Positions 1-64,000 of a stretch of 64,000 nucleotides of DNA are shown piece by piece; within the stretch, counting starts at the first letter, position 1, and the number at the start of each line of letters is the position of its first letter. The notes under the pieces were generated by a model, which had not been told where the DNA came from, ran no database searches, and worked only from the letters and a program-made list of their open reading frames with translations. The DNA is taken from the NCBI GenBank assembly GCA_015179125.1, contig WHVA01000116.1, positions 62,001 to 126,000 on the forward strand, read 5' to 3'. The stretch comes from Gautieria morchelliformis (Eukaryota > Basidiomycota > Agaricomycetes > Gomphales > Gomphaceae). Position numbers and translations under genes: made by a program.

Positions 1-886
1 GCTATTTGCTGCTCGCGCATTTCGCCAGCAGGCACGCCATCAAATATAATCGATACCATTCACCCGGCATAATGATTCATCATTAACCCCATCATCTTCT
101 TAATCCAACCCCATTGGGTGTTCGTATGACCAAAGTGTGGTTTCAGGATGTCCCTTCCATAGGCCGCGCGTGATCAACCCAGTAAACGAAGAGTCCGTGC
201 AGGGTAGCATGTATGCGTGTCCCAAGACATGGTTTTGTCCATAAGTGCCTTCGCCCCCTTTACTCTCCGTCATTTCATGTTCACATTCTCCCCTCACTCT
301 ATTGTATGTTTGTTCCATCTACTTAGTATCATGACTGCGCACCCCTATCCAACCCTGACTTGTGACGGCCTCTTTCCTATTCGCTGATACCTTACGGGCA
401 TTCGATATAAGTAGTTTACATTCGCATGTATATTCTCCAGTTCAATTATCATACATCGTTCATCTTGTGCAAATTTGACCTCGCTGTGGTCATCGTCTTA
501 AGCCTTCTCTTGGAGATTTCCATCTTCGACTAGCAGAGAACTTAGGTGCCACTGGTGAGTTCTCATACTTCATCTTCGTTACCTTAGCCTTTGAACCATT
601 TTCTGTGCTGTTGGCGAAGGGCTCCGAAGGAGCACCTTCGCCAGCAAAGGGATTGTCGAGACTTAGACAGCCCTTCCATGACACCTTGCACGTTACATCG
701 TCAAGTGCCACGGGCTATTTCGCTACGACTGTAGATAGGGTGAGCCCCGCTCGGGCAACCCTCTTACCTTGTGAACATTCATCGGTTCATCTATTCGCCG
801 AACGGCATACTTATTCGCACAAGTTATTTGGGCATTCGCTGTGTTCACTAATACACGATATTAACGCCTGAAAACCAATCTTGACA
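1..886 (+). mobile_element. LTR-type repeat copy A (left end outside window)
   Basis: This segment matches three further copies in the window (16309-17550 reversed, 25392-26421, 28517-28956 reversed). The family runs from TGTCATGAC to ATCTTGACA, so it has TG..CA ends and short inverted termini, and the 25392 copy has a 5-base target duplication. These are the marks of an LTR, here solo or cut off by the window edge. A GATATAAGTAG stretch near 405 could be its TATA element. No coding domain is visible, so the parent retroelement family is unknown. It is a fossil. Confidence 0.65.
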
Positions 887-1057
887 AAGGCCATCTTCAA
901 GCACAACAAGTACATCGTCACTTTCTTCTCTTACTTGTGGCTGTCTACAATCGCAGGATCAATCACAGTCCCCTTCACCATCTCTGGAAGTCACATCGGG
1001 AATACCAATCATTGCATCAATACCGCAGTAAAGCCTTTCAGCTCCACACTGCAGTAA
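887..1057 (+). pseudogene. C-terminal fragment of a 7TM-type membrane protein
   Basis: An open frame of 56 codons begins exactly where LTR copy A ends and stops at TAA 1055-1057. It reads KAIFKHNKYIVTFFSYLWLS, followed by a short loop with the motifs SITVPF, SGSHIG and CINT. This pattern (TM helix, then HIG.T..CINT) resembles the many uncharacterised seven-helix proteins of agaricomycetes, recalled from memory. The upstream part is cut off by the LTR, so this is a remnant rather than a gene. The family assignment is an inference; the open frame and its junction with the LTR are seen directly. Confidence 0.45.
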
Positions 1058-2240
1058 CTGAGGGCACTTAATATAAGTACATTATGCACCAATTTTTCAG
1101 TGCCCAAGTTACTGATAATAAGTAATCGGGGAGCAGATTTTTGATGCTTCCTCTCGATAAGCTTGGTACCGAAATCTAGTAGCTAGAATGTCCGCTTTCA
1201 GTGTCCTAGAACACTGATTTTCAGTTCTTAAGTTACTTATAAATGGTACTTTAGAACACAATATAACAGTGCTTTCTATTACTGAAAGACAGAAATACAT
1301 AGATTGAAAGCTATGTCCCAACCCACCCAATGTCGCCCTATGCAGCTGCTGATAGAGTATTTGACATTCCAAACAGGTTCGCAGCAGCATTTCCACCCTA
1401 AAAGAGCAGTCGCGGCGATTGGTCTTTCAGGGTACTACAGGACTCGTTGGAACAGTGCACGGTCAGCCGCCCCCCCCCCCCCCCCTCTCTCTCTCTCTAT
1501 GGTATGCCCTAGGTCAGATCGCGAGATCGAGTCCGTGGATGACAAACACAGCAGCGGAGGCTCGGAGTGCTTCTTGACTGAAACCCATGGCACTCACAGT
1601 GATAGCATGCTGACTGGTTGAAGTGCAGTGCGCACAGATGATAATCAGCAGGCTGAACCATGAATTACTGTCATCTGGGCTCAGCTAGCGCTGGCTCAGC
1701 TTCCTTGTCCTCACGGACCTTGAGCAGAGCACCCTCAGCGTCAAGCTCTCACCCCAGAGTGCCCGAGTCTGCAGTCAACGAGTCTGCACGATAATCGATC
1801 ACTGTGGATAGTGAATCCATTGAAACCTAGTGGGTTTACCCACGGGGTTTCTGTTTTCAGTGGGTACATCATTGAAACAGCCCCCATTGAAACAAACCAA
1901 TGAAATTATTCAAGTGGTTGGACCAGTAGAATTTTCAGTGGCTTTGTCACTTAGTTTCCGTGCCATAGGAACTACATATTCAATGTAATTATCATGAGAA
2001 TTTCAGTGCTCAAAGGCCTGGATTGCCGTTGTTCGCACACTTAAAAATTTTCAAGATAGCTCATGGAGCACTCAGTGAAATCCAGTGAATTAATATATAT
2101 ATTTCTGGGCAAATATACTGAAGTTTCCATATATGTATCAATGAATTTCCATGCTTGAGGTGCCGGAATGCTACTGCGGCCCCAAGTGACAACTGTTTTT
2201 GAGATACAGCACTAAGTATAGACTCTAAGTGTGAAAAGAC
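1058..2240. other. Non-coding stretch with repeated TTCAGTG and CATTGAAA words
   Basis: No gene is visible. The word TTTTCAGTG or TTCAGTG recurs near 1096, 1196, 1854, 1931 and 2002, and CATTGAAA near 1820, 1870 and 1887. Such word clusters just outside a CACTA-type transposase gene could be subterminal transposase-binding repeats of the neighbouring Plavaka element. A terminal inverted repeat was not delimited. Confidence 0.4.
1470..1498. repeat. C-run and TC microsatellite
   Basis: A run of 16 C is followed directly by about six TC units. It is a simple-sequence tract in non-coding DNA. Confidence 0.9.
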
Positions 2241-2248
2241 TCCTACTA

Positions 2249-5200
2249 CTAGTCCGCCTCCATTCCATCCCCACCCAGATCATCTTCGAACACAGTCCGC
2301 ATGTAGTCGCCACTTTGATCGATGATGCCCCACCGTGAGTCACTCACATGGACACGACCTACGGCACATTGAATGGCATTAAGGTTGATGAATATAGACA
2401 GGTTTGTCCTCTCATAGGACACTATGGACATGGCAGCGTCTCCACCCGGGGGTTGCTTTGGCAAGTGTGAACGAGTGCTATCAAGTAAGTTGTTTCCCAA
2501 TCAAGTCCTATGGCACAGGATGGAGGTAGAGTACACCTGAGCGCAAATTCAAACTGCCCATAGAAAATTTGAGCTTCATATTCTGGTAGACGGCACCGAT
2601 TTCGAGTGTTCTTGTCAACGAGAAGTGTATACTAGCATAGGCCTAGCTGAGTGAAAGAAACTGTGCCAGGAGAAATAGTACCAACACACCTTAATGAATG
2701 AATTATCCCGAGCATCTGAGGGCAAATTGCTACTGCCGCGAATGACATTGCCACCGTCCCCAATCTGCACTTTACCCCACCATGTCATTTCTTCAGGTAA
2801 GATCTGCTTAACAGTGCTGACAGTGCGATTGAATGTTGTGCTGAAGAACACGGCCACCTTCTTCAGTATGACAGTGTCTGGCCGATACCGTGTTTGCTAG
2901 GGCCAGCGTAGGTAGAGACCGGGATCTACCCAAAATGGGATACGTTAGACCAGTGGTATCGCTGTCAACAGAGCATCCGTACAGTCTGTAATGACCTCCT
3001 CTTTCCCAGACATCCCACTTGCCGGCTTCTTGAGTTGAAGCACATTCGAAAGTTGGTATCGAGCCGTTATTTGTGCCAGCTGGCTCAGCTGGAGTATGCG
3101 CTTGTTAAGGCGCACATGTGGCCTACGTTTGGACTTGATTGCTGGCATAAGCAGGCCACAGAAGCGTTCCATCACAAACGACCAGTTGACCCATACTGGG
3201 CCGGTGCGTTCGATGTCGTCTGGGATGTGAAGGAGCACATGCAACGTAATGCGACATGCGGTAAGTCGCTCCTTGTGGTATTGGTAATAGAGCCTATATT
3301 CAGCACCGTATACCTTTAGTATTTGTAGCTTCGAAATAGACACATGACTTACTTCTCGAATTCTTCTACATAGTCAATAATCTTGACATGTAATGCTGGG
3401 AGCTCTGCCCTTTTGATATCAAATTGAAGCACAATCTTGATGATTTCCACAAGTTTCATCATGTGCACATAGTACTTGTTCTTGCGAAACCGATTATGCA
3501 GGAGGTGAGGGGCAAGAAAAAGAAACCAGAAGGACCATGCCTCAGCCGTGAAGAGGTGCGAGTCCACGTTGATGTTTTGGAGTGTCAAGACAAATGCAGA
3601 CAGGATAGTCTTAACAGCCGCCACTGTTTCTAACCTGATTTTTTCCCAGACAGACTTGGCAAGCAAGTATTCACCCATCCCCTTGTCAAGAGGGGTCACG
3701 TATTTACCTTTCCCAAATTTCCCCTTCCATAGAAGCACAAGGTTCAGGATGTGATTCTCGAAGAGGAGATGCATCCCTTCGAATAGGAAGCTGGCAGTTC
3801 GAGACATGGAAGGGAGTTGGAATAGAACCGAATCACCATTGACTCCATAGAGCCGGCCACGTCAATCATGTTCTTTCTTAGTAGGGGCAGACCTGATTTC
3901 TAGGAGTTGCCTGGGTATTTCTTCATCGGTGTGCATGGGGAGGTTATGCGGATCCCATTCCAACCCTGCACGTGCTTGTGGGGTTCCTATCGGAGGTCGC
4001 AGTGGCACATAGTAATTTGTTTTCTTGGCTATTATGCGCCAGAATCCCTGTATGCGACAGAGGTGACAAGGAGAGAAGGCGTTCGGGCCCTTCATGCATG
4101 ATGTGTATCATATGGCAAGCATATCCCCCGAGTTAACGATGCAATATGCTCTCATCAGAAACTTCAATTCACTCAGGGCATCGAACATCCAGACTCCAAC
4201 AGCTAGCCATTTGAATTGTTGTGTTGTAGGGTGCATGAATGAATTAAAATGTTTGGGAGTGTTTGGCCCTCCAATGATGAACAGGGGCATCACATACTCC
4301 ATGTGGGTTCAGAGCTCAGGAGAAAAGGCATAAATGACGGCAATGAAGGGCCACACAGTGGCTTTTCCTTTGTGAGCACGCTTGAATATCTGTACGCCAT
4401 CGCCTAAGATTCCGATTGGTATGTCACACCAGTCCTCAAAGAAGCAATGCTCATACTCAATGCCATCGATGACAACTCGCGTCTTGAGTAGGCTCTTATA
4501 GTGGGAGCTGTCGAAGACATCACTGATATATTCGTTAGAGGTGTCATGCGCAGTTCGATAACGAAGGTTCTTGACGAACTCCTTGTTCTGGAACAATGCT
4601 TGGAGATGGAAGACCAGAGGAATGGTCTCAAAAAGTGCCTGGGGCTTGCCGTTAGGGGAGAAGTGAGGCTGGGCACAGTATGGACAGGCCTGTTGCTCAG
4701 TGTTCGTCTGCATATGCGCAACAGTTTTGGGGGCAGCAGTCGGTAAGGATTGGTTGTATGCCCGATAGTATTGCCATTCTCCTGTGTAGCACATACAGTG
4801 ACTGCGGTTTGATTTTCTCGGAGTATGCAGCACGAAAACGTTCATAGAAGTGTCATGTGAGATGGAAAGTGAGCCGCAATGCGAACATCTTGATGTTATC
4901 GATATCTTAAGGTGTCAAAATATTCTGCACTACATTGATACACTTAGTGACTAGTCTAACGGTGCCATTCAAAGAAGTCAGGACATACTTTGCAAGTTCT
5001 TGCCGACATCCAGAGCATCCTCATGCCATTGTTCCAATAACTCTGCCACTTCCTCAGCATTCAGGTCTTCATCCTCATCATCATCCCAGCCCTTGCTAGT
5101 ATCTTCTTCATTGATGCCATGAGAGTTGTCACCATCGCTGCTGGGGTCCGAGGAACTGTTGTCAAAGTCACTCGGATACTGAATCAAGTCGTCCTGATGG

Positions 5201-5623
5201 GACTCGGGTTCATCATGGGGTTGACCTATAGGTTCTGAAGGAAACTGGAAGGGATCCGATGGTGTATCGACAGTATCGTGGGTGGACTTAGATGGGGGGC
5301 CTTCTGCAGATGGTCCAGCGGTCACAGGATTAGCCCCAGCTTGCAGACCATCTACACCTTCAAGAAACAAAGGTTTCATGTCAATATTTACAACCGTACT
5401 TACAATAAATTAGTACGAACCTTGGGCGATCGCATTATATACTGTAGCGATCTTGCAAGCCATTGATGGCTTCTTCCACCTGTGCTTGCGAGCTTGAATC
5501 TCTGATATCATCTTCTTGCAGCAAGGACATAGAACCTGAGGCATGTTGGGGATACACAGGCAGAGCGACCACAACAACATGCACGACATGGCCAGAATGC
5601 AAGTCATCATGTGACCTTGCAAA
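2249..5623 (-). pseudogene. Plavaka-type (CACTA superfamily) transposase, decayed
   Basis: Read on the minus strand, successive open pieces give a Plavaka transposase in order. There is a Cys pair (CPCCKK) near 5530, an acidic Ser/Asp linker (4978-5357), CPYCAQPHFSPNGKP and DGVQIF (4309-4845), PLFIIGGPNTPKH (about 4280), an alpha-helical block (3349-3807), the LLHIPDDIERTGPVWVNWSF block (about 3200) and a terminal RWGIIDQSGDYMRTVF (about 2310). Two introns fit well: 5358-5420, and 3294-3352, whose removal joins VEEFEK to LYYQYHK. Further frame breaks between blocks suggest that it no longer makes a full protein. Family knowledge: Plavaka are DDE transposases common in agaricomycetes. The termini of the element were not found. 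Confidence 0.8.
3294..3352 (-). other. Intron in Plavaka transposase
   Basis: On the minus strand it has donor GTAAGT, a TACTAAA branch-like site and acceptor TATAG, 59 bases long. Removing it keeps the frame and joins two conserved blocks, which supports the gene model. Confidence 0.75.
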
Positions 5624-5735
5624 TCGCGTGTAGGCGCCTAGGCACGTGTTTGTGCACGTGCACAAATGACCTTGCGTTTTCTTATCTCATCCTTTCTCGC
5701 ACCTTCTTCCCCATCTCTCATACTCACTCTCAGAG

Positions 5736-6111
5736 ATGCTGTCAAGCGCTTCAAGCAGCAAGAAGAAAAAGGCTCAGGCTCAGGCTGGAATGGGGATGTT
5801 GACCACCGAACTCCAGAGGCGTTTGGATGAACAAGACTCGATGATCAAAATGCTCGTCGCCCAAAATAAGAAGAAGAGGAAGTCAGCTCACGTGGAATCA
5901 GACGATGAGGATGCAAATGGGTCCAGTGATAACGATGATGATAATGAGGGTAAGTAACTCTTTATATGTATGCCGCTTTTTCTCCCTTCTATGCTTCTTT
6001 GCAGATTATACTAGCTCAGAGTCTGTATGGGAACTGCTGTTCAACCAGCATACTATATGGTCTCGGATCAAGCTGTGCAACCAGCATTCAAATGTCTCTT
6101 TATTGTAAATT
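5736..6111 (+). CDS. 5' exons of an unknown Lys/Asp-rich gene
   Basis: The ATG at 5736 opens a frame with a Lys-rich stretch (SSKKKKAQAQ), a short predicted coiled coil (TTELQRRLDEQDSMIKML) and an acidic Ser/Asp tail. An intron at 5950-6004 (GTAAGT..TTGCAG) leads to a second open piece ending at 6108. This layout, a coiled-coil N-terminus before a basic stretch and a GYNLQ..MGL domain, recurs in agaricomycete proteins of unknown role. The matching downstream part seems to be the frame at 7373-8482. The intervening LTR-like segment may have split the gene. No function can be assigned. Confidence 0.45.
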
Positions 6112-6439
6112 TGTAGTCTGCATCAAAGGCCTTTAAAAACAACCAATTATCGCCATTATAAAAATGTCTACTGTCCTCATAAGGCCTATTCAAACATCCC
6201 TCTAATTAACTATGAATTTTACCTATTTTTCTGAGGCTGTCTTCACTCAAACTCACTTATTTCTGTGCAGCAGAGTTGTGGATACGCACGTCCCCACAAC
6301 TCTGTTTCGGACTTCCGATTTCAAACTCCGACCGGACGCTCGCGTCACTTGCGGCTTGTGCACCCACGGTCACCCACAAATCCGGTCAGGTGGCTCCTTC
6401 AGACTCAGCCTCTGAGTTTGAAAAGCCTAGTCATTTGCT

Positions 6440-7270
6440 TGTACAGCCTCAATGACTCAACTGACTCATGCACACCCTGGTGAGTCACATGCACATGACT
6501 CACCCAAGCTGTCATGAATCACATGGGCCCAATTAATGACTCATTCCTGACAAATCAAGCCCTGATTGGTGGAAAACCTAGTGGAGTCACCAGTAGGAGT
6601 CATTTTCAGTCACTGTGAGTCATTATGAGTCAGACAGAACCTTCCCACACCTTCCGAAAGCTTCTTCGTGACTCATTCCCCCATTCCATTAATAGATAGA
6701 AGGTCCTACCGCTTAGTTAAGCACCTGTACAATACAATATAAAAGGAGGCCCCTTTTGCCTGCCTTTCATCAGCCAATCTACCCATCTTCTATCCTACAC
6801 GTGACCTCGTGTGACTTGCATCTTACTAAGCTGCTAATCCCAGCTAGGGTTATTCACTTAATTTAGTGTCTAATTCCTTGTTAAGTAGTTACTTTACTGC
6901 TTAGCCACTTGGACTAATCCTCCGGGTGTAATTCTACAGAGTGAGTCTGTCAATTGAAAGTCTTTCCATTCGCACTCCAATACCCGAGACGATCTAGTCA
7001 GTCAATTTTCCTGATTAGAGACTTTCACAAGTCGCTTTGTTCACAAAACTCGTCCTATTGCTGTGCGCTGGTAGATTATCAGGGCAGTCCATTTATAAAC
7101 TCGCCTGCTAAGTACATTCCTTTATATTTTGGAATACGCTTGGACCCTGATAGTGTCCTCAAACCTACAGTCTTTTAGTTTATTGTTCAGTGCTGCTAAG
7201 AAATGCATTGCCTTCCATCCGTATTAACTTGGACTAGTTCTTACGTGGATTGCAACCAAGGTACAAATAT
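6440..7270 (+). mobile_element. LTR-like, promoter-bearing insertion (tentative)
   Basis: This non-coding segment separates two parts of one apparent gene. It has many GAGTCA/TGACTC words (6450-6680), a TATA box (ACAATATAAAAGGAGG near 6735), a pyrimidine-rich start region and several CTTACTAAG-like words, the architecture of a fungal LTR U3-R-U5. I found no target duplication and could not fix the ends, so it may be ordinary regulatory DNA. Treated as a fossil. Confidence 0.3.
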
Positions 7271-7372
7271 TAAATTATTTCCGGAGTTGTGCTGCAGCAT
7301 TGTGTAATATTCTTTGAGTCTCATAAACGACACGTTCTGATAGATTGAAGTGTTAGCAATAACACCAAAGTC

Positions 7373-8482
7373 TTGAAGGGTTCCAAAACAGAGTCCGAAG
7401 AAGAAGAACATCGCAGCCATCGCAAGCACAAGCACAAGCATAAGCACAAGCGTAAGCACAAGCGTAAGCACAAGCGTAAGCACAAGCGTAAGCACAAGCG
7501 TAAGCACAAGCGTAAGCACAAGCGTAAGCACAAGCGTAAGCACAAGCGTAAGCACAAGCGTAAGCACAAGCGTAAGCACAAGCGTAAGCACAAGCGTAAG
7601 CACAAGCGTAAGCACAAGCGTAAGCACAAGCGTAAGCACAAGCGTAAGCACAAGCGTAAGCACAAGCGTAAGCACAAGCGTAAGCACAAGCGTAAGCACA
7701 AGCGTAAGCACAAGCGTAAGCACAAGCGTAAGCACAAGCGTAAGCACAAGCGTAAGCACAAGCGTAAGCACAAGCGTAAGCACAAGCGTAAGCACAAGCG
7801 TAAGCACAAGCGTAAGCACAAGCGTAAGCACAAGCGTAAGCACAAGCGTAAGCACAAGCGTAAGCACAAGCGTAAGCACAAGCGTAAGCACAAGCGTAAG
7901 CACAAGCGTAAGCACAAGCGTAAACGTACACTGATCTCCAGACCATTCGGAACTGCCGGCAAAAAGGGTGATGGGTTATTCGGCAGCAAAGGATACAACC
8001 TCCAGGATCACATGGGTCTCACGGATGATAATCAGCGCTATTTGGACATCAGGGTAAGTGATTGTATCCAGAAATGTCTGCAATGTCTTAAAAATCCACA
8101 TGGCGCGCAGGCTACAGTGCGCGACCAGATTGCACACTATCGACTCCAGGGGAAGAAACGTAAACAAGACCCTAAAGACATGGCGGCCATTTACGTTGCC
8201 GTTAATGAGTTTGGCATCGTTAAAATGGCCTGTTTGTTGACATTTTGCACCAGGTTGAAAAGAAATACCCTGAGCTCAAGGATTTCCCAAAGACACTTAT
8301 TTAGTGAGGCATGGCAGATGCAAATGCCAGTCTTATATAATTCATACATGCAGTATAAGTATGGTGTTCATGCATTGATAACTCAAGGTGGTTCAAAATA
8401 TGTATATATTTGTGTCCTGGGGATCGAAGGTAAGTCTTCTAATAGTAGCTACATCATTCGCATTGATTTCCGAAGGTTATGA
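7373..8482 (+). CDS. Hypothetical protein with about 40 tandem KHKR repeats and a GYNLQ domain
   Basis: The frame reads SKTESEEEEHRSHRKHKHK, then about 40 copies of Lys-His-Lys-Arg, then RPFGTAGKKGDGLFGSKGYN, LQDHMGLTDDNQRYLDI and HYRLQGKKRKQD. The part after the repeat resembles a domain found in many uncharacterised agaricomycete proteins (R-P-x-G-x-A-G ... G-Y-N-L-Q-x-x-M-x-L), known to me only as a recurring pattern. The start used is nominal; real 5' exons probably lie at 5736-6111. GTAAGT-like donors after 8051 and 8430 suggest further introns. The neighbouring KDZ gene follows on the same strand. The basic repeat would bind nucleic acid or act as a nuclear signal by charge alone; this is inference. 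Confidence 0.5.
   Translation: MKGSKTESEEEEHRSHRKHKHKHKHKRKHKRKHKRKHKRKHKRKHKRKHKRKHKRKHKRKHKRKHKRKHKRKHKRKHKRKHKRKHKRKHKRKHKRKHKRKHKRKHKRKHKRKHKRKHKRKHKRKHKRKHKRKHKRKHKRKHKRKHKRKHKRKHKRKHKRKHKRKHKRKHKRKHKRKHKRKHKRKRTLISRPFGTAGKKGDGLFGSKGYNLQDHMGLTDDNQRYLDIRVSDCIQKCLQCLKNPHGAQATVRDQIAHYRLQGKKRKQDPKDMAAIYVAVNEFGIVKMACLLTFCTRLKRNTLSSRISQRHLFSEAWQMQMPVLYNSYMQYKYGVHALITQGGSKYVYICVLGIEGKSSNSSYIIRIDFRRL
7420..7926 (+). repeat. 12-base minisatellite AAGCACAAGCGT, about 42 units
   Basis: From about 7441 to 7920 the 12-base unit is repeated 40 times with no visible change. A few variant units (CAT or AAG in place of CGT) sit at the left edge and one variant (AAACGT) at the right edge. The unit length is a multiple of three, so copy-number change keeps every frame open on both strands, which explains the long reverse-strand frames here. 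Confidence 0.97.
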
Positions 8483-8499
8483 ACCCGCACGAGGATTAC

Positions 8500-10939
8500 C
8501 TCAGGATGAATGGTATGACTATCCAAACAAAACTCTCTGGTTTCATGGTCTTTTGGGAGCATCACCATTACAACCGCCATACCTATTCCGACCCTGGAGC
8601 TTTATCGGCGATGCCAGCTTCGGTGCCCCCAATTCAGTGTGCAACAGTGGATGAAGGTCAATATACTTCAACACTTTGGGAGCAATTTCCAATGCATTCA
8701 ACGCATACCTTGATATATTATGTCATGTGGATAAGACCCTGAAAATGGCTCTGGGCCGTGATGGACCTACATGGCATATCCTTCACAGCTGCCCACCATG
8801 TCAATATAAAGTACATGATGCCATCAATTTGTATATTTTTATCTCAAGCCGAAATTCACAGCTTGAGGGGGAAGCTCCACTTAACCCATCGATCATGGGT
8901 GCCTTGGACAGTAACAATAGCCTGAAGCGATTTGTCAGGGCTGATCGACAGTCAGACATGCTCACCTTCAACAGCAACTACTTCCTTTCTCGGGAGACTG
9001 TTGATCAAGTTGCACACGAGGTCAAACGCAAAGTCAAGACATCAGACAATGAATCTGTAACTATGCTTCTTTGACGTTAGTATGTCATTTAAGACATGAT
9101 CCAGGTTGAAGTTGAGATAGAGGGTGACCCCACTGATGGACATTCAAGTGTGGCCACTTGTTTGGATCGCTGGCATGCAGCAATGGCCATATGCTCAAGG
9201 GCATGTAAAATGCTTTTGAGGAGACAGGTGTCTTTGTATCAGTGTGTCGGCATGGCTTCATTTGGACAATTGTGGACATGATAAGAGGTGGCGAACTGTG
9301 CGTATTATCTATCTATATTGTGTTATATTATTCACTAACACAGGCATCAGGGCAAAATACCCATTGGCCACCATAGATAGGTTGCTATCAGTGCTCCCTC
9401 CAGGTCTTGGGCTTGGTTATGACATCGCTTGCTCCTTTTCCACAATGCTGAGGCAGAGTTCGCTTGGTAAGAGGCAACAGATGACTGGGCTGCGCATGGT
9501 AGTCCCTGCATTCCATGGGCATGCACATAACAGGTTTTGCCAGCTAGGTTTTCATATTCTTATGTTTCATGGGTTTGGCTTGGAGGACTGGAAACATGTA
9601 AACACCTGTTTTTGGCTTCAAATAGTGTTGCTCGGCTCATGCGGCATGCAACCCAGTTCCATCGCCGGCAGTTCATTGACATGTTCTTCCACCAATGAGA
9701 TGCGGAAAAGTATGAGCACCTGGGTAAGACAGGTTTTAAATTGTGGATAGCAGGCACTCATTCGCACTTTAGGTCAGTTTTTGCTTAACAACTACAAGCA
9801 GGCATTAGAAATACTTTGTGATATGCCTGTTTGCATCCAAAGCCTGCTTCCAGGACGGCATATATCAGATGCCCAGTTCTCAACATGGCTTCAAGAAGAA
9901 CACAAATATCTCAACTCAAAGAAAAGTGAACCGGAAAAGGATATCTTAGCTACCCAGTACGTTGGATTGCTCAGCAAACATGAAGAAGCCCACAGTCTCT
10001 GGGAGTCCTCTCAAAAGCTCGCAGCGCAAGCAACCCGGGCTACCGATCAGGCACGTTTGTGCCAGGTCACCCACGATGCATGGGAGGGTGTGGTTTTCCT
10101 TCAGAAGGAACTTCAGCAGGTTGAGGAAAACTTAGACATAGCCACACGATGGTCACCCGAACAGCCTGAATACCAGCATGCAGCTGATTATATCTGTACC
10201 TGCAAGTTTCAAGTTGCAGTTGACAAGCTTGAGGGGCTCGTTGTGCAGCAGCTATTTGAACTAACAAACGCAAATGTATCACAGACAGGTATGGACATTG
10301 AGACACTGCATCCTGGCATCCTACTAATCTACAAAAGGCTACAAGATGCGCATATATCCAAGGCACTACAAGATTGAAAGCAATTGAAGGTGTACAATGA
10401 CGCAGCTCTCACCCTTGACCCTCCACGTCCCAAGCTCACTTGGTCACAAATTGTAGAATATACGACTCCCGTGGAATTTGAGCTCTTACAATCAGGGGCC
10501 CATGATGACATCTGTAACCTGGATTCGGCAAAAGCCAGACATCAGGAAGCTGGTATTTGCCAGCTGAAAATCTTACATGCGCAGGAGGAGCTTCAGAGGT
10601 TAAACATTAAGGTGAAATGCTTGGTGACCGACCTGGACCATCAATGATGAGGCCAGTCTGGATACAGCAATTACAAAGTGTCAGGGCTCAAATCCGCTGC
10701 TGGCCAAGGCAATGAGGGGTTTTATTGCCAAGCAGAAATGAGTGAACCGCCGTGTGCAAGCTACTCTGCACAACATATATGACCTTGATGGATACTCAGG
10801 TGAGGCTGGGATTGGACAGTGGGAGGCAGAAGATCAGGATGGTGTCAACGAATATCTGGGCTCAGAACAGGATGAGGAAATAGATGATATGATCAATGAC
10901 ATTTTTGAAGGGGTTATGAAGTTAACACTAGCTGAATAG
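8500..10939 (+). pseudogene. KDZ-family transposase, interrupted frames
   Basis: Blocks in order match KDZ (Kyakuja-Dileera-Zisupton) transposases: ALGRDGPTWHILHSCPPCQY (about 8745), MGALDSNNSLKRFVRADRQS (about 8897), FNSNYFLSRETVD, GDPTDGHSSVATCLDRWHAA (about 9122), a CRHGF..IVDMIRGGELRAKYPLA region, LGYDIACSF (about 9412), AFHGHAHNRFCQLGFH (about 9510), LNNYKQALEILCDMP (9785), RWSPEQPEYQ and KLEGLVVQQLFELTNANVSQ (about 10240). The C-terminus has VEYTTPVEFELL, then RVQATLHNIYDLDGYSG and an acidic tail ending at TAG 10937. An intron near 9297-9343 fits. Several frame switches or stops (for example around 9600-9780, 10375 and 10647) indicate decay. The usual N-terminal Cys-cluster domain is not recognisable upstream. 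Confidence 0.82.
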
Positions 10940-12755
10940 ACGGTAACTAGTCACACATGCAATCTCAAAATGGGTGTTTGTCCTGATCACATGCTCTTGC
11001 CATGGCACATTCGCAGCTATACTCAAGCTAACTTATATGCATGCTAAGTTGTGATGCATACTCACACTAGTGATTCACACAACACTATCTATACCACTGG
11101 GCCTGATGTGTTAGGTATGCTTCTCATATACATCTATCTATTCATAATGATCTAGCTGTAAGGTACTGACTACAGATTTTGGAAACAGACACAGCCAAAC
11201 CAAAGCCCTACTGGCCACACATAACCACTGGCCAAGTTTCTGGGCTCATGGAAGACCCTGCTACCCCTGAACCAACGCACAAAACCCTGTGGGTGATGCT
11301 AATGTTCAAATGTGATGTGTTCAACTGTCACACATGGATGTATGTATGACATTTGAAAGCCTTGAGGCTTGTGACCTGCCTGTGACAACATGAGTTGCTC
11401 TCTTCCATCGCGTGCTTGTTGTTGATGGGCCCAACCCAGGCCCTCAGAGCTCCTGAAGAACAATCTACTGTTCAGATTACTTACCAGCTCGTTCAGTTGC
11501 CATTCCTGCCTGGAGGGCCAATTAATCGTGGTGCTTCTCCCCAACCATATCCACCAGTGGATTGAAGAGCAAGAAACCCATGATATTGTGCCAACAGCTG
11601 CCACTATCATGGGTGAGTGGCGTGTTCATGCCTTTGGATTTGGATCACAGCAATGGGATCCCAACATGGCATTGCAGCTAGCTACCTCTGGGCTGGATTC
11701 ATAACATAAGTGAACGCACACACATGCGCATGGATCTTTTATGGGACATAAACGATCTAGTAAGTTCTGTATATTGTTCATGCCACTGCTAGTTACTTAC
11801 GAATGTCATATCCATGGTTTTTAGTGTTGTAAGTCACAGCGCCCAAGCTGCTGTGTATATGATGAGGGGTGAAGGGAACTAAGGAGAAATATATTCAAGC
11901 ACCAATTAAGGGCTGAAGCGAGTCTGGGACCAATACAACGAGAACTGTGGCTTCAAACAGCCAGCTACATTAGCACAAATGGAGTTTCTTACTGCCTGAA
12001 GTTCTATACATGTTTCCTAGCTATTTAACTAGCTTGGAACAAAGCTATGCTATGAAAGATATGAATGATGCTTGTGGAGCGAACAGATGCCGCCAGTGCA
12101 TGATGTATGCACCGGTACTGGATATGTACCTATTAGGTACTAGTGCCTTGAACTGTGGAGCTCATTCTATATTACTGTGGAGCTAATATATCATTCAGGA
12201 ACGATGGAGCACCTCCTGCGCTCCATCTCAGATCAGTGCCTTGAGCAGCCCCGAAACCTGGCTCAGGGTTAAAGTGGCCAGCTAGATGCACACACATCTG
12301 ATAACGCATGCGCATGCAAGAGATCCTGTGCCGGTAACTCACATATGCCCGAGTATTAGTAGAATGCACTGGGATGGGCCTCTACATTCCCATCCATAAT
12401 ATAACATTTAGGTCACTGTCTATAATAACCTCACAGGTTCTGCATGTATTTTCATCACCACTCACCCTGAGCATGGCCCCAAGTTGGCGCCAGCAGAAGT
12501 TGGGCCAAGCCTTCTCAAGTGCAACACCCTGATAATCCCCAGGGACAATATATCTGGTGACTGCCTGGCAGTGATTACCCTTGCTGAGGCTTTCTTCAGC
12601 AGTGTTGCCTTGCCATGGACTCATGAATGGAAAAAAAGGGCATCCAAAGCAGGATATATTACCAAATGTGAGTGTCGAGTATCTTCCTTGAATGCTGCTG
12701 ATTCGTGAGCAGTCACCCCTGACATTGTTCATGATGGCAATAAAACCCTGAACTG
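10940..12755. other. No identified gene; one open scrap at 11500-11703
   Basis: Most of this stretch is non-coding. Around 11530-11703 the plus strand reads VLLPNHIHQWIEEQETHDIV and, after a probable intron border at GGGTGAGT, GEWRVHAFGFGSQQWDPNM. This looks like eroded coding sequence of unknown family. No terminal repeats of the KDZ element could be delimited. Confidence 0.3.
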
Positions 12756-12781
12756 GTGACCTCACCAGCAAAGAGGGAACA

Positions 12782-13181
12782 CATTGCTTGCAAAGGCTAT
12801 CTGCATAGCCCATTGCCTGTCACTGCTAATGAGAAGCCAGCTACTCCTAAGCCTATAGAGAATCCTTCGACCATCCCAGATCTCTTATTTGACTCGTGGC
12901 TTAGGCTGAAACTCGAAATGGCAGACCAGGCTGACATGCAGCCTCAGTGCAATACAAGGCAAGTCTGAGCCGTGCTATTCAATATGGTGGACAGCTTGCG
13001 ATTCCCTGGTGACAGGGATACGATCAAATGGGCACAGTGGCTCGTGGACACAGCCTTTGCTGTTCCACCGAGCCAATTGGTTGGGGTCATTCAAGAGAAT
13101 GCTGGCATTAAGGGCCCTCTCGCCGATGTGCTTGCCACTTATGCTCTTGAAGCTGTTGCTCAGGATGTGGAAAATAAATAA
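12782..13181 (+). pseudogene. Unidentified coding remnant
   Basis: Two adjoining plus-strand frames (12756-12968 and 12972-13181) are separated by a stop at about 12966. Their texture is protein-like: PSTIPDLLFDSWLRLKLEMA in the first, and SLRFPGDRDTIKWAQWLVDT then VPPSQLVGVIQENAGIKGPL in the second. I do not recognise the family. It lies between the KDZ gene and a RING-like scrap on the same strand, so the three may once have been cargo or neighbours. Confidence 0.35.
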
Positions 13182-13585
13182 TAGCAACTAGTTCAGTTAG
13201 TGCAATGTTATTATGAATCAAACAGTATTCCCGCTACCGTTAGGTAAGCCGGTCTTGAACGCGACAATTGTCTTAGGCCCTCTGCCAAAATTTCGTTTTT
13301 CTCTGAGTAATTCGTCTTTTCTCCCACGAAACAACTTCAAACTTTTTCACAGTGCTGACAACTCGTGTTTATGTAACTCCTACTGTCTTCTTCATTTTCA
13401 TCGCTTCATGTAGAATAGAGCAACGAAAGCCAAACACACACTGTACTTGCTTAATTTATGTCTTATGCTTATGAATGCCACTTCTCCTGAAAATGGTAGC
13501 TTCCTGTATGTTACATTTTTCTTTTCATCCATCCTTGTCAAGGATGGACAAAAAGAAAAGAGCAAGGATTCCTTGCTCTTAATCG

Positions 13586-13801
13586 TTGTCAGTAGCCTCC
13601 TCATGTGTGCAGTCTGCACAAATGACAACCCCCAACCCTTTGAACTCCATTGTGGACACTATATCTTGTATAGACTCCCTCCTTCACCCCTTTTTTCTTG
13701 GTTATTGCCGGGTGTTCAAGCTGACCTTTCTTGCCATGGAATTGTTTTTGGTGACTGCAATTTTTCATATGCCTGCAGAATCTATCTTGACCATGTTCTA
13801 A
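13586..13801 (+). pseudogene. Degenerate RING-finger-like fragment
   Basis: One frame reads MCAVCTNDNPQPFELHCGH, the C-x2-C ... C-x-H half of a RING-HC finger. The continuation SCIDSLLHPFFL lies in the next frame, so a frame break falls near 13660. The second Cys pair (C-P-x-C) is not evident. This looks like a broken RING gene; ring families are common as accessory genes in agaricomycetes. Identification rests on spacing alone. Confidence 0.35.
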
Positions 13802-14514
13802 ATGTGAAGTGCTTTTTACCGGCGAATTCAGACATGTCCCTAGGTATGACCAATCACTCTTCTTTTAATAACATACTGGCTCTTTTGGTATGAGTACTCA
13901 ATAGCCTGCCATTTCCCAACCCATCACCCCTTGAAGCAACAAGAAGACAAAGGTTGATAGCACCATCAAAGGGGACACAGCCCTTTGATCGGGCTGGCTC
14001 CACTGACATAGAAATGCAACGCCGTGAGTCCTTGCTGTATCATTTAATATGTGACTAATTACAAAAGTGGTGGTAGAACCATCTCCAGCATAAAATGTTG
14101 CTTAACTTGGTGACAGTCTTTGACACCATTCCTTGAAGTATCACTCTAGCTACCTTCTTTTTTTTTAGGTTCATCCCTTTCAGCACAAGTATAAATACTT
14201 GCTATACCTTCACCACCGCTACGCTAGCTACTTCCCTTTTAATGCCACATTAATAAAACCCATAATGTTACTATTGCATACAATTGTTTGAGGAATACTG
14301 AAACCGATAGTCACTTGATCAGAACACAAATCAGATAGCATCACACCCACTCTCCGCGGAAAGCAACCGGTGCTGGCCTCAGCGTAATTCTGCACTTAAT
14401 GCTGGTAGCGGGCGTTGCCGCGTAAGTCGGCCTTACCATTATCTATGTTACTATGGATCAAATTAGCTTTTGGAGTTTGATCTCAGAATGTTTTACGCTT
14501 GAACCACCTCTATC

Positions 14515-16043
14515 ATGCATCCTAGTGGCAAGAACAGACGTAAAGGCCCCACTCTCATGTATCGTCAGCATCAGCAAGCTCATGCCACTGCTCTGTCCAA
14601 ACATGTCGCTATTAATAATGATGTAGAATCGATGCTGAGAGTTATTGACCATGAGGCCAAACGACTCAGCAAAAATCACCACTGCTCTATTGCCTGGTTT
14701 CAACACCAATTCTTTCAAGGTGGGTGTGTTGTCCATCAGAGACGTGCTGTGAGTGTATTCAACACTGCAAAGCAAATTGAAGGTTTCCTTGAGGGACGTA
14801 ATGGAAGTATGTTGTCTAACTCTTAGTGGCGTTTTCCCACTTAACTTGTTGTTGCTTGGCGTTCAGGCATAACAGATGAGGAGAAGGAGATCCAAACAAA
14901 ACTCCATCAGATGGGTGGAGCAGACTTTGTGTCTAAGCTCCCACATGGCATGCAGGTGTTCCTGAGGACCCAGACACAAATCTGGCATAATCAAAAGCAT
15001 ACAGCGCCTTGTGCAAGTATTCACACAGTCGTCCAGGATGGCTGGTTGACTCTGGAACAGGTTGCTGATGAGGTATTTGGTGTAATTATTCTGGCATCAG
15101 TCACAACTCATTCCTCTGTGATCATAGCTTATAGCATTGAGTGCATGGACAGATATGGAAACATTCCTCTTTGCCGTCAAGGGGAAACCAGAACATTCGA
15201 TGCCAGGCTTCTTTGCTGCATCAGAGAAGGGTAGCCGCTATGTACTCCATGGTATGAAAAGGCACACAGCAGATCTCATCAAAGAGTTCAAGTCTTATGT
15301 TCTGGGCAATGTTGAAGGTAATAGTGATTCTTAAATATTCTTTATAATCTCTCACTAGGCTTGAAGGTCTAATCCTGAACCACAACGGGCGTCTGGCCGA
15401 ATGTAAAAGCAACATTCATCATCTAATTCGAGAGGGGTTAGTGGCCATTACTGGAGACCCGAAGACCAACATGCAATATGAGCGGTATGAGAAACTCATA
15501 GTGCTGGAGAAGGGGGTAGCACTCACCAAGTGGCTGCATGATGTCCCTTTCAGCGGTGTCTCGGACATTGGATCCTTCCATCATCTCCATCGCCTACATA
15601 CCACACTCACCTTGGAGGATCCCAATGAGCAATGTAAATGGGTTACACTATCTGGTGAGGAGTTGGAAACCCGGAGGGCTGCATTCGAGAAAGCTGAAGC
15701 TGAAGTGATACCTAAACAACGCAAGCACAAGACCCACGTAGCCACTGAATCAGATACCAGCTTGAGTTTGGAGTCTGATTCAAATACAGCTTCAAACAAG
15801 GAGAATGAAGGTGATCGTAGATCAAAGAGGCGCAAAATAGCCCATGAGGCAGACAAAGAGAATGACTCCCCGAGCACTGCTGTCAAAAGCAAGGCAGGCA
15901 AGAAGAAGGGGGGCAAGGGCAAAGCCACCAGCACTGGTGCGAAGGGCCAAAAGAAGGACACGAACACAGCCAAAGCTGCTCTGACAAAGAAAGCCACTAA
16001 CAACCACCTGCTTGCATCTCAAGTACAGGTGAATGAGAACTAA
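14515..16043 (+). CDS. Agaricomycete hypothetical protein with Lys-rich tail
   Basis: The frame starts at ATG 14515 (MHPSGKNRRKGPTLMYRQHQ). Introns fit at about 14808-14868 (GTATGT..GTTCAG), from about 15072 (GTATTT..CATAG) and near 15317-15358 (GTAATA..CACTAG). Joined exons would carry FLFAVKGKPEHSMPGFFAAS, then LREGLVAITGDPKTNMQYERY-like text (YEKLIVLEKGV, WLHDVPF, IGSFHHLHRLHTTL). The last 130 residues are Lys, Ser and Ala rich with NKENEGDRRSKRRK, a likely nuclear signal, and stop at 16041. A central N-Y..Y..I.L...V.L..WP..V.F pattern recurs in many uncharacterised agaricomycete proteins that I recall lying near mobile elements. Function unknown; nuclear location is inferred from the basic tail. 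Confidence 0.55.
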
Positions 16044-16308
16044 CAGTACAGGAAACGGTACTCTATTATCTCATGTTATTCCATTACAGTTGCTAACTTT
16101 TCCTTGCTTGGTTTCAATTTTTTGTTGTGTTCGTGTGCAAGATGCCATTATGCACATGCAAATGAGGGTTGACGGCGCTAGATACCTGACCCACTCCCAT
16201 ATCAGGATCTCCTGAATTTTAGGATATCTTCAGTAAATTTTTTTGTCTATCTGTTTAGTTTTGGATGACAAGCATGCTCACTGGCTGCCATGATGAGCAC
16301 AGGCTCCG

Positions 16309-17550
16309 TGTCAAGATTGGTTTTTGGGCGTTAATATCGTGTATTAGTGAACACAGCAAATGCCCGAATAGCTTGTGCGAATAAGTATGCCATTTGGCGA
16401 ATACGTGAACCAATGAATGTTCACAAGATAAGAGGGTTGCCCAAACGGGGCTTGCCCTATCTACAGTCGTAGTGAAATGGCCCGTGGCACTTGACGATGT
16501 AACGTGCAAGGTGTCACTGAAGTGCTGTCTAAGTAGCGACAATCCCTTCACCAACAGCACAGAAAATAGTTCGAAGGCTAAGGTAACGAAGATGAAGTAT
16601 GAGAACTCACCAGTGATGCCTAAGTCCTCTTCTGGTCGAAGATAGAAATCTCCAAGAGAAGGCTTAAGACGATGATCACAGTGAGGTCAAGTTTGCACAA
16701 GATGGACGATGTATGATAATTGAACTGGAGAATATACATGCGAATGTAAACTACTTATATCGAATGCTCGTAAGGCATCAGCAAATAGGAAAGAGGCTGT
16801 CGTGAGTCAGGGTTGGATAGGGGTGCGCAGTCATGATACTAAGTAGATGGAATAAACATACAATAGAGTGAGAGAAGAGGGCAAACATGAAACGACGGAG
16901 AGTAAAGGTGGCGAAGGCACCTATGTATGAAATCATGTCTTGGGGCCCGCATATACACCGCCCTGCACGGGTCCTTCTTCTGCTGGGTTGATCCCACACG
17001 ACCTACAGGTAGGACGTCCCGCGAACGCACCCTGCTCATATGAACACCAAAAGGGGGTTGGACCTAGAAGCTGATGGAGCTACTGACGAGCCATCATGCT
17101 GGGTAGGGATATCGATCGTGATTTGATGGTGTGCCTGCTGGCGAATGATGCGAGCAGCGAATGGCTGTTCGGCGAAATGCGAGGAAGGGCCAACAGAGAT
17201 GACATAGGGCAGGAGTGGTCGAGGTGGAGGGCAAAGCCAAGCAAACACGGAGGAGAGGTGGCGAAAGGGGAAATGGGGATAACAAGGTGTAGGAAATACA
17301 CACGTCATCACAATCCGATCATTGGAACATCATCGAAAGAGGGTTGAGCAGAGGAGGTGATAGGCTCAGCAATGACTGCTAAGTCAGTCCAAAGAAGTCG
17401 ATCGTGCTTTGACGGCATGGCTATGGTAAATGGCGCGAACAGCGAGGATCGCTTGCCGAACACGGCGAGGGCGATCGGAACGAACACAGAGGTGGAGTGA
17501 GAAATGGGAAAACAGGGCATCTGAGTATGGGAAATAAATGCGTCATGACA
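16309..17550 (-). mobile_element. LTR-type repeat copy B, reversed, with internal duplication
   Basis: It runs from TGTCAAGATT (16309) to CGTCATGACA (17550), the reverse of copies A and C. Flanks CTCCG (16304-16308) and CTCTG (17551-17555) look like a slightly diverged 5-base target duplication. At 1242 bases it is some 210 bases longer than copy C, because the segment next to its 17550 end occurs twice (about 17140-17320 and 17380-17550). No open internal region accompanies it. It is an old solo LTR. Confidence 0.7.
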
Positions 17551-17555
17551 CTCTG

Positions 17556-17790
17556 CCTGAACCACTAACGATGAGAGAAGCTCAGATCCATCAGCTCCTC
17601 ATTTTTAGGATAATTGCCATATATTTATTATACATCAATATTTATTTACAATTTTGAATGCGTGGTCATTGTCAGTGACGATGAGCATGGGCTCCACGCA
17701 AGGCACTAACGCTGAGAGAAGCTCAGATTCGTCATCTTCTCATTTTTAGGATAATTGTGATATATTTATTATACATGAATACCTTGTCCA
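17556..17790. repeat. Imperfect tandem repeat, about 140-base unit
   Basis: The segment ACTAACGATGAGAGAAGCTC (17564 on) with its following AT-rich part (TTTTTAGGATAATTG, ATATATTTATTATACAT) recurs from about 17705. A related but shorter piece with GATGAGCACAGGCTCC sits at 16210-16308, just left of LTR copy B. The LTR therefore seems to have landed inside a three-unit array. Confidence 0.7.
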
Positions 17791-17916
17791 TGTCTAGCTA
17801 CAGAAGCACTTACGACCTTGTAGCTTCTGGTATATAGGTATAGCAGTAATACACATGGAGTGAACTGTCCCATTCACTGAGCTTCTGGTATATAGCTACC
17901 ATGCATAACCGCTACA

Positions 17917-18115
17917 GGTTATGGGCCCCACAGAGCCCACCATGCCATCCTCCACCTTGAAGTCGTTTGTCATCCCTAAGCTGGCCTGGGATGGCATGAA
18001 CTGGGTTACTTGGAGGAGTCAGACTTTAGCTACACTAGTGATGACTTAGGGTGCCAGATGGCACCTAGAAGGGACTGCTCAGATCCCCCCAGCGCTTGTG
18101 TAGGAACTGCTTTAC
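17917..18115 (+). mobile_element. Copia fragment: primer site and start of gag
   Basis: GGTTATGGGCCCC at 17917-17929 directly follows a sequence ending in CTACA, as expected at an LTR/primer-site border. From 17941 the frame reads MPSSTLKSFVIPKLAWDGMN and WVTWRSQTLATL, the N-terminal pattern of Ty1/Copia gag. The rest of the element is missing. A broken, old copy. Confidence 0.6.
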
Positions 18116-18458
18116 TAGTTAAAAAATCTTGAAAAAAGCATTAAAACGGCCTGTAAAAACCATTTTTCACATCTCAACATCAGCCAATACACGCAGCTTT
18201 GATGGGAAATTGACTTTAGAATATTCCTTGAATTTCCTCACATTTTTTCGCCAATTGTTTTGACTTCCTTGGCTCAAAACCACTTTATTTTGCTTGACAA
18301 AGGCCATGAACCCACACATGTCCATAACTTTGTCACCAGCGCTCGAATTCAAACTCCGACAGCAACGATCCTTGAACACGCTGATAGCCACAACTTCCTT
18401 GCATTCCTATGTGATGCAGTGTTTTTTGATCAGCCACTGTTTTTTCTCCTCAGCCTCC
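18116..18458. other. No gene identified
   Basis: Between the Copia fragment and the older Copia copy lies AT-rich DNA with one open reverse frame (18167-18391) of no recognisable family. Part of it may be the LTR of the following Copia element, whose left edge could not be fixed. Confidence 0.4.
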
Positions 18459-18560
18459 TGTCGTTATCTGTTGATTAATCAGCTCCCAGTAGCTACATAG
18501 CGGCTGAGTTCTAAGATGAACCTTACTCATTGGTTCCATCTTCTAACTCAGGTTCTGACA

Positions 18561-18573
18561 GGTTATGGGCCCC
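18561..18573 (+). promoter_or_regulatory. Primer-binding site of Copia-2 (tRNA-iMet anticodon arm)
   Basis: GGTTATGGGCCCC follows LTR-like TCTGACA directly. Its complement, GGGGCCCATAACC, corresponds to the anticodon stem-loop of eukaryotic initiator-Met tRNA, the half-tRNA primer known for Drosophila copia. Confidence 0.75.
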
Positions 18574-18870
18574 GTGCCTTGATCAAAGGAAAAGAAATCC
18601 ATCCGAAACTCAACCATCATCTTCTATCATGTCGGACTCAGAAACCGAGAACCGCACGAGAGGCATCAAACTCACAAGCACCAACTACAACACATGGACG
18701 GTTGCAATGCAAGGAAAGTTGATGACCGTCAATGCGTGGTGAATAGTCACAGAAGACTCGAAGAAGCCGACCGACGCAGCACTAACAGAAAAGTGGCTAC
18801 TGAAAAGAGAGGAAGCCACCGGTATTCTACTGAAATCGTTGTCCCACACACAGTATGTCCACATAGGAGG

Positions 18871-19539
18871 TTGTTCGGAAACTATAAGAAGTATCAAACT
18901 CTAATATCTCCTTAAGATCATTTAAATACTTGGAGTCTATTCTAAACATAATTTGGATTTTAAAACTTTTGGAATTTTTAAAACTTATTTGTACATCATG
19001 AAACAAAGCATCTTTTAAGAGCTGAATATATTATGAAACACTGTGGTGAGTTAGAACTTTAAGAATTTTAAAAGGTAGACTCCCTTAGATAGTACATTTC
19101 ATACACGTGTATGCCATTGACACCTTGAAATACATACGTGTTACCTCGGAATGGGTGAGTTAACTAGAATATATTTCTATTTGATTCAACATACTAAGAA
19201 TACCTGGGCGGGTTTGCTTAATTAGGAAGGTTGTAGCATGAAAAATCTCCAATAATATCTTACATATTTTACATGGAAAGAACTGCAGTTTAGTTTTTAA
19301 AAAATGGAGTACCAACAAAAGTATTAACAGATATCTATAAACAGAAGGAAATCATATACAATGGATTCTATTAAATGACCTTTAATTGTTTAGCGTGTAA
19401 CATGGAGAACTATTTCCCAGAATTGCTTTTTAATGATGGAATAGTTTCAGAAAAGATATCACTATTTAAAGATGGAGTTTTATGGGAACATCACTTTTAT
19501 TAGTAAACATCTGATATTATAGTAATTCCAAACACCCTC
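18871..19539. mobile_element. hAT-like MITE, about 669 bp
   Basis: This AT-rich, non-coding block interrupts the gag of Copia-2. CATAGGAGG on the left (18862-18870) and CATAGAGG on the right (19540-19547) look like an 8-base target duplication with one extra G; the gag frame implies an original CATAGAGG. The inner ends TTGTTCGGAA and TTCCAAACACC form a short imperfect inverted repeat. An 8-base duplication points to the hAT superfamily. No transposase is present, so the element is non-autonomous. Confidence 0.55.
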
Positions 19540-19638
19540 CATAGAGGTGTGATGGATGACCCAGTTGAGATGTGGAAGAGACTGAAAACGGCTCACCGAT
19601 CCCAAGTGGCAAATAGCCGCTTCCATGCAATACAGAAG

Positions 19639-20127
19639 TGTTAGCAACTAGGGGGCTATGGCAGGGAAGGTTCGGTAGAGTTCTTAGAAAGCTAGAATCA
19701 AATATACTCTCTCAGTGAATTTATTGTCACTGATGTATTAATACAATACCTAGAATCAAATATACTACATGATTTTCAGTCAACATGCTATGTAAATATG
19801 AAAGATACTACTCGCCTCTCTCAGTGAATTTATTGTCACTGAGAGAGGAGTGTAATCCTGTCTCAGAAGGCATATACTTGCACCCGGCCCTTTAGCGCCC
19901 AAGGGCTCGCGCGTCGAAGTCATTTCAAACTCCGCTGGGTGCAGCCGCCTATGAAAATAGAAATAACAGAATGGAATGGAGAGATAGGGAGTGACTAGAA
20001 AATTTCGAAAATAAGCAGAGAAGTGGATGCATAGTACAAGAACAGTATGAGAAAATATTGAAACATTACACAATAAATTGAATATATTATGCTTGATTTT
20101 GGTGCAGGAGCATAAATGCACCCAACA
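19639..20127 (-). repeat. 3' LTR of Copia-1
   Basis: 489 bases, TGTTAGCAAC to CACCCAACA on the plus strand. Inside is a hairpin with 13-base arms, CCTCTCTCAGTGA/TCACTGAGAGAGG, near 19818-19851, and a partial second copy of the AGAATCAAATATACT..CTCAGTGAATTTATTGTCACTGA words to its left. Confidence 0.95.
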
Positions 20128-20140
20128 CGCCCCCTCAAGC

Positions 20141-23100
20141 TTAATATATTCCGATTTTCTCGTTGAGGATTCTCACTCTAGGACTAGGAAGTCCTTTAGT
20201 GAGAAGATCGGCTAGCATGTGTTCCGTTGGTAGGTACACAAGCTTAATTTCTTCATCTTCGACTATATCTCGGATGAAATATAATCTAATGTCGAAATGC
20301 TTGGTCCTCGTGTGTTGTTGAGTGCCATAGACAATGGCAATGGCTGATTGATTGTCTGAATAAAGTTTGATGGGACAATTCAACGGTTGGAATACTTCAG
20401 AAATAAAGTGGCGCATCCATAAGGCTTCTTTGCTCGCATGAGTCAGAGCAACGAATTCGGCTTCAGTTGATGATAGGGCTACTATGGATTGTTTTTGACA
20501 ACTCCATGATACTGTCCCTCCATCAATCTGAAAAATATAAGCCGAGTATGAGTGCCTGTGCTCTTGAGAAGCCCAATCCGCATCTGAATACCCAATGAGG
20601 CCATCTCGATTTTTCCCAAGTGTCAATTTGTAGTCCATCGTGCCTTTTAGATATTTAAAGACACGTTTGACTGCATGCCAATGTGTTGGACCTGGGTTTT
20701 CGAGAAATTGAGAAAGTAATGACACTGCGAACGCAATGTCCGGTCGAGTGGCTACTGCTGCCCACATCAATGATCCTATCGCTTGTCTGTATGGAATTCT
20801 TGACATCTTCTGTTTGTCTTCATCTGTAGAAGGGCATTGGTCTCTGGATAATTTAACGGCTGGGTCGAGAGGCGTGGAAAATGTTTTGGCATCATCCAGA
20901 TTGAATTTTTTGATGATTTTTTGGATGTATGCAGCTTGTGATATTGCAATCGATTTGTTATTCCAATCTCTTTCGATTTTGAGGTTCAAAAGCCAATGAA
21001 TCTCGCCTAGATCTTTCATACTGAAGATCTGGGCAAGATCATGCTTTACCCCATCGAGGATTGGTTGACTCTCAGCTGTGATAGTGAGGTCGTCTACTGC
21101 CGTCGCAATAATCGCATGCCCTCTCGGTCCACGTCTGCAAAATACAGCTCCATCCGAAGCTGATTTAGTGAATCCTAACTTGAGAAATTCACCACTCAGA
21201 CGTTTATACCATTCCCTTCCAGATTGTTTGAGGCCGTAAAGTGCTTTCTTCAGAAGGAGGACATCATCTTTGTCTCCGGTCTCATATCCATACGGCTGTC
21301 TCATGTAAATAGGTTCTGGCAGTGTAGCATTCAAATACGCACTGTCCACATCCATTTGGTGAATAGGCCAGTTGTTCCTGGCAGCAATGGCACATATAAT
21401 CCGTAAGGAAGTCATCCGAGCAACAGGTGCATAGGTTTCATTGTAGTCGACTCCAAAATTTTGTGTAAAGCCTTGGGCGACCATCCTCGATCTAGGTGTA
21501 ATGGGTTCACCTTCTGGATTGCGTTTCCAGAGGAATACCCATCTATTTCCGACAATATTTGCCCCAGGAGGTGGTTTAACCACTTCCCATACACCTTTGT
21601 CGAGTAGCACCTTATACTCTTTATCCATCGATGCTTTCCACATAGGATCATTTAAGGCTTCATCTGCATTGCTAGGCTCAGTCTGATTCAAATCCGGCAG
21701 CACCTTATCTTTGTTTTGATCGGAGGTCGAAAGTGTACTGATGGCAAGGTTATAATCACTGATGCCGTCAGTTTCAGAGGATAAATCTTGTTCGAATAAT
21801 TTGTCTTGATGGTCCTCAATGTCCTCGTAAGCTAGTGTAGTAATATCTGCACCAGCATGTCTCTTAGTTTGAGATCTTGTTACAGGACCACTTGGGGCCG
21901 GCTGCACCTGCTGCTGACGGATCCTTTCACTTCTTCTTGTTGGAGCAGCTTCTTTAGGTCTGACATCAACAGTCTGACTGGGTTGCAGCTCTTTCAGACG
22001 TTCCTCTGGTTCATCATCATCAATTTCCTCGATCTTTGCCTCCTCGCTGACTAAGCGACTAGGCATAGGTGCTGGCGCCGAGATGGCCTGTACCATTTTT
22101 CTGGACGTAGGTAGCTGTGACTCTTCAATAGAAATGATTGGAGCTTTGCCCCCCTTCATCTCTGAGTCAAATATAACATTCCGCTCGACAGAAACCTTCT
22201 GAGAGTCAGGCCAGTAGATGCAGTGACCATGGCTCTGTCCAGAGATTCCTATCCACCGAGCTCTTTTGGCACGGGCTGCTAGTTTGTTTCCCTCTTTGAC
22301 TTTAACGTAGACTTCAATTCCCCACACGTGTATGTCTTTCAGATTCGGTTTCTTGTGATGGATCATTTCAAAAGGGGTTTTGTCTGGCAAAGCTCTTGTA
22401 TGTGTCCGATTCCTAAGATAGTTGGCATGCAAAATTGCATGCCCCCATAGAGTCTTAGGAAGACTTGATTCCAATAGCATGGCACGAGCTCTTTCAACTA
22501 GAGTTCGGTTTAAACGTTCAGCAACACCATTTGACTCTGGGGTGTCGTGCACGGTTAACCGATGCTTCGTGCCTTGCTTGGCCAAATGCTGTTTGAATTC
22601 TGAGCTTGTATATTCGCCCCCTCTGTCGGAAACAAGTGCTTTGATGTGCACGTTCCTCTGTCGAAGCATCAAAGCCTCGTAGAGTTTGTATTTTGAAAAT
22701 GCTTCCGATTTGTTTGCCATCAAATAGATAACCGATTCTCTTGAGTAGTCGTCGATGAAAGACACATAATAGGATTTCTTGTCAATTGTGGAGTGTCTCG
22801 CTGGTCCCCAGACATCAGAATAAATTCTGTCACCGAATTTTGATGATCGGCTTCTGGGTTCCTGAGGAAGTGATTTGCGTGCAATCTTCGCCTGAATGCA
22901 CGCATCGCAAATAACCTTGTCACCTTTTGAGCTCAATTCAATGCCTAATATCATGCCACGGTTGAGCAAGTGCTGTAGGGACTTTTGTGAAATGTGCCCC
23001 ATTTTTTGATGTATTTCCATGGCTGATGCGCATACATGCGCTTCGGCACTTGTGTGTTGTAAATCAAATCGATATAAGCCATTCAGCTTCGGTGCTTGCA

Positions 23101-24391
23101 TCAATATCCTGCCTTTACGATTGGATATTGTGCATTTCTGATCAGCTATTTGTGTGTTATAGCCTGCATCATCGCACCGGCCGATCGAGATGAGGGTAAC
23201 AGCCATTTTTGGCGCGTAGAACGTATCCTTCAATGTAATGTTCACAGCCTTATCTCCAACCTTGTTAGATAGCACGAGTGAGCCTGAACCGAAGGCATCA
23301 AAAGTGCCTTTGTTGGCTGCATGAATTGTGTGCGGCTGTGAGAATGGACTGTAATCCCTCAATAAATTCTTGTGAGGGGTCATATGTGCGGTCGTTCCAG
23401 TGTCGAGGATAACAACAGTGTCCAGAGATAAACTACTCAAATTAGAGCAGTCGAAGTTGGCGAAAGCGGCTGGACTGCCACTCTCATCCTCCTCAGAGGA
23501 CACTTCTTCGGCAACATTCGCCTTGGCTTTGCCCTTCTTCTTTTTGGCTTTCGCTTTCTTCTTCTGACGTGGCCCCTGGCCTTCTTTACCACCTCCTTTA
23601 GCCCAGCAACTCTCTATAGCATGTCCAGGCTTGTGGCAATTAGTGCATGTAGACACCTTCGGGTCTTTCCGGCCCTTCTGCCCTTTCGTAGATGAACCAA
23701 TAAATGCCTGCTCTTCTTGTGAAATATTGAGAGTCTTTCTCCTGTCGTATTGAGCCTTTAGTACTCTGATAATATCATCAGGCACTAAGGGCATTCCACA
23801 TTCTTCGAGCGACGTGGTAAGGGCATTCATAACTGCCTCATAGGAGGGTGGAAGTGATGCAAGGATAATGTCGGTGAACTCTCCTTCAGAAATTCTGGCT
23901 CCCATCTCATTGAGACGAGCATAGAGGTCTTGGGCCTTGTCCAAGTGATCTCTCAAGTCTCCATCCTCAGGACACCTCATACTGCGAAGCTGTCTCTGTA
24001 GGTTGGTGAGGACCATCTTGGGCTTTTTGGTCATCTCATTGACCAATGCATCCCAGACTTCTTTTGCTGTGTGTCTCTTCTGTAGCATCAGAGCTAGTGA
24101 CTCTGACACTGAGACGATTATTTGGGTTTTTGCCTGTCCTTCTCTGGCAAGATACTTCTCCAGCTTCTCCTCAGCCTTCTCAATCTGAGTTTCCTCAGCT
24201 TCTGTGAGAATATGGCCTGGGGGCATGACTGGAGGATCAGGAGGTCGAATGGCTCTCCCTTCTATATGCCTGAGTAGATTTTTGGACTCAAAATAACTTG
24301 TGAGAGTAGCTCGCCACAGAGGCCAATTACTTCCATCTGTTGCAAGCTTCTCCACACCCAAAAGCTTCTGCGAAGTGTCTGCGGGGCCCAT
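20141..24391 (-). CDS. Copia-1 Gag-Pol polyprotein, about 1416 aa
   Basis: One uninterrupted frame carries all Copia parts in order (approximate residues): UBN2-type gag (10-230), zinc knuckle CTNCHKPGHAIESCW (250-265), aspartic protease LDTGTTAHMTP (330), GAG-pre-integrase HQKMGHIS (460), integrase with DVWGP, FIDDYSR and NGVAERLNRTL (510-680), reverse transcriptase with NRWVFLWKRN, ARMTSLR and TAVDDLTI (950-1190), and RNase H with YSDADWASQ, SSTEAEFVAL and KHFDIRLYFIRD (1270-1400). I take the ATG at 24391 as start, because the frame upstream of it within the LTR has no other ATG. It looks whole. The family makes virus-like particles in the cytoplasm and inserts cDNA into the genome. Confidence 0.95.
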   Translation of the reverse strand: MGPADTSQKLLGVEKLATDGSNWPLWRATLTSYFESKNLLRHIEGRAIRPPDPPVMPPGHILTEAEETQIEKAEEKLEKYLAREGQAKTQIIVSVSESLALMLQKRHTAKEVWDALVNEMTKKPKMVLTNLQRQLRSMRCPEDGDLRDHLDKAQDLYARLNEMGARISEGEFTDIILASLPPSYEAVMNALTTSLEECGMPLVPDDIIRVLKAQYDRRKTLNISQEEQAFIGSSTKGQKGRKDPKVSTCTNCHKPGHAIESCWAKGGGKEGQGPRQKKKAKAKKKKGKAKANVAEEVSSEEDESGSPAAFANFDCSNLSSLSLDTVVILDTGTTAHMTPHKNLLRDYSPFSQPHTIHAANKGTFDAFGSGSLVLSNKVGDKAVNITLKDTFYAPKMAVTLISIGRCDDAGYNTQIADQKCTISNRKGRILMQAPKLNGLYRFDLQHTSAEAHVCASAMEIHQKMGHISQKSLQHLLNRGMILGIELSSKGDKVICDACIQAKIARKSLPQEPRSRSSKFGDRIYSDVWGPARHSTIDKKSYYVSFIDDYSRESVIYLMANKSEAFSKYKLYEALMLRQRNVHIKALVSDRGGEYTSSEFKQHLAKQGTKHRLTVHDTPESNGVAERLNRTLVERARAMLLESSLPKTLWGHAILHANYLRNRTHTRALPDKTPFEMIHHKKPNLKDIHVWGIEVYVKVKEGNKLAARAKRARWIGISGQSHGHCIYWPDSQKVSVERNVIFDSEMKGGKAPIISIEESQLPTSRKMVQAISAPAPMPSRLVSEEAKIEEIDDDEPEERLKELQPSQTVDVRPKEAAPTRRSERIRQQQVQPAPSGPVTRSQTKRHAGADITTLAYEDIEDHQDKLFEQDLSSETDGISDYNLAISTLSTSDQNKDKVLPDLNQTEPSNADEALNDPMWKASMDKEYKVLLDKGVWEVVKPPPGANIVGNRWVFLWKRNPEGEPITPRSRMVAQGFTQNFGVDYNETYAPVARMTSLRIICAIAARNNWPIHQMDVDSAYLNATLPEPIYMRQPYGYETGDKDDVLLLKKALYGLKQSGREWYKRLSGEFLKLGFTKSASDGAVFCRRGPRGHAIIATAVDDLTITAESQPILDGVKHDLAQIFSMKDLGEIHWLLNLKIERDWNNKSIAISQAAYIQKIIKKFNLDDAKTFSTPLDPAVKLSRDQCPSTDEDKQKMSRIPYRQAIGSLMWAAVATRPDIAFAVSLLSQFLENPGPTHWHAVKRVFKYLKGTMDYKLTLGKNRDGLIGYSDADWASQEHRHSYSAYIFQIDGGTVSWSCQKQSIVALSSTEAEFVALTHASKEALWMRHFISEVFQPLNCPIKLYSDNQSAIAIVYGTQQHTRTKHFDIRLYFIRDIVEDEEIKLVYLPTEHMLADLLTKGLPSPRVRILNEKIGIY

Positions 24392-24396
24392 AACCC
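24383..24396 (-). promoter_or_regulatory. Primer-binding site of Copia-1 (tRNA-iMet anticodon arm)
   Basis: On the minus strand the sequence GGGTTATGGGCCCC starts one base after the LTR end ACA. Its complement matches the initiator-Met tRNA anticodon stem-loop. The first ATG of the polyprotein (24391-24389) lies inside it. Confidence 0.8.
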
Positions 24397-24397
24397 T

Positions 24398-24886
24398 TGT
24401 TAGCAACTAGGGGGCTATGGCAGGGAAGGTTCGGTAGAGTTCTTAGAAAGCTAGAATCAAATATACTCTCTCAGTGAATTTATTGTCACTGATGTATTAA
24501 TACAATACCTAGAATCAAATATACTACATGATTTTCAGTCAACATGCTATGTAAATATGAAAGATACTACTCGCCTCTCTCAGTGAATTTATTGTCACTG
24601 AGAGAGGAGTGTAATCCTGTCTCAGAAGGCATATACTTGCACCCGGCCCTTTAGCGCCCAAGGGCTCGCGCGTCGAAGTCATTTCAAACTCCGCTGGGTG
24701 CAGCCGCCTATGAAAATAGAAATAACAGAATGGAATGGAGAGATAGGGAGTGACTAGAAAATTTCGAAAATAAGCAGAGAAGTGGATGCATAGTACAAGA
24801 ACAGTATGAGAAAATATTGAAACATTACACAATAAATTGAATATATTATGCTTGATTTTGGTGCAGGAGCATAAATGCACCCAACA
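24398..24886 (-). repeat. 5' LTR of Copia-1
   Basis: Same 489-base sequence as the 19639 copy, no difference noticed. It carries the promoter for the minus-strand genomic transcript and ends one base before the primer site. Confidence 0.95.
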
Positions 24887-25391
24887 AGAAGTCCCTTACA
24901 GACTACATCACCCGTATAAACGCCGCCACGAACGATCTCATAGCTCTAGCACCCAGCGCTCTCACCATCCAGAACATTGTCGATGAAATCGGAATTCATG
25001 TGGCCATCGCAGGACTCAACCAAATCGAATACGGTGCATTCACATCATCCCTACTCCTGATCGCACCAGCATCTCCACAGCCTTCCGGAACAAGGATATG
25101 AAGTGTCAAGCGAACTTAGTGTCATCAGGAGCAGCGCTTACATGGCTAGAGGAAAGAAGACCACCATCCAAATGTGCACAGCATGCAAGAAGCAAGGCCA
25201 CTCGATAGACCAATGCTGGACCGTCCATCCAGAACTTCGACCAGCACGATCGAGGCATGATGGAAAGAGCGCAAACCAAGTGAAGGAGAGCGTACCTAAT
25301 TCAGTAATGCAAGAACTCGCCGGAAACGCAAGTCTGCAGCCCCTACCCTCATCGTCCACCAGCTACAATGCTGACTTACATTGGAACACAG

Positions 25392-26421
25392 TGTCATGAC
25401 CTGTCTATTTCCCTTACCCCACTGCCTCTATGTTCCCCCTCCTCACTCCCTAGCATCTTCGCCAGAGTTCGCCACACCCTCCGACCACTCCTCCTCTACG
25501 TCCACTCTACCCGCTGTTCGCCCCATTCTCCGAACCGCTATTCACTGCTCGCACATTTTGCCAGCAGGCACACCATCAAATACGATCGATACCATTTACC
25601 TGGCATGATGGTTCATCACTAACCCCATCATCTTCTTAATCCAACCCCTTTGGGTGTTCGTATGACCAAAGTGTGTTCACAGGATGTCCCTTCCATAGGT
25701 CGTGCGGGATCAACCCAGTAGACGAAGAGTCCGTGCAGGGTAGCATGTATACGGGTCCCAAGACATGGTTTTGGACATAAGTGCCTTCGCCACCTTTACT
25801 CTCCGTCGTTTCATGTTCGCACTCTTCCCTCACTCTATTGTATGTTTATTCCATCTACTTAGTATCATGACTGCGCACCCCTATCCAACCCTGACTCACG
25901 GCGGCCTCTTTCCTATTTGCTGATGCCTTACGAGCATTCGATATAAGTAGTTTACATTTGCATGTATATTCTCCAGTTCAATTATCATACGTCGTCCATC
26001 TTGTGCAAACTTGACCTCGCTGTGATCATCGTCTTGAGCCTTCTCCTGAAGATTCCTATCTTCGACCAGAAGAGGACTTAGGCATCACTGGTGAGTTCTC
26101 ATACTTCATCTTCGTTACCTTAGCCTTCGAACTATTTTCTGTGCTGACGGCGAAGGGCTCTGAAGGAGCACCTTCGCCGGCGAAGGGATTGTCGCTACTT
26201 AGACAACCCTTCCGTGACACCTTGCATGTTACATCATCAAGTGCCACGGGCTATTTCGCTACGACTGTAGATAGGGCGATCTCCGCTCGGGCGGCCCTCT
26301 TATCTTGTGAACATTTATTGGTTCACCTATTTGCCGAACGGCATACTTATTTGCACAAGTCATTCGGCATTCACTGTGTTCACTAATACACGATATTAAC
26401 GCCTAAAAACCAATCTTGACA
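25392..26421 (+). mobile_element. LTR-type repeat copy C (solo LTR) inside Copia-2
   Basis: 1030 bases from TGTCATGACC to AATCTTGACA with a perfect 5-base target duplication CACAG (25387-25391 and 26422-26426). It lies between the zinc knuckle and protease of Copia-2. A GATATAAGTAG motif near 25939 could be a TATA element. This copy defines the family boundaries for copies A, B and D. It is a solo LTR: no internal region remains. Confidence 0.85.
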
Positions 26422-26426
26422 CACAG

Positions 26427-28516
26427 ATACAGGCGCCACTAGCCATATGACGCCGCATCGCCATTGGTTCCATGACTACGAACCATATCGTGTACCCATT
26501 CGATTGGCAACAAATGAGGTGGTATACTCAGCGGGAAAGGGCCAAGTATTATTTGCACCCATAATAAATGGGAAGGTGGCGCAAAATGTTATCCTCTCAA
26601 AAGTCTTACACGTACCTTCTCTCCAAAACAACCTACTTGCTGTTCTGCAGCTCACCACGCATCATGAATTCACAGTCAGTATTGTAAGGGATCGCATCTC
26701 GTTCTTCCAAGGAGGGAACTTGCGTTTTTACGCTGCAGTACGGAACGGCACAGGTTACCTAGTTGGAAACACCATACCCAACTCTGAGCAGACCCTCATT
26801 GCCTCATCACATGTAGGAGATCGCTCCCTATGGCACCAACGCCTCGCACACATCGGATCAGCGCGTCTGGAAAAACTGTTAGAGAACAACATGGCTCACG
26901 GGATTCAAATAAATTCAAAGGAAAGTATACCAGCTATCTGTGAGCCATGCATCGCCGCGAAGGAACATCGCGACCCTTTTCCAAAAAGGACCGATAACCA
27001 CGCCTCAAAGCCGCTTGACCTTGTTGTATCGGATGTACACGGACCACTACCAGTCCGTACAGTGACTGGACACCGCTACTGGATAACATTCATGGATGAC
27101 CACACAAGATACAGATGTGTGTATCTTCTGAGAATGAAAGACAAAGCCTTCGATGCGTACCGTGCCTATGAGGCTTTTGCCAAAAACCAAACCGGCTTGA
27201 GAATAAGAAAATCCAGAGATGACAAAGGTGGGGAGTACGTAGGCCAGAAATGGGATGAGCACTTCAAACGGCAAGGTATAATCCATGAACGTACCACAAA
27301 AGGCACACCACAGCAGAATGGGATCTCAGAGCGCACCAACCACACTCTCATCAAAGGGACGATCGCATTACTACAACAAGCTCACCTGCCAGCAGCAATG
27401 TGGGGGGATGCCCTGAAACTACTAGTGCGCATCGTCAATGCCACCCCAACCTCTGCACTCCCGAATATCATGCCATACGAAGCCTGGCACAGCCAAAAAC
27501 CAGATCTAGGAATGCTTCGAACCTTCGGATGCACGGCTTACATCCATGTACAAAAAGCAGACCAGACCAGACTGCAATCTAGGACCCAAAAATGCATTTA
27601 CCTCGGTTTCGAAACTGGTTACAAAGGGTGGCACTGTTTTGACCCTACCACGAAACGCACCATCATTTCTCGTGATGTAATCTTCAATGAGACCGAATTC
27701 CCAGGACTATCCACTCCAAACTCTACCAACCAAGAACTGCACTTACCAGTGCCCCCACTTCCGAGAGAAGCTGCCGTTCCACCAGCCATTGGACAAGATC
27801 CACAGAACCAAAACCTTGACCCCGAACCGCATAACAATGATCAGGAACACCAACCCATCCCTGACCCATTCCAGGCCTCCCCCATCCCACCAATCCCTGA
27901 CCTGCCACCCTTACCCGCCGATGAACCCTGCCGTTCAAGCAGAAATATGACCCGAGTCGACTACCACCACCTCCATGATCCGTTCCTCAGGCCACGCCCA
28001 CCGCCAGACCACGATTCAGACCCCGACAGGGGCGCAGTGACAATCGCATCCATCATCGAGGCCCTGGAATTTGTCAATAATAAACAAATTATCACCAGCG
28101 TAAACATGCCTTCTCCAGACACTATCAAAATAGCTTTGAATGCAACAATCAAGGATGACAGAGTCCCGAGCACCTTTGCAGAAGCGACGCGACGGTCTGA
28201 TAGCCAACTCCGGAAAGAATCGGTGGATGCAGAAATTCAAGCACTTTTAAACAATGGAACATGGGAAATAGTCAGGCTACCACCAGGAGAAAAGGCTATC
28301 AGATCGAGATGGGTGTTCCGGATCAAGCTCCACTTGGACAGTTCCCTGGACAAGTAAAAGAGTCGCCTAGTAGCGAAGGGGTATACCCAATGGCCAGGCA
28401 TCGACTACAATGAAGTCTTCGCCCCCACAGCGAGATGGGCCGCCTTGCACACTATACTGGCCCACGAAGCGATTCAAGGAGCGCACATTGAATCAATAGA
28501 CATCTTGAATGCTTAC
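26427..28516 (+). pseudogene. Copia-2 pol region (fossil)
   Basis: After LTR copy C the frame carries protease (DTGATSHMTPH), pre-integrase HQRLAHIGSARLEKLLENN, integrase (SDVHGPL, FMDDHTRYR, NGISERTNHTL) and, after a Pro-rich linker, the beginning of reverse transcriptase (WEIVRLPPGEKAIRSRWVF, then YNEVFAPTARWAALHTI). It ends where LTR copy D begins. Sequence differs clearly from Copia-1, so it is another lineage. Broken. Confidence 0.85.
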
Positions 28517-28956
28517 TGTCAAGATTGGTTTTTAGGCGTTAATATCGTGTATTAGTGAACACAGCAAATGCCCGAATAACTTGTGCAAATAAGTACGCCG
28601 GTCGGCAAATAGGTGACCCAATAAATGTTCACAAGATAAGAGGGCTGCCCGAACGGAGCTCGCCCTATCTACAGTCATAGCGAAATAGCCCATGGCACTT
28701 GATGATGTAACGTGCAAGGTGTCACGGAAGGGTTGCCTAAGCAACGACAATCCCTTCACCGACAGCACAGAAAATAGTTCGAAGGCTAAGGTAATGAAGA
28801 TGAAGTATGAGAACTCACCAGTGATGCCTAAGTCCTCTTCTGGTCAAAGATAGAAATCTACAGGAGAAGGCTCAAGACGATAGTCACAGCAAGGTCAAGT
28901 TTGCACAAGATGGACGTATGATAATTGAACTGGGGAATGTACATGCAAATGTAAAG
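28517..28956 (-). mobile_element. LTR-type repeat copy D, truncated
   Basis: It starts TGTCAAGATTGG at 28517 within the reverse transcriptase of Copia-2 and follows copies A-C in reverse orientation for about 440 bases up to ACATGCAAATGTAAA. The rest of the family sequence and any target duplication are missing. An old fragment. Confidence 0.75.
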
Positions 28957-31619
28957 GTGATCCCGTGAACGTTTATGCAGCGATGCAGCTGCACACGATA
29001 ACTCTCGCTAAATATCTGCAGGTGCTTCAAGCTCGCAGGTGATGGGTCCTGTACTTTCATGTACAGATGTTGCCGTGATTGGTCTCCCAGGGTGAAAATG
29101 CTGAAACGGAAAGATCGTTTCGAATTCCGTCACGGTGTATATCACTGGATCCGAGATTATCGTGTCGCGAGGAACAAAATTTACCAGCTCAGCCATTGGG
29201 GGGACAAAGGTGATTGTGGAAAAGTGTTAGAAGAGAATACTGCAAAAGGCTTGATAAGACATGCAATGTGCAATGCAAGCAAGTCATGAAAGTGACACCT
29301 TCCGTCGTGATACGGCACCGATCCGACTGGGTACCGGTGACCCACAGTTTATTACGCTGCCGCGGCAGCCACCTTGTGCTCCCTACGCATGGGCTACATG
29401 CCAAGAAATAATGGGCGACGCATACTTACCCCCGTCATTCCACGCGATGGTCGAGCTATTCCAAAACTCGTGGGATAATCCATTGGGAGCCATGGGAGGT
29501 GGTTTGACAGGTGAGAGGGCACATGAAGTGGCAGAAGCACAATCTCATTGTGAGTCAGGTCGTCCTCTCGCCAAACTCCGCATTTTCCACCGAGTAACAG
29601 AGGTCTCCGCTCGCTTGGTCCCAGATCGCACTCTGGCGGTGATTGTGCGTAAATTCTAAACCTGCGTTCGGGAGGAAACTCGTCGAGGTTGCTGGGATAG
29701 TGGGGCTGTGAACGCCGTCTGCTAACACATTACCACGCTACCCACCCGTAAGCTGTGACCTCTGCTGCTGATCATTTCTCGAGTGTCCAACTTGTCATGA
29801 TACCGAGGACTGTCCTCAACTACAGTGCGTTTGAGTCTCCTTGCGCCTCCTCGATGCTTTCATCGGTCGCATCCATGTCTCTGATCGAAGGTTAGCCGAA
29901 GTTTGCGTTCAGAAAGGCGTGAGACCCTCAGTTGGTAAAGTGCTTCCTTTGCTGCATAATCAATGCCAGTAGTTTTGACAATTAATGTCTGAGGCGGCGA
30001 TCCCCAAGACTTTAGCATTTAGACTGCAGGATATCTATCACAAGCACAGGACAGCATCTCACACACGATCATGTGCGTTAGCACCCGTGAGAATGGGAAA
30101 AGGATTGCCGTACCTCGGACTTTCACAGTAAGTCACTACAAGCTTCTGATATCAACAACAGCCATGGTGCCGCCCGTGGGCTCACTATGGCACCTGGAAG
30201 TGCCACACTCGGCCGCACAGCGAAGGTGGCTTAGAGTATCCGAGCAAAAAGAATAAGATGCCTCGATTGGCGATGGTGCGTGTCTTCGTGTTCATGAGCC
30301 ATGGACTTTACTACTAGTATGAAGATCTTGACAAGAGGAGGGTGTTAGAGTAACATCGCCATAGGTGATGGTGCATCGGTAGTGAGACTTTATCTGTGGC
30401 TACTAAAAACGAATTCTGGGTCCTAGGAATATGATCAGTGGTGTGGGCTGTACAAGTTGTGCAACTTGTCCGAGCAAACCAAATTCTATTGAAGGCTATG
30501 AGGTCACGTAATAACTTAGTTCCAGAAAGAATATTTAGCAGTGCCCCACATTATTGGTTTACTGTAAGGCAAAGAAAAAATAATAACTATTGAATTTAGA
30601 GCTTACCGCTGCTGCTGCAATGGACTAGTTACGGACCTCAGCATGCGCATGCCTGCTGATAATTTTTGTGTTTATATAGGCGATCGCACTTATTTCTAAA
30701 TGGAGAACACTCAACCTTGATCGAGTCCCTAAATACAGATGCTGATCCTAAATCACCAGCCTTGATCATAAGTGACGCATGGCTCGGGTGTAAGTACGGT
30801 CGAGACGAGATGATCAAGCTTAGCGGAGTTTGGCAAGTCGAACCACCGAATTGAAGATCATGATGTTAACAGTAACGGTCTTCCGACTTCTTCCGCGACT
30901 CGGAGTTGGCTACATCATGGCGAAAACTGCGTCGCTTATTGACGCGGTGTACAGGCTGCGAGAGGTATTTTGTCGTCTGAGGCTCCAGTGATGATAATTC
31001 ACTCACAAGTTAACCACGCCCCGTGTCCATAATGATATCATCACGCTTTTCGTGTGCTACCATGATCGCTGCTGGTCCGGAATTTCCTCGGCAAAGGCTG
31101 TGTTCTAGACCATCTTGACCAACCGCGTACGGCATGCCCGCTCATGAACTCTCATTCCTTCAAGACTCGCGGTAACTGATCATGGCTAAGATGTACCCGG
31201 TGTCGGATTAACACAACAATGTGCGTATCTGTAAATATTGCCGGTCTTCGCACGTCTCGAAAGAACCACAAGTTTTCTTCCCGAAGGTCAGGACCGCCTG
31301 CGTCACGACCTTAAAATATTCCCGGTCTTCGTACGCCCCGAAAGAACCATGGCCACTTTTCTTCCCGAAGGTCAAGCCTCGACCGCCTATTCCTCTCGAG
31401 AATACGTTTATGTCTTACAGCACCCGGTAGACCTTGTGTGCCTAGTTTACACCCGATCTCGGAAGCACTCTTCCCCCGTGCAGAATGGTCCGAACCTCTA
31501 TAATGGGTAGTCCCGTTTGCCGTGAAGCGCTCATAATACACGCTGGGCGGTGCGACGTTGGTATAAGGACAGCATGCTAGTTCCCAATTTCGTAACCCCA
31601 CCCCCCCTCAGATTCCAGG
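28957..31619. other. No recognisable gene
   Basis: Several open frames occur (for example 29261-29659, plus strand) but none has a familiar motif or a convincing exon structure. This may be old, eroded insertion DNA plus the promoter of the epoxide hydrolase at the right end. A two-unit tandem repeat lies at 31233-31395. Confidence 0.5.
31233..31395. repeat. Two-unit tandem repeat, about 81 bp
   Basis: The unit AAATATT..CCGGTCTTCG..CG..TCGAAAGAACCA..TTTTCTTCCCGAAGGTCA occurs at 31233 and again at 31314, with about 85 percent agreement by eye. It lies about 230 bases upstream of the epoxide hydrolase start. Confidence 0.8.
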
Positions 31620-33294
31620 ATGGTCTCATACGCCTCATTGACTCTCCTACTAGGAGCATCATTGCCAGTTTTTTGTTCAATGCTCTCTGCCTCATCGGCT
31701 TCGGCAATCGTACCCAGCTTCTCGTATCCTTTCAATCCTCGGGATTATGTCCCCTACCAGCATATAGCTCGCTGTACTGGGATCAATCGCTCCATGCCTG
31801 ATCAACCTAGCGTACAGGAAATTCAGCTACGTGAGTCGCTATATGCTCGATGCCGTTACGTCATTATCTTGTGGAAGACTATCTTCCTTCTTTTCCCCAT
31901 GGCTAGACAGATATGCAGTTAGATTGCACCTTTATCAAATTTTGAATTTCCTCTCCTTCGTAAATGTTCTATTGACGCATATAATCATACAGAATACACT
32001 TATATTTTCAACCCTCGGGCCACACGTACCCTTCTCCTTGTCCACGGCTGGCCGAGCTTGTGGAGCACTTGGTCTAACCAAATTCTACATTTCGGTGTAT
32101 GTCCTCATCAGTTGGTTCCCACACTTACGTTTTTGCCAAAATTAAATCCCCCACTTCCAGCCATCTTATTCACTCCTAGTGCCTACACTCCGGGGTTTCG
32201 GTCCTTCCACGCATCCAGGTGACGTTCAGACATCGGGAGCGATACCAGATATCGTCGAAGACCTTGCATGCATTATGCGTGATGCTCAAGTTGAACAAGT
32301 GACATGTATCGGACATGACTGGGGTGCGCAGGTTTGTTGGGAAGCTGCCCGCGCAAGACCAGACCTGGTTCAGGCAGTTGCTGGTGCCGTCGTACCGGTG
32401 GGTCGAGCATGCCTACTTGCTGCCCATCACCTAACACTTCCCTGGCGTAGTATATGCCGTCGGCTGGGAATTTCACGCCGATAGAGAGCATTATCCCGTT
32501 TCTCCCGCATCTGACTTACCAAGTCTGCCATTTCCATCTCAGCTGGGGATGCTGTCCTGACGTCTGCCTTGGCAGGTATACTTTGCATCGCGAACTAAGA
32601 CTGCCGTGACGGAGCTGAATGCTTCGATTCGGCGGAGCCTCCGGGCTGCTCTTCGCACGGTGGATTCACCCCCGCCTCCCGCCTTTCTCACCAGTCGCGA
32701 TGATTTCCTTGGCGCATGGAGGAATGTGACACAGATACCTCAGACGCCATTATTTACCCTGGAGGAGGAGGACTATCTCGTGGAACAATACAAAATCCAA
32801 GGCTTTGAATACAGTGCGTATATGGCTTTCGGTGCCTCTCGGCGCTCTCCGTCAATCTTTCGGAACATTGGCCGTTTGTACTGACACTCTGCATGCAGCG
32901 CTTGAGTTCTACACAAACGCAAATCGTATATCGGCTTACGAGCGTGCGCAGTCCCAGGGGAACTTTACAATTCCACAGCCTGCCTTGTTCATTGCTCCCA
33001 CCGGTGTAAGCATAAGGTCTACTCGACGTGGTCGTTATCGAACTGATTTGTGGTATTTGTGTGTAGGATCCAGTTGCAGACTGGCTCACGGCAGCTAAGC
33101 TGCTTGGCTCTAGCTCTTATATCCCCAAACTGACGACTGAGACAATGAGTACCGCTCACTGGCCTCAGCTAGAGCGCCCCAAAGAATTCAACCAAATTCT
33201 CGAGAGGTGGCTGAATGAGCTTTCTCCGTCTTCTCGAACCCCCGGTGGTTCCTCCCTACACACCGGGAGTGCGCGGGATGTTGGCGAGCTATGA
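31620..33294 (+). CDS. Epoxide hydrolase (alpha/beta-hydrolase fold), probably secreted
   Basis: This gene opens epoxides to vicinal diols. Exon 1 (31620-31830) has a hydrophobic N-terminus (LTLLLGASLPVFCSML) that may be a signal peptide. After a 162-base intron comes TLLLVHGWPSLWSTWSNQI with the HGWP oxyanion motif, then LRGFGPSTHPGDV and the nucleophile motif CIGHDWGAQV (about 32310). Later exons, joined by clear GT..AG introns (donors near 32400, 32521, 32816 and 33007), give VVPYMPSAGNFTP, TYQVYFASRTKTAV, GFEYTLEFYTNANRISAYER and DPVADWLTAAKLL. The catalytic His is in TAHWPQLERPKEFN (about 33155). Stop TGA 33292. The exact border of the second intron (about 32095-32180) is uncertain. It appears intact and stands alone. 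Confidence 0.88.
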
Positions 33295-33800
33295 ATTGTG
33301 ACAACTTAGCACTGACAAAACGTGACTTCCGCGACTCCGTATATCTCAACAGGATCTTACTTATATTTCATATTATTCTTACTGTAATATCTAACATTTT
33401 AGCATCAGGATATTAATCTTGCATACATACCTGTCGCCTAGTCTATACATGCACAGCTATTGTTATTCTATATATATTATGCAGACTTTCATTAATAGCT
33501 GGACCCGAGAATGTATATCTGTGAGCATTTATATTATACGGTGGTACTCCACGTAACGCCCAATGTTGCGTCAGTACGTTAGAGACAGGACAACTGCTTA
33601 GGTTCATCACAAACATCACAACATACCCATGAGGGAAAACTGGACACTGGGCAACTTGTTCAAGAAATGGGCAGATCATCAAAGCAGGGATAACGTCTCT
33701 CGAATCCATGCTCGGGTGTCTGTTGACGAGATATCCAACGGATTAGCAGCACACGTGGCACGTGGCAGTTACTAAAAGTAACCACGTGTCTCGAGGCGGG
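33295..33800. other. Intergenic, nothing seen
   Basis: AT-rich 3' flank of the epoxide hydrolase with no open frame of interest. Confidence 0.6.
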
Positions 33801-33809
33801 TCAGAACGT

Positions 33810-34761
33810 CCAACATCGTCTTGCTGCATGGACGCGAAAATATCTGTACCCGGATGGAAACTACCGGACGCAGTCCATGCTTCAGTCAGCTTGGAGCTAA
33901 GGAGCTTAGGACGAAGCTTCCGCCCTCTGACTAAACGCACCACCCAACAGTACACTTCCCGCTGGTGGGTCACGAGTGACGTAGTGGCCTCTGTTCGGAT
34001 GGCGATAGGCACCGTTCACGCGCACGGACCGTTCACTCCCACTAGTCGAGGCTCAGAAGCAGCGACTCCTAAACAGGTCTGGAAGGGCGAGCGGTCGGGG
34101 TAGCGGTAGCCCCTGACGAGAGCTTTCGTCGGCTCGAAACCGCTGCACACCCGTCTCCCCTAGCAACCCTCTTCCCTACCAGCGAAAGCCCAATCCTCGG
34201 AGACGGCTGTCTGCGGTAGGTGCAAAGGTTGTGGTCTGCCCAGCGGCGCTCTGTTGGACGCAGCGACCCGCGGCTTCGCTCGCAGGTAGCATAGCTAAAT
34301 CAAACGTCAAACACTGCAGTAGCGGACGCAGAATAATGTGAATAACATAACCATTGAACGATTATCCAGCATCGTCTTGCTGCATGGACGCGAGAATGTA
34401 TGTCTCCGGACTGGAAACTACCGGACGCAGTAACCTGGTTAGTCAGTCAGTGGCCTCTGTTCAGGTAGCTAAAGGCACTGTTCATGCACATGGACCAGTT
34501 ACTCCATCTAGTGCCATAAGGCTCAGAGGTAGCGAACCCTAAACAGAACTGGAAGGGGTAGCGGTAGGGGTAGCGGTAACCCCCTGACGAGAGCTTTCGT
34601 CAGCTCGAAACCTCTGCACATCCGCCTCCCCTAGCAACCCTCTTCCCTAGCTAACAGAGCCCAGTCTTCGGAGACGGCTGCCTGCAGCGGGTGCAAAGGT
34701 TGTGGTCTGCCCAGCGGCGCTCTGCTGGACGCGGCGGCCTTGCGGCTTCGCCTTGGCTAAT
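33810..34761. repeat. Diverged direct duplication of about 400-470 bp, GC-rich
   Basis: The segment at about 33810-34283 recurs at about 34366-34761. Both begin with CATCGTCTTGCTGCATGGAC, share ACTACCGGACGCAGT, CCTGACGAGAGCTTTCGTC, CCCCTAGCAACCCTCTTCCC and GGTGCAAAGGTTGTGGTCTG, and end near GCGGCTTCGC. Copy 2 has a deletion relative to copy 1. No shared long frame, so it is more likely non-coding. Its nature is unknown. Confidence 0.85.
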
Positions 34762-35580
34762 ACTGTATCTGAATCTCGACACGCATCTAAACTCCTACTC
34801 AGCTGCCGCAATTGACTGTATTTAGGCTTCATAGGTCCAATGATGATTGGTGAGCGGAACGGCGGCGTTGATCGCTTCGTCAGACGTACGAGATTTAGGC
34901 GATGATCACGCGGAGAACTCGGATACTTAGGCGACAAATTCAACTGCAATAACTAAGTGAGTAAAGGCAGGATTCAGGCATGTTGGAGATGGCGGCTCGA
35001 CAACATCCAAGTGCTACCTATATCCTGGGCTGCCTGGCCCCGAGCTCGCTTTGGTGCCAGGATACGAGAGAGCACGAGCCGAAATGGCCGTTCCGACAAT
35101 CAAGAGCATTTGATGCCAATGCAGTAGCCGTACAATTCCGGGACGAGCGGCAGTGAGCTTCGGGATCGACATTGAGACTGCTGTAGCAGAGACTGCAGAG
35201 GTGACTCCTTGTAGAGACCATATGCCCAATTCAGCCAGCCTCCGCCCCACATGGTGCACCAGAGGACTAGCAAGCGCAAACTCGGCGAAAATGGAACGTC
35301 GTTCACACCATTCACCTTCGAGAAGCTTCACTGAATATATCTGGTGCTCCGAGATGATCTCGGCAGCGACGCACGGATGGTCTGAGGTCTGAGGTCTGAG
35401 GACCTGGGGCTGTCCTGGAAGGAGCTGGAGGACAACATATTGTTCGTGTGTGGCTGGCTGGAAGCCTGCACACTGCCTCCACGCACAAGGAGTGTTTACA
35501 TACCATGCGCAGCAGGCCGTTCCCGCGGAGCCGTGCGGAGATCGAAACATACCAGGCGTGTGTTGTGCCAAGTTTGGCGT
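34762..35580. other. No convincing gene
   Basis: A 185-codon reverse frame (35014-35571) is open but has no recognisable motif, overlaps other frames, and lies in GC-rich DNA where chance frames are long. A short GGTCTGAGGTCTGAGGTCTG triplet sits near 35380. The right end is the promoter region of the next gene. Confidence 0.5.
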
Positions 35581-35587
35581 CTATATA
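35581..35587 (+). promoter_or_regulatory. TATA box of the GPI-anchored protein gene
   Basis: CTATATA lies about 100 bases before the ATG at 35689, followed by a CT-rich tract (CTTTTCCTCTCTTCC), the usual core promoter layout of highly expressed basidiomycete genes. Confidence 0.6.
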
Positions 35588-35688
35588 GCCTGCTTCTCAA
35601 CCTTTTCCTCTCTTCCACGCCCTCCCCCGTCCTTTAAATCCCTGCATCAACGCACCCACACTCTCTCAACTCCACGAAAATCCCCACA

Positions 35689-36530
35689 ATGTTCGCCCAA
35701 GTATTGTGAGCACCTCGTCTTCTTCGTCGTTTCCATACTCATCTTCCACCGCCAGCGTGGCCGTTCTTGCCCTTGTGTCTTTCGCACAGGCGGCAATTAC
35801 CATTGGTGGCCTCAACATCAAGGGCAACAGCAGCAACACGATCACCTGGACATCCTCGGATACCAGCACCGACCCCGAGTCCTTCTCCATTGAACTCATC
35901 AACCAGGTCTTCAACTCCCAGTTCGCCCTCGCCAACAATATCCCGACAACCCAGGGTAGCATCACCTTCCAGCTTCCCGTCGTGGCACCCGGGTATGTCT
36001 TGTAAACTCATCTGTCATCGAATCATGGCCTTGACAAATGTCGTAAAGCCCTGGCTACACAGTTGAATTCGTCAACCCGGGCAACATCAACGATATCTTC
36101 GCGACCTCGGCTCCTTTCTCGGTGCAGGAGAATGACGGTAATACTTTTATATGCCCTTTCCTACGTACTCGTAGCCTGATCACCCTCAAGTTTCATCGTC
36201 CTCGGCGGCCTCCGCCACGGGCGTCTCCTCGTCGGCTGTCGGCGTCTCTTCTCTCACTTCCGCTCTCACAACCGCGTAGGCTTCATTCATAAACCCCATG
36301 CCTCTTTTCATACACTGACCGTGCCCATCCATAGTGGCAGCCTCACACAGACTGGCGTCTCGGCCACTGGCACTGCGCCTCTCTCCGTAAGCAGCGCCAG
36401 TAGTGCTGGTGCTTCCTCCTCTGCCGCCTCTTCCACCAGCGCCAGCCCGACACCCAACGGTGCAATGGGACTTGTGCCCTCCGGCTCTTTCGCAGCAATC
36501 ATCGCTGGGGTCATTGCCCTCGTGTTCTGA
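35689..36530 (+). CDS. Ser/Thr-rich GPI-anchored cell-wall protein with Kre9/Knh1-like domain
   Basis: The ATG at 35689 opens a tiny first exon. Splicing at GTGAGC..CGCCAG gives MFAQVFVAVLALVSFAQAA, a clear signal peptide. Next comes a beta-sandwich stretch (ITIGGLNIKGNSSNTITWTS, SFSIELINQVFN, ITFQLPVVAPG). A second intron (GTATGT..GTAAAG) joins it to PGYTVEFVNPGNINDIFATS and FSVQEND, as in the Kre9/Knh1 N-terminal family (PF10342 type). Two more introns lead to a Ser/Ala/Thr-rich stalk with SAP-like low complexity. The C-terminus GSFAAIIAGVIALVF is a short hydrophobic tail after a small-residue region, as needed for a GPI anchor. The protein should sit on the outer membrane face or wall. About 200 residues, intact. 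Confidence 0.85.
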
Positions 36531-37018
36531 ACATAAAATATGAACGTCCAGCGTGGCTCTCGCGCCCTGGGCTTCCTTCATTGTCAAATCTGCCGATGAT
36601 GTGCCCGGACTTGGTAGTGGTTAGGTTATGTCCAATGAACCTTGGATGGTCGTAATACCACTAGTGTCTCTTCCTATTCTTGTCATGTCCCGTATCGCTT
36701 TTTAGGTCTTTGTTTCTATTCGCATGGATTTTTTGAACCCTCTCCCCTGGATTTTGTGACTCGTCCACTAGTCTTTACACCCGTGACGTTTTACCCCATA
36801 TCCGTACCTACCCTACTACTGTACCTGACGCCTCCCCGTTTTTCAATCATGACGACCGTGTTTGTGCAGTACGTACGCCATTGCGTGTTGTACCCTCATG
36901 CTATAACATACGTAGTGGCATATCATAGGGTGACTGCTCGGTTTTACACTCGCAACGCGTTTTGTGGCTGAGCGTTTTTCCTACGCCACGGTATATTGCG
37001 GAGCTGTAAAATTTCACC
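36531..37018. other. Intergenic, nothing seen
   Basis: Holds the 3' flank of the GPI-protein gene and the promoter of ATP23. No motif stands out. Confidence 0.5.
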
Positions 37019-37944
37019 ATGTCTTCATCCGACGCGTCCCCCTCTTCATCGTCGTCAGATGCAAGACAATTCGATAGATGGCGGAAGAATCTCTCTTGGG
37101 CTACCGGGCTTGGGCTAAACCCTGAGGAGCAGCAAATACGCCAACGCGATCTCGACCGAAAGCTCGACGAATCCCTACTAAGAAGATGTGAAAAGATGAA
37201 GCTTGGGCTGGTAGAGACCAGTAGGTCTCCTGTTTCTGTTCCGCATTGATACCGGGGGACTCACCCATCTGGCAGGCCCTGCTGTCGTGTTCATGTTGAA
37301 GCACCTACGGCTCTCTGGCTGTGCCGTTTCTCCGCAACATATCCAATGCGCGTCATGCAACGCAACAACGTCCGGCGGCTTCTCCCCAGACAGCGGCGGC
37401 ATCCTCATCTGCACGCGCGGGTTCACGAACCGAAAACACATGGAGAACACGATAGTCCACGAGCTGGTGCACATGTACGACCACTGCAAGTTCAAAGTCG
37501 ACTGGAGCAATCTCCGGCACCACGCCTGTAGCGAGGTGCGTTGTGTAGCCGATGCGGGGTGTGTGTCGTGAATAACGAACGAGTGGTTCGGTTCTGGCAG
37601 GTCCGCGCGGCCAGTCTTAGTGGAGACTGTCGCTGGGGTCGGGAGATCAACCGTTTCTTTTTTACGTTCTCGAAGCAGCATCAGGTTTTCGACGTTCTTT
37701 GCTCGTGCTCGCACCATTCTCTCTGACGTTTACGCTGTGGACTAGGTATGCGCACGCAGGCGCGCTATTCTGTCGGTCTCCGCGAATCCGAACTGTCCCG
37801 ATACCGCCACGGCGGAGCGGGCAGTCAACGAGGTGTGGGAGAGCTGTTTCAGCGATACGCGACCATTTGACGAGGCGCGTCGATCATTCCGTGTTACTTT
37901 CGCAAGTGCTGATAGGAGAAGCTGTAACAGATATATTAGACTGA
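37019..37944 (+). CDS. ATP23: Mitochondrial inner-membrane protease Atp23 (peptidase M76)
   Basis: Atp23 matures the Atp6 precursor and helps ATP synthase assembly, acting in the intermembrane space. Exon 1 has a Ser-rich start and [20 protein letters not shown], then [11 protein letters not shown]. Splicing (GTAGGT..TGGCAG) gives [20 protein letters not shown], then [34 protein letters not shown] and the zinc motif [20 protein letters not shown] (HELVH). Further exons carry [20 protein letters not shown] and [42 protein letters not shown]. These conserved Cys motifs match the family throughout. The C-terminal end is less sure: a possible last intron (GTGTTA..AACAG) leads to a stop at 37942-37944, while reading on reaches 38150. 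Intact. Convergent with the TPX2-like gene. Confidence 0.94.
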
Positions 37945-38174
37945 CTTTGGAAGACTTTACGTTGTACAGTATACCGATGCTTCAAATAGACATACCTACT
38001 CACACCTGCAGACACGTGCCCTCCATTTGGAATATCATCCTAGCTGATGGTTACGTGACGGTCGGTCTAATTGCTACCAGTCACCCCTCGGAGCTGATTG
38101 TGGTGGGCGACTTACGGCTCAGCCGAGTCTCTATCTCCATTAGTAATTAACATGAAATACAAGTATCAGACAGA

Positions 38175-40469
38175 TCACTTGCGCAAGTCCTTATACCACT
38201 CGGGCACTTCGTGAGCCTTCGGCACCGTTCGCTTCCTCGCCTCTCTATATGCCCTCTCTTCCTGCTCCGCCCTTTCCCGTTCTCGCATTTCTCGCTGTTG
38301 CTCAACGGCCCTCTCCCGCTCCCTCCTCTCCGCCTCGAACTTCTCCCTTTCCTTCGCCCGCACCATCGTCGTCAGCGCTGGGGCCTCTGAACGCGTGACA
38401 GGCACAACCTGTCTGCTTCGCATAGCCTCTTCCTGCGCAGCATGTAGAGCGGCGAAATCAGGCATGGGCAGTGCCTGGGGCATCGTATGAGATCGCCAGG
38501 TCTGCCGCTTCGCCTCAAGCTCCGCATTACGTTGTGCTGCACGTGCGTCGGAATGAAAGGTGAACGCGGCGGGGATTGTTGGACGTATGGCGGGACGGGC
38601 AGGCGGCGCCTTTTTATTTTGGTAGCAAGGGTTAGCGCAGGCACGCCTCAAAAGAAACAAGGGGACTGATTCACCGGTTTGCTAAAATGTGGCGTAGCGC
38701 CTGCTGCTTTGAAATTCGTCTTTTCTTTTACCTTCTCTCCTCTCGCACCTGTTCTCTCGCGACCCTTCTGTGTCCTCTCCAGCGCGCGCTGCCGATTCAC
38801 ATCGCTTGCAGACGCTGGACCAGGTGGCAGTGTGAGCGTCGCGAGTGGACGCTGCGTCGCCACGGTAGATTTCTCATGAGGCTTCACCTTCAGATCTCGT
38901 TTAGATGTCACGGTCCCGATGGGCTGGGTTTTGAGCCGTGGCTGTATTGTAGCTTTGTTCACGGTGCCAGAGAGGCCCAAAGGCTTGGGCTTGGATGTTC
39001 CGACCGCAGGGGCAGCACGTGTGACCTTGCTAAGTCCAGTGAAGGGCTGGGCAGATGCGCTTGGCGCCTGGCTTGCCATCTCCACATTCAGCTTGCCCTT
39101 CTTACCCTCCGGGAATAGCATCCCATCTGATGGGCGCTTTCTCGAGGGGCGCATTGGGGATACATTCGCTTGTCGCTCTGTACTCATTTCATTTTCCTTG
39201 TCCACAGTGTCACGTTTTGAAGGCGACAGGTCAGAGAGGGTGAGAACATCGCCTTGGTGTCGATATCTAGATGGTGAAAGCTTGGTGGGAGAAAGTGGTC
39301 TGGATGAGGGGCCAGCTAAACTCTCTTGTGGGTGTGTAGTGGTACTGTCCTCAAGAATAGAAGTGTCAAGGGGTTTGCCTGCTGACGACCTTGAGCCGGC
39401 GGCAGTGGAAGCTACATCGGGAGTTGATGGCTTGCTCGCAGAAGACGAAAGGCTGACAGCGTCAGATAAGTCTCTGGCGGCAAACCTTGCGCTAATAGTA
39501 GGACACACCCTAACGAGCCCCTCAACTTCTCACCGTACATGACTAAGACATCGATAAGTCCTCCGCCAATTGCAGCGATCCCACTCCCGCTGCTTTGCCT
39601 TCTCTCGCTGGTCTGTTGGACCTCGGCGACTACGTCACCCCACCTCGGGCGGTCGGCTTCAGGGGTATGTTGGGCTGTTGTAAGTGTGCGGGCGAAGGTA
39701 GAGGGTGGGATGGTAGGTGGGGGTTTTGAGGGCTTAAGAATGGATTTGGGTTGTGTGGTGGAAGTGGCAACATGGGATCTGTGCTTTGCAATGCCCGCAT
39801 CTTTGTCAAGAACAGGCTTGACACAGACATGAGTGTATGGATACAAACGGCGGAATACACAAGACTCACTCGCTTTTTTGCCTTACCAGTAACTTTGCGC
39901 GCATCATTGACGTGACTCTCTGGGGCTTTTATCTGTCGCCCGGCTGCTACAGTAGAGGCTTTCCCGCTGGGAATAGTCACGGTATGGGTGTTATTACGCT
40001 GTCCTAATTCACCCTTGCCGTGTTGCAGCCGGGCTGTGGACTTGGATGAGAGGTCGAGGCCCATTTGCTGGTAGCTATCCCGCTTGCGACGCTGAAACAT
40101 ATCATCGACCGACTCCTTCTTGGGCAGTATATGACGCACGGAAGCGTCTTTCTCTGTCTGTTTTTCTGTTGCTCCGCCTTCCGCCTGTCCGTGATTGGTC
40201 GTGCCCTCATGCTGAAAGGCCATTATAACATCTCCCTTCTCTCTTTGTGGCGTGATTTCACTGAGTGTCAAGGGAGAATGGTTTGGTGGACTGGGAAGCG
40301 GCGTCGTAAATGGATCGCTATCAAGGCCGCCAACTTCATCATCGAATGGATCGACTTCCAGCCCCAAGTTTCCTAGTCGATCGTCGCTCAGTAGCCCCGT
40401 ATCATCGAAGGAAGGGATCTGAAATGAGCTATCAGAGATGTCTTGAAAGTGCCTCTGGCTAATATCCAT
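38175..40469 (-). CDS. TPX2-like microtubule-associated protein (C-terminal TPX2 domain)
   Basis: The protein starts at MDISQRHFQDISDSSFQIPS (ATG 40469) and continues with an acidic, Pro/Ser-rich, disordered N-terminal half. Introns fit at 39817-39869 (GTGAGT..GTCAAG), near 39483-39545, and near 38610-38673 (GTGAATCAG..AAAAAG with a GCTAAC branch site). Joining at the last gives KPAPPARPAIRPTIP-AAFTF. The C-terminus has FTFHSDARAAQRNAELEAKR, MPDFAALHAAQEEAMRSR, a long charged coiled coil (EREKFEAERRERERAVEQQR) and RTVPKAHEVPEWYKDL. The HSDARA..R.E.E.K pattern followed by a coiled coil is the TPX2_C signature (PF06886 type). By family it binds microtubules in the mitotic spindle. About 700 residues; looks intact. 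Confidence 0.72.
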
Positions 40470-43400
40470 GGTCGAGGTTAAAGTTGAAGGTGAGTCCGTG
40501 ACTGTTCTGCGCGACGCGTCCGTCACGTGACATTCACGATTGTTTCAACCGGTGAGAAGACTCGCTTCGCTACTTCGAGCACCACAAAGGTTCCGCATAG
40601 TTGGACAGTGTTCAATGACTGAATTCATATTCCAAACTTCAAGTTATATCCTGATATGGCTTGGAATTTCGCACTGGACCTGTCCAATTTCATGTCGCTA
40701 CCTGGGCTCTCATTTGTATCTCGCAAGTCACGATGATGAATGTCCGACCGTAGCGTTGATCTGCATATTCCTGGGGTTATCCTGCAGCCATCCCGGTGTT
40801 CATATGGTACGGCATGCCGGCCTAAGGGTCTGGTCCTTCCTCGTAAGTTGCACTACCCCTAATCGGCCAAGCAACGGCAAGTGTTAAACGTTTAGTGCCG
40901 AGTACCAGTGCAAGTGACCAAAAACAGCGACGCAGGCGCAGGTATGGTAAGTGCAGATACCCAATCCGAGGGTTAGCATGTCCTCACAGCTCCAATCTTA
41001 TGATCGCGTATGTTATCGATGAAAATCAGATAGCACCCGCAGCGAACCACCTGCGTTGAATGTCCAATGTTACAGCGTGGAGCAGGGCAGCCATCTGACA
41101 GGTGAACGCCATCGCTCCGCGAACAGAATGCGATGAGCCAGGACACCGTTTCATCGGTCCATCCCGAAAGCTTGTTGTTTCCACGTCGAGCCTAACCTCA
41201 TCATTCCAAGGGTGGGTCCTTCCGAATGCACATCTCCGGTCAGCCACTTGCTGAACCTGGCAATCGATGGTCTTCGCACTTTTCTTCCATCCATGCAAAC
41301 AACGATGGCTGATGGCTGTTGCTTGTCTCAAGAGGCGTCGCGGTCGGGGGGCTTCTGGTCGTCGAAACGTTGGGCCGACACCGGGCACAGCGGAACGTTC
41401 CGCTAGTGGCCCTGCAAATTCTCTTCTAGGCTGGTGTGTCGCACGACCGTACTGCTCGTAGGGTCTTTCCCCTTTGTATCGTTCAATGACAGGCATATCA
41501 GCTCACATGGAATATGTTGAGTCCACAATCATCTTTGGATACCATGTGATCCTTCGACCAAATAGCAAACAAACCTGCGGAGTTCTTGTCACATTAAGTC
41601 CTCCGTGCGAAACCTGAATCTTCGCAGATAACAATCACAGGCAACCCTACTTCGGCCTTTTGTACGCCGCTGACCTGGGGATGACGTCGCGTCAGAATCG
41701 CAGGTCCAATCATCTCGATCGATTAGAGATTCCGGTAATTGCTCTTACCGAATACGACCAGGTTAGCCCTTGCTCCCGCATCCCTTGCTAGAGGTCCTGC
41801 GCTTTGTCTGCAGAGTAAGAGATTCAGTAGCAATTTCGTAGGCTGAAATCTGCCACCCAAATCGGTAGCGAGACAACACGTGTTCACAGAGGGACACGTG
41901 AGTGGCCGGGCGGTCTCCACAACAATAACAGCAAGGGATTTTGAAACCTACACCATCGATGACTCTAACCATACTTTTGTTTAACATATCTAACGCGCGC
42001 TGGCCGTTGATGGCGGGCCAATGATAATGTCAAGGAGACACGTGAGTACTGATGGTACCCTACCTACCCATCTCCACGCCGTGAGGCATAGATTGCGACG
42101 GTTGCATAAGCTGCGATGTCGGCCATCCGGCCTTCGGACCGGTTCCTCCGCGGCCTTTCTCAGATCGCATGTCGTCATGTCTGCACCACCGTTACGTGTA
42201 AAGGGGATTTGTTAAATCATAGTTTGGATTCGGCAGACAACACTAGCGACAATAGCAACAGCGAATACATGATAGCGCGACAGATATTCATAAACTCTTA
42301 TGGGCAATGTGAGCACCACGCCATTCTAGTCTCGGGAACAGGCTTAGAGAAGAAGTACAACAAGTAGTTGGGTTCTGGAGAACGAAGGTGTGAGCCGGGA
42401 GGCAGAAAGATATCGAGAGGAGAGCATTTACGCGTGTGGCTTCTCGCTCTAGTGGTGACTCGGACAAGCCGCTCTAGTACTTCTTGTTCTGTGGCAGAAG
42501 AGTGAGTATACGCGCAGTGGAGAGGCTGGCAGAACACGGACGGGGTTGAATGGGCAGTCTGGAGGGCGGTTTAGTTCAGAGACGTGTGGCACAATGAAAA
42601 CACATACTAGGGTCATGCGCATTGCGCCAACCACAGTGAGCACACTGGGCGGAGCTCTGGACGACTGGCGTCGCGTCAGAAGCCTTCGCCTCAGTGGTGG
42701 GGGCAGCAGCGTGGACGTGTTGCATGATGAGAGTAGGTGTTGGAGAGGGTGTTAGAACAGTTGTTTGAGTGCAGAGGTGGGTTGAGTCTGGAGAACTGAG
42801 GTGGTTTCAGAGGTGGTATTTATGCAAACATTTCGAGTCCCGCCCTTGCGGGCAGCGTTATCTGGGTCACGAGAGAGAGCGAGTACATCGGGCGCGCCCA
42901 GTTTGGACAGAAGTATTACATCAGCATCCACCGATAATAATAAAATAAATAAATACATAATGCTATACTGGAGATCGCGATAGATGTCGGCCTTCATTGG
43001 TACTAGCGTGGATTCAACGCCGAAACCAACTCCGACATTCCGACTAGGAACGAGTTGGCTGCCAGCAAGCTGAATGGCCCGTCGTGTGTAAGATTCACTT
43101 CTACACTGTATTTATCCGGTGAACCAAAGTTGGCGGTGGCAACTAAATGACCAGCGCCGGCCAATTTATTGCTTGCCACACCATTAATCCGAAAACGAAC
43201 TAGCTCTTTATAGTGTGCAAACGTTTAATTTCCAACGGCGGTGAACTCTAACTATATGTCAATCCCGGGAACTGGAGCTGTTGAAAGGATGCTAAGTTCA
43301 CTGCCTCTGGTGTCCCGTTCCGCCATCTCGCCATCTTCCGCACTCCCGCTTTTCCATCAAGCCAATAAGTAGCACCAATGAATACGACGCTCCACTCCCA

Positions 43401-43555
43401 TAAACCCCGAATCCTTTGCGGCGGACCCTTTTGCAGAATTACTGCGGCAACGCTGATATCAGCACGGGACGGCACCTTGAATGGGCCGAGCCGAACGCTT
43501 CGTGCTCCACACCACCACGAAATTACAAGCTCAATTCACCTTCAGTTCATAGCCA
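40470..43555. other. Large gene-poor gap
   Basis: It begins with the promoter of the TPX2-like gene and ends with that of the enoyl-CoA hydratase. Open frames such as 41026-41496 (minus) and 42116-42367 show no family motif and no convincing splice pattern. No repeat or element end was seen. Confidence 0.5.
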
Positions 43556-44908
43556 ATGGTCCTCAGGACTGCGCCGACGGTCTCGCTCGTCAAATTGGAG
43601 GTTCCGACTGAGCATGTCTTACTGCTGACGCTGAACAGGCCACAGTCTTTGAACGCCGTAAGTGCCACCTCCCCGTGCTGGCTTGCGCTCAGCTTCCGTG
43701 CCCTCAAGGTTTCCCCTGACTTGGCAGAAGACGTGAAGCGAGCTTTGGCGTGGTTTGACAGTGAACCAGAACTATGGTATGCATCTGCTTCAATTAGAAT
43801 GTTACGCTATTGTCTTGCTGGAGCGCCCTTGCCCACTCGATCTGGAAAGTTCAGGCCCTGATCTATCTTGCAGGGTTGTCATCGTTACGGGAGCCGGCCG
43901 TGCGTTCTGCGCAGGTGCAGACTTGAAAGCGTAAGCACTGCTTTGACATTCCTATGCGGATCGGTAGACGCCATAAATCGGCTTCGCCTCTTATAGTTGG
44001 CGCTCGGCTAAAGACTCTGGCTCACGGGACGACTCTGAGGAAGTTGCTACCTCGTTCCATGGATTTGCAAATATTTCCAGGCGAAGTGTCACATCGAAAC
44101 CTCTTATTGCGGCTGTCAACGGCGGAGCATACGGGGGAGGTGTCGAAATCATACTGAATTGTGATCTTGTCATTGCCAGCGATCGCGCAGAGTTTGCCCT
44201 GCCAGAAGTGAAACGTGGCGTCACCGCCGCCCAGGGAGGTTTGCACAGTTCATTGTTGTTCCCGAATTGTGAATAGTCAATGCGATTCGCGGTGACAGGC
44301 ATTCCCCGCATCGCAGCCATTGCTGGCCACCAAGTAAGTATTCGGATAGGCCTCGTCTTCTCCACTTGATCCTCGTAATCTCTCCAAAATAGCTCGCATC
44401 TGAAATGCTTCTCACCGGAAGAACCATAAGTGCGCAAGAAGCACACTCCCGGTTTGGTTTGTACGCGATAGCTGATATGTCTTGCGGGGACTGCGACTTA
44501 TCATCTGTGGCGCAGTGTAAACACAGTGGTGCCACACGATGAATTGATACCCACTGCTATTGCCTGGGCTCGCAGGATCACCCAGAACTCTCCGGATGCC
44601 GTCGCATCCACCAAACGAGCTCTGATCATTGCACAAGAGGTTGGCAATTTTGAACAAGCCACTATCGCTGGGGCGTACAGCCAGGAATCAAAACAGGCAT
44701 ACACAGGCGGAAACATCAAGGCGAGTCATATCCAGCATTGCTACCGCTGGCATTAACGTTATGGCTTGACTTCCCAGGAAGGACTCAGGGCATTCTCAGA
44801 GGTGAGGCGAAACGTTCATGGCCGCATCACCAATTCACATCTCTTCACTGTGTCGGGGGTGCTATCCAGAAACGCAAGCCTGTCTGGAAGAACCCTGCGA
44901 AGCTGTAA
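43556..44908 (+). CDS. Enoyl-CoA hydratase/isomerase (crotonase family)
   Basis: Hydrates 2-enoyl-CoA in fatty-acid or amino-acid breakdown, in mitochondria or peroxisomes. Splicing at clean GT..AG sites gives a continuous crotonase: EHVLLLTLNRPQSLNAVSPD, EPELWVVIVTGAGRAFCAGA with oxyanion part FCAGADLKA, SKPLIAAVNGGAYGGGVEII with the second oxyanion Gly and catalytic Glu region, ALPEVKRGVTAAQGGIPRIA, LLTGRTISAQEAHSRFGFVN, TVVPHDELI, and a C-terminus EGLRAFSEKRKPVWKNPAKL. Stop TAA 44906. About nine exons. The second-last intron begins with GC (AAG|GCGAGT) and ends TTCCCAG, a GC-AG type. No obvious targeting peptide at the N-terminus. Length near 280 residues, usual for the family. Intact. Confidence 0.92.
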
Positions 44909-47900
44909 TGGCCAGGCATTATCGTGGGCGGACAGAGGAGGCAAGCATGTGCGATACGTGCTAGTGTCTGAGTGTCAGATTATCCCGAAGGCTACTTTAC
45001 AGTTCAGTCGTGGCCAGGGAGTCTAGAAGACCCTTAAGATTATGACTACAGAGTACCAGGAACGTCAGTGAGGTAGGTTTGTGCCAATACGAGCAAGACA
45101 GCCCTTGATTGACAGGCATCGCGAAGCCTGTCAGGCGTGAAGGAGATGTAATATTCCTGGGAGCCGTCTTTACACGGCTGCTTATTGCACGGAATGGGTC
45201 ATGACTCGCGCTGTTTCACGTTCTTGCTGACACAAGCTGGTAAACACCCGGGAAACGGACCTCCCTTCAGCTGTGTCACCCTCCGAGTCAGTCCAGTCAT
45301 GCAGGGATAGTCTGAAAGACATCGTACCCACCTAAATGCATGTTTTCTCTCACACAGTGGCAGATGGATAGCCAATATATATTTGTTCCGCAATCGTACC
45401 GGAGATTAGTAAACCTAGCTAGCGAGGCTGTCACGTCAAATTTAACCCTGAGCTTACTTTGGTGTTATATACACTCTTCTCGACATCTATCTTCTTGAAG
45501 GGTGCCGGTCGGAGAGCTGTGAGTCCAGCATATACTTATAGTGTTGTATAACCCACTCCTGGGTAGGATGTATACACAGCGCCGGGGAAGTGTTACTGAT
45601 AATACGTACGAGAATCCATCAAAAGCGCCAAACTACTTCTGGGGTACTTCCCCGCATACGACACATCCAAGAAGTCCAAATTCATAACACGTCGATAGAA
45701 GAACTCCGGTGATGATATGGCACCGATAACCAACCTGCAGGGGAGTTCAGGGAAGTTCGTCACGCCGATCGTATGGTTTGAATTAAAATGAGCTGCGAAC
45801 GCGGCTCGATCCATTGAGTCTACGAAAATACAAGATCGTTCGTGCGCTCAACTGACAAGTGCTGGACGTTGGAGATTAAGAAATTATAACACCTTCCCAG
45901 GCTCAACTGATGTCGGCACCTATGCGAGGTACTAAGCTTAAGGCTGGGCGAAGTTGTAGGATATTCGAGCAGACTCCTTGTCTGGTATACGTAACGAGCT
46001 GCGTGACATGATGAGCATGCTTGTTGACCGGGTTGTGTGAACTGGTGACTTATCCGAGAGACTCTATTGGGCTTTCACATCAGCCCTTGCGCCCCTTTTG
46101 TGCTAATGGCGCATGTCCGGCAGGCCAAGACACACATTCGTCTGGATGCCGGGATAAAACCAAAGGGTTGGGTGAGGATTGTACTCCCGAGTTCGGCCTC
46201 AAAAATTCCGAGGACGTGATGTCAGCCACGAGGCCTCGAAGTCGTGAACAATGTCAACAGCCAAGGGGTATAATGATACAAGGGATTGAACCGCGTTGTT
46301 GGTGTCTTTCTGTCGTGTATATTGCAAATTGGCATCCAGGCTATTTGCCAACCGATTCTGGTGCTCCCGAGAACATTGTTGTATGACTGTTCAGTTTTTC
46401 GACGGATCCGAGCGTTCCACCGACAGGTACAATGCGCATAGATCGAAGTAAGCTTATCGTGTACCGGAGACCACCCCGCATCGCCTGCCAACAATATAGG
46501 ATTACCATAATTTTAGCGAACTTTGTCGAACTGGGATGATCCTTGTACCTCGCACACCCAGGTTTTAAGGTTCCGGAGAATTAATGCTGGCTTACCCCGT
46601 ATGCACCTGGACCCGCCAAGGCTTCTGTTTTGCTACTGAAGCCCACAATTACCGGCTGCCTCAAACCTCGTTCATACCCAAGTCGGAGTCGATTGACCAT
46701 TAGTGTCCGACGCAGAAAAGGAAGAAACGACGAACAAAGCTTGGACATGACTTTATATCGAATATAGTGCCCATGATATAAGGTATATCACGTTGGGCAG
46801 ACGATGAATCACCGATGATGATGCGGGCGGGGCAGACAGTACCATGAGGGAGGTGCCATTGACGGCTGCCCCGCGGCCCGGTCTACTTGCAGGAGTGCTT
46901 GGCACTGGAGAGGCGATCTTGAAATCTCGTTACGCGTGCATCGTGGTACTGGCGAGTGGTATAAGGAGACGCTCGGTATTAATAAGACGGTTCCTGCCAT
47001 ACATGACTGAAGTGGCTTATACAAGGCAATTAGCCACGCATTGGGTCCAGGAACAATCTTCTGTGACCCGAGCCAACGGCGTAATCGAAACGAGAAAGAC
47101 GAATGGCACCTTGGTCTTGTGTATACCCGCAGTGGTCGGATAACTATTCGACAGCTCGAGCATACCATACCATCCAGAAGAAACGACCCGATTATATCAA
47201 GGGGGGCCAATTGGTAACGAACGTTTAGGAACATCGTGCTTAGAAGCGCTTGAAACCTCAAACAGGAGGACATCGAGTAACACGAAGCTTTTTCGGTGAT
47301 CAGTCTTCGGGACATCCGTGCGATTGTGGTTCTGGTGCCTGACCACAACGCTGAGGGACGACAGCTTATAGGCCGGGTTAATAACCAACGCCTGATGACT
47401 AGTCCGCAGGACAGCGGGATTGGGGTGGGTAGTGAGTGTGTCTTCCGAGCAGTACTCTAACAAGGAGTTAAGGAGAAGAAGCGCAGTGGTGTTATTTCGG
47501 GTTTACTCGAATATACGATTGCATACCAATTATCTAAAGAGATACGGCGTCTCATCGAATTCGAAAGGAGCAAAGAGCTATCAATCTCAGTCGGTGCAAC
47601 CTAGGGAGGCCCGATTGATCCAGCGTGAAGACGAGCTATCTCCATCCAAGAGGGATTTCCTGGCTCATCGGGCTGTGCTTAGTGTGAAAGGGCATAACAT
47701 CAAGACACATCCACAGAAACCTTTGATTCTCAGATTTATACACTGTGGGTAAAAGGATCTACGTTAGCGCTTCTGTAATAGGGTGAAGTCAAAATGTTAG
47801 TCACCGGTGAGGTTACTTCCTATGATTGCAAACTCACGGGAAAGTCGGGCAGGGCAGTTCACGAAAATTTCAGCAGGCTCATAACCATAGGTCGCATCAG

Positions 47901-48010
47901 CGGAAAGCGGACAGTGAAAGCCAGATAGAACGACAGCGAGGAAAGGAAAGTAACACGCCGTGCTGGCGGTGTTTCAATCGTGCATACGTGGCAACGTTGC
48001 CTATTTGTAG
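44909..48010. other. Large gene-poor gap
   Basis: Roughly 3.1 kb with no gene I can support. A small hairpin (TGACAGGC..GCCTGTCA) lies at 45111-45134. The 179-codon reverse frame at 46809-47348 has no motif, is overlapped by an open plus-strand frame and is probably chance. Confidence 0.5.
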
Positions 48011-48118
48011 ATGGGCTCGTGTATGCTACGCCAATTGATTCCACTGCGTACAACACCTCTGACGATCATACAAACCTCGTTTATAGCGTCATCAAAAAGA
48101 TTTACGTCTTCTACACAT
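48011..48118 (+). other. Possible alternative N-terminal extension (mitochondrial presequence) of the glutaredoxin
   Basis: In the frame of the glutaredoxin start, 36 codons upstream are open from ATG 48011, with a second ATG at 48023. They include MLRQLIPLRTTPLTII and SSKRFTSSTHM: Arg, Lys, Ser and Thr, no Asp or Glu. This is the composition of a mitochondrial targeting peptide. Yeast GRX2 is known to make mitochondrial and cytosolic forms from two in-frame starts. Confidence 0.5.
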
Positions 48119-48715
48119 ATGGCCGTCAAAGATATCGTCGAGGTACCCGTTTCTTCTTTTCTCCTATACCCTCTGATTCGGCGCCCCAGGACACCATCGC
48201 TAACAACAAGGTAGTTGTTTTCTCAAAGTCATGGTGCCCTTATTGCAAGTCAGTTTTCCTTTGTTCACCGAAGTGTATGAGCTCGAAAGTATGTGCAGGG
48301 CGGCCAAGGCGACGCTGAGGCGTTTTGTTAAGGAGGACACTGACATCAAGATCTTAGAGTGAGTCATCATACTACCCGGGCTATTGTACTTATATTTTCA
48401 CACTGACTCTTGCGACTGTGTTTGATCAGACTTGATCAAAGGGATGACGGGAGTGCAATACAAACCTACCTGGCTGAGAAATCAGGTCAGTCAACTGTGC
48501 CCAATGTCTTCATTAGTGCGTGTCATGTTGCTTCCATGGTCTTGGATTTTATTTGACAAACCCGGGTCTGTGCGTTGCCCGTGAAGATACTCAGCACGTG
48601 GGAGGTCAGTATCACCATACTACCTCACTCGGAAGTCCTCACGTCACACTCAGGCAATGATGACGTACAGGCAGCAAATGCCTCGGGCAAGCTCCAGGAG
48701 CTCTTTGCGGCGTGA
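48119..48715 (+). CDS. Dithiol glutaredoxin (CPYC)
   Basis: Reduces protein disulfides and protein-glutathione mixed disulfides with glutathione. The start MAVKDIVE joins, after an intron (GTACCC..CCCCAG), to DTIANNKVVVFSKSWCPYCK with the active-site CPYC. Later exons give AAKATLRRFVKEDTDIKILE, LDQRDDGSAIQTYLAEKSGQ, STVPNVFI with the glutathione-binding TVP, and QHVGGNDDVQAANASGKLQE ending LFAA. Five or more short introns, all plausible. Length about 107 residues, normal for a class I glutaredoxin. An in-frame upstream ATG at 48011 (or 48023) would add a basic, Ser/Thr-rich N-terminus with no acidic residue, resembling a mitochondrial presequence. Convergent with NDUFS2, 182 bases apart. Confidence 0.93.
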
Positions 48716-48897
48716 GCGGAGACTCGTCCTTGAAATATGCTAGCAGAAACGATTGCGTCTTATTCCTAGATCAATGCCCTCCCGACTGTAGGTAGGATAG
48801 AGATAACAGTTACCACTATCCCGTCATACTGTCAAAGACGAACGGGGAAATGGAATTTATTCAATTTGGGCAGTATTATGTGAATCCTTATCGATCG

Positions 48898-51035
<2,138 letters not shown>

Positions 51036-53279
51036 CGCCGCGATTCGCTGGACACTAAGATACCCTGTGGGCGCGTAAGGACACCAAGACTGACCATTAC
51101 ATAATAGTTATGTTGCTATTTTCGAGTGCTCTATCCTTGTCATCGTCGTCGTCGCGAAGCGTGATTTGGACTACGAGAGAGGTTGTCCTGAATGGTTGCT
51201 ATTTCCTTTCTACAAGTCACGCGTTTATCTTCGCTTCAACTTGAAAGTGGAGTCTCGACCCAGGCTGTTATGTCTGACCTCGTGAAATGTTGCCACAGAA
51301 GACCACGCCTGACTGGGCTCTTCAACCGCAAGTTTGTCGAGACCTCTGCCAGATTCCCGGTTGTGGACAACGTAGAGTGCGTCAACGAGCCTTTCAGATA
51401 TCGATATCTTGTACGAGAAATTAGGGGATGCATCAGGGTGTGTTACATGATATTATTTGAACAGGTGTCCAGGAGCGACAGAATGCGAAACCTACCCCTA
51501 CCGACAATTCTTGCTCATGAGCTGGAGGTACTACAGGAACCAGACCAGCCTTCAAGGTTTCCGCCAAGGTACCCGGATGACACGTTACAATGCATGCAAA
51601 TGTCCCCCAAAGTCTCTCGCGCTATATGATGCATTGTCCTAATGCACGATCCGCAGCATTCTAGATTCCTATGCAGATCGTATGAGTCGCCGACCAGAAA
51701 GAGCTCCTTTGGCGTCATCGTGAGCTTTCTACCTTTGTTTTATCTTTAACTTTATTTTTATTTGATGGATTTATTCTTCGTGATTATTCTGACTTTTGGG
51801 TTAGCCACACACGTTAATCTCATCCAAATCCGCTTCGGGGTCTGAGAGCCTATTTCGAGATCTATTGTCAAGTCAGGACAAGTTTGCACCCTCTTTTACC
51901 ACCACATGGGTGGCTGCCCTGAACAAATAAGTAAGTTCCCTCGGCACAGACACGCGGTTGCACTCAGCAATTGAGTCCAGATCTTGCCGAGGTTTGCATT
52001 GTATGACTAACATACAATTCATTCAACTCCATTGAACCCCGCGCTAGATTTGCGGTCGGTTACCACTGTTTATCCGAGTCAGGAAGTTCTGTTTATCTAT
52101 ATGTCCCATCTATGACAACTTCCTGCCCCTTTTCTAGGCACACAGAGCCACCATGATAGAAATCCTTGTGACTCGTCCACTGATCCCAAAGGATCAGACT
52201 AGAAGATTTCTCTAACGCTGGCTGCCACATCGGAGTCGTTGCTATTGCGTTCTCCCAACGTGCGTTATGAGTATCAATTCAACTGACAAGCCGCAGTCAC
52301 TGTCTCTGTCAAAAGAATTTTTTTTCGGGGATGCGGCCAGTCCGAACTGGCAGGGTAACATTGTCGCGATGATTTTCCTCAGAACTCCGTAACACATTGT
52401 GGGTGAATAAATTCCTAATTTACAGGCAACATCAATCCTATGCACAGGAATGTTAGCCCACGAACTGCGGCCCCGCTCTCCGCCACTATTGAGTGAAGTC
52501 AGTGGATTTAAGATTGAAGGCTAGTCACCCCATTGCTTCCCAAATTAGTCGACTCTGTCGCATATTTCATTGTTATTTGACTTGTGACAGCACGAATTGA
52601 TGTGATTTCTATTTGACGACTTGGCATTCCCAAGACGAACAAAGAGACACGAGGCGACGAGAGCGGACTGTGCTAGCCGGATAATTGTCTGGCACAGCAA
52701 GATATCCACCGGCTGGCAACGGGTTGTTGCACTGGATTCGTTTGCCAGTTGCCCTAGATGGCCAGGACAATTTAAAATGTGAGTTCATTAAAAGAATTAG
52801 TCGAGGACTTCAACTCGGGCTGTCTAGTTTGATCAGGATCTCGGGGTTCATAGAAGTATAAGCTACGGGGGCACACATTTGTCAAACCCGACAATTAGCA
52901 ACTGCCGGCGTTGGGAACTTGGCGGTGGCACCAAGGCTGTCGGATCCAGACAGGCACACACGCTGATGTAGGCTAGCCTATAATACTGAATTAATAGTTG
53001 GCCTCGAACCTTATACTGAGGATGTCATTTCCACATCAGAAATGTGCCATGGAGCATTGAAAAGCTCATAAAATGACAAGGGGATTTCGGATATCTTGTA
53101 TACTGTATACTGTAATAATGCAGACAAGTAGAGAGGATCACAGTATTATTTGCAGGGCTCGTTACTTTGGGCGGGAGCCAAATTAATAGAACTCTGTGCC
53201 CCAGTGGCATGGTAGCGGTTCAAGAAGAGAAGACCGCTTCATATTAATTTACTATTCCTCATACACGTGGCTAGGCAAT
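51036..53279. other. Gene-poor gap
   Basis: Includes the promoter of NDUFS2. Frames at 51192-51629 (plus) and 52242-52445 (minus) lack family motifs. A T-rich tract lies at 51720-51780. No element ends or repeats seen. Confidence 0.5.
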
Positions 53280-53870
53280 CCATGGCCTGTTACTCGAGCA
53301 GATGGACAGTCGCGTCATCACCTCCTAAATCAGGTGTTGGCATAGCGTTCATCACCTCCGCCATCTGTGTCCTCATCTGCGGCCTTCTCCAACAGCAGTT
53401 GAAGCAGCTCCACATATCCTCTTGACGCCGCCGCCTGGAGCGTACTGCCAAATATCCCTCCTCTACATTCACCTCTCCCTTCTCAAGCAGCAGTTGGACA
53501 ATCGCCTCCTCACCCTCGGACGCCGGCTGCATGCAGCGCGGTGCCATAGCACCCTATATACCTGCTCGTTTCTCAAGCAGCAGTTGGAACGAGAGCTTGG
53601 TGTCCTTGTAATGGCCACACCACCCTGCTTGGGTGTCCACATCTGCATCTGCTCAAGCAGTAGTCGAAGCATCATAATTCTTGTTCGTAGCCGCCTGGAG
53701 TGCGCCGCCAAATTCGCCTCCAGTGTACAGGCTGTACGTTCACATCCGCTTACCTCAAGCAGCAATCGAACGATCTCCGCGTGCCAAGGGCATCACGGAA
53801 GAGATCCGACCTCTCCTGCAGTTCACTGCTAGCTTTTCCTCCTGGTCCGGTTGTGAGAGAATCGCTCTTT
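53280..53870 (-). pseudogene. Degenerate ankyrin-repeat remnant
   Basis: On the minus strand ankyrin phrases recur in shifting frames: LQAAASRGYVELLQLLLEKA (about 53400), EAIVQLLLEKGEVNVEEGY (about 53500), MLRLLLEQ (about 53660) and LLLEVSGCE (about 53760). The DNA word CAAGCAGCAGTTGGA, encoding the repeat's LLLE core in reverse, occurs at about 53490 and 53570 with a diverged form near 53650. No single frame spans the repeats, and there is no start. It reads as the eroded end of an ankyrin-repeat gene, a family greatly expanded in agaricomycetes. Confidence 0.65.
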
Positions 53871-53954
53871 AGTAATTGTTTTACTAAGCGTTATGATATG
53901 AGCAGCTGACTTTGAAAATCCTCCTTACGTAAGGAGGCTTTGCATCTGCCCCCA

Positions 53955-55140
53955 ATGCGCGCTGGTTATGTGTTTGCCACGGTGGCGAGCTGCTATGTCG
54001 CATTAGGACAGCAGCCCGAATGTACAGCTGAAGAAAATGGGCAATACTACGACCTCACACCTCTTCGCTCAAAGTATGATCTTCCCCATCGAGCTGTTAT
54101 GTATACCTCGACTTACTTCACCCTAGAGCAACAGACTATGAATTTACGTCTGACACTGGCCGCATATTCAAACTGAATGTCTGCGCCGCGGTCAATTCAG
54201 AGCCATGGAAGATGCCAAACCCCGCTTCAGTAGGGGCGTTCTACCGCGGAGCACACAGTGACGTCTCCATTGGGTAAATATCGATCATTGTGAATCGTGC
54301 CCTCCCATGGTGACACTGTTGTAGAACTGTAAATACGAGCCTCCGAATAAAGGACTCACATCCGCTCCTGGTTCTTACCGATGGCGCTCCATGTGGGGAG
54401 AACAACAATCTCCATGCAGCCACCGCTGTACGATTCATTTGTGACAATGATGTTTTTGGTGTGGGTGCGTTATTACGACCTATTTTCAGTATTCAGTATA
54501 TTTACCTGTCATAGGGAGCCCTCAACTCGTTGCGCAGCTCCCCCCTGATGACGAGTCGTCGTGTGCATTCTTTTTCGAATGGAGAACGCATGTCGCATGC
54601 CCCACCGCTGCACCCAGTGGTAAAGGCAGCGTTATCGCAATATTGGCTGCCGTGTACGTGTCATTTTCGTGACCGTATTAACGCTTCACCAAACGTTCAT
54701 TTAGTGCACTCATTCTCCTCCTTTCCTACATAGTCGCGGGCGTCCTCTATCGACGCTTTGCTCTCGGTTACCGCGGATTTGACCAGTTTCCACGCATATC
54801 TCTCATTCCCATTTCTGCCCTCCCCCACTCTTTTGCAGATATCCTGGACTGGTTCCGCGATATTCGCGATCATATTCGAGGTGGTGCCAGTGATTTGTGG
54901 CCCAGGTCGAATGTCAATGGTGGTCCACACTCAGGAGGTTGGACCCGCAGACACGACGGGTTTTCAGCACTTGCACGTGAAGAGGAGGAGGCCATGTTCC
55001 GCGACGGCCCTGATGGGCCGGATCCACGGTTCTCGGTCGAGGATGAGGCAGATCTCGATGGCGCACGGGAACTTGTAGACTCAAATCCGCCCGTCCCAGC
55101 AGAACATGCGAATGCTGGCGTAGCACCCATACGACTGTAA
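53955..55140 (+). CDS. Mannose-6-phosphate-receptor-like (MRH) sorting receptor, Mrl1/Atg27 type
   Basis: Type I membrane protein expected to shuttle between Golgi and vacuole/endosome. ATG 53955 opens a signal peptide (MRAGYVFATVASCYVALGQQ). Splicing yields CTAEENGQYYDLTPLRSKAT, DYEFTSDTGRIFKLNVCAAV, GAFYRGAHSDVSIG, TNTSLRIKDSHPLLVLTDGA-like text, PCGENNNLHAATAVRFICDN and CAFFFEWRTHVACPT, the Cys-spaced MRH domain. One TM helix follows (SVIAILAAVALILLLSYIVA), then YRRFALGYRGFDQFPRISLI, a juxtamembrane motif shared with fungal M6P-receptor-like proteins. The cytosolic tail is acidic (LAREEEEAMF) and ends APIRL before TAA. Four short introns, no breaks. Between Mrl1-like and Atg27-like I cannot decide. 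Confidence 0.85.
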
Positions 55141-56436
55141 TGCTTTGTGCAATCCTCGCGCTGGGCGTTTGGAAGATAGGTGGCTTGTATTGCGTTTTTT
55201 GTTGACTTGCTGCGTATTATGAAGTAGAGAATTTGACAGCTCAGTACAGTATGGTGTTGGAAGACTTAATTTAACCATGTAGTCCTGCACGCGTGGTGCA
55301 TGTCATATGTTGTGGTATTGTTTTGATCGCCTTGATGATACCAAGGCACAATTCGTTGATATGTTTGTTGCAGGCACCTTCACGGCGTCGGGAAATTTTC
55401 TACTTACCCTTCTGATATTTATTGAACAAAAGATCTTCTGTAGGGTATTTCATAATTTATGCCGTGCTATCCTTGCTCGGCAAAGTAAATCGAAGAATGG
55501 CAATTAATCACAACCCATTGGTTCAAGCTGCGTTGATGGCCATGTACACGCGGCATATTATAACATATGCACCGACTCAGCCTAGTGGCATGCCGGTAAT
55601 AAAATTCGACTCGACGCCCATCGACCCGAGGTCCTTCTCACGGATCCATGAAGTGTCAAGATCCAAGAGTCCAAACGATCAAGCCCTCCGAGTCAATGGC
55701 ATAACTCGAATAATAGCAATGACTAGAAATAATACAATACTGGGGATGAGTATCACGACGTACTTACCTGACACGTGAATATATAACGTGGCGAAGGCTT
55801 GTCTTGTAAGGAATGCATAGTATATTGGCAATTGAGAATATCCAATTTGACCGGTGCCCAGCCCTCCGGAACTTAGGGCTGTTTGCATTCACAATCATTC
55901 CGTCAGTGGCAAAGCGAAGAGCAGGCTCCTCGTCATACCGAGTCGACACTATGAGAAGTATATAGATCACCCCAACAACGATATGATGGGTCTTGGGAGA
56001 GCCTCCTGGAGAGTCTTTCATTAGAGGTCTATTAAATCACCGTCAAAAGCTCTTGCTAAATCATCAAAAACCGCTGCGAATCATTATATTGGCTCTAAGT
56101 ACTAACTAGTCGATGTGGACTGCTCGGAAAATTCATATTGTAACTAAGTCCCGAAGAAAGTACAATAGATGTCGTCCGATCTCGTAGTACTGTCGGAGCA
56201 CGAATCGATGTTCGGCGCAGGCCAGCGGATGCGAATTTGCCCGGCGCTTTGTTCCGCCCCGTCTTCTCGAGGGCCCGCTCGGGCTATTTTAAGCTTTAAA
56301 CGGCGACTTGGAAAACCATAGCTCAATACACGACCGGCTATCAGCATCTCACGCTGCATATGGTCCCAGTATATAGTAGACGCCTTGTGGGGAGCCCGGG
56401 ACAGAGATCACCCAGAGGTCTCACCAGCACTTCGCA
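55141..56436. other. Intergenic, nothing seen
   Basis: Frames here (for example 55422-55778) overlap each other and carry no motif. Contains the 3' flank of the MRH gene and the promoter of the P450. Confidence 0.5.
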
Positions 56437-58525
56437 ATGGCCAGCAATATCTCTGCCCTTGTTGTCCTCGGGTGTCTTCTAACATTATACCTGGTGTCGA
56501 TCCGGGTTCTGACCCGAAAACGACTTCCTCTGCCACCCGGACCTCTCAGATGGCCACTCGTAGGAAATGTCTTTAATATGCCTCAGACCAAAGAATGGAT
56601 CAAGTTTGCAGAGTGGCAGAAAGTTCACGGTGACTGACTTCTGGTCTTTTTTAAAGCCTAAATGCTTAAATTAGCTCGACTTGGATATTATAGGGGACAT
56701 GATATATCTGTCGGTATTCAACCGCTCTATCGTTGTCCTCAATTCTGCCCAGGCAGCTATAGAGCTGTTAGGCAAACGATCTTCTATTTACTCTGACCGC
56801 CCACGCTTGATGATGGCAGGAGATCTAATTGGCTGGGACCGGTCACTAGCATTAATCCCCTACAGCGAACGATTTCGCCAGACCCGCCGTCTGTTCCACA
56901 GTGTGATAGGTCCGCGGCCTGCGCAAATATTCTGGAAGCTCCAAGAGAAGGAATGTGGCCGGTTTCTGTGCAGCCTCTTAGACACGCCAGATCAATTTCT
57001 CTCCCATATACAACAGTGAGCACCCTCCGTTTGTTCGCACCACTATTAATCTGTAACGTGAACAAAGCACCGCAGGGGCAATAATACTCAGTATTTCTCA
57101 TGGTTATGATGTATCGGATAGCCAGGAGGACCCGCTAGTGACCCTCGCAGAGTTAACGGTGGACGAATTCTCCATGGCGGTGGCCCCCGGTGCCTTCCTG
57201 GTCGATTTTTTACCTTGGTGTCCGTCTTGTTTCTCGTGATCTGCCCATGTTCAGCTTGCTCATTTATGTAATCTCAGTGAAGTATGTCCCTGCCTTCCTC
57301 CCCGGGATGGGATTCAAGAAAAAAGCGTCGATATGGCGGAAGGACCTAATGGATATGGCGGAGTTACCTTACGAGTTTACTAAAAGTCAAATGGTACGTT
57401 ATTTCCTCGCAATATGCAAAGGTTCACATATTCCTTCAGGCCAAAGGACAGGCTCGGACTTCGTTTACCTCACGATTGCTTGAGAATGGATGTACGCCGG
57501 AGAGTGAACCAGATATTAAGTGGGCAGCCCTATCTATGTACTCAGGTAATGCCATTGTCCGAGTATTTTCACTCGATACTCATTTGGGACGATTTTCAGC
57601 TGGATCCACGACGGTGCGTCTTACTTTACGGTGTCGCATCTCTTTCCAGTAGCCCATGATGTTGTGTCTAGGTTGTCTCGTCGATCATGACGTTCTTCCT
57701 CGCCATGTGCACACATCCTCAAGTCCAGCTCGCCGCGCAGGCTGAGATAGACTCTGTGATAGGTAGTGAGCGACTTCCGTTGGTTTCTGATCGTTCGCAG
57801 TTACCATACATCGACGCGATGGTGAAGGAGATCCTCCGGTGGGGCCCAATCGCACCATTGGGTGAGTGATATCTCTACTGGGTTCGATTGTTGTGTGGCA
57901 ACTTCGATATGACAGGCCTCCCGCATCGTCTGATGAAAGACGACGCCTATGAGGGTTTCAGGATCCCTGCTGGATCCTTGGTTATTGCAAACATATGGTT
58001 TCAAAGCCATTTTATGTTTTAACTACTTATTTATTGCGACCCCCAGGTGGATGCTTAACGATCCCAAGGTATTCCCAAGCCCATCCGAGTTCCGTCCCGA
58101 GCGTTTTCTAGAAAAGGAAAATCCGGAGGACGTGACGGACCCGTCTGAGCTCGTGTTTGGATTTGGGAGAAGGTCAGGAGACTTCCTGGTCGGTGTTTGA
58201 TCCTCAATTTCATCCGTCATGCTCGCGCAGAATCTGTCCCGGACAACACCTTGCAGAGCCCTTCCTGTTCCTCAGTGTCGCGATGACTCTCGCCGCGTTC
58301 ACGATCACAAAAGCCGTTGATGACCATGGCAACATAATTGAGCCTGAGATAGAATGGATGCCCGGGACGATCAGGTTGGATGATTTTTGACTGATCTTTC
58401 TCTTTTAGATAATTAATGTAACCCTTTGCTCATGCAGTCATCCAAAGCCGTTCAAATGTCAGATTAAGCCTAGGTCCACACAAGCGGTGGCTTTAATCAG
58501 ACGGTTAAGAGAGCAGAAGGACTAG
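56437..58525 (+). CDS. Cytochrome P450 monooxygenase
   Basis: Membrane-anchored haem monooxygenase; substrate unknown. The start MASNISALVVLGCLLTLYLV is the ER anchor, followed by LPLPPGPLRWPLVGNVFNMP (proline hinge). Splicing gives GDMIYLSVFNRSIVVLNSAQ, SIYSDRPRLMMAGDLIGWDR, YSERFRQTRRLFHSVIGPRP, AKGQARTSFTSRLLENG, then the I-helix AGSTTVVSSIMTFFLAM, whose AGSTT comes from a 14-base exon (57600-57613). Next are the K-helix KEILRWGPIAPLG (ExxR), FRPERFLEKENPEDV (PERF) and the haem loop FGFGRRICPGQHLAEP (Cys ligand, split by an intron after 58173). C-terminus HPKPFKCQIKPRS, stop TAG 58523. All key residues are present; about 500 residues with a dozen introns. It resembles the P450 clans expanded in wood-decay and litter fungi. 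No biosynthetic partners are adjacent. Confidence 0.93.
57600..57613 (+). other. 14-base micro-exon of the P450 (I-helix AGSTT)
   Basis: CTGGATCCACGACG lies between acceptor TTTTCAG and donor GTGCGT. With TCAG before and GTTGTC after, it codes S-A-G-S-T-T-V, the conserved oxygen-activation motif. Without it the frame and motif are both lost. Confidence 0.85.
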
Positions 58526-59406
58526 TTCTGGTCAGCGAGGATGACAACGACGTTTGGCCAGACGGGGGACCTACTTGCCAGTTGGGTGTAAATGTAATTA
58601 TAGCTTGCAGCAGTAGTCCAGTACTTCAATGAAGCATTAGGAAACGTTACTATACTTATATTTTTAAAATGTTTAATTACCGCCAGCAGTGCTATTTTCT
58701 GTCACTGAGGGTTGTTGATCAACTACTAGTAGCACGCACAAGCCTGTCACGGGTATTTCAAAATCGGCCCGGACTTCTCCACGGCAGATCTCGTCATGCA
58801 GATCTTGACGCGTCAAGACGACATCCGAGGTGGAGTCTTCCGACACTATGTGGAAGCCAAAATTCAGGCAAGGAGCCGGGGTGAGCGCGCAGGATGTTAC
58901 TCTATTATGATGACTAGAACCAGCTAACGTCATCTGTCCTGACCAGCAGCGTCTCATCTTCGCGCGCGTGCGTCTTTTTCTTTTCTTTGGGACTGGCTTG
59001 ATCCGGTGAGAAGAAATTAAAGCAAGCCTTCGCTCTTACTTCGCCATATCATCCTCGGAAGAATGTGCTGGCGTGGGTGATGGGAAAGGTATTATTAGCA
59101 CACCCACATGTATCCGCATCAGTATGGTTGAATGAGACATGCGCCACTACTACATGATTTCAACGAGGTTGACCCTTGTAACAGACCCTCACATTAATTA
59201 CAGATCCAAAATACAATAGGCGAGCGCCGGTTTGTATTGTTTATATGTCGAAGGTGCCATTGCCGATCAAGCTAATCGCCTGATCATGCGTTCAGCCTTA
59301 AGCGTCGCATTGACACCCTTGACACCCCCTACATCGGGGTCCTTTGACACGCCCTCTTCACGCGTTGGACGGTCGTGCGACGCGTTCCGCTGGTCTAGAC
59401 GACCTC
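58526..59406. other. Intergenic, nothing seen
   Basis: Overlapping short frames only. The right end should hold the promoter of the Gfd2-like gene. Confidence 0.5.
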
Positions 59407-61393
59407 ATGGCAGACTTCCAGCTTGTTGACCCACAAGGATGGGAGTGGGATCTACAATCAGTGAGCAATTAATAGAAGCCCTTCTCATTGTCCTCGTCGA
59501 GATCTAACATGGGTTAGATATACTCGGCCTACATGAACTATTTCCAGCTTCATAGCGTACCCTGGTGAGCTTCTCTCGGTTTAGTAAGGCCTGAAATAGG
59601 TGGCAAATCCCTTCTTCATGTAGGTATGATCGCACATGGGGGTACCTCTTTGCGAACCTGGAAGCCTTTCTCTCCTTTGGCTGGCCTGCAATCGTTGTCA
59701 CCGATGCTTCAACTGGCCGTGCGCATATCGTTACCCGCATGACCTCGATTGGCGCGTTCATAAAAATGATAAAGACACGGTTAGTGTTGGCGCTACCGAC
59801 CGGCACCCAGTCTGAGGAATCATTGACCGCAGATTCGGAGAAAGTCTACCGGTGGTAGAGAATATGGTACGCGTTGCGTCATTCGCGTGTTGGGCTTCTG
59901 ACCGAGACAGCCGGCGGCTTCCTAAGCTTCACATCACTCCTTTCGAAACCCATAACCGGCACCTGCGAACGGTCTCCGACTCTACTTCGTACAAGAAAAT
60001 ACATAGCACCCTGCCGGCCGCCACGCTCGCTGCACAGAAGGTCCACGTCAGATCAGGAGAGCCCAAGTGGGTTCGAGATTTATGGAGGAGGAAGGACAAA
60101 ACATTTTTGGCGATTGATTTCGAATGGTCTGAACGTAACGCCAGCCGCTGCTTAGAGTGGGGATATGCTGCGGTACGGTGCGGCCATTTGGATGCGTGAG
60201 TGCTTTTCCGTGGTAGATGGGAGCTGCTTGTGACGGTGTGTGCAGGATGGGCGTCTGGCCACCTGTCCCAGAGAAGAATTATCGGTACTGCCGTATTCTA
60301 TACTCTCAATATTTCTTTGACACCAGTGTCACAGGAAGGGCCACTTTATCGTCGCAGACTACGTTGACAAAGTGCACAATAAACACTGCCCTACATTTCC
60401 TTGGGAGGCAAGTTGTACTCCACTATTTCCCCCTCCTTGCTCATCGTGCCCTTAGTATGCTGTCAGTCATTCCAGATCACATAACAATCCTTATTATTTT
60501 ATACTGACAGCAATTTAGTTTGGCGAAAGTCAGGTAATTCCCAAGGCCAAACTTGGCGAAATTGTGCAAGCTACGATTAGTAGTTTAGCTAGTCCTGACT
60601 CTGAGACGGTTCCGAATCAACTTGTCCTGGTCGCTCACGGTATTGGAGGCGGCCTTGAACGCTTAGCCGACCTCAAAGTCAGTGAGTATATGATTGGCCT
60701 CATTGTAGGAATACTCGTGACCAAATATTTCTCCCAGAGCTGCCGAATAATATCCTGATCATAGACACAGCAACGTTTGAGCGCCAGCTTTTCGCCAAAG
60801 GCAAGCGTGGAGCCATGATAGATACCCACACCAATAAGCCTCGCGCGCCTGGAACGACTTTATCGTTGAGGAAGACCCTCTATTCCCTGAATGCTGACTT
60901 GGGCTGCGCGTGGCATTGCTCTGGAAACGATGCTTTCGGTACGCTGCTAGCTCTTCAACTCCTCCTCCAACCCGAAAACACGCCGATCCCTGTTGTTCGC
61001 ACCAAACGGAGCGCGACTCACAGCCCCACCCCCGGCTTTACCATTAATCCTAATATCGGAGCTGGGTACCGCACTCTACCCTCCCGGAGCCTCAGTAGAG
61101 CAGGCATCACTACCCCGAGACCAGGAACCGGAGATTCCGAAGATCTTGAGACACATGCACAGGGGCTTACTCAACTGGGAAGCGGACGGCCTCAGAGTCC
61201 AAAACGAGGGGCACGACCGTTGCACCCCCCTTCATCCTTCGCAGGTGGAGGCGCAGCATCTGTGGTGACTAATGATGCGACTCGAGCGGGCATACAGGGG
61301 GGTCCTGCCACAGGCGGGCGTGTTTCAAAAAGGACTTCCTTCGGACCTCTAGACGTGTTGAGATTGGGAGGATTTCGATTGAGTCGAGGCTGA
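59407..61393 (+). CDS. Gfd2/YDR514C-type DEDDh nuclease-like protein
   Basis: ATG 59407 opens MADFQLVDPQGWEWDLQS; introns with good GT..AG borders join YSAYMNYFQLHSVPWYDRTW, GYLFANLEAFLSFGWPAIVV, TRFGESLPVVENMVRVASFA and RLPKLHITPFETHNRHL. The RNase H-like fold follows: KTFLAIDFEWSERNASRCLE (motif D-x-E), KGHFIVADYVDKVHNKHCP, LVLVAHGIGGGLERLADLKV, LPNNILIIDTATFERQLFAK, NKPRAPGTTLSLRKTLYSLN and CAWHCSGNDAFGTLLALQLL (motif H-x4-D). This matches the fungal Gfd2/YDR514C C-terminal domain, placed in the DEDDh exonucleases. The second Asp motif, usually GH-x4-D-L, reads AHGIGGGL, with Gly where Asp is expected. One intron has a GC donor (GAG|GCAAGT, about 60409). The last 130 residues are Ser/Pro/Gly rich and disordered. 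Stop TGA 61391. Confidence 0.8.
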
Positions 61394-62255
61394 TCAAATA
61401 TAAGAGTTTCCCACACGGATGGACAACGCAGATGGACTAACGTTCCATTTGTCCCTTTTTGCTTTAGTACTTCATAATTGTGGACTTATGCTAGCCTGCG
61501 TGTGTAGTACTTCTCTCCCGATGTAGTAGCTGCATGGGTTGTTATATGTAACTCCGTACATGGATTATGCTCCGTTCCATGGACAGTATGCGATAGCCAC
61601 TGTGTCATCTGTTATAGGAGCAAATACCTACAGAGCGACGTTGAAGTACTAAGGTCAGGCTTGTCGCCGACACATTCAAGGTACCAAAGAATACAGGGAT
61701 ACCATGGATCTAGCTAGATGTCTGCCTTCCGATGACGACTTCAAGCTCCAAGTTCATAACATTGTCTTCCCAGAGCCTCGTGGAGGCGGTTGGACATGTA
61801 GCTTATAGCCTCGTCCAGCATCCATTTACTACGGTGGCGCTCGCCTTACGTAAGGTTCGCATCATTAAAAGTGCGCGCTGCGTGACCTTGTCACACATGA
61901 CACGTTTCACCCGCCTCTCGATATACAGTCATCCCTCGCCATCCGACTCCATCATGGGGCCGCAGGGCTACCTAATATCACACCGGCATCCTGGGTGTGG
62001 ATTGCGCTCCAAGGGCCGCCTGGTCGGCATAATGGCTCCACAATGTCAGATATCTGCCAGACACGGTCGAGAGGTGCTACTAGTACGTCACTTGATGATA
62101 ACCTACCGTTAGCTGAGCTCGCCTTCATGGTAGATTAGTAAAGGTGCCTTCCTTAAAGCGCATCTGGTCCCCTCAGCCCGTGACCCGATCAGGGTGGCTG
62201 TTATGTAGATCATATCCGAGGCACAGAACAATAATATCTAGTAAGGTCATCTACT
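61394..62255. other. No supported gene
   Basis: One plus-strand frame (61732-62112) is open for 126 codons. A short part (QSLVEAVGHVAYSLV) faintly recalls dihydroneopterin aldolase but lacks the rest of that fold, so no call is made. Confidence 0.45.
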
Positions 62256-62322
62256 TTGAAATTCACACAAAAATTGGGATTTTCAAATTGCTTGATTTTT
62301 AGTGAGGTTATTACTCTGTGCC

Positions 62323-62373
62323 CTTGGTCTCGGTCATCATCAGACTTGGTGTCTGAGGATGACCGAGACCAAG
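62323..62373. repeat. Hairpin 1: inverted repeat, 23-base arms
   Basis: Arms CTTGGTCTCGGTCATCATCA+GAC and its reverse complement, one mismatch, loop TTGGT of 5 bases. It lies within the coding frame for WSRSSSDLVSEDDRDQD. Confidence 0.95.
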
Positions 62374-62456
62374 ACGATGATGATGCGTCTGGTAATTTCC
62401 AACCATGTCGTCGCCCGGCCGCCAAGCAACGTCGCGCAACCGCACCCTCGTCCAGT

Positions 62457-62519
62457 GACGAGGAGCCTTAGGCGGATGACGATTGGAGTCCAATCGTCGT
62501 CCGCCTAAGGTTCCTCGTC
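62457..62519. repeat. Hairpin 2: inverted repeat, 30-base arms
   Basis: Arms of 30 bases (62457-62486 and 62490-62519) pair with two mismatches around a 3-base loop AGT. It separates the two frames of the zinc-finger gene. Confidence 0.95.
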
Positions 62520-62943
62520 GCCCTGCGGGTCCTAAACCGCCCAAGCCATCACCCAAAACAAAAGGCAACCGTGGCGAAGACTACCAGAAAGGTCCTTGCA
62601 ATTGTCGTGTCGCCTTTGCGCACGGCGACCGTAAAGGTAAAATCTGCAAGCGCCTCTTTGAGTCCGGTCGACATTTGGATCTCAAACGTCACAAGGCTAC
62701 CCATGCCGTGCAGGAGTGGAAATGGCTCGAGGACGGTGTAATCTCACGCACGGGAGGAGGCCCGTGGCACTTGAAAGTCTTTGATGGAAAGGAGCGTGGT
62801 TTGGTTTGTCCCAACGGGAAGTGTCCAACCACTTTCACACGCTACGACGCTCTAAAGCGCCATATGGAATGTGGCACTTGCAAGTGGGGCCACCTCAACT
62901 CGGGCCGGGACCACTTGGATAATTGACAGCTGAAGGCCAAGAT

Positions 62944-63004
62944 CATCAGTGATCAGCGACCGCGGTTTACGCGTCCTGTAGACCGCGGTCGCTGATCACT
63001 GATG
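62944..63004. repeat. Hairpin 3: inverted repeat, 23-base arms
   Basis: Arms 62944-62966 and 62982-63004 (CATCAGTGATCAGCGACCGC+GGT and reverse complement) pair perfectly around a 15-base loop. It starts 17 bases after the zinc-finger stop codon and could act in 3'-end formation. Confidence 0.95.
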
Positions 63005-63197
63005 GACTGAGCCCATCATTTCTGTATAATGTGAGTTGAATCATCCTACTTCTTGTATGTGCAAGGGCTAAGTGTCGAACGATAAGTACGAACGAGTTGC
63101 CCCAGCGCGTAGACCGCCGTCGCTGATGGAACTGAGCTCATCATTTCTGTCTAACGTGAGTTGAATCATCCTACTTCTTGTATGTGCAAGGGCTAAG
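62981..63197 (+). repeat. Direct repeat, about 90-110 bp, two units
   Basis: From GACCGCGGTCGCTGAT (62981) and again from GACCGCCGTCGCTGAT (about 63112) the sequence runs on as CATCATTTCTGT, GTGAGTTGAATCATCCTACT, TCTTGTATGTGCAAGGGCTA. The second unit lacks part of the hairpin arm. The repeat lies downstream of the zinc-finger gene. Confidence 0.85.
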
Positions 63198-63392
63198 TTC
63201 GCGTTCCTGCAGCTGTACTAATTGCCTCCTGTATTGTATCTCGGCTATCTTTCTCTGTTCTCCGAATCCCCGCTCCCATTTCATCGGCCCTTTTCGTATT
63301 TTTGTATCTCGTTTAGATCTCTGTTGTCCTGTTGCGCTCTTACTTTGTAACACGCTTTCTGACTCGACAATTTATCGGGTCTTTCTTGGTTC

Positions 63393-63749
63393 TCACTCTT
63401 CGTAAGACTGATAGGCGCCGGCTACTCGTCCCTTCACGGTACTGTCAGCGTGTGCTTTGGCTACGATCGACCCGACATTTTCTAGTATCCTAGCAAGGCT
63501 TTCCTCCCCAGCATCTAAATTATGTACTCGCATGCTTTGAAATCCATCCAGCCTTGTCGCCAAGGGTGAGGGATTCGTTCGGGCCAGCAAGCGGGCCACC
63601 CTCTGGTCGAAGTGGCCGCCAAACTTCTTTACGACAATAAGGGGCAATAAAGAGAAGGGAGCGCGGTGTGATGGAGGAACGCAGCAAGATGGGAAGGTGA
63701 TAGCGAAGCACCCGAGTAGCAATGGTGTGGAGAAAACCTTCTCGTTCAT
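63393..63749 (-). CDS. Unidentified reverse open frame, 118 codons
   Basis: The second half has protein-like texture (KKFGGHFDQRVARLLARTNP, SMRVHNLDAGEESLARILEN, VGSIVAKAHADSTVKGRVAG, AYQSYEE stop). I do not recognise the family. The first half looks like chance hydrophobic sequence and may be an intron or the wrong frame, so the gene could continue leftward from outside the window. Weak. Confidence 0.25.
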   Translation of the reverse strand: MNEKVFSTPLLLGCFAITFPSCCVPPSHRAPFSLLPLIVVKKFGGHFDQRVARLLARTNPSPLATRLDGFQSMRVHNLDAGEESLARILENVGSIVAKAHADSTVKGRVAGAYQSYEE

Positions 63750-63929
63750 AATTGTGATCCAAATAACTCAACGAAGCGCAAATCATCAATTTATGAAGCG
63801 GATTAATGAGTGATTTGTAGACTTAAGAATGTGTTCCATGATCATGCATGATATACCCCACACCTCACCTGTGTTTCGGCAGCAGCCTTCGACGCGTTCA
63901 ATGCATGCCACAAGCCAACCCGACATAGA

Positions 63930-64000
63930 AAAATGGAATTTTTTATTTTTATTTTTTATATATTAAACCTTTCTTTTTTTATTTTTATTTTTATTTTTGC
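63930..64000. repeat. TTTTTA simple repeat at the window edge
   Basis: Runs of TTTTTA/TTTTTATT make up nearly all of the last 70 bases. Non-coding low complexity. Confidence 0.9.

Follow-up and report, generated by a model that had tools for sequence, protein, structure and literature searches.

Three Copia elements, called E1, E2 and E3 here, lie close together in the 64-kb stretch of DNA that we analyzed (the window). Their features are listed in Table 1. E1, which lies on the minus strand, is the youngest of the three and is intact. A self-comparison of the window found its two LTRs identical at 489/489 bases, and the element is flanked by a 5-bp target duplication (AGAAG, at 19634-19638 and 24887-24891). 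Its reading frame was searched for domains in three pieces and contains Retrotran_gag_2, rve and RVT_2 in that order, with E values of 1.4e-27, 1.2e-10 and 1e-65. As in Ty1/Copia elements (Pseudoviridae), integrase lies upstream of RVT_2 in one polyprotein that carries a Copia Gag; the LTRs, 5-bp duplication and purine-rich tract that also mark this group were found together in E1 only. Within the E1 LTR (24451-24606, minus strand), we observed a palindromic CTCTCTCAGTGACAATAAATTCACTGAGAGAG, part of which, CAGTGACAATAAATTCACTGAGAGA, is repeated nearer the LTR end, and two copies of GTATATTTGATTCTAG.

Table 1. Features of the three Copia elements, in positions of the window
Feature	Position	Strand	Details
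E3 primer-binding site	17917-17929	+	13-mer GGTTATGGGCCCC; ATG 17921 in gag frame
E3 gag remnant	17921-18091	+	MGPTEPTMPSS...; truncated by E2, contains one in-frame stop
E2 5' LTR, putative	18099-18560	+	TGTAGGAACT ... TTCTGACA; second copy not found in window
E2 primer-binding site	18561-18573	+	13-mer GGTTATGGGCCCC; own ATG opens a 5-codon uORF (MGPVP, stop)
E2 gag start	18630-18866	+	ATG 18630, MSDSETENRTRG...; weak DUF4219
E1 3' LTR	19639-20127	-	identical copy of the 5' LTR; purine-rich tract GAGGGGGCG just before
E1 single Gag-Pol ORF	20141-24391	-	Retrotran_gag_2, Pol_BBD, gag_pre-integrs, rve, SH3_retrovirus, RVT_2
E1 primer-binding site	24383-24397	-	AGGGTTATGGGCCCC on the minus strand; 13-mer GGTTATGGGCCCC at 24395-24383
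E1 ATG within primer site, probable Gag-Pol start	24389-24391	-	sole in-frame ATG before the Gag domain
E1 5' LTR, 489 bp	24398-24886	-	100% identical to 19639-20127
Solo LTR inside E2	25392-26421		target duplication CACAG
E2 pol piece	26420-28519	+	Pol_BBD, SH3_retrovirus, rve, RT start

Of the other two elements, E2 is decayed. The gag of E2, in which the DUF4219 match (E 0.0027, 17.8 bits) is under the curated cut-off of 27, resumes at 19540-19638 and at 24892-25391 with stops and frame changes. In its pol piece, the integrase region comes first and the RT start second; rve reaches 30.8 bits, slightly under the cut-off of 32.6, and the RT start is matched by tblastn with an E value of 9.8e-19. 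With the solo LTR and a single CACAG removed, the zinc-knuckle region of E2 continues into its protease/integrase, reading ...LHWNTDTGATSHMTPH.... This solo LTR is one of a family of LTR-like repeats of about 1 kb (TGTCATGACC...TTGACA). Another lies at 16309-17550, directly upstream of E3 and flanked by CTCCG/CTCTG, and partial matches lie at 1-886 and 28517-28955. A further insert in the E2 gag, at 18867-19539, is MITE-like, with terminal inverted repeats GAGGTTGTTCGGAA and GAGGGTGTTTGGAA and the target duplication CATAG.

The gag remnant of E3 aligns by tblastn with residues 1-51 of E1 Gag (36.8% identity over 57 columns, E 8.6e-4), and this similarity begins at the ATG in the E3 primer site and ends at 18091. 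The probable E3 LTR contains a 78-bp direct repeat (17563-17640 and 17704-17781) whose units are 90% identical. For both E2 and E3, the 5' LTR ends were placed by a CA end, by the primer site itself and by the Copia gag that comes next.

E1 lies in the gag of E2, and excising E1 with one AGAAG restores the gag reading across the join. The putative E2 LTR starts directly past the E3 gag remnant. E1 is thus within E2, and E2 within E3, so the elements would have been inserted in the order E3, E2, E1. We infer the E2-in-E3 step, because the window yielded neither the 3' LTR of E2 nor the remainder of E3; comparing the window with itself likewise gave no second LTR for either element. Searches of the window with the E1 and E2 proteins (tblastn) showed no further Copia element.

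A sequence-only reading of this DNA had claimed that a common primer site follows the LTR ends at 17917, at 18561 and, on the minus strand, near 24396. Exact matches to the 13-mer GGTTATGGGCCCC do occur at these three places and nowhere else on either strand of the window, where base composition predicts 0.0016 occurrences. The minus-strand copy is present as claimed, but the coordinates given for it, 24396-24383, take in one extra G. When 12 bases are sought with at most one mismatch, three sites are found against 0.21 expected, and at least three appear in 1 of 100 shuffles. The 13-mer adjoins the LTR directly in E3, whose LTR ends ...CGCTACA, and in E2, which ends ...TTCTGACA (...CTGACA). 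In E1, the LTR ends ...GCTAACA, the minus strand reads AGGGTTATGGGCCCCG past the LTR end at 24398, and the gap is 2 nt. The common stretch is 13 bases long across all three elements and 14 for E1 and E2, and the elements are otherwise widely different. Every Copia 5' end recognized in the window (3/3, the whole survey) has the site, but this count is to some extent circular: the site itself helped in recognizing the 5' ends of E2 and E3.

The same reading spoke of three Copia copies. All three are indeed Copia elements, but, judged by their sequences, they are different families and not copies of one. For example, the integrase regions of E1 and E2 are 30% identical. That all three are Copia elements at one locus might suggest that recent copies of a single family have kept the 13-mer by shared descent, without selection. 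However, the elements are nested in time and have diverged to 30-37% protein identity where compared, whereas the 13-mer is identical, and we regard shared descent alone as extremely improbable. Diverged families with only this stretch in common fit selection on a primer site, as had been proposed.

The complement of the 13-mer was assigned earlier to the anticodon stem-loop of initiator tRNA (tRNA-iMet), and published oligonucleotides bear this out. A zebrafish Northern probe against tRNA-iMet, TCTGGGTTATGGGCCCA, appears in the available part of one report (PMC11417395); the 12-base core of the sites is identical to it, with 12 bases in common for E2 and E3 and 13 for E1 (GGGTTATGGGCCC). As a control, 9 of 20,000 random 27-mers of the window, a draw that may include the three sites, share 12 or 13 bases with this probe. 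An oligonucleotide from a yeast study of eIF2 and Met-tRNAi, ...CAGGGTTATGAGCCC (PMC11230868, as far as its text was available), is presumably also directed against tRNA-iMet. One of the 12 bases, at a position where G-U pairing is possible, is different in it, and this shortens the unbroken run in common with the sites to 9 bases in E1 and to only 7 in E2 and E3. Computed duplex energies are -28.4 kcal/mol for the predicted host primer, -24.2 for a vertebrate-like end and -21.4 for a yeast-like end.

Drosophila copia uses a 39-nt primer, which ends at nucleotide 39 of the tRNA. For Hemivirus half-tRNA primers, the accessible portion of a published description places the 3'-OH at nucleotide 40 (PMC1181622). 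In E2 and E3, a primer with the end ...CAUAACC-3' would start at the very first base of the site, no more than one base away from that reported end. The E1 13-mer, 2 nt off its LTR end, fits priming by half a tRNA less well.

Under ordinary priming by the 3'-CCA end of a tRNA, the site would begin only at the TGG within the 13-mer (TGGGCCCC), and its partner would be a tRNA whose end reads GGGGCCCA-3'. All three sites do contain TGG. However, the GGTTA upstream of it, common to all, would be left unexplained, and the site would stand 5-7 nt from the LTR end. The tRNA would also need C73 and the acceptor strand GGGG, and we know of no eukaryotic tRNA with both. We therefore consider 3'-CCA priming very unlikely.

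It is just as improbable, in our judgment, that the site primes through a local hairpin with the U5 end. The pairings that this requires are present in two elements, CCAUAGCCC with GGGUUAUGG in E1, the best of the three, and CAUAACC with GGUUAUG in E3. For E1, pairing as good was obtained in 218, 141 and 86 of 2000 shuffles when the last 40, 60 and 100 nt of the LTR were used; the last of these counts speaks for the hairpin. The corresponding numbers for 2000 random stretches of the window are 125, 240 and 432. With 40 nt of LTR, the counts of 2000 for shuffles and random stretches are 801 and 740 for E3 and 845 and 1081 for E2. The E1 leader folds with a z-score of -1.42, and 18 of 200 shuffles fold at least as well. 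Striking as the hairpin looks in E1 and E3, it is not convincingly beyond chance.

Priming from the 5' half of tRNA-iMet is our best reading, and the matches to anti-iMet oligonucleotides support it well. The host tRNA-iMet would be cut in or beside its anticodon stem, leaving ...CAUAACC-3', as for Drosophila copia and yeast Ty5. Cleavage at that point, like the tRNA itself, is deduced for the host; the tRNA would bear the matching GGGGCCCATAACC or a G-U variant of it. The 13th base of the site is C in 3/3 elements, which predicts that the host tRNA-iMet has a G opposite it, where the stem is variable. Taking the evidence together, including that on translation below, we think it very likely that three Copia families use the 13-mer as their minus-strand primer-binding site, with the 5' half of the host's own tRNA-iMet as primer, and that the AUG of the E1 site is also the Gag-Pol start.

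Initiator tRNA-Met is the tRNA that Drosophila copia and other Hemiviruses (1731, Ty5 and Osser) use. Priming by a short tRNA segment sets the genus Hemivirus apart (PMC8515867), and the available text of a second source treats it as a mark of that genus as well (PMC1181622). The three elements have its defining feature, with the zebrafish and yeast oligonucleotides as reference: a site adjoining the LTR and complementary to the anticodon region of tRNA-iMet, at all three recognized Copia 5' ends. The Copia-type order of pol is common to both, and half-tRNA priming in the anticodon stem-loop with cDNA that starts from nucleotide 40, as described for Hemiviruses (PMC1181622), would be as well. 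One difference is that the primer here is read from the sequence alone; the apparent start of the E1 Gag-Pol at the primer-site AUG may be another.

Half-tRNA priming had earlier been suggested as a finding for a basidiomycete. The fit of the site to half of tRNA-iMet stands, but the novelty does not: Kojima 2024 (PMC10886601) has already described priming by tRNA-iMet from its anticodon loop in basidiomycetes, for Copia-28_PHord, so that the headline finding was known. Copia-28_PHord and the fungal Helenus TRIMs of that report, compared by description only, share the 5-bp target duplication. Helenus elements are nonautonomous and have a tRNA-like sequence in the LTR. E1, in contrast, encodes Gag-Pol, and no tRNA was detected in the window by ARAGORN (a decayed tRNA-like stretch could escape it). 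Sites complementary to half of tRNA-Met are also described for the plant lineages Osser, Bryco and part of Gymco-II (Neumann 2019, PMC6317226, again compared by description from partial text). The portions of PMC7175516 and PMC3601003 that were available contain nothing on half-tRNA priming in basidiomycetes. What the present elements add is three Copia families with such priming in a likely fungus.

Because the site is antisense to the CAU anticodon, it always contains AUG. Any element RNA with a primer site of this type must therefore have an AUG close to its 5' end, and the element must use it, keep it in frame or tolerate it. As gag start, the primer-site AUG is clear in E1 and compatible in E3, and E2 stands against it. 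In E1, the frame upstream reads TAG TTG CTA ACA AGG GTT ATG: a stop, then five codons with no other ATG. The frame has no further Met until residue 56, which lies within the Gag region. Since the Gag domain has no other in-frame AUG ahead of it, the AUG of the primer site is very probably the Gag-Pol start codon, and the site provides it with G at -3 and G at +4. Alternatively, E1 translation may start from a spliced mRNA or at the near-cognate TTG at the LTR end. A DG..W motif at residue 19 of E1 aligns with residue 12 of 8vvw, which we take to be the Copia VLP protein of Drosophila, but this aligned stretch scores only -2.8 bits; the match of E1 Gag to 8vvw (whole-sequence E 1.5e-4) rests on residues 83-217.

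In E3, the primer-site AUG shares the gag frame, and that frame is free of stops up to the Gag motif; by itself, such agreement of frame would arise by chance in one case of three. Seven codons on, at codon 8, a further in-frame AUG has an apparently better context (CCCACCATG); because it looks better placed, either AUG could be the E3 start. In E2, the primer-site AUG opens only the short uORF; the gag start follows 65 bases later in a different frame. The AUG thus appears to be used in E1, kept in frame in E3 and tolerated in E2.

The probable E1 start codon within the primer site goes beyond what had been claimed earlier and is worth following. Tentatively, and at somewhat less than even odds, we suggest a dual role in the E1 lineage, in which one AUG starts Gag-Pol and the same bases prime cDNA. 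During translation, the AUG would be recognized as start codon by intact initiator tRNA on the ribosome, and within the particle the half molecule left by cleavage would anneal to these bases and prime reverse transcription. If so, the start codon would be hidden beneath the annealed primer, translation and reverse transcription would be mutually exclusive on one RNA, and the first Gag residues (Met-Gly-Pro) would be dictated by a tRNA. Among the titles and abstract openings covered by our literature search, none reported a primer site that doubles as Gag start codon; such a search cannot exclude one, and Repbase entries were outside its scope. The main text of Kojima 2024 (PMC10886601) does not contain the words "start codon".

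Searches of two further sequence sets gave no counterpart of the primer or of the elements. A strict eukaryotic iMet pattern had no match in genome_contigs. An iMet-like pattern matched nine stretches of viral_contigs, and ARAGORN called tRNA-Met at 9/9; we read these as prokaryotic or phage tRNAs, not eukaryotic ones. A pattern from the E1 RT matched three stretches of viral_contigs, one from the E1 and E2 RT alignment matched 42 in viral_contigs and 27 in genome_contigs, and one from the alignment of their integrase regions matched 16 in viral_contigs; tblastn confirmed none of these as a Copia relative. A text search for the letters of the site returned, by title, no work on retrotransposons among the matches listed.

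Two minor observations concern the E1 site and the host. The palindrome GGGCCC in the E1 primer site may act as an RNA-dimer contact. Elsewhere in the window, a piece of a KDZ (Kyakuja-Dileera-Zisupton) transposase at 9220-9747 (E 3.5e-26) gives a weak hint of a basidiomycete host.
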